This document shows, one piece after another, positions 1-40,151 of a DNA stretch of 40,151 bases; position 1 is the stretch's first letter, and each line of letters opens with the position of its first letter. A model generated the notes under the pieces. The model ran no database searches. It was not told the origin of the DNA and was given only the letters and a program-made list of their open reading frames with translations. The position numbers were made by a program, and so were the translations under genes. This stretch comes from a virus, in IMG/VR virus record IMGVR_UViG_3300044618_001287, positions 1 to 40,151 of that record; one strand, written 5' to 3'.

Positions 1-152
1 CACCAAAGAGCGTTTCCGCCGCACGCAGGACGGCCGCAGGGTGTCGACCGGGAAGATGCCGGTCGGCGGCTCGTACGGTCGGCCTCCAATCCGATCGGCA
101 TGGGAGCAGACACGCGAGCGTGTTGAATCGCTGATGGTCGAGGAAATGACCA
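1..152. repeat. Left copy of terminal redundancy (contig circularises)
   Basis: The first 152 bases recur at 40000-40151. Only two adjacent bases differ (25-26: GC here, AA in the right copy). Both copies lie in the same reading frame of the gp10-like gene, so the window is a circular or circularly permuted genome of about 39,999 bp opened inside that gene. The mismatch changes one residue (Gln here, Lys in the right copy), which suggests strain variation in the source population or an assembly-end error rather than true direct terminal repeats. Confidence 0.93.
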
Positions 153-217
153 ACGCTTTCGACAAGGCCGCCCGCGAGCTCGCCGACAAAATCAAGTCAC
201 TCCAGGGGCCGTTCTGA
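2..217 (+). CDS. HK97 gp10-like tail completion protein (3' part)
   Basis: This is the C-terminal 71 residues of the gene that starts at 39665 and runs off the right end. Joining the two across the terminal repeat gives a 183-residue protein. The stop (215-217) overlaps the ATG of the next gene as TGATG. HK97 gp10-family proteins act at the head-tail or tail-terminator interface of siphoviruses, and the position between head closure and DUF3168-like genes fits. The C-terminal part is rich in charged helices. The family call rests on gene order and the general look of the N-terminal part at the other end of the window. Confidence 0.85.
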   Translation, partial: TKERFRRTQDGRRVSTGKMPVGGSYGRPPIRSAWEQTRERVESLMVEEMTNAFDKAARELADKIKSLQGPF

Positions 218-639
218 TGGCGCTGAAATCCCCCGAGGCTGTTCTACGAAACGCCCTGGTGTCGGACGTTGACGTGCAGGCGTTGATCAGCGGACGTATC
301 TACCCGCTGCGTTACGTCGGGCCGTCCCCGATCCAGTTCCCGCTGATCATCTGGCGGCGTGCCAGGGTGCTGCGGGAAATGACCATGGCCGGAACGCCGA
401 GCGGCCTGCCCCGAGTCACGGTCGAACTCTACGTCTACGGCGTGACCTACGAGGCGGCGCGGGATCTGGCTGACAAGTGCCGCCGCGTTCTGGATGGGTA
501 CGCCGGCAGTTTTGACAATACAGAAGTTCGGCAGACGTTTCTGATGGACGAGGCCGACGACCTCGTGGAGATCGACGGAGCGGAGAACTCGCTCTATCTG
601 GTCCGGCAAACTTACGACCTCTTTTGGGTGGAGAATTAA
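217..639 (+). CDS. Tail completion protein, DUF3168/gp11-like
   Basis: This 140-residue protein has an N-terminal helix (ALKSPEAVLRNAL), a region containing GRIYPLR and a central beta-rich part. That is the pattern of DUF3168-type proteins, which cap the tail tube at the neck in HK97- and SPP1-like phages. It directly follows the gp10-like gene and precedes the tail-tube genes, the expected slot for the tail terminator. The start is the ATG overlapping the upstream stop. It is likely a virion neck component. The family assignment is by length, order and residue pattern, not by a catalytic motif. Confidence 0.75.
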   Translation: MALKSPEAVLRNALVSDVDVQALISGRIYPLRYVGPSPIQFPLIIWRRARVLREMTMAGTPSGLPRVTVELYVYGVTYEAARDLADKCRRVLDGYAGSFDNTEVRQTFLMDEADDLVEIDGAENSLYLVRQTYDLFWVEN

Positions 640-642
640 CTC

Positions 643-1011
643 ATGGCAACTCACGGTCAGGGCACGACGCTCACGTTCGGCGGCACGGGCTACACGGTCA
701 CGAACATCACCTACTCGATGACCGACGTGTCGGCTGGCGACACCATCGACGTGTCCCACCTCAGCCTGTCCGCAGGCAGCAGCGTTGCCACCATGGATCG
801 CCCCCTCAAGGGTTCGGCCACGGACACGGGTCGCGAGGTCAGCATCGAGTACCTCGGCACCGCGCCGATCACCGACGGGTCGACCGGCACGCTGGTGATC
901 TCTGGCGGCCTGACGCTCAGTGCTGCTGCCACGGTCAGTTCTTCCAGCGTCACGCTGGCGACGAACGACGCCACGCGGGGCCAGGCCACCTTCCGAGTCG
1001 CGCGGGTCTAG
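643..1011 (+). CDS. Major tail tube protein, paralogue 1
   Basis: This 122-residue protein is rich in Thr, Ser and Gly with alternating hydrophobic strands, as expected for the beta-barrel fold of siphovirus tail-tube subunits. It follows the tail terminator and precedes the gpG/gpGT chaperones, the classic position of the tube gene. Its start (MATHGQGTTLTFGG) and end (GTLVISGGLTLS, then TNDATR before a final strand) match the next gene (1030-1338), so the two are tandem paralogues. Which of them forms the tube shaft cannot be told from sequence. This copy is longer and is the likelier main subunit. Confidence 0.72.
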   Translation: MATHGQGTTLTFGGTGYTVTNITYSMTDVSAGDTIDVSHLSLSAGSSVATMDRPLKGSATDTGREVSIEYLGTAPITDGSTGTLVISGGLTLSAAATVSSSSVTLATNDATRGQATFRVARV

Positions 1012-1029
1012 TCCGCTACGGGGGTTTCC

Positions 1030-1338
1030 GTGGCGACATACTCGCAAGGCTGCACGGTGTCGTTTGCCGGTTCTTCACTGACCGAGCTGACAAGCGTGCA
1101 GTTGGAGCTTGGCGGCGGCCTGCCTATTGGTCGCAGCGGCACCTATGCACCAAGCGGCGGCAGCGTGAGCGTCGAGGGACTCGCTCCGGGCTCTTTCAAT
1201 TGGGGCCAATACGGGTCGCTCGTTATTAGCGGTGGCGGCGTCAGCTTGACATACAACGCAGTATGTACGGGCAAGGGAGCCACCGCGGCTGCCAACGATG
1301 TGACGCGTTACACGTTCACGTTCGACCTCATTGGATGA
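1030..1338 (+). CDS. Tail tube-like protein, paralogue 2
   Basis: This 102-residue protein starts at GTG behind a G-rich stretch. It shares with the upstream gene the opening pattern MAT-x-x-QG-x-T-x-x-F-x-G and the closing pattern G-[ST]-LVISGG followed by ANDVTR and a last beta strand. It looks like a shortened tail-tube paralogue made by tandem duplication. Possible roles are a minor tube subunit, a tube decoration or an initiator/terminator ring. An unrelated beta protein is less likely given the conserved ends. Confidence 0.65.
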   Translation: MATYSQGCTVSFAGSSLTELTSVQLELGGGLPIGRSGTYAPSGGSVSVEGLAPGSFNWGQYGSLVISGGGVSLTYNAVCTGKGATAAANDVTRYTFTFDLIG

Positions 1339-1342
1339 AACC

Positions 1343-1687
1343 GTGGCACTGACGAAAGAACAAATTCTTGCAGCGGACGACCTGGGCCTCCTCGAGGTCA
1401 AGGTCAAGGAGTGGGGCGGCAGCGTGTTCATCCGCGTGATGACCTGCGGCGAGCGAGACTCTTACGAGAACGATTGGGTGGCGAACAAGGGTAAGGGTGT
1501 CGAGAACTTCCGCACGAAGTTCCTGGCACGCTGCCTGTGTGACGAGAAGGGCGCGCGGCTGTTCACCGACGCGGAGGTCGAGCAGCTGGCAAAGAAGTCG
1601 GCCAAGGTGATGAGCCGCGTGTGGGCCAAGGCGATGGAGCACAACGCTCTCACCGACAAGGACGTGGAGGAACTCGCAAAAAACTAG
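1343..1687 (+). CDS. Tail assembly chaperone gpG-like
   Basis: This is a 114-residue acidic helical protein (MALTKEQILAADDLG...) between the tube and tape-measure genes, the slot of lambda gpG-type chaperones that coat the tape measure during tail assembly. The GTG at 1343 was chosen; an in-frame TTG at 1331 would add four residues and overlap the upstream stop. The gene ends in GCA AAA AAC TAG, which contains the slippery heptamer A AAA AAC at 1678-1684. A fraction of ribosomes should shift -1 there to make the longer gpGT-like product ending at 1995. Confidence 0.8.
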   Translation: MALTKEQILAADDLGLLEVKVKEWGGSVFIRVMTCGERDSYENDWVANKGKGVENFRTKFLARCLCDEKGARLFTDAEVEQLAKKSAKVMSRVWAKAMEHNALTDKDVEELAKN

Positions 1688-1995
1688 CAGTCCGCCCGAC
1701 GCGTGTTTTTCTGTTTCGTCTGGCGGCACATCTCGGAATGACGGTCAAGCAGTTGTGCCAGGAAATGGACAGCCGGGAGTTTGCCGAGTGGATTGCATAC
1801 CACCGGCACTTCCATCCGCTTCCTGACACATGGCGGCAGACGGGCCTGGTGGCCAGTGCGACGCTCGCGCCGTACTGCCCGCGGGGCAGGACGCCGAAGG
1901 CTGAGGACTTCGTTCCGGTTGTGAAAGCACCGCAGCACGAACTGCAGATACAGGAAGCGTTGGAACAGTTGGCGAAAGACTTGGCGGGTGACTAA
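1343..1995 (+). CDS. gpGT-like frameshift fusion of tail chaperone
   Basis: The -1 shift at A AAA AAC (1678-1684) joins 1343..1684 to 1684..1995 and gives a protein of about 217 residues. The shifted frame continues K-K-L-A-V-R-P-T and then carries a conserved-looking T domain (TVKQLCQEMDSREFAEWIAYH) seen in tail assembly protein T of many siphoviruses. The downstream frame has no ribosome-binding site of its own near a start that would include this domain, so frameshifting is the natural route. In lambda-like phages gpG and gpGT together chaperone the tape measure; the same role is inferred here. The stop overlaps the tape-measure ATG (TAATG). Confidence 0.8.
1678..1684 (+). promoter_or_regulatory. 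Programmed -1 ribosomal frameshift site A AAA AAC
   Basis: The heptamer fits X XXY YYZ in the reading frame of the upstream gene (GCA AAA AAC TAG). A stop follows at once in frame 0, while the -1 frame is open to 1995. Its position just before the tape measure is where tail-chaperone frameshifts occur in most long-tailed phages. Confidence 0.85.
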
Positions 1996-4900
1996 TGGCG
2001 ACGGTGATCGGACTCGGCGTGCAGTTCTCGGCCAATGCCAACGGCATGACCAAGGGGCTGTCACAGGTCGACCGTCAGCTGCAGAACCTCGGCAAGCAGG
2101 CCGCGGCTGCGTCGTCGCTCTTCGACTCGTTCACGGCGGCAAGCGGTGCGGCAGCTGCGGCCCAGCAGCAAGTGGCCACGGATATCGCGTTTCTCGGCAG
2201 TGCCCTGAAGACCGGGCAGATTTCTGCCCAGGAGTACGCCTCGGAACTGCAGGCCATCGTCGGCAGCGCCCAGACGGCGGCGGCAGCGTTTGCCGAAGGT
2301 GCACGGATCACCGACCAGGTGGCCACGGCCGAGGAGCGGCGTACGGCTGAGCTCGAGCGGCTGGGCCAGCTGCTCGCGGCCGGAGCGATCAGCGAGGAGA
2401 CGTACAGCCGTGCGGCGGCAGAGGCCAGCGGTGCCAACGAAGAGGCGGCGAAGGCCGAGACCGACCGGGCAAAGGCCCTGGCACGCGCGGCTCAGATCAC
2501 GCAGGCCAACCTAAGCCCTCAGCAGAAGTACGACGCGGCGGTCCAGGAATTGAGCGACCACCTGGCCGCTGGCCGCATCTCGCAGGAGACGTACAACTCG
2601 GCAATCGCCAAGGCTACGACTGACTTCGACAAAGCCAGCAGGGCCGCTGCAGGATTTGAAGACGCAGCCGCGGCTGGTGGCGACGGCGGCACGATGAAGT
2701 TCAACGAGTTGTCCGGCGTGCTGTCGGCCTTGCCAGGCCCGATCGGCAATGTGGCCGGCCGTCTGTCAGGTCTGGCGTCTGCTGGCGAGGGTCTCGGCAA
2801 GGTCTTCGGCGGCGGTGCCGGCCTGTCTGGCGGCCTTGCCAACATCGGAGCCTCGGTGGCTGGGATGGTGAATCCGTTCACTGTCGGCCTCGCTGCGGTG
2901 GCTGCGTTTGGTGCGGGTGCTACCGCGGTGGCCAGCGGGCTGCTCGACCTCGAGGACCGCGTCGAGACGCTCGGCAACACGGCCGACAAGCTGGGCGTGT
3001 CGTTTGAGTTCATCCAGACGCTCGAGGAAGCGGGCAACCGCTCGGGCGTTTCCATCGAATCAGTCAGCAGCGCCTTCGGCAAGCTACAGAAGACGCTCGC
3101 CGGTGCAGACGAGGAGAGCAAGGCCGCGACTGCGGCCCTGGCCAAGCTGGGCATTTCGTTCACGGACTTGGAGAACTTGAGCCCGGAAGAGCAGATCCGC
3201 CTGGTCGGCGAACAACTGCAGGGCATCGAAGATCCCGCGAAGCGGACGGCCGCTGCCATGCAGATCTTCGGCAAGAGCGGCGCCGACCTGCTGCCGTTCT
3301 TTGCCAACCTCGGCCCGGCAGCCGACGACATCGAGCGGCTCGGTGGATCACTATCGGCCATCGACCGTGGCCGCATTGATGACTTCGGTGCAGGCATCGA
3401 CGCCCTGGGCGTTGCCAGTTCCCGGCTCGGCGAGCTGCTGCTGCTGCCGTTTGTGGGCCTCGGTGAAGGCATCGCACAAGGCTCTGCCGAGTTCCTGGGC
3501 GGCATCAACGCTATCGTCGGGCCGATTGGCGACGTTCTGGAACCGGTGCTTTCTGGTCTGGGTACAGCGTTCGAGGTTGTCGGCGTGGTCATCGGCGGCA
3601 TCGGCCGCGTAATCGGGGAAATCATCTCGCCTATCGGAGACCTGGCCCAAGCGTTCGGCGCGGTCGGTGAATCGTTCGGCACCGCGTTTATCGACGTTGT
3701 GCGATATCTAGTCGACGGCGCGGTAGCTGCTACAGATTTCGCCGTATCGTTCTCGCCGCTCGGTGCAGTTGCTGACAACCTTGGCGGTCTTGGCGAAACC
3801 GTCTCGCGTGTTGCCAACATCATTGGCACGGCGCTCTCACAGGTCGGCAGCTACATCGGCGACTCGCTGGCGTCGTGGGCTGAGTTCTTCGGCCTGCAGT
3901 CTGCCATTGAACAGATCGGCGGCGTGATCTCGTCCGTATTCGGTGGCGTGTCGTCCACATTCGAAACGATCGCCAACGCCATCGGCGGGACCGTTGGACG
4001 CCTGCTCACCATTGCCGAGAACTTCCTCGGCATCACCGCCGAGGTCGAAGAGCCGGTGATTCCCGAACTCGACCTGTCACAGCCCACGCTGGCCGCCTCG
4101 CAGTTCGCCAAGGAGATCGGCACGGCGGCCACGGCGGCCGCGGAGTTCGGCCAGGCTGGCTTTGAGGCTGCAGTCGCCTATCAGACCTCGCTAGAGCAGA
4201 TCGCACAGCTTCAGGCCGACAACACGTTGACGGCCGACGAGGCGAAGAAGGCGGCCGAGCAGGAGAAGGCTGCGTTCGAAGCCAAGATCGAAACGCTGGA
4301 CCAGGAGGCACAGGCCCAGGCCCGTGCTTCCGAAGCTGCCCAGAAGGCCGCCGACGAGAAGATCGCAGCGGCTGAGCGTGCTGCAGCTGCTGCCGTCGAG
4401 GCCGACCGCAAGCTGGCCGACGCGTTCATTTCCGCACAAGGTCTCGGCGGCGGTGACGGAGCGACGCCAGCCGACACGCTCCTGGCGATCGTCAGGCAGA
4501 TCGAGGAGACCGAGGCGGCCATCGTCGAGGCCCGTGCCAGCGGCGACAAGGCTGCGGAGGATGCTGCCATCCGGCGGCTGCAGGTTCTCGACCAGGCCCA
4601 GGCCGCGGCGGAAGAAACGGCCCAGTTTGGGTTCTCGACCCAGGACGCCGAGCGGGCGATTGCGTCGGTGCGTGACACGCTCGACGAGACGTTCTCGTTC
4701 GTGAACTTTGAGCTTGCCCCGGAGGCGTTCACGGCAGCCCAGGAGCAGTTGGCCCAGCTGGAGGCGGACCTCGAGGCGAAGGTCATCGACCCCGAAACCT
4801 TTGAACAGGCTGCCGACGCGATCCGCTCTGGCTTTGAGGACGCCCTCAAGACGGCCGAGAGGATCCGCGACCTGAACGAGCAGTACGCCCAGCGTGCGGC

Positions 4901-5126
4901 CGAGATCGAAGCCAGCCGGCTCGACGCACTCTCGCAGGTGTCGCAGACACCGCTGCAGGCCACTGACGTGCGGACCAGCGAAGGGGCGAGCGAGTTTATT
5001 CGGCTCGCTACTGGCCGAGAGGATCCAGCGATCGCGGAATACCGCAAGCAGCTGTCAGAGCTTCGCAAGATTGCCAATGAGATCGGCAAGCTCGGCGGCG
5101 TGGTCGACATTGTGGGGGCAGCGTAA
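1995..5126 (+). CDS. Tape measure protein
   Basis: At 1043 residues this is the largest gene in the window. It sets tail length and is ejected with DNA. It is Ala/Gln/Glu-rich with long heptad-like helices at both ends (about residues 15-220 and 700-1040) and a hydrophobic, Gly/Val/Ile-rich centre (about 250-330 and 470-660), including several membrane-like stretches. That is the standard tape-measure plan. It sits directly downstream of the frameshifted chaperone pair. No peptidoglycan hydrolase motif was recognised inside it. Length suggests a tail on the order of 150 nm if the usual residue-to-length relation holds. Confidence 0.93.
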   Translation: MATVIGLGVQFSANANGMTKGLSQVDRQLQNLGKQAAAASSLFDSFTAASGAAAAAQQQVATDIAFLGSALKTGQISAQEYASELQAIVGSAQTAAAAFAEGARITDQVATAEERRTAELERLGQLLAAGAISEETYSRAAAEASGANEEAAKAETDRAKALARAAQITQANLSPQQKYDAAVQELSDHLAAGRISQETYNSAIAKATTDFDKASRAAAGFEDAAAAGGDGGTMKFNELSGVLSALPGPIGNVAGRLSGLASAGEGLGKVFGGGAGLSGGLANIGASVAGMVNPFTVGLAAVAAFGAGATAVASGLLDLEDRVETLGNTADKLGVSFEFIQTLEEAGNRSGVSIESVSSAFGKLQKTLAGADEESKAATAALAKLGISFTDLENLSPEEQIRLVGEQLQGIEDPAKRTAAAMQIFGKSGADLLPFFANLGPAADDIERLGGSLSAIDRGRIDDFGAGIDALGVASSRLGELLLLPFVGLGEGIAQGSAEFLGGINAIVGPIGDVLEPVLSGLGTAFEVVGVVIGGIGRVIGEIISPIGDLAQAFGAVGESFGTAFIDVVRYLVDGAVAATDFAVSFSPLGAVADNLGGLGETVSRVANIIGTALSQVGSYIGDSLASWAEFFGLQSAIEQIGGVISSVFGGVSSTFETIANAIGGTVGRLLTIAENFLGITAEVEEPVIPELDLSQPTLAASQFAKEIGTAATAAAEFGQAGFEAAVAYQTSLEQIAQLQADNTLTADEAKKAAEQEKAAFEAKIETLDQEAQAQARASEAAQKAADEKIAAAERAAAAAVEADRKLADAFISAQGLGGGDGATPADTLLAIVRQIEETEAAIVEARASGDKAAEDAAIRRLQVLDQAQAAAEETAQFGFSTQDAERAIASVRDTLDETFSFVNFELAPEAFTAAQEQLAQLEADLEAKVIDPETFEQAADAIRSGFEDALKTAERIRDLNEQYAQRAAEIEASRLDALSQVSQTPLQATDVRTSEGASEFIRLATGREDPAIAEYRKQLSELRKIANEIGKLGGVVDIVGAA

Positions 5127-5998
5127 TGGCAATTATTGCCGGTCGGGAAGTCATCCCACGCACGTTTACGCACCGGTTCGGCGAGTCGCCGACGGCCGAG
5201 ATCAAGTACCACCTGACCACCAGCGGCCCTGTTGGCGTGCAGCAGGCACTTGATTACGTCGGCATCTATCACGGATCACCTCATCCCGAGTACCCGTACT
5301 TATGGTGCACGGAAGGTGCCGTAAACGAACTCGACCGCTTCCACGTCGAAATAACCTACTCGTATTCCGTGCCGGCCGTTGGCACTGAGGACAGCGACCC
5401 AAACCCCCTGGCGCGTGCTGATATCTGGTCTTTCTCCACGGGAGGGTCAGCGGTCCCTGCGTTGGCGTATTTCCATGGCAGCGGGAACGGCGACCTGCGT
5501 GCCCTGGTCAACTCGGCCTACGACTTCTTCGAAGGTGCGATGACTGAGGAGAGCGAGCTGCGTTGCACGATCTCTGGCAACCGTGCGTCGTTTCCCGTTG
5601 GCGTGGCCGCCCAAGTGACCAACTGTGTGAACGCAGACGCCTACCTCGGAGCCCAGCCGTACCAATGGAAGTGCCAGGGAATCAGCGGCCAGCAGCAGGT
5701 CGAGGTGGTCAACGGGTTTGAGTTGAAGTATTGGTCAGTCTCCGTAGAGCTCGCGTTCAGGCAGAGCGGCTGGCGGCTGATGCTGCCTGACGTTGGCTAC
5801 AACTACCTCGAGGGAAGCCAGCAGAAGCGGGCGTACGTGATCGACCCGGAAAGCGGCGACAAGGTCGCGTCGTCGAACCCTGTGGCTCTGAACTCAAACG
5901 GCTCTCTTAAAAGCTCGGGCACCGCCCCGGACATCCTCTACCGCCGCGTCCACCGCGAGGTCGCCTTCGCTCCCCTGTTTGGCACGCCGCCGTTCTAA
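5126..5998 (+). CDS. Distal tail protein (inferred from position)
   Basis: This 290-residue beta-rich protein starts at an ATG overlapping the tape-measure stop (TAATG). Position right after the tape measure is where siphovirus distal tail or baseplate hub genes lie. No catalytic motif is visible. It contains several Trp/Tyr-rich strands and two Cys near residues 147 and 167. No later gene resembles the usual large Tal/hub protein, so this protein and the following baseplate-like one may form the whole tail tip. The role is inferred from order; the sequence itself was not recognised. Confidence 0.6.
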   Translation: MAIIAGREVIPRTFTHRFGESPTAEIKYHLTTSGPVGVQQALDYVGIYHGSPHPEYPYLWCTEGAVNELDRFHVEITYSYSVPAVGTEDSDPNPLARADIWSFSTGGSAVPALAYFHGSGNGDLRALVNSAYDFFEGAMTEESELRCTISGNRASFPVGVAAQVTNCVNADAYLGAQPYQWKCQGISGQQQVEVVNGFELKYWSVSVELAFRQSGWRLMLPDVGYNYLEGSQQKRAYVIDPESGDKVASSNPVALNSNGSLKSSGTAPDILYRRVHREVAFAPLFGTPPF

Positions 5999-6030
5999 AA
6001 GCCCGCGAGGCTGCAGGATAGGTTGATTCT

Positions 6031-6396
6031 ATGAGTGAGTTTCTTGCACTGCCGGGTCCGCTTGCCATCTCCATGACTGTTGGAGATGAGTTCGGGATGT
6101 TCGTCGATCTTGACATCGACACGACGAACTTCGCATGGACCGGCATTGTCTACGAAGTCACCACGACCGTTTCTTTTTCGAGCCCCAGTGGCGTGTCTTC
6201 GCAGGGGGCGACAGCTGCGACGTTCACTGTGACTAGCGTCAGCGCTGCGAATGGGCAAATCAACCTGTCGTTGACTGAGGCGCAGACAAGCTTGCTTGAT
6301 CCGACAAAGAAATACCGCTGGTACCTCAGAGGCGTAAGCCCATCGCTCGTCACACGCACATACCTTAGCGGAACTTTTACGGCGTACGCACCATGA
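6031..6396 (+). CDS. Baseplate/adhesin-anchor protein (cassette B, gene 1)
   Basis: This 121-residue beta-sandwich-like protein starts with an acidic strand pattern (LPGPLAISMTVGDEFGMFVDLDID) and ends in a Y-x-W-x-L-R-G strand. It resembles N-terminal domains of baseplate upper proteins (BppU/DUF2479-like) that anchor fibres. The gene at 36762 has the same pattern (L-P-G-[PQ]-L, then R-[GV]-D-E-[LF]-G, and a terminal YGWRLEWD), so the two are paralogues at the head of parallel adhesin cassettes. Its stop overlaps the ATG of the fibre gene. It may dock the fibre to the tail tip. Confidence 0.6.
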   Translation: MSEFLALPGPLAISMTVGDEFGMFVDLDIDTTNFAWTGIVYEVTTTVSFSSPSGVSSQGATAATFTVTSVSAANGQINLSLTEAQTSLLDPTKKYRWYLRGVSPSLVTRTYLSGTFTAYAP

Positions 6397-7961
6397 TTAA
6401 TGTCACAGTCTCGGGAACGGCCGTTGGCGTTTCGGTCAGTAGTGGCATTGGCCCTGCCGGATTCATCAACGCCCCTGGCACGTCGACCAACGCTTTCGGC
6501 ACGTTCCAGTTAACTGCTGGCAATGGTATTACCATCTCGACCAGCGTCGGGCAGTTCCAGGTTGCTTCATACAACACGTCACAGGTCGCTGGCCTGGCCC
6601 CGGTCCAAAGCGTCGCCGGGCGTGTTGGCTCCGTGCAGCTGCAGGCGTCCGACGTGACGGCTGGCACGTTCGCTATCGCACGGATTCCGACGATCTCGTA
6701 CACGGCCCTCGCCAATGTACCGACGAGCTTTGGCCCGTCAGCCCACACGCACTCGACCAGCGACGTTGTGTCGTTTACGTCTGCCGCTGCGGCAGCCGCC
6801 CCGGTGCAGAGCGTGGCAGGTCGCACCGGTGCTATCTCGCTGGCAGCCGCCGACGTGAGCGGGCTGGCTTCCGTTGCGACCAGTGGCTCGTACACGAGCC
6901 TGCAGAACGTGCCTGCCACGTTCGCTCCAGTGGCTCACACGCACGGCACAGCCGACATCACCGGCATCTCGAGCTCGTTTGCGGCAGCTAGCCACACCCA
7001 CGAAGCCTCGGCGATTGCCAGCGGCGTGCTTGAGCTCGCCCGCATCCCGACCATCGGCTACACGGCGCTGTCAGGCGTGCCGACGACGTTCGCACCGCAG
7101 GCCCACACGCACAGCACGGCCGACGTGGCTGGGCTCACGGCCTCGTTCTCGCAGGTCGGCCACACGCACGACTACGCGGCCAGCAGCCATGGTCACGCGG
7201 CCAGCGATGTGACCAGCGGCACGTTCGATGTCTCTCGCATCCCGGCCATCTCTTACACGGCGTTGCAGAACATCCCGGTTTCGTTTGTGCCGGCAACGCA
7301 CACGCACGACTACGCGGCGTCGATCCACACGCACTCCACCGCCGACATTGCCGGCTATCTGGCACTGCCTTCACAGGGCGGCAAGGCCGGCCCGCTGGTC
7401 ACGGATGGCACGGCAGCGACCTGGTCGACCCGGTACGGCGTGGTCGATCCGGTGCTAGTTCAGGGCGCTGGCATGACCCTAACGCGTGACACGGCCGCCG
7501 GGTCCATTACTGTCGCGTTTGCTGGCGGCACGTCAGGGATCGTTGTCGGATCTGCCACGCCGCAGCCTCTGGGTGTCGCAGCTGCTGGATCTTCAGGAGA
7601 TGCTGCCCGTATAGATCATGTTCACGCAATGCCAACGGCAGCAGACGTTGGGGCAGCTGCGGCGGCTCATACACACTCCGCTGGCGACGTGACGAGCGGG
7701 ACGCTCGACATCGCACGGATTCCGACGATTGGCTATACAGCACTTAGCGGGGTGCCGCTCACGTTTGCCCCCGTTTCTCACACGCACTCGACAACAGACA
7801 TCACTGGCTACACGCTCACTAGCGTGAACGGTTTGACTGGCACTGTCACAATTGCCGGCGGTGCTGGTGTCACGGTCAGCACGGCCAGCAGCTCGATCAC
7901 GATTGCGGCTGGTGGCGGCAGTGGCGGCGTATCTCTAGGTCTTGTCCTCGCACTGAGTTGA
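6393..7961 (+). CDS. Tail fibre with His-x-His repeats (cassette B, gene 2)
   Basis: This is a 522-residue fibre. Residues 1-40 form a beta head (VTVSGTAVGVSVSSG) shared with the collagen-like fibre at 37082. The shaft carries five or so copies of a unit reading [AS]RIPT-I-[SG]YTAL-x-N/G-[VI]P-x-[ST]F-x-P-x-x-HTH, and eleven His-x-His motifs in total (HTH, HGH, HVH). In the T4 gp37 needle, HxH triplets from three chains bind iron, so a trimeric metal-stabilised fibre is likely. The protein ends in a Gly/Ser/Thr strand region without a recognised chaperone domain. It is a receptor-contacting or shaft protein at the tail tip. Confidence 0.85.
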   Translation: MINVTVSGTAVGVSVSSGIGPAGFINAPGTSTNAFGTFQLTAGNGITISTSVGQFQVASYNTSQVAGLAPVQSVAGRVGSVQLQASDVTAGTFAIARIPTISYTALANVPTSFGPSAHTHSTSDVVSFTSAAAAAAPVQSVAGRTGAISLAAADVSGLASVATSGSYTSLQNVPATFAPVAHTHGTADITGISSSFAAASHTHEASAIASGVLELARIPTIGYTALSGVPTTFAPQAHTHSTADVAGLTASFSQVGHTHDYAASSHGHAASDVTSGTFDVSRIPAISYTALQNIPVSFVPATHTHDYAASIHTHSTADIAGYLALPSQGGKAGPLVTDGTAATWSTRYGVVDPVLVQGAGMTLTRDTAAGSITVAFAGGTSGIVVGSATPQPLGVAAAGSSGDAARIDHVHAMPTAADVGAAAAAHTHSAGDVTSGTLDIARIPTIGYTALSGVPLTFAPVSHTHSTTDITGYTLTSVNGLTGTVTIAGGAGVTVSTASSSITIAAGGGSGGVSLGLVLALS

Positions 7962-7965
7962 ACAC

Positions 7966-8340
7966 ATGGCAAATCCAAATCTCGGCTCCGCCACGAACGT
8001 CTACGCGAACAATGCGCAACTGTCGCTGACTGCCACCACGGCTGCGCAGCTGATCACCAACGCGGCATCGAGCGGCAAGGTGTTCCTGGTCGACTCGATC
8101 ATTGTCGCCAACGTCGACGCCACGAACGCCTGCGACGTGACGGTTACGCGGTTTGCGTCCGCGACCAACACTGGCACGGCGTTCCCGATTGCCTCGACGA
8201 TCACAGTGCCCGCGAAGGCATCGCTGATCGTCGTCGGCAAGGATAACCCAATCAACCTCACGGAGGCCGAGTCGGTCTACGTCACGGCGAGCGCGGCGAA
8301 TCGGTTGGTCGTGGATGCCAATTGGAAGGAATTGTCGTGA
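7966..8340 (+). CDS. Small beta-rich tail protein (cassette B, gene 3)
   Basis: This 124-residue protein is made almost wholly of predicted beta strands (VFLVDSIIVANVDATNACDVTVTRF...). It matches the plan of the protein at 37832 (a leading N-P-A/N-L segment, an IVxSxxVxN strand, then a final V-S/Y-V strand), so it is the third gene of a duplicated cassette. It lies between fibre and lectin genes with a 3' stop-start overlap (GTGA). It is probably a structural adaptor or a decoration of the tail tip. Function is inferred only from context. Confidence 0.6.
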   Translation: MANPNLGSATNVYANNAQLSLTATTAAQLITNAASSGKVFLVDSIIVANVDATNACDVTVTRFASATNTGTAFPIASTITVPAKASLIVVGKDNPINLTEAESVYVTASAANRLVVDANWKELS

Positions 8341-9119
8341 GCAGGCAGCGTGGCGGATACATCGGATTTAATCGCGTCCCCGACGCTGCTGCGTTCAACT
8401 CTGCGGCCGTCGGCATGTGGAAATTGCGTGAGGCTGAGGCGATGCGCCGTGCAGGAACATGGCCGACTGCCACGCCGGCCGACCTCAACTTCAGCAACGT
8501 GACGTTATTGATGCACATGGACGGCACGGGCAGCACATTCACGGATTCCAGCGGCACGCCAAAAACGATCACGGCAAACGGCAACGCAACGCAGTCAACA
8601 GCTCAAAGCAAGTTCGGCGGCGTGTCTGCTTTGTTTGACGGCAGCGGAGACTACCTGTCTGGCGCAACGTCGGATGCTACTCGTTTTCCTGGAGACTTTA
8701 CCGTGGAGTTCTGGGCTTTTGTGCTTGTTCACAAGAGCTTCAATGTTTGGTTTGATTGTCGTTCGGCTGTTCCATCTGCAGCAGGTTTTGCGATTGCGTC
8801 GAACTCTTCAGGTGAGATGACATTGTTTACCAACAATGGTTTTGCGATTACGGGTTCTTCCGCGTTTACTGCATCGCAGTGGACACATTTTGCGTTGGTG
8901 CGAAGTGGCTCAACTATCACTCTTTACCAAGGCGGGCAGTCAGTAGGGACAACGACAAACTCAACACACTTTAGCGACGGCACGTTGGCGGTGGGCATCT
9001 CTTTTGCTGACATAAATCACTCGGTCAATGGCTACATAGACGAACTCAGGATCACCAAGGGCGTCGCCCGCTACACGGCCAACTTCACGCCACCCACGGC
9101 AGCTTTCCCTGACGCATGA
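8337..9119 (+). CDS. LamG/concanavalin-like tail adhesin (cassette B, gene 4)
   Basis: This 260-residue protein starts at the GTG overlapping the previous stop. Residues 1-50 are an adaptor with basic residues. From about residue 55 it shows the LamG-like jellyroll pattern: LLMHMDG-x-G-S-x-F-D-SS, GGVSALFDGSGDYL, FTVEFW, WTHFALVRSGSTITLYQGG and GYIDELRITKGVARYT. LamG-type folds bind surface sugars, so this is a likely receptor-binding protein. It takes the position held by a glycine-rich adhesin in the other cassette. The coding sequence is visibly more AT-rich than neighbouring genes, as is common for exchanged receptor-binding modules. Confidence 0.82.
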   Translation: MSRQRGGYIGFNRVPDAAAFNSAAVGMWKLREAEAMRRAGTWPTATPADLNFSNVTLLMHMDGTGSTFTDSSGTPKTITANGNATQSTAQSKFGGVSALFDGSGDYLSGATSDATRFPGDFTVEFWAFVLVHKSFNVWFDCRSAVPSAAGFAIASNSSGEMTLFTNNGFAITGSSAFTASQWTHFALVRSGSTITLYQGGQSVGTTTNSTHFSDGTLAVGISFADINHSVNGYIDELRITKGVARYTANFTPPTAAFPDA

Positions 9120-9244
9120 TCCGCCTCCCCCTCTTCCTCGCCGCCCTCGCCACAGCCGGTGCCGCCGCGCTGGTGCTATCGGCTCGCGCCGGAGCGGCGG
9201 CAATGCGGTGGGCGATTGGCAGGGCGATCCTGAGCTATTGGTGA
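9116..9244 (+). CDS. Small membrane or signal-anchored peptide, 42 aa
   Basis: The ATG overlaps the stop of the lectin gene (ATGA). The 42-residue product has one hydrophobic Ala/Leu-rich segment (about residues 3-22: LPLFLAALATAGAAALVL) followed by a basic tail and ends in ILSYW. A single-span membrane peptide in the tail-fibre block could be an accessory lysis or superinfection protein, but nothing identifies it. Tight coupling to both neighbours supports translation. Confidence 0.45.
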   Translation: MIRLPLFLAALATAGAAALVLSARAGAAAMRWAIGRAILSYW

Positions 9245-9247
9245 CGC

Positions 9248-9694
9248 ATGGCAAAGAAGCCTGACGGTGCAGCTGCTGGCACGCAGCGTGTGACGTTCAC
9301 CAAGCCGGCCGCAGAGCGGATCGGCAAGGTCGTCCGCCAGGTCGAGGCCGGGAACCGGGATCTCGGGCCGCTGGAGTGGGGGCCTCGAGGTGGTGCTGCG
9401 TCCGGCAAGGTGTTCCGCGTCTGCACGTTTACCGGGGCGTGGGCGATTGACACCAGCAAGACTGTCACGTTCCGTGGCGTGACGAGCACGCCGAATACGG
9501 CCAGCGTGATGAACCTCGTGTGCGGCCTGAGTCCGGCTGGGTCGTGTGATGTGTCGATCGCCAAGGACGGGACGGCGTGGTATCTCGTGCAGCCGAACCT
9601 GACCCAGCAACCCGGCTACTCGTCGACAGGCACTCAGGTTCTCTCTGTCGTGAACGGAACTCTTAGATGGGTCGGCACTACTGCGTGCTCGTGA
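9248..9694 (+). CDS. Tail-associated protein of planctomycete-phage type
   Basis: This 148-residue protein has a basic helical N-terminus (about 1-35, KPAAERIGKVVRQVEAGNRDL), a short linker with GPRGG, and a C-terminal beta domain that includes GKVFRVCTFTGAW and SIAKDGTAWYLVQ. I recall this arrangement from proteins encoded next to tail-fibre genes in planctomycete-linked viruses; that is memory, not a search. It forms a unit with the next gene (9699). It is probably a virion surface protein. Confidence 0.5.
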   Translation: MAKKPDGAAAGTQRVTFTKPAAERIGKVVRQVEAGNRDLGPLEWGPRGGAASGKVFRVCTFTGAWAIDTSKTVTFRGVTSTPNTASVMNLVCGLSPAGSCDVSIAKDGTAWYLVQPNLTQQPGYSSTGTQVLSVVNGTLRWVGTTACS

Positions 9695-9698
9695 TCAC

Positions 9699-10691
9699 AT
9701 GACACTCGCCACGAAAAACGGATCGCTGATCGTCACAGGCGGCAAGATCGCAGAGAACTGCGGGTGCTGCGATCCGTGTCCACTGCCGCCGCTCCCTGAT
9801 TTCATTGAAGTCGAAATTGCTTCTGGCCAATCTGAAACCGCTTCATTGGTGATGGGCCAAAATCCTGCCAGCGGACCAGTCGTTTACAAGTATGCCGCTA
9901 CTGCTGTGTGGACAATACCCGGTGGAACATTTGTCCTAACGCCAGGTTCAACGGCTGGCAGCTATGGGTACAGCAATGGCTCGATCGGTGTGTTTCTTGA
10001 AGCATTCATTGTGAAGGACTCGGCTACAACTAGACGTATTGAGCTAGGTTTTACATTTAGCCCGCTTCGCGTCAAAACACTGCTCGATACCTCTGTGCCG
10101 CCAACAACTGAGAGTATGCTTGCTGATTCGTGGCTGGACGATGGCTGCCTAGAAGCACGTCACCCGGACTTCTTTGCTGGCGGCATAACTTATCAGCCAT
10201 ACAAATGCACTTTTGGCAGTGGCTCTCAGAGCAGGTTTAGAGCGCCATTTCGCTTGCGTGACTCTTGCAATGCAGGCACTGTGACGCGGCAGCTGACGGC
10301 TAATTTTACCAATACAAGTTCGGTGCATCTTGCGTGCCTGTCTTCTGGCTGTATTTTTCCGGCCGTGATAGAGTCGGGCCAGCACGCTATAATTATCCCA
10401 CGCACGGCATCTAACCTAATGCAGGCAACAACAGACCTAAACTATCACAGGGTTTTCCCGAATTACCTTTTTATCTTCGACCGTTCAGGTAATGCGCCGT
10501 CAGCCACATACCAACCTACAGCGTCCGGGAAAGCCACTGCCACTATTCAATCCGTGTCGCTTGTATACGGGTCCGCTAGAGTTGCGATGTTTGCGGCGAA
10601 TGGCACGGAAGCCTGTTCGGCACGCGCGGGAAACAACTTCAACCATTTCCCTACGCTACCAAGTTCTCTTGTACCACTGACGTGCCCGTAA
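9699..10691 (+). CDS. Cys-containing putative tail surface protein
   Basis: This 330-residue protein opens with TLATKNGSLIVTGGKIAENC followed by a Cys cluster (C-G-C-C-D-P-C) and a Pro-rich hinge. The rest is beta-rich with scattered Cys and aromatic residues (DDGCLEARH, STSS..HLACLSSGC), suggesting disulphide-bonded or metal-bound surface domains. The coding sequence is visibly more AT-rich than the replication genes. It is followed without a gap by 10692. It is likely a virion accessory or adhesion protein. The family was not identified; the opening motif is one I associate with planctomycete-linked phage proteins. Confidence 0.5.
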   Translation: MTLATKNGSLIVTGGKIAENCGCCDPCPLPPLPDFIEVEIASGQSETASLVMGQNPASGPVVYKYAATAVWTIPGGTFVLTPGSTAGSYGYSNGSIGVFLEAFIVKDSATTRRIELGFTFSPLRVKTLLDTSVPPTTESMLADSWLDDGCLEARHPDFFAGGITYQPYKCTFGSGSQSRFRAPFRLRDSCNAGTVTRQLTANFTNTSSVHLACLSSGCIFPAVIESGQHAIIIPRTASNLMQATTDLNYHRVFPNYLFIFDRSGNAPSATYQPTASGKATATIQSVSLVYGSARVAMFAANGTEACSARAGNNFNHFPTLPSSLVPLTCP

Positions 10692-11111
10692 ATGGATTGC
10701 ATCTACAACAGCGGAAAATGTGCAACGTGCGGCAACGAGATGGGCTCGGAAAAGGTGCGTCGTAATTGCTTACGCTTTGGCGATCCCATTGACTCAGTGA
10801 GTTCAGACCAGCCCGGAGCGGTGCCGCCAGCACCGCCTCCTGACCTCACCCGCACCGACGCCCCCAGCTTCCTTGAAAAGATCCGCAACTTCGCATCTGC
10901 CGCCGTCTCGCACGTCGCCGCCGGGATGCCGATGTGCGATGACGCCGAGATCATCAGAAGGCACGACATCTGCCTGACGTGCGAGCACCTCAAGGACAAC
11001 GCCTGCCAGCTGTGCGGATGCCCGGTGGCACGGTCGGCGGGCTACGTGTCGAAGCTCAGCTGGGCGGATCAAGAGTGCCCAGCGGGGAAGTGGGGCCGTG
11101 CCACCGCTTGA
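10692..11111 (+). CDS. Cys-rich zinc-binding protein
   Basis: This 139-residue protein has an N-terminal Cys group (C3, C9, C12 and C26), a Pro-rich linker (about 40-60) and a C-terminal cluster reading CLTCEHLKDNACQLCGCPV with a later ECPAGKW. The C-terminal pattern, C-x2-C then C-x2-CGC and finally CP-x2-KW, is common in small phage zinc-binding proteins near tail genes (DUF6171-like). It directly abuts the upstream stop. Function is unknown; DNA or protein binding through zinc is likely. Confidence 0.6.
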   Translation: MDCIYNSGKCATCGNEMGSEKVRRNCLRFGDPIDSVSSDQPGAVPPAPPPDLTRTDAPSFLEKIRNFASAAVSHVAAGMPMCDDAEIIRRHDICLTCEHLKDNACQLCGCPVARSAGYVSKLSWADQECPAGKWGRATA

Positions 11112-11132
11112 CGCCCCTGCCACGATGCAGGC

Positions 11133-11429
11133 ATGGGCGAGACGCACCACTTCAAGCTGGCGGGCAGGGTGTGGCCGGTGAAGTTCACCAGGCTGCGAGG
11201 CGGTGCCGTTGGCTGGACGTACCTCGCCGATGCCAAGAATCCCGAGGTGCAGGAGAAGATCCTCATTGACGAGCGGGCCTATTCCAAAGGCCGCAGCGGC
11301 CTCGAGCTGCTGATCCACGAGCTGCTGCACGCCCTGAACCCTTCCTTCTCTGAGGAAGCCGTGACCGAGCAGGCCGCCGACATCGCCCGCGTGCTGTGGG
11401 CGCTCAGGTGGCGAAGGATGGAGGACTGA
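11133..11429 (+). CDS. HExxH mini-metallopeptidase-like protein
   Basis: This 98-residue protein has the motif L-L-I-HELLH-A-L-N-P at about residues 60-71 and a later acidic stretch (EEAVTEQAADIARVLW), where an Asp or Glu could be the third zinc ligand. That is the minimal core of gluzincin-like proteases. The N-terminal half is two short strands with Trp. No signal peptide is seen, so it acts in the cytoplasm or is packaged. It may be a phage protease or a catalytically weak host-interaction protein. Its stop overlaps the next start (TGATG). Confidence 0.5.
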   Translation: MGETHHFKLAGRVWPVKFTRLRGGAVGWTYLADAKNPEVQEKILIDERAYSKGRSGLELLIHELLHALNPSFSEEAVTEQAADIARVLWALRWRRMED

Positions 11430-11677
11430 TGGCGAAGACATCGCTCGCGGACGAGGTGCTATCCAAGGTCACCAACTCGATGCCAGGGTTCTGCTCCTGG
11501 TTCGACAGGCTGCCGGCGGACGCTCAGGTCGAGCTCGAGGCCGTCCGGGCCGCGTTCGATCCTGCGGCCCACCAGAAGCTGGCGTATGCCCGTGCCGTCA
11601 TCGAGTCCTGCCGGAAGCGTGGATGGGAGACTGCTGGCGTCCAGGGAGTGATCGCGTGGCTAAACAAGCGAAGCTGA
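11429..11677 (+). CDS. Small helical DNA-binding-like protein
   Basis: This 82-residue, mostly helical protein contains WFDRLPADAQVELEAVRAAF, HQKLAYARAVIESCRKRGWE and a closing GVQGVIAWL. The last part resembles a winged-helix or HTH recognition region, and the whole pattern is often found directly upstream of phage metallophosphoesterase genes. Here it overlaps such a gene by 22 bases. The chosen ATG overlaps the upstream stop. A regulator or a partner of the phosphoesterase is possible; function is not established. Confidence 0.5.
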   Translation: MAKTSLADEVLSKVTNSMPGFCSWFDRLPADAQVELEAVRAAFDPAAHQKLAYARAVIESCRKRGWETAGVQGVIAWLNKRS

Positions 11678-12735
11678 TCGACGACGTGGCCGAGCATGTG
11701 AGCCATGCCGCCCAGCTGGAGGCCGACGCCGAGCTCGCCCGGCTGCGGTCAGAGCTTGCCTCGTACCGAAATCGGTACAAGGCCGCCCTGGCTCAGATCG
11801 ACAAGGAGCGGGAACGGGCCGACGCGATCTCGTCGCTCAAGGGCGTGCAGCCGGTGGCCTTGACCAAGGCTGTCAAAGGAAAGAAGCGGGCCAAGCACCT
11901 GGCTACGGCCATCCTCATGCTGTCGGACGTGCACTGCGAAGAGCGCGTACTTCCTGAAACCGTCAACGGCGAGAACGACTACTCGCTCGACGTGTGCCAG
12001 GCCCGGCTGGCCGAGCTCGAGGAGCGGTTCATCGAGTGCCTACACCACGAACGCAACCAGGCAGACATCCGCCGCGTGCTCATCTGGCTGGGCGGGGACT
12101 TTCTGACCGGTCACATTCACCCGGACTGCGTCGAGGTGGCGCAGTTATCGCCAATGAACGCCACCAGGTGGATCGCCGAGCGGCTGCGTGGGCTGATCGA
12201 CAACGTCGCCAAGCACGCCGAGCAGGTGATCGTCTGCACGAACGCCGGCAACCACGGCCGCAGCACCGAGAAGAACCGCATCGCCACGGAGTTAGAACAC
12301 TCGTGGGAACAGCTGATGTACTTCACGCTGGCTCGCGAGGAGAAGAACAAGAACGTGCAGTGGCAGATCGCCGAGGGCCACCTGGGCTACGTCGACCTCG
12401 ACGGGTTCCTGGTCCGCACGACTCATGGCCACTCCATCCGGTTTGCCGGTGGCGTCTACGGTCTGGCACTGCCGGCCAGCAAGGCGATCGCCCGGTGGGA
12501 CGCTGGCCGCAAGGCCGACCTGACGATCTTTGGCCACTATCACTCATGGGGCTGGCTGCGTGGCGCACGGTACGTGGCGAACGGCAGCGTGATTGGACAC
12601 TCGCCATACGCTGAACGTGTCGCCTCGCCGGAGCGGCCGTGCCAGGGCATGGCCATCATCGACCATGGCCGGCACGAGGTGACGCGGGCGTATCCATTGT
12701 TCTGTGACCGTGATTTGCGAAAGGACACCAAATGA
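11656..12735 (+). CDS. Calcineurin-like metallophosphoesterase
   Basis: This 359-residue protein starts at the GTG inside the previous gene. Residues 15-65 form a coiled coil (LEADAELARLRSELASYRN). The metallophosphatase motifs follow in order: S-D-V-H near residue 90 (D91, H93), GGDFLTG, AGNHGRS, THGHS and GHYHSW. All metal-ligand positions of the calcineurin-like fold are therefore present. Phage relatives act on DNA ends, nucleotides or regulatory nucleotides; the substrate cannot be told here. It overlaps the next gene by four bases, forming a unit with the DUF1599-like protein. Confidence 0.85.
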   Translation: MAKQAKLIDDVAEHVSHAAQLEADAELARLRSELASYRNRYKAALAQIDKERERADAISSLKGVQPVALTKAVKGKKRAKHLATAILMLSDVHCEERVLPETVNGENDYSLDVCQARLAELEERFIECLHHERNQADIRRVLIWLGGDFLTGHIHPDCVEVAQLSPMNATRWIAERLRGLIDNVAKHAEQVIVCTNAGNHGRSTEKNRIATELEHSWEQLMYFTLAREEKNKNVQWQIAEGHLGYVDLDGFLVRTTHGHSIRFAGGVYGLALPASKAIARWDAGRKADLTIFGHYHSWGWLRGARYVANGSVIGHSPYAERVASPERPCQGMAIIDHGRHEVTRAYPLFCDRDLRKDTK

Positions 12736-13259
12736 CTGCTGCGTTTCTTGAGGCCAATGCCGCGATTAAGGCCGCCGTGAGCGAGCGGCTTGGCAACACA
12801 GACCCCACCGATCCGAAGCTGCAGGGCTATAGGCCGCCCGCCCTGGCCGGGTGCCAGCCCGCCCAAGAGTGTGCTGCGGATCTGCTGAGCCGGGCCTCGT
12901 CGTGCTGTGAGGGCCAGCGGTTCCTCGGCAGTTCGTTGCTGAAGTCGGACGTGCACCCGACGAGCCAGGCGTTCTTCGACCTGTGCGACGCCCTGAAAGA
13001 GATGCACCGGAGAAAATCCTCTGACTACGGGTGCCCGAGCGGGACAGACCCGCTGGCGAACATCCGCAACGGTGCCAAGTTCGTCGGGATCCCGGCCTGG
13101 AAGGCGGCCATGGTGCGGCTGAGCGACAAGGTCACCAGGCTGGCCACCTACAACGTCACTGGCCGGCTAGAGAACGAGTCGCTCGACGACAACCTGTTCG
13201 ACCTGGCCTCGTACAGCCTGTTGGCCCTGCTGCTGCACCGCGAAGAGCGAGACACTTGA
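12732..13259 (+). CDS. DUF1599/Nmad1-like protein
   Basis: This 175-residue protein has a variable N-terminal half with Cys residues and a conserved-looking C-terminal half: H-RRKSSDYG, DPLANIRNGAKFVGIP, A-x-x-RLSDKVTRL and ENESLDDNLFDLASYSLLALLL. This is the pattern of DUF1599-type phage proteins, which I recall as nucleotide-modification-associated (Nmad1) and related to all-alpha NTP pyrophosphatases. A role in nucleotide metabolism or DNA modification is inferred. It is the last gene of the rightward accessory operon, followed by a strong dyad and the convergent integrase. Confidence 0.65.
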   Translation: MTAAFLEANAAIKAAVSERLGNTDPTDPKLQGYRPPALAGCQPAQECAADLLSRASSCCEGQRFLGSSLLKSDVHPTSQAFFDLCDALKEMHRRKSSDYGCPSGTDPLANIRNGAKFVGIPAWKAAMVRLSDKVTRLATYNVTGRLENESLDDNLFDLASYSLLALLLHREERDT

Positions 13260-13274
13260 TCCGGGCGGCGGCTT

Positions 13275-13310
13275 GAGCGGCGCGGGTTACATCCTTTCCC
13301 CGCGCCGCTC
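13275..13310. terminator. Dyad between convergent genes, possible bidirectional terminator
   Basis: A 12-bp perfect stem (13275-13286 with 13299-13310, GAGCGGCGCGGG and its complement) encloses a 12-nt pyrimidine-rich loop. It lies between the rightward gene ending at 13259 and the leftward integrase ending at 13323, where a terminator for both would be expected. No run of T follows on either strand, so it may act weakly or serve another role such as part of an attachment site. Confidence 0.5.
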
Positions 13311-13322
13311 GCCGTCTGCCGG

Positions 13323-14258
13323 TCAGGCTGCTGGCTTGTCGCCTTCCTGCCCCTCGTCCTTTGGCGGCAGCTGCCGCGGCCCAAGGTCGAGCGGTGGCAG
13401 GAAATCCAGAGCAGACTGCTGCCGCACGATCCGCGGGTCCAGATAGTGGTCTCTGGTGGTCCGCGGGTTAGCGTGGCCCAGGTGCTCGCTGGCATCTCCG
13501 CCCCCTGCCCTGACGTAGCTGCCGCTGGCCTTGCGGATGGCATGGAACCCGCGAGGCTTTACGCCGGCCAGGCGGCAGATCCTCCGTATAGTGGGGAAGA
13601 TGGAGTTCTCGTGCCGATTGTCGAGCCACGGCCAGACATGGTCCCCTGGCTGCCCGCGGTGCATCTTCAGCCACTCAACCAACTGCGGCGAGATTTGCCG
13701 GTGGATGGTCGTGATGTGGTCCTTCCTGTGCTGGCCCAGCAGCGTGATCATCCGGTGCTCGAGGTCTACCTCCTCCCAGCGCAGCCGCAGCAGAGACCCG
13801 ATCCTTTCGCCCGACTCCCAGGCACAGACCAAAAGTGTCTGCCAGAACCACGGCGCAGGCACTGGGCCGATATGGCCTCTGGTCACTCTGGCCTGCCTGA
13901 CGATCGCCGACAGTTCGTCGACCGTGTAGCCGCGAGGTGGTTTCATTGGCACGCGAATCCGCGGCCACTCTACACACTGCTCGATCAGCTTTTTTTTGAA
14001 CGCGTAATTTCCGAGAGAGGCTAGGTGGGCCTTGTCCTTCGCCACGCTGGCCGGCGACGGCACCTTGCCCTTGTGTGGCGTCGTGGCACGCCATCTGAGG
14101 AACTTTGCCATGCCTAGGTCTGTCAGGTCGTCTAGGGCCGGCTCTCGCCCCAGATGGTCACGCAGGCGATCTATCGTCGATTCGAACAGGACAACGGACC
14201 GATGGGACAGGTTGCGAAGCGGGGCATACCTGTCGTTCAGCAATTCTTTCAGAGTCAT
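13323..14258 (-). CDS. int: Tyrosine recombinase / phage integrase
   Basis: This 311-residue protein is the only recognised minus-strand gene. The catalytic set of tyrosine recombinases is complete: Arg152 (W-E-S-G-E-R-I-G), Lys179 (HRKDH), His239 and Arg242 (HAIR), His262 (LGHANPRTT) and the nucleophile Tyr272 (DHYLD). Residues 1-110 form a SAM-like core-binding domain. The ATG at 14258 has an AAAGGTG ribosome-binding site; upstream in-frame codons lack one. The enzyme integrates and excises the phage at an att site. It is divergent from the excisionase-like gene at 14488, a typical temperate-phage control layout. Confidence 0.95.
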   Translation of the reverse strand: MTLKELLNDRYAPLRNLSHRSVVLFESTIDRLRDHLGREPALDDLTDLGMAKFLRWRATTPHKGKVPSPASVAKDKAHLASLGNYAFKKKLIEQCVEWPRIRVPMKPPRGYTVDELSAIVRQARVTRGHIGPVPAPWFWQTLLVCAWESGERIGSLLRLRWEEVDLEHRMITLLGQHRKDHITTIHRQISPQLVEWLKMHRGQPGDHVWPWLDNRHENSIFPTIRRICRLAGVKPRGFHAIRKASGSYVRAGGGDASEHLGHANPRTTRDHYLDPRIVRQQSALDFLPPLDLGPRQLPPKDEGQEGDKPAA

Positions 14259-14452
14259 ACGGCACCTTTCGCGGCGGTGCCTCCATGCAGTTTTCCGACG
14301 CCCTGCCCCATGCAGGACACCGGCTCCATGCTCACGCACCGCCAAGCGCCAGTATACTAATGTACAGAACAGGCATCCCCATGCCCTCCGCTGGACGGTT
14401 TGTTCACTACTGAACCTTACGAGCTCGAGGTCGGGCCTGGCAAGTGGCGTAT
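14259..14452. other. Integrase upstream region; possible attP arm sites
   Basis: This non-coding stretch separates the divergent integrase and excisionase-like genes. It holds three spaced copies of CCATGCWS (14283-14290, 14308-14315, 14326-14333), a small inverted repeat GGCAT-cccc-ATGCC at 14370-14383, and the palindrome AGTATACT at 14351-14358. Spaced direct repeats next to int are often arm-type binding sites of integrase or excisionase. The att core cannot be fixed without the host junctions. Confidence 0.35.
14351..14358 (-). promoter_or_regulatory. Possible -10 box for the integrase promoter
   Basis: AGTATACT reads TATACT on the minus strand, about 95 bases upstream of the integrase start, and is among the most AT-rich points in this interval. 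No convincing -35 lies at 16-18 bases, so this is a weak call. The same palindrome could also serve the plus strand. Confidence 0.25.
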
Positions 14453-14480
14453 TTGACCTGGGTTCCCGCATCGGTACCAT
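14453..14480 (+). promoter_or_regulatory. Promoter P1 with spacer-embedded operator O1
   Basis: TTGACC (14453-14458), a 16-base spacer and TACCAT (14475-14480) form a sigma-70-like promoter. The imperfect dyad GGTTCC-CGCATC-GGTACC (O1, 14461-14478) lies in the spacer and overlaps the -10. Transcription should start about seven bases downstream, at or next to the ATG at 14488. The same layout recurs at 14788 and 15198. Confidence 0.7.
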
Positions 14481-14487
14481 TGGGTGC

Positions 14488-14727
14488 ATGATCGCTCTCA
14501 TGAAAGACGATAAAGGCCGCAAATTGCTGTCTTGCCGCGATGCTGCCGAGCAATACGGCTGCACGATGCGGTACATCCGCAAACTGGCCCAGGACGGCCG
14601 TCTTTCGTTCGAGTTGGTCGGCGGCTCCTACATGGTTGCGGCCGACGAGGTGGCCAAACTGAAGGCCAAGACCGCAAAGGGGACCGGCCGGCACAAGCCC
14701 AAGGCCGAAAAGTTCCGCCCTGGCTGA
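14488..14727 (+). CDS. Excisionase-like HTH protein
   Basis: This 79-residue protein has an HTH_17/excisionase-family fold: LLSCRDAAEQYGCTMRYIRKL is the helix-turn-helix, followed by the wing (GRLSFELVGGSYMVAADEV). The tail is Lys/Arg/Pro-rich. It is divergent from the integrase, so it may direct excision, repress P1-P3, or both. The first ATG (14488) lies where transcription from P1 should begin, implying a leaderless mRNA; Met5 (ATG at 14500) is the alternative and has no good Shine-Dalgarno either. O1 overlaps its promoter, which suggests autoregulation or control by the phage repressor. Confidence 0.75.
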   Translation: MIALMKDDKGRKLLSCRDAAEQYGCTMRYIRKLAQDGRLSFELVGGSYMVAADEVAKLKAKTAKGTGRHKPKAEKFRPG

Positions 14728-14787
14728 GTCCCCTGCCCTGCATTTTCGCGGCAGAAACCACGAAAACTAAAATTCTCTAATCCCCTC

Positions 14788-14815
14788 TTGCCAATGGTTC
14801 CGATTTAGGTACCAT
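14788..14815 (+). promoter_or_regulatory. Promoter P2 with spacer-embedded operator O2
   Basis: TTGCCA (14788-14793), a 16-base spacer and TACCAT (14810-14815) match P1 in spacing and -10. The dyad GGTTCC-GATTTA-GGTACC (O2, 14796-14813) occupies the spacer. Predicted start is near 14822, giving a leader of about 43 bases before the ATG at 14865. The upstream flank (14761-14785) is AT-rich, as in UP elements. Confidence 0.7.
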
Positions 14816-14864
14816 TGGGCCGTGCGAGCGATTGAGACTCGCGGCGTCCTCAAGGACCACGGAA

Positions 14865-15101
14865 ATGCTTGTCAGCAAGAAAGACGTGCTGCGAAGCCTG
14901 GCCGGGATGAAGCCTGGCGAGTGCCGGTTTGTTGGCCGCGAAGATGTTCACGCTTATTGCCACGGCACCCGCGTCGACGGCAAGTACGACGCCAAGATCA
15001 AGAGTTACCGCGTGGTTACCCGCGGCCGCAAGTACGACTCACAGGATTGGGTTGGTGCCGAAGCTGCCGCGCTCGTCGTGCTGCAACTGCTCCGCATCTA
15101 G
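14865..15101 (+). CDS. Small basic early protein
   Basis: This 78-residue protein (MLVSKKDVLRSLAGMKPGEC...) contains a strand-rich middle (RVVTRGRKYDSQDW) and a hydrophobic closing helix (AEAAALVVLQLL). The ATG at 14865 is preceded by AAGGA at 14852-14856 at good spacing; earlier in-frame GTG or TTG codons lack such a site. It lies directly under P2/O2 and is probably the first early protein made. A DNA-binding or regulatory role is possible, but the family is not recognised. Confidence 0.6.
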   Translation: MLVSKKDVLRSLAGMKPGECRFVGREDVHAYCHGTRVDGKYDAKIKSYRVVTRGRKYDSQDWVGAEAAALVVLQLLRI

Positions 15102-15129
15102 TTCAAGCAACGCCAAGGAGGGCCACGCC

Positions 15130-15201
15130 ATGAACGCTGATTTCTGGATCGAGATTTTGATCCTTGCTCTGCGGATTGTTTCCGCAGGCATCGCCAGTTG
15201 A
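15130..15201 (+). CDS. Hydrophobic 23-aa micropeptide
   Basis: ATG at 15130 follows a near-perfect Shine-Dalgarno (AAGGAGG, 15115-15121, spacing 8), one of the strongest in the window. The peptide MNADFWIEILILALRIVSAG ends IAS before a TGA at 15199-15201. It is one amphipathic or membrane-spanning helix. It sits between P2 and P3, and its stop overlaps the -35 of P3. Small hydrophobic peptides in phage early regions can act as toxins, membrane anchors or regulators. The strong ribosome site is the main support. Confidence 0.5.
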   Translation: MNADFWIEILILALRIVSAGIAS

Positions 15202-15225
15202 CACTGGTTCCGATTGCGGTACAGT
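15198..15225 (+). promoter_or_regulatory. Promoter P3 with spacer-embedded operator O3
   Basis: TTGACA (15198-15203), a 16-base spacer and TACAGT (15220-15225) make the strongest of three matched promoters. The dyad GGTTCC-GATTGC-GGTACA (O3, 15206-15223) fills the spacer. P3 faces the small gene at 15370 and, beyond it, the replication operon, so it is the best candidate for the main early lytic promoter. Confidence 0.75.
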
Positions 15226-15236
15226 GCTGCCCAAAT

Positions 15237-15254
15237 GATTCCGATTTGGGAACA
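15237..15254. promoter_or_regulatory. Operator O4 just downstream of P3
   Basis: GATTCC-GATTTG-GGAACA is a fourth copy of the dyad, with no -35 box at the matching distance. It begins about five bases after the predicted P3 start. A protein bound at O3 and O4 could cooperate or loop to shut P3. The spacing between O3 and O4 starts is 31 bases, about three helical turns. Confidence 0.65.
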
Positions 15255-15369
15255 CTCAGCACGGTTGGTCGCGTATACGCAAAGTTTAGTCCCACACGAT
15301 TCTCGTCCGAACGCTTGCCAAGAGACTGAGCGTATGTACACTCCCCCAAAAACAGGAGAAAGGCACCCA

Positions 15370-15621
15370 ATGGACCCACACGAAAACGAGTACGCGGCCG
15401 CCGTCGCCGCAATGCCCGAACACACCATCAGCCCCTCGCTCGCCGACCGGTTCCCGATCGGCAGCGGCGTCACCTATCGCCTCTACGGCTGGCCGCAGAG
15501 CTCGTACGACGACGGCCAGGTGATCGGCCACCACGACGGCAAGGTGCTCTTGGAGACCGTCGACGACATCGTGGAGGTCGACCCGAGGCCGTGGCCGCTG
15601 GGCAACGTGTTGCCCTTCTGA
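15370..15621 (+). CDS. Small acidic early protein
   Basis: This 83-residue protein starts at an ATG with the ribosome site AGGAGAAAGG. It has an acidic N-terminus, then a small beta-barrel-like domain (GSGVTYRLYGW, GQVIGHHDGKVLLET, VDDIVEVDPRPW) resembling SH3-like or KOW-like folds. It is the first gene behind P3. Function is unknown. A longer form starting at ATG 15235 is in frame but would run through O4 and lacks a ribosome site. Confidence 0.6.
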   Translation: MDPHENEYAAAVAAMPEHTISPSLADRFPIGSGVTYRLYGWPQSSYDDGQVIGHHDGKVLLETVDDIVEVDPRPWPLGNVLPF

Positions 15622-15766
15622 CCGCACAGGACCGGCCAGCGGTGGAACCGTTGGTCGGAAGGAGGCGGCCGGAGGCCGCGGAGCAAGGACGCACAGCATT
15701 GCCCGCCGAGCAGGATGCGGAGCGGGTTCCACATTCCAGAACGAAGAACACGAAAGGACACGACAG
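15622..15766. other. Leader between early gene and Sak4 gene
   Basis: These 145 bases hold no convincing gene. They contain a GC-rich hairpin around 15663-15680 (GGCGGCCGGAGGCCGC) and a weak GGTTCC half-site at 15725. The end carries the ribosome site GAAAGGA for the next gene. Confidence 0.4.
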
Positions 15767-16663
15767 ATGGGATTCACAAAGGCAACCAAGGCAGCCGCAA
15801 AACTCAGGGCTGCGATCTTTGGCCCCAGCGGGGCCGGCAAGACTTTCACGAGCCTGCGGGTGGCCTCTGGCCTGGCTGCTGGCGGCACGGTGGCGGTGAT
15901 CGACACCGAGCGTGGATCAGCCAGCAAGTACGCCGACCGGTTCTCGTTCGACGTGCTCGAGCTCACCGACCAGACCATCGACGGCTACGTGGCTGCGATC
16001 GGAGAGGCGGCCAAGGCCGGCTACCCGGTCTTGGTGATCGACTCACTGTCGCACGGCTGGCAGACGCTGCTGGAGGAGGTCGAGAAGCTCGCTAAAGCCA
16101 AGTACCGCGGCAACACGTGGTCGGCCTGGTCGGAGGGCACGCCGCTACAGCGTCGGCTCGTGCAGGCGATCCTGACCTACCCCGGCCACGTCATCGCCAC
16201 GATGCGGTCGAAGACCGAGTGGACAACCGTGGACAACAACGGCCGCAAGACACCCCAGCGTGTCGGCCTGGCCCCCGAGCAGGGCAAGGGCGTTGAGTAC
16301 GAGTTCGACCTGCTGGTCGAGATCTCGACCGAGCACGTCGCCAACGTGATCAAGGACCGCACCGGCAAGTTCCAGGACAAGCTGATCGACAAGCCGGGCG
16401 AAGACTTCGGCCGCGACCTCGCGGCATGGCTGTCGGACGGGCTCGCGGCCCCTGTGGCCGCTGCACCGCAGCCCGCTCGACGCGGCTGGCTGGAGCGTGT
16501 GAACGCGGCCACCACCGTCGAGGAGCTCGGCACCATCGGCGATGAGGCGGACGAGGCCGTGTCGACCGGCGAGCTGTCGCCCACTCAGCGGGCGCGGCTC
16601 GACAAGCAAATCACCATACGCCACCAGCAGATCGAGCCGGAGGTGGCGAATGGCGTGGCATGA
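15767..16663 (+). CDS. Sak4-like AAA/RecA-fold ATPase
   Basis: This 298-residue protein has Walker A GPSGAGKT at residues 19-26, a Walker B-like VLVIDSLS near 90, and an Arg/Gln-rich region after it. This is the compact RecA-fold ATPase (AAA_24 type, Sak4) that phages use with an SSB for single-strand annealing recombination. The C-terminal 60 residues are a separate helical domain. It is followed at once by an SSB-like gene, as expected for Sak4 systems. The ATG at 15767 has the ribosome site AAAGGA. It likely acts in replication-linked recombination. Confidence 0.82.
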   Translation: MGFTKATKAAAKLRAAIFGPSGAGKTFTSLRVASGLAAGGTVAVIDTERGSASKYADRFSFDVLELTDQTIDGYVAAIGEAAKAGYPVLVIDSLSHGWQTLLEEVEKLAKAKYRGNTWSAWSEGTPLQRRLVQAILTYPGHVIATMRSKTEWTTVDNNGRKTPQRVGLAPEQGKGVEYEFDLLVEISTEHVANVIKDRTGKFQDKLIDKPGEDFGRDLAAWLSDGLAAPVAAAPQPARRGWLERVNAATTVEELGTIGDEADEAVSTGELSPTQRARLDKQITIRHQQIEPEVANGVA

Positions 16664-16715
16664 CTCTTGGGCATCGATGAAGCGGAAGAAACCACCACAG
16701 GAGAGGAACGACGAT

Positions 16716-17252
16716 ATGGATATCGAATGGACGATGGACGAGGCGGCGGACGTGCACGGCACCCGGCCCGAGGAGTACGACATCGTGCCGGTCGGTACGC
16801 ACCGGCTGAAGATCGTGTCGGCCGAGGTCGGCCCGAACCAGTGGAAGACGGACGAGACCAACCCGGACGGCATCTGTTTGAAGCTGCGGCTGGAGTTCGA
16901 CGCCACCCACAGGCACATCTACCACGACCTGCCCAAGCACCGCCCGTACATGGGTGCCGAGTTGGCCAAGGCCATCGGGCTCCAAGCCGATGGCAACACG
17001 CTGCGGGTGTCGCCTGAGGCCGTGCTCGGCCAGACGGTTATCGCCATGGTCGAGCACTACACGTCGAAGGCCGGCAAGGTCTCGGCCGTGATCAAGAAGT
17101 ACCTGCCTGGGCCTGCGTCGGCTCCGGCTGCGAAGCCGGCACGGACGCCTGCGGCCAAGGTCAAGGCGGCATCCCCGGCGATCGGCTCGGATGACATCCC
17201 GTTCCTGTGGCTCGTGCCGCTTCTGGTGGCGCTGATCGGCGGTGCCGCATGA
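16716..17252 (+). CDS. SSB-like/DUF669-type DNA-binding protein
   Basis: The protein is 178 residues from the ATG at 16716, chosen for the ribosome site GGAGAGG nine bases upstream. It contains YDIVPVGTHRLKIVSAEV, an OB-fold-like core (ICLKLRLEFDATHRHIYHDL) and a long Ala/Pro/Lys linker from residue about 130. The last residues are DDIPF followed by a hydrophobic run; a C-terminal DDIPF is the classic SSB tip, but here 16 mostly hydrophobic residues follow it. It pairs with the Sak4 gene. Binding to single-stranded DNA is inferred. Confidence 0.72.
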   Translation: MDIEWTMDEAADVHGTRPEEYDIVPVGTHRLKIVSAEVGPNQWKTDETNPDGICLKLRLEFDATHRHIYHDLPKHRPYMGAELAKAIGLQADGNTLRVSPEAVLGQTVIAMVEHYTSKAGKVSAVIKKYLPGPASAPAAKPARTPAAKVKAASPAIGSDDIPFLWLVPLLVALIGGAA

Positions 17253-17524
17253 CGCAACTCTATCGAGCTACGGTCGGCGATGTGCAGGTGGGAAAAGACG
17301 GACTGCCCTACTACGTCCAGCAGGGCGAGCCGCACACGATCGACGCGACACCGATGGTCCGGCTTGCTCACGGCGTGCTGGTGCCAGCGGCTGGATGGCA
17401 CGCCGAATACGGCGATGCCGTCCTAGAGGCGGCGCAGCGGATCGAGGTGCTCGGGCACCGTCTGCTCGCCCAGGCAGACAGGCTGCGCGTCGAGGCGTTT
17501 TCGAAGGCGAAGGTGACGCTATGA
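17249..17524 (+). CDS. Hypothetical early protein, 91 aa
   Basis: ATG overlaps the previous stop (ATGA). The N-terminal half is beta-rich with Gly and aromatic residues (VGDVQVGKDGLPYYVQQGEP), and the C-terminal half is a helix (DAVLEAAQRIEVLGHRLLAQ). The stop overlaps the next ATG in the same way. It is part of the replication operon; no family was recognised. Confidence 0.6.
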   Translation: MTQLYRATVGDVQVGKDGLPYYVQQGEPHTIDATPMVRLAHGVLVPAAGWHAEYGDAVLEAAQRIEVLGHRLLAQADRLRVEAFSKAKVTL

Positions 17525-17754
17525 GCCGAGACACGGACGACATGCACTTCGACCGGCTGGAGCGAGAGGCAGACATCCTTGTGCATCTCTACTACGACGA
17601 CGAGGAGATGCCAATCGTTGAGCCGTGCCGCGTGCCAACGCCTTGCACGGTGCCGATCAAGCCCGGCAGCCAGCACGCCCAGGCGGCGCTCAAGGCCGGC
17701 TGCGACGACGAGTACAGCGATCGGATGAGAAGCCGCTACGGCGGCGAGTGGTAG
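17521..17754 (+). CDS. Hypothetical acidic early protein, 77 aa
   Basis: ATG overlaps the previous stop. The protein is acidic at the N-terminus (DTDDMHFDRLEREADILVHL), has a central Pro/Cys segment (PCRVPTPCTVP) and an acidic-to-basic C-terminus. It is a small soluble protein in the replication operon, perhaps an inhibitor or adaptor. Function unknown. Confidence 0.55.
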   Translation: MSRDTDDMHFDRLEREADILVHLYYDDEEMPIVEPCRVPTPCTVPIKPGSQHAQAALKAGCDDEYSDRMRSRYGGEW

Positions 17755-17798
17755 GTGGGCGCGTTGCCCTGGTTCGGTGGTTCCAAGGAGGGATCGAA

Positions 17799-18113
17799 AT
17801 GAGATTCGCAATGTTGATGGTTTGTGTGCTGTCGTGTTGTGCTGCCACGGCCAAGGCCGAGCAGGTGATCACGGTAACGACGATCGTTTCGGCGCAGCAG
17901 CAGGCCGAGGAGAACGCCCGTACCGGGCGGCTCGCTCACTGCCGCGTGCTGAACGGCCGGCGTGAGGGTGTGGGTTACTCCTCGAGCTCGGCCCGGCAGG
18001 CGCTGGAGTCGTGTTGTTTCTTTCGCGAGGCCCAGCGTGGCCGCTACCGGATCGTGGAACAGGGCGTGGCCCGCGGGCCTCGCGGGTGGTTCGCGGTCAT
18101 CCGGTACGAGTGA
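17799..18113 (+). CDS. Secreted Cys-Cys protein of planctomycete type
   Basis: This 104-residue protein has an N-terminal signal peptide (FAMLMVCVLSCCAATAKA, likely cleaved after AKA). The mature part contains H-C-R, then GVGYSSSSARQALESCCF, followed by IVEQGVARGPRGWFAVIRY. I recall small secreted proteins with this EGVG-S-CC-RG-GW pattern being abundant in Planctomycetota genomes, which is part of the host inference. The ATG has a strong AAGGAGG ribosome site. It could modify the host surface or act against superinfection; its presence in a replication operon is odd for a structural gene. Confidence 0.6.
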   Translation: MRFAMLMVCVLSCCAATAKAEQVITVTTIVSAQQQAEENARTGRLAHCRVLNGRREGVGYSSSSARQALESCCFFREAQRGRYRIVEQGVARGPRGWFAVIRYE

Positions 18114-18275
18114 ACGACGGACCGGCCCGCCCTGGCCGCAGCGGCGTCTGCATCCGCCTCATGGGTCGTTCCGCGGGAGTATCGAACCGACCACCGCAGT
18201 TCGGGCTGGGAAGCCTTCCCCGGTGACCGATCCGCCTGCCCGGCGTAACCGGGCCAATTCACGACGAGGTCAGAC
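18114..18275. other. Intergenic stretch with a small hairpin
   Basis: These 162 bases do not contain a convincing gene. The hairpin CCCGG-cgtaa-CCGGG at 18239-18253 precedes the HTH gene. No T-run or promoter of the P1-P3 type is seen. Confidence 0.35.
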
Positions 18276-18413
18276 ATGCCAATGGAAAAGAAAGTCTCAC
18301 GCGAGCGGGTGCGGCAGCTGCTGGAGCAGGGCTGTACCAACAAGCAGGTGGCCATCCGCCTTGGCGTGAGCAGGTCGGTGATCTGCACCATCGCAAAGGA
18401 GCTCGGCAAGTGA
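18276..18413 (+). CDS. 45-aa helix-turn-helix protein
   Basis: The ATG at 18276 has ACGAGGT upstream. The product MPMEKKVSRERVRQLLEQGC continues TNKQVAIRLGVSRSVICTI and ends KELGK. It is a single three-helix HTH of the resolvase/homeodomain type, long enough to bind DNA on its own or as a dimer. The stop overlaps the GTG of the next gene. It is a likely regulator of the downstream methyltransferase operon or an accessory replication factor. Confidence 0.65.
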   Translation: MPMEKKVSRERVRQLLEQGCTNKQVAIRLGVSRSVICTIAKELGK

Positions 18414-18736
18414 TCAGACCGCACTACATCACGCCGCCGATTGAAGAGGCGCTGCCGCTGTTTGCGGCTGCCAGGGCGTCCGACCCGCCGACTTCGCACG
18501 AGGCGGCCAAGCGGGCTCCGCTTGTTGGGCACTGCCGCCTTGTGCTCGATGCCCTGGCCGCCGGGCCAGCCGGCCAGACGGAGATCGCCAGGCGGTGCGG
18601 CCTTCTGCCGCACGAGGTCAACAAGCGGCTGTCGGATCTGAAGCGGCACCGGCTGGCGGAGCCGACAGGCCGGAGGGCGAACGGTGGGACGGAGCGGGAA
18701 TGGACACGAAAGGAAAACAACAATGACTGTTTGTGA
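18410..18736 (+). CDS. Winged-helix DNA-binding protein
   Basis: This 108-residue protein starts at GTG in a GTGA overlap. After an N-terminal segment (FAAARASDPPTSHEAAKRA) typical of phage proteins that precede winged helices, it has a helix-turn-helix (VLDALAAGPAGQTEIARRCG, then HEVNKRLSDLKRHRLAEPTG) like MarR or Rep-type winged helices. The C-terminus is charged and overlaps the next gene by 14 bases. It probably binds DNA in replication or regulation. Confidence 0.65.
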   Translation: MIRPHYITPPIEEALPLFAAARASDPPTSHEAAKRAPLVGHCRLVLDALAAGPAGQTEIARRCGLLPHEVNKRLSDLKRHRLAEPTGRRANGGTEREWTRKENNNDCL

Positions 18737-20132
18737 ATTGCTTTGGAAGAACCACCCAGCCGCAGATGCGTTCCCAATGATGGACGCCGCTCGCCTAGAG
18801 GAACTGAAGGCTGACATCGCGGCGAACGGCCAGCGCGAGCCGATCACGCTGTGTGACGGAATGATCCTTGACGGCCGGAACCGCTACAGGGCCTGCCTGG
18901 AGGCCGGCGTTGAGCCAGTAACGCGGGAGTTTGACGGCGACCCATGGGCGTTCGCCTGGTCGCTGAACGGGGCGCGGCGTGACCTTGAGGACGTTCGGCG
19001 AGCGCTGATCAAGCTGGAGTGCGACAAAGGCTCGGCCAAGTGGGCGGCAAAGTTGGCCAAGATCGCGCAGGATGGCCGCGAGAAGATGGCGGCCGCGAAG
19101 TCTGGAAACAAGAACGCTGCCAAGGTGAAAACAACGGTGGATCACAGTGATCCACCGTTGAAATCTGGGAAGAAGCACGTTACCCGCGAGGCCCGCGCTG
19201 CCGAGGCCAAGGTTTCGCCGGCGACGATGGGTCGCGCTGAGCAAATCGCAAAGCGGCCGGACCTCGCGAGGAAAGTGATTCACGGCGAGATCAAGCCTGC
19301 CGAGGCCCTGCGAGAGATTCGCAGCGAGAAGCGCCGCCAGGAGCTCGAGGAGGCTGCGGCAAAGGCTGCCGCCGAGCGTCACGAATCGCATCGGCCGAAG
19401 TGGTCGATTATCAACGGCGACGTGATCCAAGGGCTTGAGTCTGTTCGCGACGAGCACGGACCCGCCAGGCTCATCTTTACCGACCCGCCATACAACATCG
19501 GCATTGACTACGGCGACGGTGAGCAAGCCGACAGGCTGTCTGACTCCGCCTACATGAAGTGGGTGCGGCAGTGGTTCGCACTGTGCTGGGACTGCCTGAC
19601 CGATGACGGCTCGCTGTGGGTAATGATTGGCGACGAGTACGCCGCTGAGTACGCCGTCGAACTCAAGGCCACCGGGTACACGGTTCGCTCGTGGATCAAG
19701 TGGTACGAGACGTTCGGCGTGAACTGCGCGAATAAGTTCAACCGTACCAGCCGGCACATTTTCTATGCCGTCAAAGACCCGGCAGCGTTCGTGTTCAATC
19801 CCGAGGCAGTGACTCGCCCCAGCGACAGGCAGACCAAGTACGGCGACAGCCGCGCGTCAGCCGGCGGGAAGATTTGGGATGACGTGTGGCAAATCCCGCG
19901 GCTGACCGGCACCTGTTCCGAGCGGATCCCCGACTTCCCGACGCAGCTGCCGTTGGCCCTGGTCGAACCGATCGTGCTTTGCGCGTCGATGCCAGGCGAC
20001 CTTGTCGTTGATCCATTCAACGGAAGCGGAACAACTGGAGTGGCCTGCGTGCGAAACGGCCGTAAGTACGTCGGAATTGAGAAGAGCGAAGTGTTCGCAG
20101 ACATGGCAACCAAGAGGATAACGGCATCATGA
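18723..20132 (+). CDS. ParB-like nuclease domain fused to DNA methyltransferase
   Basis: This 469-residue protein starts at the ATG with the ribosome site AAAGGA. Residues about 15-75 form a ParB/Srx-like domain (LEELKADIAANGQREPITLC, MILDGRNRYRACLEAG). A charged linker follows (about 90-220). The C-terminal half is a beta-class N4/N6 DNA methyltransferase, with TDPPYNIG (motif IV) near residue 255 and FNGSGTTGVA (motif I) near 435, in that order. The fusion is common in phages and mobile elements. It likely methylates phage DNA against host restriction. Target sequence unknown. Confidence 0.85.
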   Translation: MTVCELLWKNHPAADAFPMMDAARLEELKADIAANGQREPITLCDGMILDGRNRYRACLEAGVEPVTREFDGDPWAFAWSLNGARRDLEDVRRALIKLECDKGSAKWAAKLAKIAQDGREKMAAAKSGNKNAAKVKTTVDHSDPPLKSGKKHVTREARAAEAKVSPATMGRAEQIAKRPDLARKVIHGEIKPAEALREIRSEKRRQELEEAAAKAAAERHESHRPKWSIINGDVIQGLESVRDEHGPARLIFTDPPYNIGIDYGDGEQADRLSDSAYMKWVRQWFALCWDCLTDDGSLWVMIGDEYAAEYAVELKATGYTVRSWIKWYETFGVNCANKFNRTSRHIFYAVKDPAAFVFNPEAVTRPSDRQTKYGDSRASAGGKIWDDVWQIPRLTGTCSERIPDFPTQLPLALVEPIVLCASMPGDLVVDPFNGSGTTGVACVRNGRKYVGIEKSEVFADMATKRITAS

Positions 20133-20587
20133 CTTTCGACGAACTCAAGCTGTGCATGGCAATTCACAGGGCAAACCTTGGTGGTAAGGACAGAACTCGC
20201 ACTGGAGACCGCCATAAGGCAGTCGGTCAAGTCTTCTGGAATTGGCTGCACCTGTTCGGAGACAGCCGTTTTCCGTGGTCGATAGACGACGTTCTTCATT
20301 GGTCAATGCAGTACCGCAAGAGCAGACAAAGCAGAATGAAAGTCCAGATCGCACTAGCTCATGGCGAGACATGCTACTTCCGCAACCGCGGAAAGGGGCC
20401 ATGTTGCGATAGCGCAGAGTGGGGACACATCGTTCCTCGCTGCCGTGGTGGCGCTGACACTGTCGAGAACGGGCAGATTGAGTGCCGTGCTCACAATCAC
20501 CAGCGCGGCGTAAACGGCAACGTCATGACTATCGAAGAGTACGTCGCCAGCCCGCTGTCGACTGATCGACAGGCAATGATCGTTTAA
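20129..20587 (+). CDS. HNH endonuclease-like protein
   Basis: This 152-residue protein overlaps the methyltransferase stop (ATGA). The HNH core reads C-C-D-S-A-E-W-GHIVPRC, then GGADTVENGQ and CRAHNHQRG, with Cys, His and Asn at the expected places. The N-terminal 90 residues are helical and aromatic-rich, likely for DNA binding. The gene is more AT-rich than the surrounding operon, suggesting separate acquisition. It could be a free-standing homing nuclease or a restriction partner of the methyltransferase. Confidence 0.75.
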   Translation: MTFDELKLCMAIHRANLGGKDRTRTGDRHKAVGQVFWNWLHLFGDSRFPWSIDDVLHWSMQYRKSRQSRMKVQIALAHGETCYFRNRGKGPCCDSAEWGHIVPRCRGGADTVENGQIECRAHNHQRGVNGNVMTIEEYVASPLSTDRQAMIV

Positions 20588-20598
20588 GGAGGCCAGGG

Positions 20599-21405
20599 AT
20601 GGCCGGTAGTTGGTTCCCATTCTTCGGACGCGATTTCCTTGCCGCCACCCTCGGGTGGTCGGCCGAGGAGCGTGGCCACTACATGATCCTGCTGGTTGCC
20701 CAGTGGGAGCAGGACGGCCTGCCGAAGGACATGAAACGGCTGGAGCTGATCTCCCCAGGGGTCGGCAAGTGCTGGAAGACCCTTGAGCACAAGTTCCCGC
20801 CGGGCGTCGGCGGGAAGCTACGGAACGTCCGCCTCGAGCACGAGCGGCACCTGTCCCACGAACGGAGCGAGCGGGCTCGTCAGTCTGCCTCCGCAAGGTG
20901 GTCAAACAGGAACGCCGGCAAGGTGCCCGATGGCGATAACTCGGCCGAATCCGGCGATCCCGGATGCGGCGAGCAATGCGACGGCATATGCGACCGCATA
21001 TGCGGCAGCACATGCTCGGACGATGCTTCCATGACCATGTCTTATTCTCCTCCTCCTCCTCCCCCGCCTCCGGCTGGATTGGATGAGGAAACAGGCAGGG
21101 CATGGGGCCAGCTACGGGACGCCTGGAACGCCGCCTGGGGCGAGAAGCGGCAGTGGAGGTCCACGGAGCCACCACCGGAGGCGATCGACCGTCTGAGCGA
21201 GCCTGGATGGCTCCAGGAAGCGATCACGGCGATCCCTGAGATCAAGAAGGGCGCCTGCTCCGGGTTCAAGACGCCGCCGACGCTGCGCCAGTTCTGCCAG
21301 CGCGACCCGGAGCGTGGGTCGTTCGTCGCGCGGATGCTCGGTGGCGAGTTCACAGACACGGCCCGCGGCCACAAGGCCCGAGCACACCAGGAGGTCACCA
21401 CATGA
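20599..21405 (+). CDS. DUF1376-type replication initiator-like protein
   Basis: This 268-residue protein has an N-terminal DUF1376 domain (WFPFFGRDFLAATLGWSAEE, then HYMILLVAQWEQDGLP), usual in phage replication initiators of the lambda O/DnaD-adjacent type. The middle (about residues 110-160) is a low-complexity linker, CGEQCDGICDRICGSTC followed by SDD and then eight prolines; its DNA is a 12-bp repeat array (20960-21019). The C-terminal part contains W-G-Q-L-R and a helical domain with WLQEAITAIPEIKK. The ribosome site is AAGGAGG. It is the likely origin-recognition protein and may bind its own coding sequence. Confidence 0.75.
   Translation: MAGSWFPFFGRDFLAATLGWSAEERGHYMILLVAQWEQDGLPKDMKRLELISPGVGKCWKTLEHKFPPGVGGKLRNVRLEHERHLSHERSERARQSASARWSNRNAGKVPDGDNSAESGDPGCGEQCDGICDRICGSTCSDDASMTMSYSPPPPPPPPAGLDEETGRAWGQLRDAWNAAWGEKRQWRSTEPPPEAIDRLSEPGWLQEAITAIPEIKKGACSGFKTPPTLRQFCQRDPERGSFVARMLGGEFTDTARGHKARAHQEVTT
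20960..21019 (+). repeat. 12-bp repeat array inside the initiator gene (iteron candidate)
   Basis: GCATATGCG occurs at 20984-20992 and 20996-21004. Degenerate copies flank it in 12-bp phase: CCGGATGCGG at 20960, AGCAATGCG at 20972, GCACATGCT at 21008. A pyrimidine tract (21041-21070) follows. Lambda places its origin iterons inside gene O in the same way. Alternatively the array only encodes the Cys-x3 repeats of the linker. Confidence 0.5.
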
Positions 21406-21626
21406 CCATGCCCTCCGAACGCACTGCCGCGATCGTATGGACCCGTGCGTTCCTGGTCCGGCTGTCGAGCCCCTACATGCCGGACGGGTGTAAACGCATC
21501 CCGGCCGCCGTCAGGCAGGAGGCCCGGCGGCTGCTGAAGCACTACCCGCACGCGTTCGACCTGGCCCAGGGCGACTCGCTGTGCCAGGAGACTGCCACGA
21601 AATTGTTGGACGAGGTGACACCATGA
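21402..21626 (+). CDS. BPSL0761-like small protein
   Basis: This 74-residue protein begins TMPSERTAAIVWTRAFLVRL and continues IPAAVRQEARRLLKHYP. The opening TMPSERT-x-A-x-x-x-TR-x-FL and the REARRLLKHYP helix are the signature of the BPSL0761 family, small helical proteins of unknown function found in bacteria and phages. Stop-start overlaps on both sides (ATGA) place it in the initiator-LexA-clamp operon. Confidence 0.65.
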   Translation: MTMPSERTAAIVWTRAFLVRLSSPYMPDGCKRIPAAVRQEARRLLKHYPHAFDLAQGDSLCQETATKLLDEVTP

Positions 21627-21862
21627 CGCAGGAGCAGCAGATGACCACGTCAGAAAAGACCCCGCTCACGGCGAGGCAACAGGAAGTCTACGAGTTCATC
21701 GTGGCTAACATCGAGCTTTATTCGCCAACCGTGCGGGAGATCGCCAAGGCGTTGTCGATCAAATCGCCGCACGGCGTGACGCAGCACCTTGACGCCCTGG
21801 AGAAAAAGGGCTGGATCAGCCGCAAGCCGCACGCGGTGCGGGGGATCAAGGTGAACGCATGA
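21623..21862 (+). CDS. LexA-type DNA-binding domain without peptidase
   Basis: This 79-residue protein matches the N-terminal winged helix of LexA through its length: LTARQQEVYEFI, SPTVREIAKAL, GVTQHLDALEKKGWI and the wing ending in RGIKV. The usual Ala-Gly cleavage site and Ser/Lys peptidase domain are absent, because the gene stops where the linker would begin. A free LexA domain could bind host SOS boxes or phage operators without being cleaved after DNA damage. It lies next to the sliding-clamp gene, so effects on SOS timing are plausible. Confidence 0.8.
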   Translation: MTQEQQMTTSEKTPLTARQQEVYEFIVANIELYSPTVREIAKALSIKSPHGVTQHLDALEKKGWISRKPHAVRGIKVNA

Positions 21863-22059
21863 GTATCGAACACGCGGTGTTTCTGGCAACGGGTGTGCTG
21901 GTCAACGGATTGACTTTTGCCCTCGGCATCGCCGTGGGCGTTTCCCTCAAGCGAAAGGATTCTCCACATGGTTACGACTTCCAAAAATCGCAATGGCATC
22001 GTGTTGAGCGTCGCGGCGTTCAAGGCGGCATTATCGACCGTGAAAAGCGCGGTGATTGA
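21859..22059 (+). CDS. Small membrane protein overlapping the clamp gene
   Basis: The ATG overlaps the LexA-like stop (ATGA). The 66-residue product has one hydrophobic span (HAVFLATGVLVNGLTFALGI, continuing AVGVSLK) and a basic cytoplasmic tail. It overlaps the clamp gene by 92 bases in another frame, which makes the tail part uncertain. Translation coupling and the clean hydrophobic segment support it as a real but minor gene. Confidence 0.5.
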   Translation: MSIEHAVFLATGVLVNGLTFALGIAVGVSLKRKDSPHGYDFQKSQWHRVERRGVQGGIIDREKRGD

Positions 22060-23071
22060 CCGCACGCCGAAACCAATCCTCCGCAACGTGCTGATCTCGG
22101 GCGGCCAGGTGGTCGGCACGGACCTCGAGGTGCAGGTGACGGCCGCTGTGCCGTTTGACGGCCCGGCCCTGCTGCTGCCAATGCAGCGTGTGTGGTCGAT
22201 CCTGTCCGAGTGCCACGACGACGAAATCACCATCACGCCGAAGGACAGCAGCTGCGTGCTGTCCACGGTGCGTGGGTCGTGGACGCTTCCGACCGAGGAT
22301 CCGGCCGAGTTTCCCACGATGACTGCCGACGGTGCCAAGAACCGCATCAAGCTGCCGGCGGACCAGTTCGCCGGCCTGGTGCGTGCCGTGGTGGATGCCT
22401 GCGACCTGAAGAGCAGCCGTTACGCTTTGGGTGGCGTGATGGTCGAGGTGAAGGGCGAAAAGGTGTCCTTCGTGGCCACCGACGGCCGGCGGCTGACGAT
22501 GGCCGAGGCCGAGCACTTCCTGGCCGTGGACGACTCCGAGACGCTGATCCCGCAGCGGGTGGCCAAGATGATGGCCGAGATCGCCAAGGAGGCCGGCGGC
22601 GAGGAGCTCGTCGAGCTCGAGGCCAGTGCGACCACGCTGGTCTGCACCATCGGGTCGACCGTTGTGACGGCCAGGCTGGTCGATGGCAGGTTCCCGAAGT
22701 GGCGCGACGTGTTCCCGAAGACCGAGGCCAAGCCGACGAGCGTGAGCCGTGGGCTGCTGGCTGATGCGACTCGGGCCGCTGCGATCACCACGAGCGAGTC
22801 GAGCAAAGGCGTGGACTTTTCGTTCTCGAAGGAGGGCATGCACCTGCACGCTCAGAGCAGCGAGGCCGGCGAGTCGAGCGTGACGTGCGACATCGTCGAG
22901 TTCGGCAACGCTGCCACGGTGAAGCTCGACCCGAAGTTCCTGCTAGACTTCCTGGCTGGCCTTGCCAAGGACGGTGAGCCGAACGTGGAGATTCAAGCGA
23001 CAAAGCCGGGCGATGCCGTGCGGCTCAAGTGCGGCGACGTGCATGGTGTGATCATGCCTCTGGCGGACTGA
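21968..23071 (+). CDS. dnaN: DNA polymerase III beta sliding clamp
   Basis: This 367-residue protein is as long as bacterial DnaN. Recognisable pieces run through all three clamp domains: AFKAALSTVKSAV with KPILRNVLI in domain 1, LPADQFAGLVRAVVDA with SRYALGGVMVEV and FVATDGRRLTMAEA in domain 2, and VDGRFPKWRDVFPK plus KLDPKFLLDFL and a terminal GVIMPL in domain 3. The C-terminal MPL matches the MPMRL end of bacterial clamps. No phage DNA polymerase is visible, so this clamp may recruit or replace the host clamp for the host replicase. The ATG lies inside the preceding small ORF. Confidence 0.9.
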   Translation: MVTTSKNRNGIVLSVAAFKAALSTVKSAVIDRTPKPILRNVLISGGQVVGTDLEVQVTAAVPFDGPALLLPMQRVWSILSECHDDEITITPKDSSCVLSTVRGSWTLPTEDPAEFPTMTADGAKNRIKLPADQFAGLVRAVVDACDLKSSRYALGGVMVEVKGEKVSFVATDGRRLTMAEAEHFLAVDDSETLIPQRVAKMMAEIAKEAGGEELVELEASATTLVCTIGSTVVTARLVDGRFPKWRDVFPKTEAKPTSVSRGLLADATRAAAITTSESSKGVDFSFSKEGMHLHAQSSEAGESSVTCDIVEFGNAATVKLDPKFLLDFLAGLAKDGEPNVEIQATKPGDAVRLKCGDVHGVIMPLAD

Positions 23072-23084
23072 AAAAGTTGACACA

Positions 23085-23102
23085 GCCGCCAATATCGGCG
23101 GC
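23085..23102. promoter_or_regulatory. Palindrome directly before the RusA start
   Basis: GCCGCC-AATATC-GGCGGC is a perfect 6-6-6 dyad that ends one base before the ATG at 23103. It fills the place where a Shine-Dalgarno would lie and is preceded by TTGACA at 23077-23082. It may be a protein-binding site or a hairpin that controls translation. Its 6-N6-6 geometry matches O1-O4, but the half-site differs. Confidence 0.45.
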
Positions 23103-23501
23103 ATGTCCATCACGTTCAGCGTTGACGGCGAGCCGGTCCCGCAACCGCGTCCGAGGATCTCGACGCGGGGCGGGTTCGGCCGTGCGTACGTCGAGGCCAA
23201 GCACCCGATCCACGCGTACCGCAAGGCGCTGCAGCTGGCCGCGGTCGACGCCGGCCTGCGGCCTACCACGGCTACAGTTGAGGTCGTGATCGACGCCGTG
23301 TTCGTGCGGCCGAAGTCGCACAGCACCAAGAAGGGTCTCAAGCCATCTGCGCCGGCCGTCCCGCTACCGGACGTTGACAACGTCGCCAAGGCCGTGCTCG
23401 ATGCCATCGGGCCTGTGCTTGGCAACGACAAGCAGGTCCGGCGGCTCGTGATCGAGAAGAGCTACGGCACGGAGGCACGTACGACCGTGCGTGTGACGTG
23501 A
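23103..23501 (+). CDS. rusA: RusA-like Holliday junction resolvase
   Basis: This 132-residue protein has RusA features: an N-terminal strand and basic loop (GEPVPQPRPRIS), a Lys/Arg-rich segment, and the acidic core P-D90-x-D92-N-VAKAVLD100-A-I followed by G-N-D109-K. The conserved Asp residues match those used by E. coli RusA for metal-dependent cleavage of four-way junctions. It is last in the replication block, after the clamp, and would resolve recombination intermediates before packaging. Confidence 0.88.
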   Translation: MSITFSVDGEPVPQPRPRISTRGGFGRAYVEAKHPIHAYRKALQLAAVDAGLRPTTATVEVVIDAVFVRPKSHSTKKGLKPSAPAVPLPDVDNVAKAVLDAIGPVLGNDKQVRRLVIEKSYGTEARTTVRVT

Positions 23502-24124
23502 ACGTGGCACTCGTAACGAGCGTGTCGGCCAACGTCACCGACCTGGCCACGCTCACCGTTCCGAACAAGCTTGAGTATTGCCTGCGGCACGGGTACTCGC
23601 TGATCTGCGACAACCAGCCCTATGACGAGGCGGTGGCCAGAGTCGATCTGTTGTGCCACTACCTCGACCGGTTCGACATGCTGTGGACGCTCGACTGTGA
23701 CGCTGTCATCACGGACATGCGGCAGCCTATTCACGAGCTCGCGTGCATCGGGCCGCACGTTACGGTTTGCGAGGAAGGAATCGTGTCGTGGAACCGCTTG
23801 AACTGCGGCAGCATGGTCTGGCGGAACACCACCAAGGCCCGCGTGTTGCTGCAGACGATTGCCGAAGACCGCGACCGGTGGGCTGGCCTTACTTGTGGGT
23901 GGCAGACCCTGCTTGGCGAGTTCGCATCGGTTGGCGTGGACGTACTGACCGTGGCACCGCTCCGGGCCTTCAACTCGTGCGTGTGGAACCGGCCAGCCAA
24001 CGAGCGGGACGAAGTCGGTGGCCACTGGCAGCCGGGCGATTTCGTGTACCACCCGTGCGGCGTGTTTCCCATGCAGGAGAGAATCGAGTGGCTGAAACGC
24101 ATCATGTCGCAGGTGATACGGTGA
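23498..24124 (+). CDS. GT34-like galactosyltransferase (GT-A fold)
   Basis: This 208-residue protein has a Rossmann-like start (VALVTSVSANV), a DxD motif at D66-C-D68 (MLWTLDCDAVITD), NCGSMVWRN, and a late GDFVYHPCG. The order DxD, then NxG, then H-x-x-G resembles the GMA12/MNN10 family. It overlaps the RusA stop and the next glycosyltransferase. Possible targets are DNA bases, host glycans or virion proteins; the replication-operon position favours the first or second. Confidence 0.7.
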   Translation: MNVALVTSVSANVTDLATLTVPNKLEYCLRHGYSLICDNQPYDEAVARVDLLCHYLDRFDMLWTLDCDAVITDMRQPIHELACIGPHVTVCEEGIVSWNRLNCGSMVWRNTTKARVLLQTIAEDRDRWAGLTCGWQTLLGEFASVGVDVLTVAPLRAFNSCVWNRPANERDEVGGHWQPGDFVYHPCGVFPMQERIEWLKRIMSQVIR

Positions 24125-25008
24125 AGCTACCGAAGAACCTGCTGATGCCTGTCCAGCCGTTCGAGGCTCACTTTGCCGAGATGGTGTCGGCCGGCGAGCA
24201 GGAACTGCACGACAGCCGGATCGCAATCGTCGGCCTCGCCCGCAACTGTGCGGGGCCTCTGGAGGTCAACCTGGAGCGTGTCGCCATGCTTGGCGCCTCG
24301 GCCAGGTCGTGGCAGCTGCACGTCGAGACGAACGACAACGAGGACGCCACCGACCAGGTGCTGGCTGACTTTTGCCGCGAGCACCGGCAGGCGACGTTCA
24401 CGAGCCAGAGGCTCGGCCGCGAGCAGTTCTCGACCGAGTTTGCAGGCCGCCGCACGGAGGCCCTGGCCGAGTACCGCACGGCCTGCCAGCGGTGGGTGCG
24501 TGAGTGTGCTGGCGACTCCGACTACGTCGTGGTGGTCGACCTCGACGCGTGGGGCGGTTGGTCACACCAAGGCGTGCTCAACGGCATCGGCTGGCTGCTC
24601 GAGCTGCCGGAGGCGTACGGCCTGGCCAGCGTGTCGCTGCTGCAGCATCCGGCGTACGAGACAAACGCCGAAGGCCACACCAGGCCGATTGCGGCCTGGC
24701 TCCACTACGACTGCTGGGCGCTCCGGCTGAACTCGTTCTGGGATGACTACACGGCTGGGGTCGGCGGGTGGAAGCACCAGTGGCTGCCGCCGGTCGGCTC
24801 GCCGCCGGTGCCGGTGTGTAGTGCCATGGGCGGCCTGTGCATCTACCGGACTGACGAGTATCTGGCTGGCAAGTACGACGGTTCGGACTGCGAACACGTC
24901 ACGTTCCACGAGAGCGTGAGCAAGGCGACCGGGCGGGCTCTGTTCCTGAACCCCTCGCAGCGTTGTGTCATGAGGTGGCTCGATGGCGGGCAACACGGCG
25001 ACGATTGA
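24121..25008 (+). CDS. Second glycosyltransferase-like protein
   Basis: This 295-residue protein starts at GTG overlapping the previous stop. It has IAIVGLARNCAGPLEVNLER, a region like nucleotide-sugar sites, and the metal motif VVVVD140-L-D142 followed by AWGGW. Other conserved-looking stretches are AWLHYDCWALRLNSFW and AMGGLCIYRTDEYL. This is a GT-A-like enzyme distinct from the first. Together they suggest a two-step sugar addition. The C-terminus overlaps the next gene by 26 bases. Confidence 0.65.
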   Translation: MKLPKNLLMPVQPFEAHFAEMVSAGEQELHDSRIAIVGLARNCAGPLEVNLERVAMLGASARSWQLHVETNDNEDATDQVLADFCREHRQATFTSQRLGREQFSTEFAGRRTEALAEYRTACQRWVRECAGDSDYVVVVDLDAWGGWSHQGVLNGIGWLLELPEAYGLASVSLLQHPAYETNAEGHTRPIAAWLHYDCWALRLNSFWDDYTAGVGGWKHQWLPPVGSPPVPVCSAMGGLCIYRTDEYLAGKYDGSDCEHVTFHESVSKATGRALFLNPSQRCVMRWLDGGQHGDD

Positions 25009-25342
25009 CCTGAACCTGCTGCGGATGCAGTGGGACTCCCATTCCGCCATGGTGGCGATCTGCACCCATTGGACGATCACCAAGGATCAGCTGATCCGGC
25101 TGAAGGGCGTCGTGCCGTTGGCACCTCGGCACGACCGGAGGTTTCGCTTCAAACCGAAGCGGAGCGAGCAGCGAGATCCGACACCGGAAGAGATCCTGGC
25201 GGCCACGCAGCGCATCCGTGCAGCGTGGGACGATGCGACCGAGCAGGACCGTCGCGTTACCAAGACGCAGTCTTTTCAGTTGCGGGCGTACGAAACGCCG
25301 GCCGAACTGCAAGACAACCCCGAAATGCAGCCAGATTGGTAG
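24983..25342 (+). CDS. Small protein with GcrA/HTH-like N-terminus
   Basis: This 119-residue protein has an N-terminal helical segment (HSAMVAICTHWTITKDQLIR, then LKGVVPL) like a simple HTH, a basic linker (HDRRFRFKPKR), and a charged C-terminal helix (EEILAATQRIRAAWDDATE). It may bind DNA. It overlaps the glycosyltransferase end. No family is certain. Confidence 0.5.
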   Translation: MAGNTATIDLNLLRMQWDSHSAMVAICTHWTITKDQLIRLKGVVPLAPRHDRRFRFKPKRSEQRDPTPEEILAATQRIRAAWDDATEQDRRVTKTQSFQLRAYETPAELQDNPEMQPDW

Positions 25343-25354
25343 TGGAGGTGCCGC

Positions 25355-25657
25355 ATGAGCTTTGAAATGACGGCCGCGGAAGCGGCAGAGTACGGCGAAA
25401 GCCTTTCCATCTGGCAGAAGATCGCCCTGGTGCAGGCGTATGCCCCGCTGATCGGCTACGGCCAGCGGTTCGCACAGGAGTCGGACCCGTTCAAGCGTGG
25501 TCTGATCGTGGCCGACGCCTGCGAGTGGATCGCGTCCAAGACAAACAGCCGGGCAGACGACGAGTTCATTCGACACCTCGCTGCCGTGCTGCGGACGGCC
25601 GAGGGCGAGTCGCTGGTGCGGTGGTGCCTGCTTCAAGCGGAGGCGCTCAAGCGATGA
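25355..25657 (+). CDS. Hypothetical helical protein, 100 aa
   Basis: The ATG has GGAGG ten bases upstream. The protein is all-helical with no signal peptide (TAAEAAEYGESLSIWQKI, AQESDPFKRGLIVADACEWI, EFIRHLAAVLRTAEGESLVR). Its stop overlaps the next ATG. It opens the run of small genes leading to the papain-like peptidase. Function unknown. Confidence 0.55.
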   Translation: MSFEMTAAEAAEYGESLSIWQKIALVQAYAPLIGYGQRFAQESDPFKRGLIVADACEWIASKTNSRADDEFIRHLAAVLRTAEGESLVRWCLLQAEALKR

Positions 25658-25926
25658 CCGATGCCGCTGTTCGACTCGTCGCCGGGCTGGCGGCTTTGGC
25701 TCTTGTGGCTTCGCCAGCAATCGTGGCTGGATGCCGCCAAGCCTATGCCTGGGCCAAAACGCTCAGAACCCAAGAGCCCTCCCCAGCCGCCCCGGTCGGA
25801 CTCGCCGAAATGCGTGTGGTACTCGACCTGGCCAATAAGCTGCGGGCCGCGGGCTTGAGTGATGGCGTGGCACTGTGCCAGCAGCTGCTCGACGTGATGC
25901 TCCGCAACGGCAAGGACGCCCAATGA
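25654..25926 (+). CDS. Membrane or lipoprotein, possible lysis accessory
   Basis: This 90-residue protein has a hydrophobic N-terminus (VRLVAGLAALALVASPAIVA) ending in a lipobox-like V-A-G-C at about residue 27. The mature part is a Pro-rich linker and two helices (AEMRVVLDLANKLRAAG, VALCQQLLDVML). It might be lipid-anchored or simply membrane-anchored. The overlap with the next secreted protein suggests a joint role at the envelope. A spanin component is one possibility. Confidence 0.5.
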   Translation: MTDAAVRLVAGLAALALVASPAIVAGCRQAYAWAKTLRTQEPSPAAPVGLAEMRVVLDLANKLRAAGLSDGVALCQQLLDVMLRNGKDAQ

Positions 25927-26393
25927 CTGCTCTGCGGTTCGCTTTGGCGATTGCTTTGGCGGCTGTGGCCGTTGGTGGGCTGCCGCCGGTTAAGAACCTG
26001 GCACCGCCCGCAGTTGAAACACCTCGTGACGATATGCAACGCCTTGTAACGCCAGTGATCGAAGCTCTGAAGTCTGCCCCCATGGGTGACAAGCTGTTGT
26101 GGCAGCAACTGTGGGAGAAGGCGGCCGTTGTGGTGGCGGGAGATGCCGTGGCCACCGAGGTCGTGTTTACCGACACCCGCAGCCTGCGGGCATTTACGAT
26201 CCTCGCCCTCGACATCGGCTGGCGTCGGATCGGCGAGCACAAGCCGGGTGCCTACCAGGGCCTGCGTGAGGCCGTCGAAACGGCCATGGAGTCGGTGCTG
26301 TCGCTCGAGGTCAAGCCTGTCGACGCCGACGTGCGGAAAGCGTATGTCGAGGTCTGCCGGGCGATCGCCTGGGCCGGCATTGCCAAGGGGTGA
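25923..26393 (+). CDS. Secreted helical protein
   Basis: This 156-residue protein has a signal peptide (residues 1 to about 20, ALRFALAIALAAVAVGG), a Pro-rich spacer and a mostly helical mature domain (DMQRLVTPVIEAL, WEKAAVVVAGDAVATEVVF, AYVEVCRAIAWAG). No catalytic motif is visible. It lies directly upstream of the papain-like gene and may work with it, for example as a periplasmic partner. The start overlaps the upstream stop. Confidence 0.55.
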   Translation: MTALRFALAIALAAVAVGGLPPVKNLAPPAVETPRDDMQRLVTPVIEALKSAPMGDKLLWQQLWEKAAVVVAGDAVATEVVFTDTRSLRAFTILALDIGWRRIGEHKPGAYQGLREAVETAMESVLSLEVKPVDADVRKAYVEVCRAIAWAGIAKG

Positions 26394-26396
26394 CGC

Positions 26397-27317
26397 ATGG
26401 CAGATCACGCCTTCGGCTACGATCCCGACCCAGCAGGCGCCGAGGCGTTCGTGTCGTCGCTCGCACGGCCGACGCTCGCCCAAGCCGGGCCTGACCTGCA
26501 GACCGACGAGAAGACTGATGTGTTTCTCTACGAGTCGCTCCTGAAGTGCATGCCGTCGTGGAAGCGTGGCAGCCAGGGCAACGTCGGGTCGTGTGTCGGC
26601 TGGGGCGCGGCGCTCGGTATCGACATGCTGGCGGCCTGCGACATCCATTGGCGGCGTGAGTCTGAACAATGGGGCGGCCGGACGGTCGAGGCCAGTATCT
26701 ACGGGTTCAGCCGCGTCGAGGCCCGCGGCCAAGCAGTCAACAACGGTGGCGACGGCAGCACAGGGTTCCACGCAGCCAAAAGCGTCAGAGACTTCGGCTG
26801 CCTGCACTACGGGCAGGACTACGGGGGCACGCGGATCGACTCGCACTCCTCGGCCCGCGAGCGTGAGTGGGGCCGTGATGGCGTGCCACACTCACTTGAG
26901 CGGTTTGCCTACCTGCGACGGTGCAGCGAGACCACGCTCGCCACGTCGTTCGTGGAGGCTGCCAAGGCAATCGCCAACGGCTACCCGGTCGTCGTGTGCA
27001 GTGGTCAGGGCTTCTCGATGAGCCGTGACGATGCGGGCTTTTGCAAGCCAGGCGGTGTCTGGTGGCATTGTATGACGCTGGGCGGATTGCGCTGGGGCAA
27101 GCGGCCCGGCCTACTGTGTTTCAATTCGTGGGGACGGTCCAACACCGTTGGTAAACACTTCCCAGAGAACATCCCGGACGAGGTCAAGGCGTGCTCGTTC
27201 TGGATCGACGCCGAAGTGTGCGACAAGATGCTGTCGGGCCGCGACTCGTACGCCTACGCGGGATACAGCGGGTTCAAGGCATCGAAGATGCCCAACTGGA
27301 CCGGAGTGTCGCTATGA
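26397..27317 (+). CDS. Papain-like (C1A) cysteine peptidase
   Basis: This 306-residue protein shows the full papain set: Gln60 of the oxyanion hole and Cys66 in SQGNVGSCVGW (six residues apart, as Gln19/Cys25 in papain), His224 in VWWHCM, and Asn243 in LLCFNSWG. No signal peptide is seen. It is flanked by membrane and lipoprotein genes, and no other lytic enzyme was recognised in the window, so it may be the endolysin or act on host envelope proteins. A virion-borne or host-takeover protease is the alternative. Catalytic class is clear; target is not. Confidence 0.82.
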   Translation: MADHAFGYDPDPAGAEAFVSSLARPTLAQAGPDLQTDEKTDVFLYESLLKCMPSWKRGSQGNVGSCVGWGAALGIDMLAACDIHWRRESEQWGGRTVEASIYGFSRVEARGQAVNNGGDGSTGFHAAKSVRDFGCLHYGQDYGGTRIDSHSSAREREWGRDGVPHSLERFAYLRRCSETTLATSFVEAAKAIANGYPVVVCSGQGFSMSRDDAGFCKPGGVWWHCMTLGGLRWGKRPGLLCFNSWGRSNTVGKHFPENIPDEVKACSFWIDAEVCDKMLSGRDSYAYAGYSGFKASKMPNWTGVSL

Positions 27318-27559
27318 GGTGGGCCGCCCTGCTGCTCGTGTTCGTAGCTGGCTGCGGCACTGCTGCCGACCGCAGTGGCATGTATGCAGACCTCGCGTGT
27401 GAAGCGGCCTATGCCGTTGTGCGTCTGCGTTCGCAGATAACGCCGACACCGCCCCCGGCACCGTCCGGCAAGTGCGACAACTGCGACGGCACCGGCATCA
27501 TTGGTGACGGCCGGGTCAAGATCCAATGCCCAGAGTGCAAAGGAACCGGCAAACGATGA
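27314..27559 (+). CDS. Lipoprotein with DnaJ-type zinc finger
   Basis: The 81-residue product has a lipoprotein signal (WAALLLVFVAGC; lipobox V-A-G-C, Cys14), a short helix, a Pro-rich spacer, and at the end two CxxCxGxG units (CDNCDGTG and CPECKGTG) spaced as in one DnaJ zinc centre. A zinc finger displayed outside the cytoplasm on a lipid anchor is unusual. It overlaps the peptidase stop. It may bind or stabilise a secreted phage protein. Rz1-like spanin is possible for the Pro-rich lipoprotein part. Confidence 0.65.
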   Translation: MRWAALLLVFVAGCGTAADRSGMYADLACEAAYAVVRLRSQITPTPPPAPSGKCDNCDGTGIIGDGRVKIQCPECKGTGKR

Positions 27560-27915
27560 ATCTTGACGGCCTGCAAAAGCACGTATGGCGTTCCTTGCCA
27601 GCCCGGCGGCTTCTCGCCGGCCGGTCTACGGTAAACGACCTGGTGCAACTCACGATCGAGGCATGGCCAGCCGACTACATGAACGCGGCCGTGTCGGATG
27701 AGGAGCGGGCCATCGTGGCGGCCGACATCGAGCGGTCAGTGAAGCGGTTGCATCATGCATGCACCAATGTGGACGCGGCCTCTTACGGCATGCTCTGGGC
27801 GTTCTTGCTACAGGGCCTCGTCACGTTGATCGTCCAGAAGATCATCGAGTGGTGGCTGGAGCATCGAGCGAACAGGGCATTTCTCATCGTTATGAAGCAT
27901 GAGCTAACCAAATGA
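27556..27915 (+). CDS. Membrane protein, lysis-region
   Basis: This 119-residue protein has a soluble helical N-terminal half (VNDLVQLTIEAWPADYMN, EERAIVAADIERSVKRLHHA) and a hydrophobic span near residues 76-98 (MLWAFLLQGLVTLIVQKIIEW) followed by a basic tail. It could be a holin-like or anchoring protein. Both ends overlap neighbours. Confidence 0.55.
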   Translation: MNLDGLQKHVWRSLPARRLLAGRSTVNDLVQLTIEAWPADYMNAAVSDEERAIVAADIERSVKRLHHACTNVDAASYGMLWAFLLQGLVTLIVQKIIEWWLEHRANRAFLIVMKHELTK

Positions 27916-28190
27916 GCGACGAAGTCAAAGCGACACTGGCCACCATCATCGAGCGATGGGGCTTTCCTGTGCTTGTTGCGGTGGCCTGCGGCTGGATGCT
28001 GCGGCAGGACGTGCTACTGCCACTAGTGCAGGCTCATACCAAGTTCCTTGAGCAGTTGGGCGAGACGCAGAAAGACATCTCCACGGCGCTCGGTGAGCAG
28101 ACGCGGCTCCTGTATGCGTTGCAGCCACGCACCGGCGAGCGTGGTTACGTTTCCAGTGCGGCAGAACCCAACACTGAGACAAAGAACTAA
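27912..28190 (+). CDS. Holin-like small membrane protein
   Basis: This 92-residue protein has one N-terminal transmembrane segment (about residues 15-30, WGFPVLVAVACGWML) and then a coiled-coil-like amphipathic region (LVQAHTKFLEQLGETQKDIS). Single-span small proteins with a charged tail are typical of class III-like holins and of BhlA-type proteins. It closes the envelope gene block; its stop overlaps the HNH start (TAATG). Confidence 0.55.
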   Translation: MSDEVKATLATIIERWGFPVLVAVACGWMLRQDVLLPLVQAHTKFLEQLGETQKDISTALGEQTRLLYALQPRTGERGYVSSAAEPNTETKN

Positions 28191-28501
28191 TGCCCAGCAG
28201 GATGCCCACACACAGGCCGCCGCGGTTGCGTACGCGTTACATGCGTGACGACAGCACCAGGCCGAGCGCCTCGGTGCGTGGCTACACCGACAAGCGGCAC
28301 CGCCTGTGGCGGCAGGCTGTGCTCACGCGTGACGCATGGGCATGCGTGGACTGCGGACGCATCGACCAAGCCAATCATGCTGACCACATCGTGCCGGTGA
28401 GTGAGCGGCCCGACCTGCGTTACGACGTGAACAACGGCGCGTGTCGGTGTCGTTCGTGTCACTCAAGGAAGACTGTGCGAGAGAACGCCAGAAAAGTTTG
28501 A
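28190..28501 (+). CDS. HNH endonuclease, packaging type
   Basis: This 103-residue protein is mostly an HNH module: C-V-D-C-G then NHADHIVPVSERPDL, NNGACRCRSCHSRKT. Cys pairs (CxxC twice) hold the structural zinc; His, His and Asn are present. Small HNH proteins next to the terminase genes help HK97-like TerL cut cos ends. Only the inserted gene at 28540 separates it from the TerS gene. That role is inferred from position. Confidence 0.78.
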   Translation: MPSRMPTHRPPRLRTRYMRDDSTRPSASVRGYTDKRHRLWRQAVLTRDAWACVDCGRIDQANHADHIVPVSERPDLRYDVNNGACRCRSCHSRKTVRENARKV

Positions 28502-28539
28502 CTGCTATTGCAGGCTCAATGTCACACGGAGGTGTGGCA

Positions 28540-29535
28540 ATGGCCTGCAAGAACTGCGGAAGCGACTGGCTTGATGGTGACGGAAACGATTGCAACAAAT
28601 GCCCGCATTGCTGCAAAGGCAGGCGATGCGATGCAAGGAAGAAAGGCTTATGGCCATCAAGCATTTCGAAAGTGTGTCGCATCTGCGGGGCAGAGTTTTC
28701 AGTAAATCCAAATAGGCATCGCGCCACTGTTTGCGACAGCGAAACCTGCCAGAAGAAGAGCCGCAATGCAGCCCAAAGAGTTAGCGTTGCGCGCTGGAGA
28801 GCTGGTCTGTCAATAAAACGACGCCCCGCAGCGCCAAAGAAAGCGTGCAAGAGGGAAGGCTGTAATGCGTTTGTTAAGGTGAACTGTCACGAGTATTGCA
28901 GCAAGGCATGCCGAGGAGCGGACGCCAAGGAACTCAAATGCGATTGGGGAGGAGTCCCCTGTGAGGTGAGGAAAGCTGCTGCGTTTGCGTCTTGGTTTGT
29001 GGACATGTGGGACGCCCAGCGACCACGGCTTAGAAGCGACTACAAGCCACGGCCGCCATGCCAGGTGTGCGGCAAGGAAACCAGCCATAGGTCGGCTAAG
29101 TGTTGCAGTTACGCCTGCAAGAATTTGTGGAGAGGACAAAGAAAGTGTGTGTGCGGTGGTTGGGTTGAGAACGCAAGGCTATTTGGGAGAGTATCGTGCG
29201 AGGCGTGTAAGCGCGTAAGCAGGAGGATTCAGAGGAGAATGTATGGGTGCTACCGCCGCAGGTGCAGGACATACGGCGGGTTTTTCAACAGTGCCGTAAA
29301 GCCATTAAATGTTTTTCAGAGAGACGGCTTTGTGTGTCATATCTGCCGCAGAAAGACGCATCGTGTGTTTAGGAATGACGACCCGTTGTCTGCAACTGTT
29401 GACCACCACCCTGTACCATTGAGCAAGGGCGGAGATCACGATTGGTATAACGTTCGATGTGCGTGCAAAAGCTGCAATGAGCAGAAAGGCAACAAGTGGG
29501 ACGGCCAGGCAAGACTGAGACTTGAGGTCTCGTGA
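28540..29535 (+). CDS. Multi-zinc-finger HNH homing endonuclease-like protein
   Basis: The protein is 331 residues from the ATG with GGAGG seven bases upstream (ATG 28519 is an alternative). It has about five Cys clusters in a row (CKNCGSDW..CNKCPHCC; CRICGAEF..CDSETC; CKREGC..CHEYCSKAC; CQVCGKE..CCSYACKN; CVCGGW..CEAC) and a C-terminal HNH domain (CHICRRKTH, VDHHPVPLSKGGDHDW, CKSCNEQKGNK). The gene is clearly more AT-rich than its flanks and sits between the packaging HNH and TerS, like an inserted selfish endonuclease. DNA recognition likely uses the zinc fingers. Confidence 0.8.
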   Translation: MACKNCGSDWLDGDGNDCNKCPHCCKGRRCDARKKGLWPSSISKVCRICGAEFSVNPNRHRATVCDSETCQKKSRNAAQRVSVARWRAGLSIKRRPAAPKKACKREGCNAFVKVNCHEYCSKACRGADAKELKCDWGGVPCEVRKAAAFASWFVDMWDAQRPRLRSDYKPRPPCQVCGKETSHRSAKCCSYACKNLWRGQRKCVCGGWVENARLFGRVSCEACKRVSRRIQRRMYGCYRRRCRTYGGFFNSAVKPLNVFQRDGFVCHICRRKTHRVFRNDDPLSATVDHHPVPLSKGGDHDWYNVRCACKSCNEQKGNKWDGQARLRLEVS

Positions 29536-29682
29536 CGTGCGGTTCAGTGCGTTAACCAGAGACAGGGCAGAGGGTGGGTCGGGCCTCTGGACCGCGCGAC
29601 GCTGCGAACCACGGTCGTAACCCGCGCGTGCGCGGCCGCAAATTGAAACGGCGTTTTTCCCCGCGTTTTTCGAGGTAGTCGC
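29536..29682. other. Non-coding stretch upstream of TerS; cos/pac candidate
   Basis: These 147 bases contain a CG-rich dyad around 29617-29632 (CCCGCGCGTGCGCGG) and the repeat GCGTTTTTCC-CCGCGTTTTTCG at 29651-29672. No gene fits. In HK97-like phages the cos site lies just upstream of the small terminase gene, so the ends may be cut here. The ribosome site CGAGGTAG of TerS lies at its end. Confidence 0.4.
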
Positions 29683-30153
29683 ATGCCGACGGGACGCAGG
29701 CCGCTACCGGCCTCTGTGAAAAAGCTGGCCGGCAACCCTGGCAAGCGGAAGATCCGGCCGGACCTTCCGGCGCCTGTGGGATCGCCGCCGATGCCGGCGC
29801 GATTGATCGTCGAGCCGCTCGCCGTCGAGAAGTGGAACGAGCTCGTGCCGCTCCTCCTGGAGCTCGGCACGTTGACGCTGGCCGATGGCGAAGCGTTGGC
29901 GACTTTGTGCGAGGTGTACGCTGCTGCGCAGGCGTGTCTGCTCGAGCTGCGGGCCACCGGGCCGGTCATGAAGACGGACCTCGGCGGCGTGAAACCGAAC
30001 CCAGCCGGGCCGTTGTATCGCGGATTAGTGAGCCTGCAGGCTTCGCTAATGGGTGAATTTGGACTGACTCCGACCAGCAGGACGCGGCTCGGTGCCAAGC
30101 AAGAAAAGCCGACAGACGAAGTCGAGGACTTCTTTAAGCTCCACGGCGCTTGA
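29683..30153 (+). CDS. Terminase small subunit, P27 type
   Basis: This 156-residue protein has the P27-family opening (GRRPLPASVKKLAGNPGKRK, with the KLAGNPGKR motif), a Pro-rich stretch, and helices (KWNELVPLLLELGTLTLADG; TLCEVYAAAQACLLEL; GLTPTSRTRLGAK). The SRTRLG end is typical. It binds phage DNA and hands it to TerL. It overlaps TerL by 62 bases. Confidence 0.9.
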   Translation: MPTGRRPLPASVKKLAGNPGKRKIRPDLPAPVGSPPMPARLIVEPLAVEKWNELVPLLLELGTLTLADGEALATLCEVYAAAQACLLELRATGPVMKTDLGGVKPNPAGPLYRGLVSLQASLMGEFGLTPTSRTRLGAKQEKPTDEVEDFFKLHGA

Positions 30154-31693
30154 TCTCTGCAAAGAGGGCCAGGCCAAGTACGAGCGAGTCGTTCACTTCT
30201 TCGAGAAGATCCTTCGCCACAGCAAAGGGCAGAACGCTGGCAAGCCGTTCAAGCTCCTGCCGTGGCAGCACCACGTCATGCGTGAGCTCTTCGGCCGGCT
30301 GCACCCAGACGGCACGCGTAAGCACCGCGTCGGATACATCGAACTTCCGAAGAAGCAAGGCAAGAGCACGACACTAGCGGGCATCGCCCTGTACATGACA
30401 GCCTTCGACTCGGAGCCTGGTGCCGAGGTCTACGGTGCGGCCTGCGACCGCGAGCAGGCGGGCATCATCTACCGCGAGGCGGCGTCGATGGTGCGGGCCT
30501 CGCCTGCGTTGTCGCGGCACCTCGAGGTGATCGACAGCCGCAAGACGATCGTGCACAAGGCCAGCAACTCGTTCTATCGGGTGCTGTCGGCTGATGCGTT
30601 CCGGGCCGAGGGCCTCAATATCCACGCCCTGCTCTTTGACGAACTGCACGCCCAGCGAGACCGTCGCCTGTGGGATGCCCTGCGGTACGGTGGTGCGGCC
30701 AGACGCTCGCCGCTGCTGCTGTCGATCACGACGGCCGGATACGACCGCAAGAGCATCTGCTGGGAGCAGCACGCCTACGCCGAGCGGTGCATCGCGGACC
30801 CGACCGTCGACCCTGCTTTCTTCGGGTGCATCTACGCGGCCTCGCCCGAGGACGATTGGAAGGACCAGAAGACGTGGCACAAGGCAAACCCGTCGCTCGG
30901 CGAGACGATCACAGTGGAGTCGTTCGCCGCCGATGCCCGCGAGGCTGAGCAGTCGCCGTCGAAGCTCAATGCGTTCCTGCGTTACCGGCTCAACGTGTGG
31001 ACCACGCAGGACGTGCGGTGGATCTCGCCTGACACATGGGCCAAGTGCGGCGGCCCGCTGTCACCCGACCTCGAGCAGCGGGAGTGGTACGCGGGCCTCG
31101 ACCTTGCAACCACGTACGACCTGTCGGCGTTCGTGATGGTCAGCCAGGCCGACGACGGCTCGTTCGACGTGATGCCGTTCTTCTGGGTGCCGCAGGAGAA
31201 CGCTGCCGAGCGAACGCAGCGGGACAAGGTGGACTACATCGGCTGGATCCGTGACGGGTACATCCGAGCCACCGATGGCAACGTCACAGACTACGACGTG
31301 ATCCGGCGAGACATCGTCGAGCTATCCCAGAAGTACAACATTCGCCAGGTGGGGATCGACCGCTGGAACGCCACGCAGCTGGCAACACAACTGCAAGGAG
31401 ATGGCCTCCAGGTGACAGGATTTGGGCAGGGCTATGGCTCAATGTCGAGCCCGAGCAAGCAACTGGAAAACCTTGTGCTGTCGGAGCGTATTCGCCACGC
31501 AAACCACCCGGTACTGTCGTGGATGGCTGGGAACGTCGCGGTGCAGTCTGACCACCAGGGCAACATCAAGCCGAGCAAGGCCAAAAGCACCGAGCGTATC
31601 GACGGCATTGTGTCGCTGGTCATGGCTCTCGGACTTCATGCCGTAGCTACCACGACGCCGCCCGACCAATCCTGGGACATCATCACGCTATGA
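30092..31693 (+). CDS. terL: Terminase large subunit
   Basis: This 533-residue protein starts at GTG inside TerS. It shows WQHHVMRELFG, a Walker A-like site in GYIELPKKQGKST (about residues 80-93), a Walker B with ALLFDELHAQ (about 179-188), the coupling region SITTAG, and the nuclease acidic core (WYAGLDLATTYDLSAFVM and later VGIDRW). This is the HK97-like Terminase_1 family motor and nuclease. The last residues (DQSWDIITL) precede the portal ATG by an overlap. Confidence 0.95.
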   Translation: MPSKKSRQTKSRTSLSSTALDLCKEGQAKYERVVHFFEKILRHSKGQNAGKPFKLLPWQHHVMRELFGRLHPDGTRKHRVGYIELPKKQGKSTTLAGIALYMTAFDSEPGAEVYGAACDREQAGIIYREAASMVRASPALSRHLEVIDSRKTIVHKASNSFYRVLSADAFRAEGLNIHALLFDELHAQRDRRLWDALRYGGAARRSPLLLSITTAGYDRKSICWEQHAYAERCIADPTVDPAFFGCIYAASPEDDWKDQKTWHKANPSLGETITVESFAADAREAEQSPSKLNAFLRYRLNVWTTQDVRWISPDTWAKCGGPLSPDLEQREWYAGLDLATTYDLSAFVMVSQADDGSFDVMPFFWVPQENAAERTQRDKVDYIGWIRDGYIRATDGNVTDYDVIRRDIVELSQKYNIRQVGIDRWNATQLATQLQGDGLQVTGFGQGYGSMSSPSKQLENLVLSERIRHANHPVLSWMAGNVAVQSDHQGNIKPSKAKSTERIDGIVSLVMALGLHAVATTTPPDQSWDIITL

Positions 31694-32976
31694 GCGAGAA
31701 CGCTGCTGCCGATTTCAAGATGATCGACCTGCGTGGCGTGGAGTGGCACGACATGGGGGGCGGCCGCACGGCCTCCGGCGTCCGCGTCACGGCCGACAAC
31801 TCCATGGCGTGCTCGGCCTACACGGCCTGCATCCGCGTCATCTCCGACGCTGTGAGCTCGCTGCCGCTGCACGTCTACGAGCGGCTGCCGAACGGCGGCA
31901 AGGCCAAGGCACCGGCGAACCCCGTCTATCGGCTCCTGCACATGCAGCCGAACCCGTGGCAGACGGCACAGGAGTTCCGGGATTGGATGACCGGGATGTA
32001 TCTGCACTACGGTGCCAGCTACGCGGAGATCCGCCCAGGTGCTCGAGGTGCAGTCTCGGAGCTGTGGCCGCTGCACTCCTCGCGGATGGAGGCCGAGCGG
32101 CTGGAGGACGGCACGGTGCGGTACAGGTACCGCGAGCCGAACGGCCGGCAGACGGTCTACAGCCAGGAGCAGATCTTCGCCCTGCGGTTCACGACCGAGG
32201 ACGGCATCAAGCCAGTGCCGACGTACCAGTTGTTTCGCAACGCCATCGGCCTGGCCCAGGCGTTGGAGGCCCACGGTGCCACCTACTTCGGCAACGGCGC
32301 CCGGCCCGGCATCGTGCTGGAGTCGGACAACCCGATCCCGGCCGAAGCGTCCGAGCGGCTTCGGGAGCAGTGGGAGCGGATGCACCGCGGGCCGGACCGT
32401 GCACACCGCACGGCGGTCTTGCCGAACGGCGTGAAGGCTCACGAGCTCAGCGGCAGCAACGAGGCGGCCCAGTTCCTGGAGACTCGGCAGTACCAGGTCA
32501 TCGAGATCTGCCGGGCCTTCCGCGTGCCACCGCACATGATCCAAGACCTGACCCGGTCGACCTATTCGAATATCGAGGTACAGGGGACGGAATTTGTTCA
32601 GCATTGCCTTTTGCCTCACCTGAAGCGATGGGAGGCGGCCATCAGCCGTGACCTCATCGTGGACGACGAGCGGTACTTCGCTGAGCACAGCGTGAGCGGC
32701 CTGCTGCGTGGTGATCATGCCAGCCGGTCGGCCTACTACGTGTCGGCACTGCAAAATGGCTGGATGACGATTAACGAGATCCGCGAGCTTGAGAACCTGA
32801 ACCCGATCGGGCCGGAAGGCGACAAGCACTTTGTGCAGCTGAACATGACAACGCTCGACAAGGTTGGCGAGGAGCCGGCCGCGGACGCGATGCCCGAGCC
32901 ACCGGTCGAGGACGAGGAAAGCCCAGCCGACGACACCGAGGACCAATCCGAGGAGGACGCTACCGATGGAAATTGA
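31690..32976 (+). CDS. Portal protein, HK97 family
   Basis: This 428-residue protein shows HK97-portal landmarks: an N-terminal VTADNSMACSAYTACIRVIS, SLPLHVYER, NPVYRLLHMQPNPWQT, ELWPLHSSRM, and later FRVPPHMIQDLTRSTYSNIE and a C-terminal helix with NEIRELENLNPI. The end is acidic and low-complexity (EDEESPADDTEDQ). It forms the dodecamer for DNA entry and tail attachment. It overlaps the terminase and the protease genes. Confidence 0.95.
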   Translation: MSENAAADFKMIDLRGVEWHDMGGGRTASGVRVTADNSMACSAYTACIRVISDAVSSLPLHVYERLPNGGKAKAPANPVYRLLHMQPNPWQTAQEFRDWMTGMYLHYGASYAEIRPGARGAVSELWPLHSSRMEAERLEDGTVRYRYREPNGRQTVYSQEQIFALRFTTEDGIKPVPTYQLFRNAIGLAQALEAHGATYFGNGARPGIVLESDNPIPAEASERLREQWERMHRGPDRAHRTAVLPNGVKAHELSGSNEAAQFLETRQYQVIEICRAFRVPPHMIQDLTRSTYSNIEVQGTEFVQHCLLPHLKRWEAAISRDLIVDDERYFAEHSVSGLLRGDHASRSAYYVSALQNGWMTINEIRELENLNPIGPEGDKHFVQLNMTTLDKVGEEPAADAMPEPPVEDEESPADDTEDQSEEDATDGN

Positions 32977-33604
32977 ACGCCGCGACTTCGCCTTTGAAGA
33001 CGAGCAGGAACTGATCGTCGAGAGCCGGGCCGACGGCCGGGCAGCCATCATCGGATACGCTGCGGTCTACAACCGGCTGTCGCTCGACCTGGGCGGTTTC
33101 CGTGAGGAGATCCTGCCCGGTGCCTTCGACAAGATCCTGAGCCGCCAGCGGGGCCGCCAGGACGTTGTGGCGCTCTTCAACCACGACAGCAACATCGTGC
33201 TGGGCCGCACGTCGAGCGGCACGCTCGAGCTCTCGTCGGACGACAAGGGCCTGCGGTACGTTGTGACTCCTCCCGTAAGCCGGGCCGACGTGATGGAGTT
33301 GATCCAGCGGCGTGACGTTCGCGGCTCGTCGTTTGCCTTCACGGTCGACAAGGCCGGAGAAGGCTTCCGCCAGGGCGAGGACGGCAAGGCCGTGCGGCAG
33401 ATCCGCGAGGTGTCGGGGCTCTACGATGTGGGGCCGGTTCTGGTTCCCGCGTACCCCAGCACGTCGGCCGGCGTTGCGATGCGTTCGTACGAGGCGTGGC
33501 TGGCTTCGCAGGCGCAGCCCGAGACTGTGGCCGCTGTTGTTGCGAAGCGTTCGCTGGCCCGTGATGCGGCAGCCGCCGCGGTTCTGAGGCTTCGCCGTGT
33601 CTGA
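32966..33604 (+). CDS. Prohead protease, HK97 type
   Basis: This 212-residue protein starts at the ATG with AGGAGGAC upstream, inside the portal gene end. It has GYAAVYNRLS, EEILPGAFDKIL, VVALFNHDSNIVLGR with the catalytic His, and GSSFAFTVD with the catalytic Ser region, then VGPVLVPAYP. This U35-type protease removes the delta domain of the capsid protein during maturation. The C-terminal 40 residues are Ala-rich helix, often cleaved. Confidence 0.92.
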   Translation: MEIERRDFAFEDEQELIVESRADGRAAIIGYAAVYNRLSLDLGGFREEILPGAFDKILSRQRGRQDVVALFNHDSNIVLGRTSSGTLELSSDDKGLRYVVTPPVSRADVMELIQRRDVRGSSFAFTVDKAGEGFRQGEDGKAVRQIREVSGLYDVGPVLVPAYPSTSAGVAMRSYEAWLASQAQPETVAAVVAKRSLARDAAAAAVLRLRRV

Positions 33605-33767
33605 CGCACGCTGCACCTGCGGCGAAAAGTTGCGCTGCCGTTCCAGCCGTCCGGTCGGTGACGAGCGGCAGCGGTATCTGCGCTGCCCGAGGTGCGGCGC
33701 GCGTGCTGTTGCGTTTGTGAAAACAACACTTTCTGGCGTTCGCTTCTGCAAGGTACCCCGTCCCTAG
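33597..33767 (+). CDS. 56-aa zinc-ribbon (Com-like) protein
   Basis: The GTG at 33597 overlaps the protease stop. The product has Cys at CTCGEKLRC and at LRCPRCGARA, two pairs spaced like a zinc ribbon, and a basic tail. Com-like zinc proteins appear near phage structural genes. Because it is short, support comes from the overlap, the Cys spacing and the lack of other use of this interval. Function unknown; possibly RNA or protein binding. Confidence 0.6.
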   Translation: MSDARCTCGEKLRCRSSRPVGDERQRYLRCPRCGARAVAFVKTTLSGVRFCKVPRP

Positions 33768-33816
33768 TGGCACCGTGGACTCCATCGGCAATACCGCCGC
33801 AGGAGTCTCACGACAC

Positions 33817-35151
33817 ATGGACAACCTCAAGAAGCTTCAGGACGAGGCGGCTGCCCTCGCCAACCGGATCGACGCCGTGCGGGCCATCGAAGGCGACGCC
33901 GACAAGATCGCCGAGCGCGACCTCGAGCTCGAGACGCTGACGGCCGACGCCGCCAAGCTCTCCAAGAAGATCGACTTCGAGAAGAACGTGGCCGAGTCGG
34001 CCAAGAACCTGCGGGCGGTTGTCGACCGCTGCACGCCTGCCCCCGAGGTGACCGAGGAGCGGAGCGAGAAGGCCCGCGTCGAGGCGGTTCCGTTCTCGGG
34101 CCGGCTGCGTGCGTTCGGCAAGGCCGAGGACGCCTACAAGGCAGGTATGTGGTTCAAGGCGAAGAGCGGCGACGCTCACGCCAAGCGGTGGTGCGAGGAC
34201 CACGGCGTCGAGGTGCGTGCCCTCGGTGGTGCGTCCGGTGCCGGCAGCAACTTCGTGCCCGACGTGCTGTCGAGCACCGTGCTGCGGCTCGTCGAGCAAT
34301 ACTCGGCCTTCGCTTCGAACGCCACCAGCGTTCAGATGCCGAGCGACGTGGTGCTGTTCCCGAAGCGGACGGCGGGCGTGAGCGGTGGGTGGATCTCGGA
34401 AAATTCCGCGATCACTCCGGCCGACCCGTCGGCCACTCAGGTGACCGTGACGGCCAAGAAGCTCGGCGCCGCCGTGGTGGTGTCCAGCGAGCTGCTCCAG
34501 GACTCGATCGTTTCGATCGCCGACTGGGTCGCGGCTGAGCTGGCCCTCGGCATCAGCAATGCCGTGGAGGCGGCAGCGTGGCTCGGCAACCCGAGCAACG
34601 CTCCGGGTGTCGCGGGTATCGTGACTTCGCACGCTGGCGGTCTGCTCAAGACCACCACGGCAGACACGGTGACGACCTACGACTACGCGGCGTCGCTCGT
34701 GGCCGCGGCCGGCGACACGCCGGACGAGGTGACCAAGGCCAACCTGCTCGCCATGATGGCTGCCGTTCCGCAGCACAGCCGGGCGGGTGCCAAGTGGTAC
34801 TGCTCGCCGTACTTCTTCGCTACCTGCATGCAGGCCCTCGACCTGAACCAGGGTGGTTCGGTCGGCCTGTCGCAGGGCCTCGGCCTCACGTTCCTCGGTT
34901 CGCCGGTCGTGTTCACCGACCAGCTGCCGGGCAGCGACGATGCCACCGGCAAGGTCATGTGCCTCTACGGCGATCTGGCCAACTCCTCGATCTACGGCAC
35001 CCGCGCGGGTCTCGAGATCCAGAGCTCGGACCAGGTGAACTTCCTGTCCGACCAGACCGTGATCAGGGCGATCGCTCGGGTGGGAATTTCCCACCACACG
35101 ATCGGCAGCTCGACGGTCGCCGGCCCGGTCATCGCCCTCCGTGGCGTCTGA
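33817..35151 (+). CDS. Major capsid protein, HK97 fold
   Basis: The protein is 444 residues from ATG 33817 (AGGAG 11 bases upstream; GTG 33775 would add 14 residues). The first 100 or so residues are a coiled-coil delta domain (MDNLKKLQDEAAALANRIDA) that acts as scaffold and is removed by the protease. The mature part shows N-arm, E-loop and P-domain pieces: GSNFVPDVLSSTVLRLVEQY, GGWISENSAITPADPS, LAVVVSS-like strands, LLQDSIVSIADWVAAELALG, and late FTDQLP and ALRGV. It is the shell subunit. Confidence 0.95.
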   Translation: MDNLKKLQDEAAALANRIDAVRAIEGDADKIAERDLELETLTADAAKLSKKIDFEKNVAESAKNLRAVVDRCTPAPEVTEERSEKARVEAVPFSGRLRAFGKAEDAYKAGMWFKAKSGDAHAKRWCEDHGVEVRALGGASGAGSNFVPDVLSSTVLRLVEQYSAFASNATSVQMPSDVVLFPKRTAGVSGGWISENSAITPADPSATQVTVTAKKLGAAVVVSSELLQDSIVSIADWVAAELALGISNAVEAAAWLGNPSNAPGVAGIVTSHAGGLLKTTTADTVTTYDYAASLVAAAGDTPDEVTKANLLAMMAAVPQHSRAGAKWYCSPYFFATCMQALDLNQGGSVGLSQGLGLTFLGSPVVFTDQLPGSDDATGKVMCLYGDLANSSIYGTRAGLEIQSSDQVNFLSDQTVIRAIARVGISHHTIGSSTVAGPVIALRGV

Positions 35152-35176
35152 TCCAGCTTGACAGCGGTGCAATCCT

Positions 35177-35216
35177 GAACGGGCGGTTCTCACGCGAGAA
35201 CCGCCCGTTCTCTTTT
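35177..35216 (+). terminator. Strong intrinsic terminator after the capsid gene
   Basis: A perfect 15-bp stem (35177-35191 with 35196-35210, GAACGGGCGGTTCTC) closes a 4-base loop ACGC and is followed by TCTTTT. It lies 25 bases after the capsid stop. It would reduce transcription into the connector genes so that far more capsid protein is made. The GGAGG of the next gene directly abuts its T-run. Confidence 0.95.
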
Positions 35217-35225
35217 GGAGGTTGC

Positions 35226-35963
35226 ATGGTCATCAAGGTAGGCGGCACCGAGGTCGAGATCCGCGCGGAAGCCATCCTGTCCGGCCCGCGGTTCGGCCCT
35301 CTAGCCAACCTGTTCGGCTGGGCTCAGGCCCTCATGCCGCTGGGCATCCGGCCCACGCTCGGCCAGGGTGCGTTCTGGAGCCAGGTACTAACGCGGATGA
35401 TGGAGCAATTCGTCGACCAGTGCGAATACATCATCACGCTGGATTTCGACACGTTTGTTTCCCGCCAGGACATCGAGCAGCTGTTCGCCATGGCGCTGGC
35501 GTTCCAGTGCGATGCCATAGCTCCGCTGCAGGTGAAGCGTGAGGACGGCCGGCCGATGCTCACGCTGCTCGGCACACTAGACGACCCGCCGGCCAGCGGC
35601 TCGACCACGCTGCCCACGTCGTGGTTTGCCGAGCCTGTGCAGCAAGTAGATAGCGCCCACTTCGGCTGCACGATCCTCTCGACGGCCGCCCTGAAGCGAA
35701 TGAAGAAGCCGTGGTTCTGGGAACAACCGGACCCGCAGGGAAGTTACGGCGAGGGCCGCGTGGACTCGGACATCGGGTTCTGGCGGACGTGGCGTGACTC
35801 AGGGAACAAGTGTTTCGTTACGCCGCGGGTGTCGATCGGCCACGGCGAGTACGTCGTGACGTGGCCTGGCAAGGATCTCGGCAAGCCGGTGTTCCAATAC
35901 ACGAGCGATTGGATGAAGGCGAACAAGGCCCCCGAAACTGCATGGAGCGTAGGACAATCGTGA
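35226..35963 (+). CDS. Glycosyltransferase-like protein behind the capsid gene
   Basis: The protein is 245 residues from ATG 35226 with GGAGG at 35216-35220. It has the GT-A marker YIITLDFDTFV (D73-F-D75) and a later acidic VDSDIGFWRTW (about residues 178-188), plus HGEYV near the end. The family resembles GT2-type enzymes. It lies between the capsid gene and the connector genes, so capsid or tail proteins are obvious acceptors. It is distinct from the two enzymes at 23498-25008. No signal peptide or membrane span. Confidence 0.72.
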   Translation: MVIKVGGTEVEIRAEAILSGPRFGPLANLFGWAQALMPLGIRPTLGQGAFWSQVLTRMMEQFVDQCEYIITLDFDTFVSRQDIEQLFAMALAFQCDAIAPLQVKREDGRPMLTLLGTLDDPPASGSTTLPTSWFAEPVQQVDSAHFGCTILSTAALKRMKKPWFWEQPDPQGSYGEGRVDSDIGFWRTWRDSGNKCFVTPRVSIGHGEYVVTWPGKDLGKPVFQYTSDWMKANKAPETAWSVGQS

Positions 35964-36157
35964 AACTGAAGTTTATCCGGTCGTGGCGTGCTTACTGCTC
36001 AGGTCAGACGGTTGACATCCCCGGCGGCCGGGCTGCCGAGTTGCTCGCCAGAAAAATCGCGGTTGAGGACAAACAGCAGCAGTTGATCGAAACGGCTGCG
36101 GTCGAAACGCCAGTGAAGACGGCCGACGCCACGCCACGCAGGAAACGCACGCGATGA
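35960..36157 (+). CDS. Small basic head-region protein, 65 aa
   Basis: GTG overlaps the previous stop. The product has a small beta domain (LKFIRSWRAYCSGQTVDIPG, then GRAAELLARKIA) followed by a charged tail ending in PRRKRTR. Short proteins with W-R-x-Y-x-x-GQ-x-V-x-x-P-x-G are common between capsid and connector genes; the role is unknown. It overlaps the next gene by four bases. Confidence 0.6.
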   Translation: MKLKFIRSWRAYCSGQTVDIPGGRAAELLARKIAVEDKQQQLIETAAVETPVKTADATPRRKRTR

Positions 36158-36765
36158 CGTACCGCAGCCTCACCAGAGCCACGCAGTCTGTCGTTGAGCC
36201 CGTGACCATCACGGACGCCAAGGCCCACCTGCGCGTCGATACGGACGACGACAACGCCTACATCATGGGCCTGGTTGCAGCTGCTCGAGGGTGGGTCGAG
36301 GAGTACCTGGACCGCTCGCTGGTTCACACGCAGTGGACGATGCGGCTAGATGGCTTCCCGCCGAACGGCCTCGACAACATCGAGCTACCACGGCCGCCGA
36401 TGGCAACCGCCTCGGCCGTCACCTCAGTGGCGATCACGTACACCACGGAGACCGGTGCCGTGGTTGTGTTCCCGTCGAACGAGTACCGGGTCGACCGGCA
36501 CTCCACGCCTGGCACCATCAGCCCGCTGTACGAGCAGGCGTGGCCAGTGCATCGCCGGGATGACAACTCGGTGATGGTTACCTGGTGGGGCGGGTACGGC
36601 GAAGACGGCCGCAGCGTTCCGACGCAGATCCGGCACGCGATTTTGATGCTGGTGGCCCATTGGTATGACCGACGTGAGTCTGTACTGACCGGCACCGCAT
36701 CCAAGGAAATCGAGTTTGGCGTGAAGTCGCTGCTCGACTCGTGCCGCTGGGGGACTTACCGATGA
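36154..36765 (+). CDS. Head-tail connector protein (HK97 gp6-like)
   Basis: This 203-residue protein has the connector signature EPVTITDAKAHLRVD near the start, DDDNAYIMGLVAAARGWVEEYLDR in the middle and a late RHAILMLVAHWYDRRE. These helices form the ring below the portal. The start overlaps the upstream stop. This gene is normally followed by head closure, but here a four-gene adhesin cassette lies between them. Confidence 0.9.
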   Translation: MTYRSLTRATQSVVEPVTITDAKAHLRVDTDDDNAYIMGLVAAARGWVEEYLDRSLVHTQWTMRLDGFPPNGLDNIELPRPPMATASAVTSVAITYTTETGAVVVFPSNEYRVDRHSTPGTISPLYEQAWPVHRRDDNSVMVTWWGGYGEDGRSVPTQIRHAILMLVAHWYDRRESVLTGTASKEIEFGVKSLLDSCRWGTYR

Positions 36766-37085
36766 GCACCTACACCCAACTTCCCGGCCAGCTGGGGCTG
36801 TCGCTTCGCCGCGGTGACGAGCTCGGCACGACGATCGACTTCTCCCCCACGACGATGACCGGCTACACGGTCTCGGCGGTGATCACGTCGCTGGTGACCG
36901 GCAACACGGTGGCGGCGTTCACGACCACGCTGACCAATGCCGCGGCCGGCGTCGTGAACATTGCACTTACGGAGCAGCAGACGGCCGCTCTACCGGTTGG
37001 AACGTACGGCTGGCGTCTTGAGTGGGACGCTCCGGGTAGTGTGCGGAGGACCGCACTGCAGGGTCTGGTGGAGGTCGTCGGGTGA
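36762..37085 (+). CDS. Baseplate/adhesin-anchor protein (cassette A, gene 1)
   Basis: This 107-residue beta-rich protein starts [20 protein letters not shown] and ends [12 protein letters not shown][13 protein letters not shown]. It matches the gene at 6031 in length, order and motif positions (L-P-G, DE[LF]G, and the final W-x-L-[RE]). It is the first gene of cassette A. The start overlaps the connector stop (ATGA). It likely holds the fibre on the virion. Confidence 0.62.
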
Positions 37086-37828
37086 CAACGGCAAGCGTCA
37101 CTAGCAACCCGATCACGGCCACCGTTTCAGGAATGGCGGTCTCGGCGGCTGTCACGAGCTCGAGCACGTCCGTGAGCACGTCGGGCGGCGTCGGGCCGCA
37201 GGGGCCTCAGGGAGCGTCCGGCGTTGAGGGAGATGCTGGCAGCGTTGGCCCACAGGGTCCTGCTGGTGCTGCTGGACCAGCAGGCCCGCAAGGTGCATCC
37301 GGCCCAAAAGGCGACCAGGGCGACCAGGGCGCTACAGGCCCCGCTGGCGCAACCGGGCCGCAAGGCCCAAAGGGAGACACCGGGGACGCAGGGCCGCAGG
37401 GTGTTGCTGGCGCCACAGGGCCAGCAGGTCCTACTGGCTTGACTGGACCGGCAGGCCCTGCTGGTGCAACAGGGCCGCAAGGTGACATAGGGCCAGCAGG
37501 ACCAACAGGGCCGCAGGGCGCTGCAGGAACAACTTCGTGGAGCGGCATAACAGATAAGCCTTCCACATTCGCTCCGAGTTCGCACACCCACCCGCTGTCC
37601 GAGCTGACGCAGTCCGGCGCGACGACCGGGCAGGTCGCCACATGGAATGGTTCGGCATGGGCGCCAGCTGCCGCCGCTGGTGGCGTGTCGGACGGCAGCA
37701 AGGGCGACATCACGGTGAGCGGCAGCGGCTCAGCGTGGACGATTTCTGCCGGTGCCGTCACTGAGGCCGATCTCGCCGACGCTGTCCGCAACCAGATTTT
37801 CCATCCGTTTTTGCTCATGGGAGGCTGA
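37082..37828 (+). CDS. Collagen-like tail fibre (cassette A, gene 2)
   Basis: This 248-residue protein starts at GTG overlapping the upstream stop. Residues 1-37 form a beta head like that of the fibre at 6393 ([17 protein letters not shown]). An uninterrupted run of 38 Gly-x-y triplets follows (about residues 38-151) and should form a trimeric collagen helix. The C-terminal 95 residues have one SHTHPLS motif and strands that end with [12 protein letters not shown]. It is a shaft linking an anchor to a glycine-rich tip. Confidence 0.88.
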
Positions 37829-37831
37829 CTT

Positions 37832-38161
37832 ATGCCGCAGACGCACAAGGTTCTCGGGCAAAGCAATCCAGCCGCCACCACGCTCACCACGCTCTACACG
37901 GTGCCGTCATCCACGCAGGCGATTGTGTCGTCGCTGACGGTCTGCAATCAGTCTGCGTCCGCAGCGTCCTATCGCCTTGCCGTGCGGCCTGTCGGTGCGG
38001 CGGCAGCGGCACAGCATTACCTGGTGTGGGATTCCGCCATTGGCGGAAATGATTCGATAACGCTGACACTGGGTATCACGCTGGCAGCTACCGATGTGGT
38101 CAGCGTTTACGCGTCATCTGGCACGGTATCTTTTTCCGCATTTGGCGTTGAAATCGCATGA
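37832..38161 (+). CDS. Small beta-rich tail protein (cassette A, gene 3)
   Basis: This 109-residue protein is all-beta (TTLYTVPSSTQAIVSSLTVC, SASYRLAVRPVG, ITLAATDVVSVYASSGTVSF). It matches the plan of the gene at 7966. Similar small proteins are common next to phage tail fibres. Its stop overlaps the next ATG. Confidence 0.6.
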   Translation: MPQTHKVLGQSNPAATTLTTLYTVPSSTQAIVSSLTVCNQSASAASYRLAVRPVGAAAAAQHYLVWDSAIGGNDSITLTLGITLAATDVVSVYASSGTVSFSAFGVEIA

Positions 38162-39003
38162 CCACTCGCCTAGCCAGCGCCTCAAACCTTAGACGGTCAT
38201 CGCTTGCAATGCAGTCGCCAGCGCTGGTGGCTGTGCGTTATTTGATCGTTGGCGGTGGAGGATCTGGCGGTGCCGGCTCTCGCGGCGCTGGAGGTGGTGC
38301 TGGTGGCGTTGTTGCCGGTACGGCCTATGTAGTGCCTGGCGTCAGCTACGCGATCGTCGTCGGTGCGGGCGGCGCTGTTGGTGTCTACACGAACACAGTC
38401 AATTCCGTCTCGGTAGGCAGCCAAGGGACAGCGTCAATCGCGCTCCTGCTGACTGCTGTTGGAGGAGGCGGCGGCGGCGGCGGTGACGCTACATCGTCAG
38501 GGAGGCCCGGTGGCTCCGGTGGCGGTGCGTGGTGGCTCGGCAGCGCAGGTGCAGGCACGCAGCTGCAAGGGAACACAGGTGGTACTGGCGTGACCACCGG
38601 ATCGTTCGGGACTGGCGGCGGGGGAGGCGCGTCTGCCGCTGGAGGTAACGGCACATCGTCGGCTGGCGGTGCAGGCGGCGGTGGAGTTGCCAACGACATC
38701 ACTGGCTTGTCTGTGACATACGGTGGCGGCGGATCTGGCGCTCTTTTCAACTCAGCGACATCCGGTGCGGCTGGCGCTGGTGGCGGCGGCAAGGGAAATA
38801 ACACGACGCCCAGCGGTCAGTCTGGCAGTAGCGGCACCGCAGGCACTGGTGGAGGCGGCGGCTCTGGCGGCTCGGGCGGAAGTGGCGTGGTCATCCTTCG
38901 CAGTCTGTTTCCGGCGTCCGCGACAACTGGGTCGCCAACTGCGTCTCGCGTTGGCGTGGAATACCTCTACACGTTCTCGGGTGCTGGGAGCATCACCTAT
39001 TAA
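38158..39003 (+). CDS. Glycine-rich tail-tip adhesin (cassette A, gene 4)
   Basis: This 281-residue protein begins with a strand (VRYLIVGGGGSGGAGSRGAG) and is made of polyglycine-rich segments throughout (GGGGGGGDATSSGRPGGSGG; GGGGGASAAGGNG; GGGGSGGSGGSGVVILRSLF). It ends with FSGAGSITY. Such proteins fold as polyglycine helices and present variable receptor-binding loops in tail adhesins (S16 gp38 type). It fills the slot that the LamG adhesin fills in cassette B. Confidence 0.82.
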   Translation: MTTRLASASNLRRSSLAMQSPALVAVRYLIVGGGGSGGAGSRGAGGGAGGVVAGTAYVVPGVSYAIVVGAGGAVGVYTNTVNSVSVGSQGTASIALLLTAVGGGGGGGGDATSSGRPGGSGGGAWWLGSAGAGTQLQGNTGGTGVTTGSFGTGGGGGASAAGGNGTSSAGGAGGGGVANDITGLSVTYGGGGSGALFNSATSGAAGAGGGGKGNNTTPSGQSGSSGTAGTGGGGGSGGSGGSGVVILRSLFPASATTGSPTASRVGVEYLYTFSGAGSITY

Positions 39004-39305
39004 TGGCACACTTTGCAGAACTGACTCCTGGCGGCGTTGTGGTCGCCGTGCTCGTCATCGCAAATAACGAAATGCTCGTAGACGGCGCTGAGCAAGAGAT
39101 CCGTGGCGTCGACCTTCTAGAATCGCTTTTCGGCCATCGAAGATGGAAGCAAACGTCGTACAACGGCCGCATCCGAAAACGCTACGCTGGCATCGGCCAT
39201 CACTACGACGAGCGGCTCGACGCCTTCGTGCCGCCATGCCCCGGCGAAGGATGGACGCTCGACGAGGCGACGGTGACGTGGGTGGAGCCGGCCGCGTCTG
39301 AGTGA
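39003..39305 (+). CDS. Tail-fibre-associated protein
   Basis: This 100-residue protein starts at TAATG. It has the pattern MAHFAELTPGGVVVAVLVI, then W-K-Q-T-S-Y-N, RKRYAGIGHHYDERLDAFVP and WTLDEATVTWVEP. I recall this pattern in many aquatic-phage tail proteins (HFA...V...W-x-QTSYN...R-x-x-YAG-G-x-x-YD...FIPP...W). It closes cassette A. It may be a virion decoration. Confidence 0.7.
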   Translation: MAHFAELTPGGVVVAVLVIANNEMLVDGAEQEIRGVDLLESLFGHRRWKQTSYNGRIRKRYAGIGHHYDERLDAFVPPCPGEGWTLDEATVTWVEPAASE

Positions 39306-39348
39306 CAGCGTCTGCCAGTAATCCCAGCTTTACGCGTACGGTGGTGGA

Positions 39349-39672
39349 ATGATCCGACCAGGCGACCTACGAGAACGCGTAACCGTGCAGATCGCCAGCG
39401 GCACCACAAACGCCCTTGGCGAGACCGTGCTGGCGTGGTCCGACTCGTCGGCCGTGTGGGCCAGCGTCGAGGGCGTATCCGCCCGCGAGGCCCTGGCGGC
39501 TGGCCAGCAGGAGACGACCGTCACGCACCGGCTGCGGCTGCGGTACCTGCCTGGCCTCACTAGCCAGATGCGGTTCGCGTGGCGTGGCCGCACGCTGGAG
39601 ATCGCCAGCCTGCTCGAGCACGGGCACCGCACCGAACACGAAGCCATTTGCATGGAGCGACGCAATGGCTGA
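39349..39672 (+). CDS. Head closure / head-tail adaptor protein
   Basis: This 107-residue protein opens with MIRPGDLRERVTVQIAS, the signature of head-tail joining proteins (Phage_H_T_join), and has WASVEGVSAREALAAGQQ and HRLRLRY, followed by RFAWRGRTLEIASLLEHG. It caps the connector before tail docking. It overlaps the next gene by eight bases. The cassette A genes upstream interrupt the usual connector order. Confidence 0.88.
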   Translation: MIRPGDLRERVTVQIASGTTNALGETVLAWSDSSAVWASVEGVSAREALAAGQQETTVTHRLRLRYLPGLTSQMRFAWRGRTLEIASLLEHGHRTEHEAICMERRNG

Positions 39673-40151
39673 GCAGGTCGGCATCAGGATCACGACAAGC
39701 ATCCCTGGGCTGGAAAGCATCCGCAATGCCTTTTTGGCCCTGCCGAAGAACCTCGCCGCCAAGCACATGGCTGCCGGGCTACGGCGTGCGGCTGAGAAGG
39801 GCGGCACGCTGCAGGCCCTGAAGTCAGCCACGCCGAGAGGCCCTACTGGGAACCTCCGGCGGTCGATCGCCGTGAAGAGCAAAAGGTACCCGCGAACCGG
39901 TGTGGGCATTGCCATTCTCGGGTTCAAGTCTGGCCGGAAGATGAACGAGCCATACGACAACACAAAGCTGGGCTACCACCAGGGGCTTGTCGAGTTCGGC
40001 ACCAAAGAGCGTTTCCGCCGCACAAAGGACGGCCGCAGGGTGTCGACCGGGAAGATGCCGGTCGGCGGCTCGTACGGTCGGCCTCCAATCCGATCGGCAT
40101 GGGAGCAGACACGCGAGCGTGTTGAATCGCTGATGGTCGAGGAAATGACCA
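39665..40151 (+). CDS. HK97 gp10-like tail completion protein (5' part)
   Basis: The first 162 codons of the gp10-like gene run into the right end and continue at position 2 of the window. The N-terminus has ITTSIPGLESIRNAFLALPK, AAKHMAAGLRRAAEKGG-x-L and a conserved-looking YHQGLVEFGTKERF near residue 108, typical of HK97 gp10. The combined protein is 183 residues. The ATG at 39665 overlaps the end of the head closure gene. Confidence 0.88.
   Translation, partial: MAEQVGIRITTSIPGLESIRNAFLALPKNLAAKHMAAGLRRAAEKGGTLQALKSATPRGPTGNLRRSIAVKSKRYPRTGVGIAILGFKSGRKMNEPYDNTKLGYHQGLVEFGTKERFRRTKDGRRVSTGKMPVGGSYGRPPIRSAWEQTRERVESLMVEEMT
40000..40151. repeat. Right copy of terminal redundancy
   Basis: This repeats positions 1-152 except for two adjacent bases (40024-40025, AA here and GC in the left copy). 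It shows that the genome was closed or circularly permuted in the source. Confidence 0.93.

Follow-up and report, generated by a model that had tools for sequence, protein, structure and literature searches.

Two candidate p132/LtfC-type socket genes, each with its own modular fibre genes, in a 40-kb environmental phage genome

Introduction

The side fibres of the phages T5 and DT57C are grafted on a dodecameric collar built from a small protein, p132 in T5 and LtfC in DT57C (PMC10038345), and in DT57C the first residues of the fibre protein LtfA extend the beta-sheets of this collar (PMC10713586). In T5, a ring of p140, which is paralogous to the tail tube protein TTP pb6, bears the collar, and a T5 mutant whose fibre protein is truncated lacks the collar; according to the T5 authors, p140/p132 is a landmark restricted to large T5-like phages (PMC10038345). 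The N-terminal domain of BppU from phage TP901-1 is an Ig-like anchoring domain that has been linked to p132 by DALI (PMC10038345). DT57C and DT571 carry branched fibres of LtfA and LtfB, whose two receptor-recognition domains widen the receptor range (PMC4728585). Collars of the T5 kind, collagen-like fibres, LamG tips and glycine-rich tips are all already known.

The window analyzed here is an IMG/VR contig of 40,151 bases (G+C 63%), taken at its full length. Like T5 and DT57C, with their L-shaped fibres pb1 and LtfA, it encodes a small Ig-fold protein beside a fibre gene, and like T5 (TTP pb6 and p140; PMC10038345) it has two paralogues at the tail-tube position. Unlike those phages, it has two candidate sockets per genome, different modular fibres and a far smaller genome, and its sockets stay short of the Pfam LtfC cut-off. 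Two receptor-recognition domains on one siphophage would recall DT57C and DT571, but those phages use one socket with a branched fibre (PMC4728585), whereas here there are two sockets with one fibre each; the Ig-like anchor recalls the BppU N-terminal domain, but BppU is one large protein, whereas the socket of the present phage has a gene to itself. Ring formation and strand donation are established in T5 and DT57C only. The reading preferred here, at a probability of roughly 70%, is that two LtfC-type rings, each bearing one modular fibre, would give the phage two distinct arms for host adhesion, built to a common plan.

Genome layout and cassettes

The final 152 bases of the contig repeat the first 152 with about two mismatches, which makes it almost certain that the genome is circularly permuted and essentially complete, at ~40.0 kb. 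Every gene or coding segment for which two coordinates are given lies on the + strand. On the head side the order is terminase, portal, protease, major capsid protein, the head-tail adaptor Ad1 (36154..36765; phrog_442, E 7e-26), cassette A (36762-39305), the head closure gene Hc1 (39349..39672; phrog_25, E 2e-18) and Neck1. On the tail side, the tail terminator (217) is followed by genes for two proteins at the tail-tube position, 643-1011 and 1030-1338, which hhalign identifies as paralogues (probability 97.8%, p 7e-13), chaperone genes, the tape measure (1995), a Dit-like gene (5126..5998) and cassette B (6031-9119). Ad1 and Hc1 thereby form the left and right flanks of cassette A, and the Dit-like gene, named from its position only and without a match in Pfam or PHROG, is the left flank of cassette B. 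The cassettes are ~7 kb apart on the circular map. A search of cellular genomes for relatives of A1 or TerL, made to find the host, returned none.

An earlier note on this DNA had described a duplicated four-gene adhesin cassette with swapped tips, and its gene order and gene coordinates, given below for each gene, were confirmed in both cassettes. Four genes are not a fixed unit, however: cassette A has a fifth gene (A5, 39003..39305), and in relatives the socket is conserved but followed by 1-8 genes (A) or 2-7 genes (B) whose families vary widely. The note's proposal of two parallel receptor-binding systems is supported, in the form of two fibre systems that have a socket each; that they might serve two host states or species is a conjecture of the note.

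Socket proteins

The first gene of each cassette encodes the putative socket, an LtfC/p132-like Ig-fold collar protein: B1 (6031..6396, 121 aa; B-type) and A1 (36762..37085, 107 aa; A-type). By sequence comparison the two are clearly homologous (BLASTP 36% identity, E 5e-17; profile-profile E 1.6e-17). Proteins of the p132/LtfC kind are Ig-like beta-sandwiches of ~100-140 aa encoded next to a fibre gene; the AlphaFold model of B1 (pLDDT 83, from a 30-sequence alignment) is a sandwich of this kind, and genes 1 and 2 share 4 bp in both cassettes of the window and in all readable relatives. When the B1 model was compared with 350,542 PDB chains using Foldseek, the first four hits (8hqz_Q, 7qg9_J, 7qg9_L and 8hqz_T) were DT57C LtfC and T5 p132 (E 2.9e-7 to 1.7e-6, TM 0.62-0.69); general Ig folds also matched, with scores ~300-fold worse. 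At the sequence level, the A1 profile reached DT57C LtfC and T5 p132 at E 0.03-0.06, A1 matched phrog_1084 (E 2.7e-12), and the PHROG families annotated as 'L-shaped tail fiber assembly' matched the sockets weakly. Against Pfam LtfC (PF23926, cut-off 27 bits), A1 scored 20.7 bits (E 6.3e-4), below the cut-off, B1 alone had no match, and 9 of 30 sockets matched weakly (best E 1.7e-4). Because this Pfam model misses B1 and A1 stays below its cut-off, the probable membership of A1 and B1 in the LtfC/p132 group rests on the predicted fold together with weak profiles. Neither A1, B1 nor the Dit-like gene had a protein match among 50,697 annotated phage records.

Fibre proteins

The second genes encode fibre proteins with different shafts, as the earlier note had held. 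B2 (6393..7961, 522 aa), which has hits to tail-protein PHROGs, carries an HxH-repeat shaft with nine HxH sites, whereas A2 (37082..37828, 248 aa) has the long uninterrupted GXY repeat of a collagen-like fibre in a protein at a tail position (39 triplets; Pfam Collagen, E 2e-16), plus a single HTH repeat of the same kind as those of B2. The heads, which the note had called alike, have the common pattern VSGxxVxxxV...GxGPxG and align over ~35 residues (hhalign probability 91%, p 1.2e-6), with cross-HMM scores above all shuffles; since they are simple in composition, their relation is graded as probable. The head of B2, MINVTVSGTAVGVSVSSGIGPAGF (6393..6467), is kept in relatives and may donate strands to the socket, by analogy with LtfA and LtfC of DT57C (PMC10713586).

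Adaptors and fibre-end peptides

The third genes encode small beta proteins that are predicted to act as adaptors. B3 (7966..8340, 124 aa) is all-beta in its AlphaFold model (pLDDT 85), which best matches virion proteins that consist of a single domain and come from environmental phages (TM ~0.9), including proteins labelled virion structural protein. A3 (37832..38161, 109 aa) matches phrog_1276 (E 4e-9), and its homologue in Pontimonas phage phiPsal1 is annotated as a virion structural protein. Relatives in IMG/VR number at least 580 for B3 and at least 534 for A3. The two adaptors had no match to each other by BLASTP or with shallow profiles; deep profiles gave a co-linear match with p 0.006 and a probability of 6%, with HMM scores above every shuffle, and A3 and B3 are possibly, at most, distant relatives. 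Profile-profile alignment of the gene pairs, the check proposed in the earlier note, was thus positive for the sockets and the heads and borderline for the third genes, so that the paralogy suggested for anchors and small beta proteins alike holds for the former and is not established for the latter. The socket profile found no match in phiPsal1 or ct2KA10, both of which have A3 relatives, and adaptors therefore also exist without this type of socket.

Each fibre ends in a hydrophobic peptide that may dock the adaptor encoded next to it: HPFLLMGG (37802..37825) in A2, for A3, and SLGLVLALS (7932..7958) in B2, for B3. Across unrelated phages, 38 of the 40 distinct genes located directly before an A3-family gene have an HPFLLMGG-like end; among other reading frames, 13 of 1059 do. 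At the A locus of relatives, fibres have an HPFLLMGG-type end if and only if an A3-family gene comes next (4/4 versus 0/19 distinct combinations, p 1e-4), and hydrophobic ends of the GLVLALS or IAMAMIFGF kind precede B3-family genes in unrelated phages. An initial pattern for the B3-side end caught only 28 of 59 cases and was replaced by a position-weight test; held-out weight matrices gave AUC 0.95 for the A3-side end and 0.91 for the B3-side end, values to be read with the fact that the motif was drawn up after inspection of the data, which the held-out test corrects in part. There are exceptions (e.g., the fibres of L098 and L099 end in GLVLALT yet are not followed by a B3 gene). Conservation of HPFLLMGG acts partly at the DNA level, because the MGG codons overlap the ribosome-binding site of A3, in which GGA is invariant. 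However, the HPFLL codons vary synonymously and MGG/MGA ends persist at gaps of 9-34 bases, so that selection on the protein is likely as well. In these comparisons, the final residues of a fibre predict the family of its adaptor, a rule that is new here.

Tip proteins

B4 (8337..9119, 260 aa, GTG start) consists of a putative N-terminal docking segment and a LamG domain (Laminin_G_3, residues 101-241, E 3.4e-15), which at 56.9 bits exceeds the PF13385 cut-off of 27.6 bits for a LamG/concanavalin-like lectin tip. A4 (38158..39003, 281 aa) is a glycine-rich tip (Pfam Gly_rich_2, E 6e-20) with no similarity to B4, and the two adhesins thus differ, as the earlier note had reported. The gp37-gp38 pair of T2/S16-type phages likewise combines a fibre with a separate glycine-rich tip adhesin. 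A glycine-rich adhesin at the fibre end is also present in Pam3, as a domain of gp24 (PMC9608196); unlike both of these systems, the present one places a dedicated small adaptor between the fibre and its tip, and there are several families of such adaptors, each paired with a peptide at the fibre end. The first 45-60 residues of B4 are common to B3-linked tips of unrelated phages, the rest of the protein being different. More generally, the N-termini of tips encoded after A3 or B3 are characteristic of the adaptor (held-out HMM, AUC 0.92-0.96; a strict pattern for the B3-linked N-termini had caught only 6 of 73 and was set aside), and the remainders of these tips are very different. The fifth gene of cassette A, A5 (phrog_7759, E 1.6e-28), is possibly an assembly factor.

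Relatives and exchange between loci

Relatives were compared through 58 loci fetched with A1 and 45 fetched with B1, some of them from one and the same contig. Ad1 precedes A1 in 68 of 71 loci, with Hc1 after cassette A, and the Dit-like gene precedes B1 in 57 of 57. Of the loci fetched with A1, 12 extend beyond the Dit-like gene, and all of them have the B socket; A1 is present in 13 of the 20 B-fetched loci that contain both Ad1 and Hc1. In the other seven, which are separate contigs (L069, L070, L072, L092, L096, L098 and L102), Ad1 and Hc1 abut (0-18 bp), and for this reason cassette A occupies one defined site between the two genes; one socket was found in each of these seven records, the longest of which is 34 kb and several of which are fragments. 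In a socket tree that includes further phages, the A-type (support 95/85) and B-type sockets are separate clades with several lineages each. Two other phages (L196 and L213) carry a B-type cassette followed directly by an A-type cassette in tandem, with the latter in the order of the window (socket, fibre ending in HPFLLMGG, A3, glycine-rich tip, A5). Another (L113) has a socket, a fibre ending in GLVLALS, B3 and a B4-type N-terminus, its tip having fn3 where that of the window has LamG.

The swapping of tips proposed in the earlier note is well supported, because the LamG-tip, B3 and A5 families are found at either locus, depending on the phage, with A5 at the B locus of one relative. An A-locus protein of L055 is 45% identical to B4 of the window across the whole protein. 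L060 is 97.5% identical to the window over a stretch that runs from cassette A past the B socket and reaches into B2; similarity is lost in the shaft and tip and returns at 9116 and 10831, DNA identity thus dropping within the shaft and tip genes and recovering in the flanks. Close homologues of B3 (81-87%) and B4 occur in unrelated phages. On these distributions, fibre, adaptor and tip genes are gained piecemeal. A diversity-generating retroelement as the driver of this variation was rejected, since the window has no match to PF00078 (reverse transcriptase).

Proposed arrangement and alternative explanations

In the arrangement preferred here, the small Ig-fold protein A1 or B1 would assemble into a collar ring of the T5 p132/LtfC type, and the first residues of the trimeric fibre A2 or B2 would add beta-strands to that ring, as in DT57C. 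Beyond a shaft of collagen (A) or HxH repeats (B), the hydrophobic peptide at the fibre end would dock the small all-beta adaptor A3 or B3, which would take the N-terminal segment of the glycine-rich tip A4 or the LamG tip B4, and the tip would bind the cell surface. Both arms would be present on one virion. Because the joints are conserved, shafts and tips would be replaceable singly.

A simpler history, in which a cassette was duplicated in the lineage of this phage before its tips diverged, would account for the identical gene order and for the homology of sockets and heads, and it is the 'duplicated cassette' of the earlier note. It is nevertheless highly improbable: the two socket types are old clades common to other phages, the fourth genes are unrelated, B3 and B4 have their close homologues in unrelated phages, and seven relatives have the B socket only. 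On these sequence relationships the cassettes are not a recent duplication. Single-socket relatives without A could also mean that only one set is used per virion, A and B being alternatives or one of them a decaying relic, but both socket frames are intact and are kept in every checkable two-socket relative, and no reverse transcriptase able to switch sets was found in the window, which leaves this quite improbable.

The adaptors might instead be Tfa-like chaperones that bind the fibre end to help the fibre fold and do not enter the virion, the tips being attached directly to the fibre; this is unlikely, although a small gene that follows a fibre gene and is specific for the fibre end fits such a role, and Pam3 gp25 acts in this way and is missing from virions (PMC9608196). 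Tfa-type chaperones have a variable beta domain and a conserved C-terminal helical trimerization domain, whereas the B3 model is one all-beta domain without the latter; the virion structural proteins among the matches of B3 and the homologues of A3, as well as tip N-termini specific to the adaptor family, also speak against a chaperone. Somewhat less unlikely, but still doubtful, is that cassette A forms a neck or head-tail whisker on a ring at the head-tail junction and not a tail-tip fibre. The place of A1 among connector genes, after Ad1 and before Hc1, favors this, and Foldseek matches the B1 model, among others, to a neck-region protein of phage Bas63 (9mt4), but this hit scores no better than immunoglobulins. 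Gene position need not reveal virion position, because A-type sockets sit elsewhere in other phages (L063, L196 and L213). An extension of the two-arm reading, in which the rings lie at different places on the virion (A at the neck, B at the tail tip) and draw their arms from a common pool of parts matched by end peptides, is unlikely on present evidence and is offered as a speculation.

Conclusions

What appears to be new is that a single small phage has two socket families and that these are widespread outside the T5-like phages, together with the exchange of tips between loci and the matched end peptides. A literature search of partial coverage found no paper describing two-socket small phages, this spread of sockets or cross-locus tip exchange, and none on an end-peptide rule or on phages with fibres at the neck as well as the tip. 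A predicted p132-type fold that occurs two times in the genome of small phages from the environment contrasts with the view that confines it to large T5-like phages (PMC10038345), and the one-socket, two-socket and tandem arrangements form a natural series. The end-peptide rule may serve as a sequence-level handle for matching fibre, adaptor and tip, and so aid the annotation of unnamed tail genes in metagenomes. If rings at neck and tip do draw on a common pool of parts, a fitting shaft, adaptor or tip would be predictable from sequence across unrelated phages. With the end-peptide rule, how phages exchange parts for host recognition without breaking the virion becomes a directly testable question.

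Genome organization

Because the two ends of the window (1-152 and 40000-40151) share a 152-bp overlap with ~2 mismatches, the sequence almost certainly represents an essentially complete, circularly permuted genome of ~40.0 kb; the IMG/VR class of the record is linear. Two adjacent paralogous proteins encoded at the tail-tube position (643-1011 and 1030-1338; hhalign p 7e-13) call to mind the T5 pairing of the tail tube protein with its paralogue p140. Overlapping frames (1331-1995) are present upstream of the tape measure gene, the usual site of a frameshifted tail chaperone pair. Between the major capsid protein gene and Ad1, which borders cassette A, lies a conserved gene of glycosyltransferase-like appearance (35226-35963; CEYIITLDFDTF...), the product of which had no match in Pfam; glycosyltransferases are annotated in the same place in phiPsal1.

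Variation in and around the cassettes

At the end of cassette A, A5 (phrog_7759; 39003-39305) alternates among relatives with a second family (c5), and loci L041 and L091 contain a hybrid that begins like c5 and ends like A5 (CPGEGWTLDEAT...WVEPA). Relatives of A5 are also present in cyanophages and pelagiphages. Fibre genes at the A locus of relatives that end in YARFS, LYLWSNFR, or DGGNF (L014, L024, L040, L057, and L009) are each accompanied by particular next-gene families, an association suggesting that additional pairs of end peptide and partner exist. Downstream of cassette B, B5 (9248-9694) is retained at the B locus (29 loci) independent of the preceding tips. The following gene, B6 (9699-10691), combines a conserved N-terminus (MTLATKNGSLIVxxGxxAENCGCC) with a remainder that is wholly different among relatives, and is possibly a third exchangeable part.
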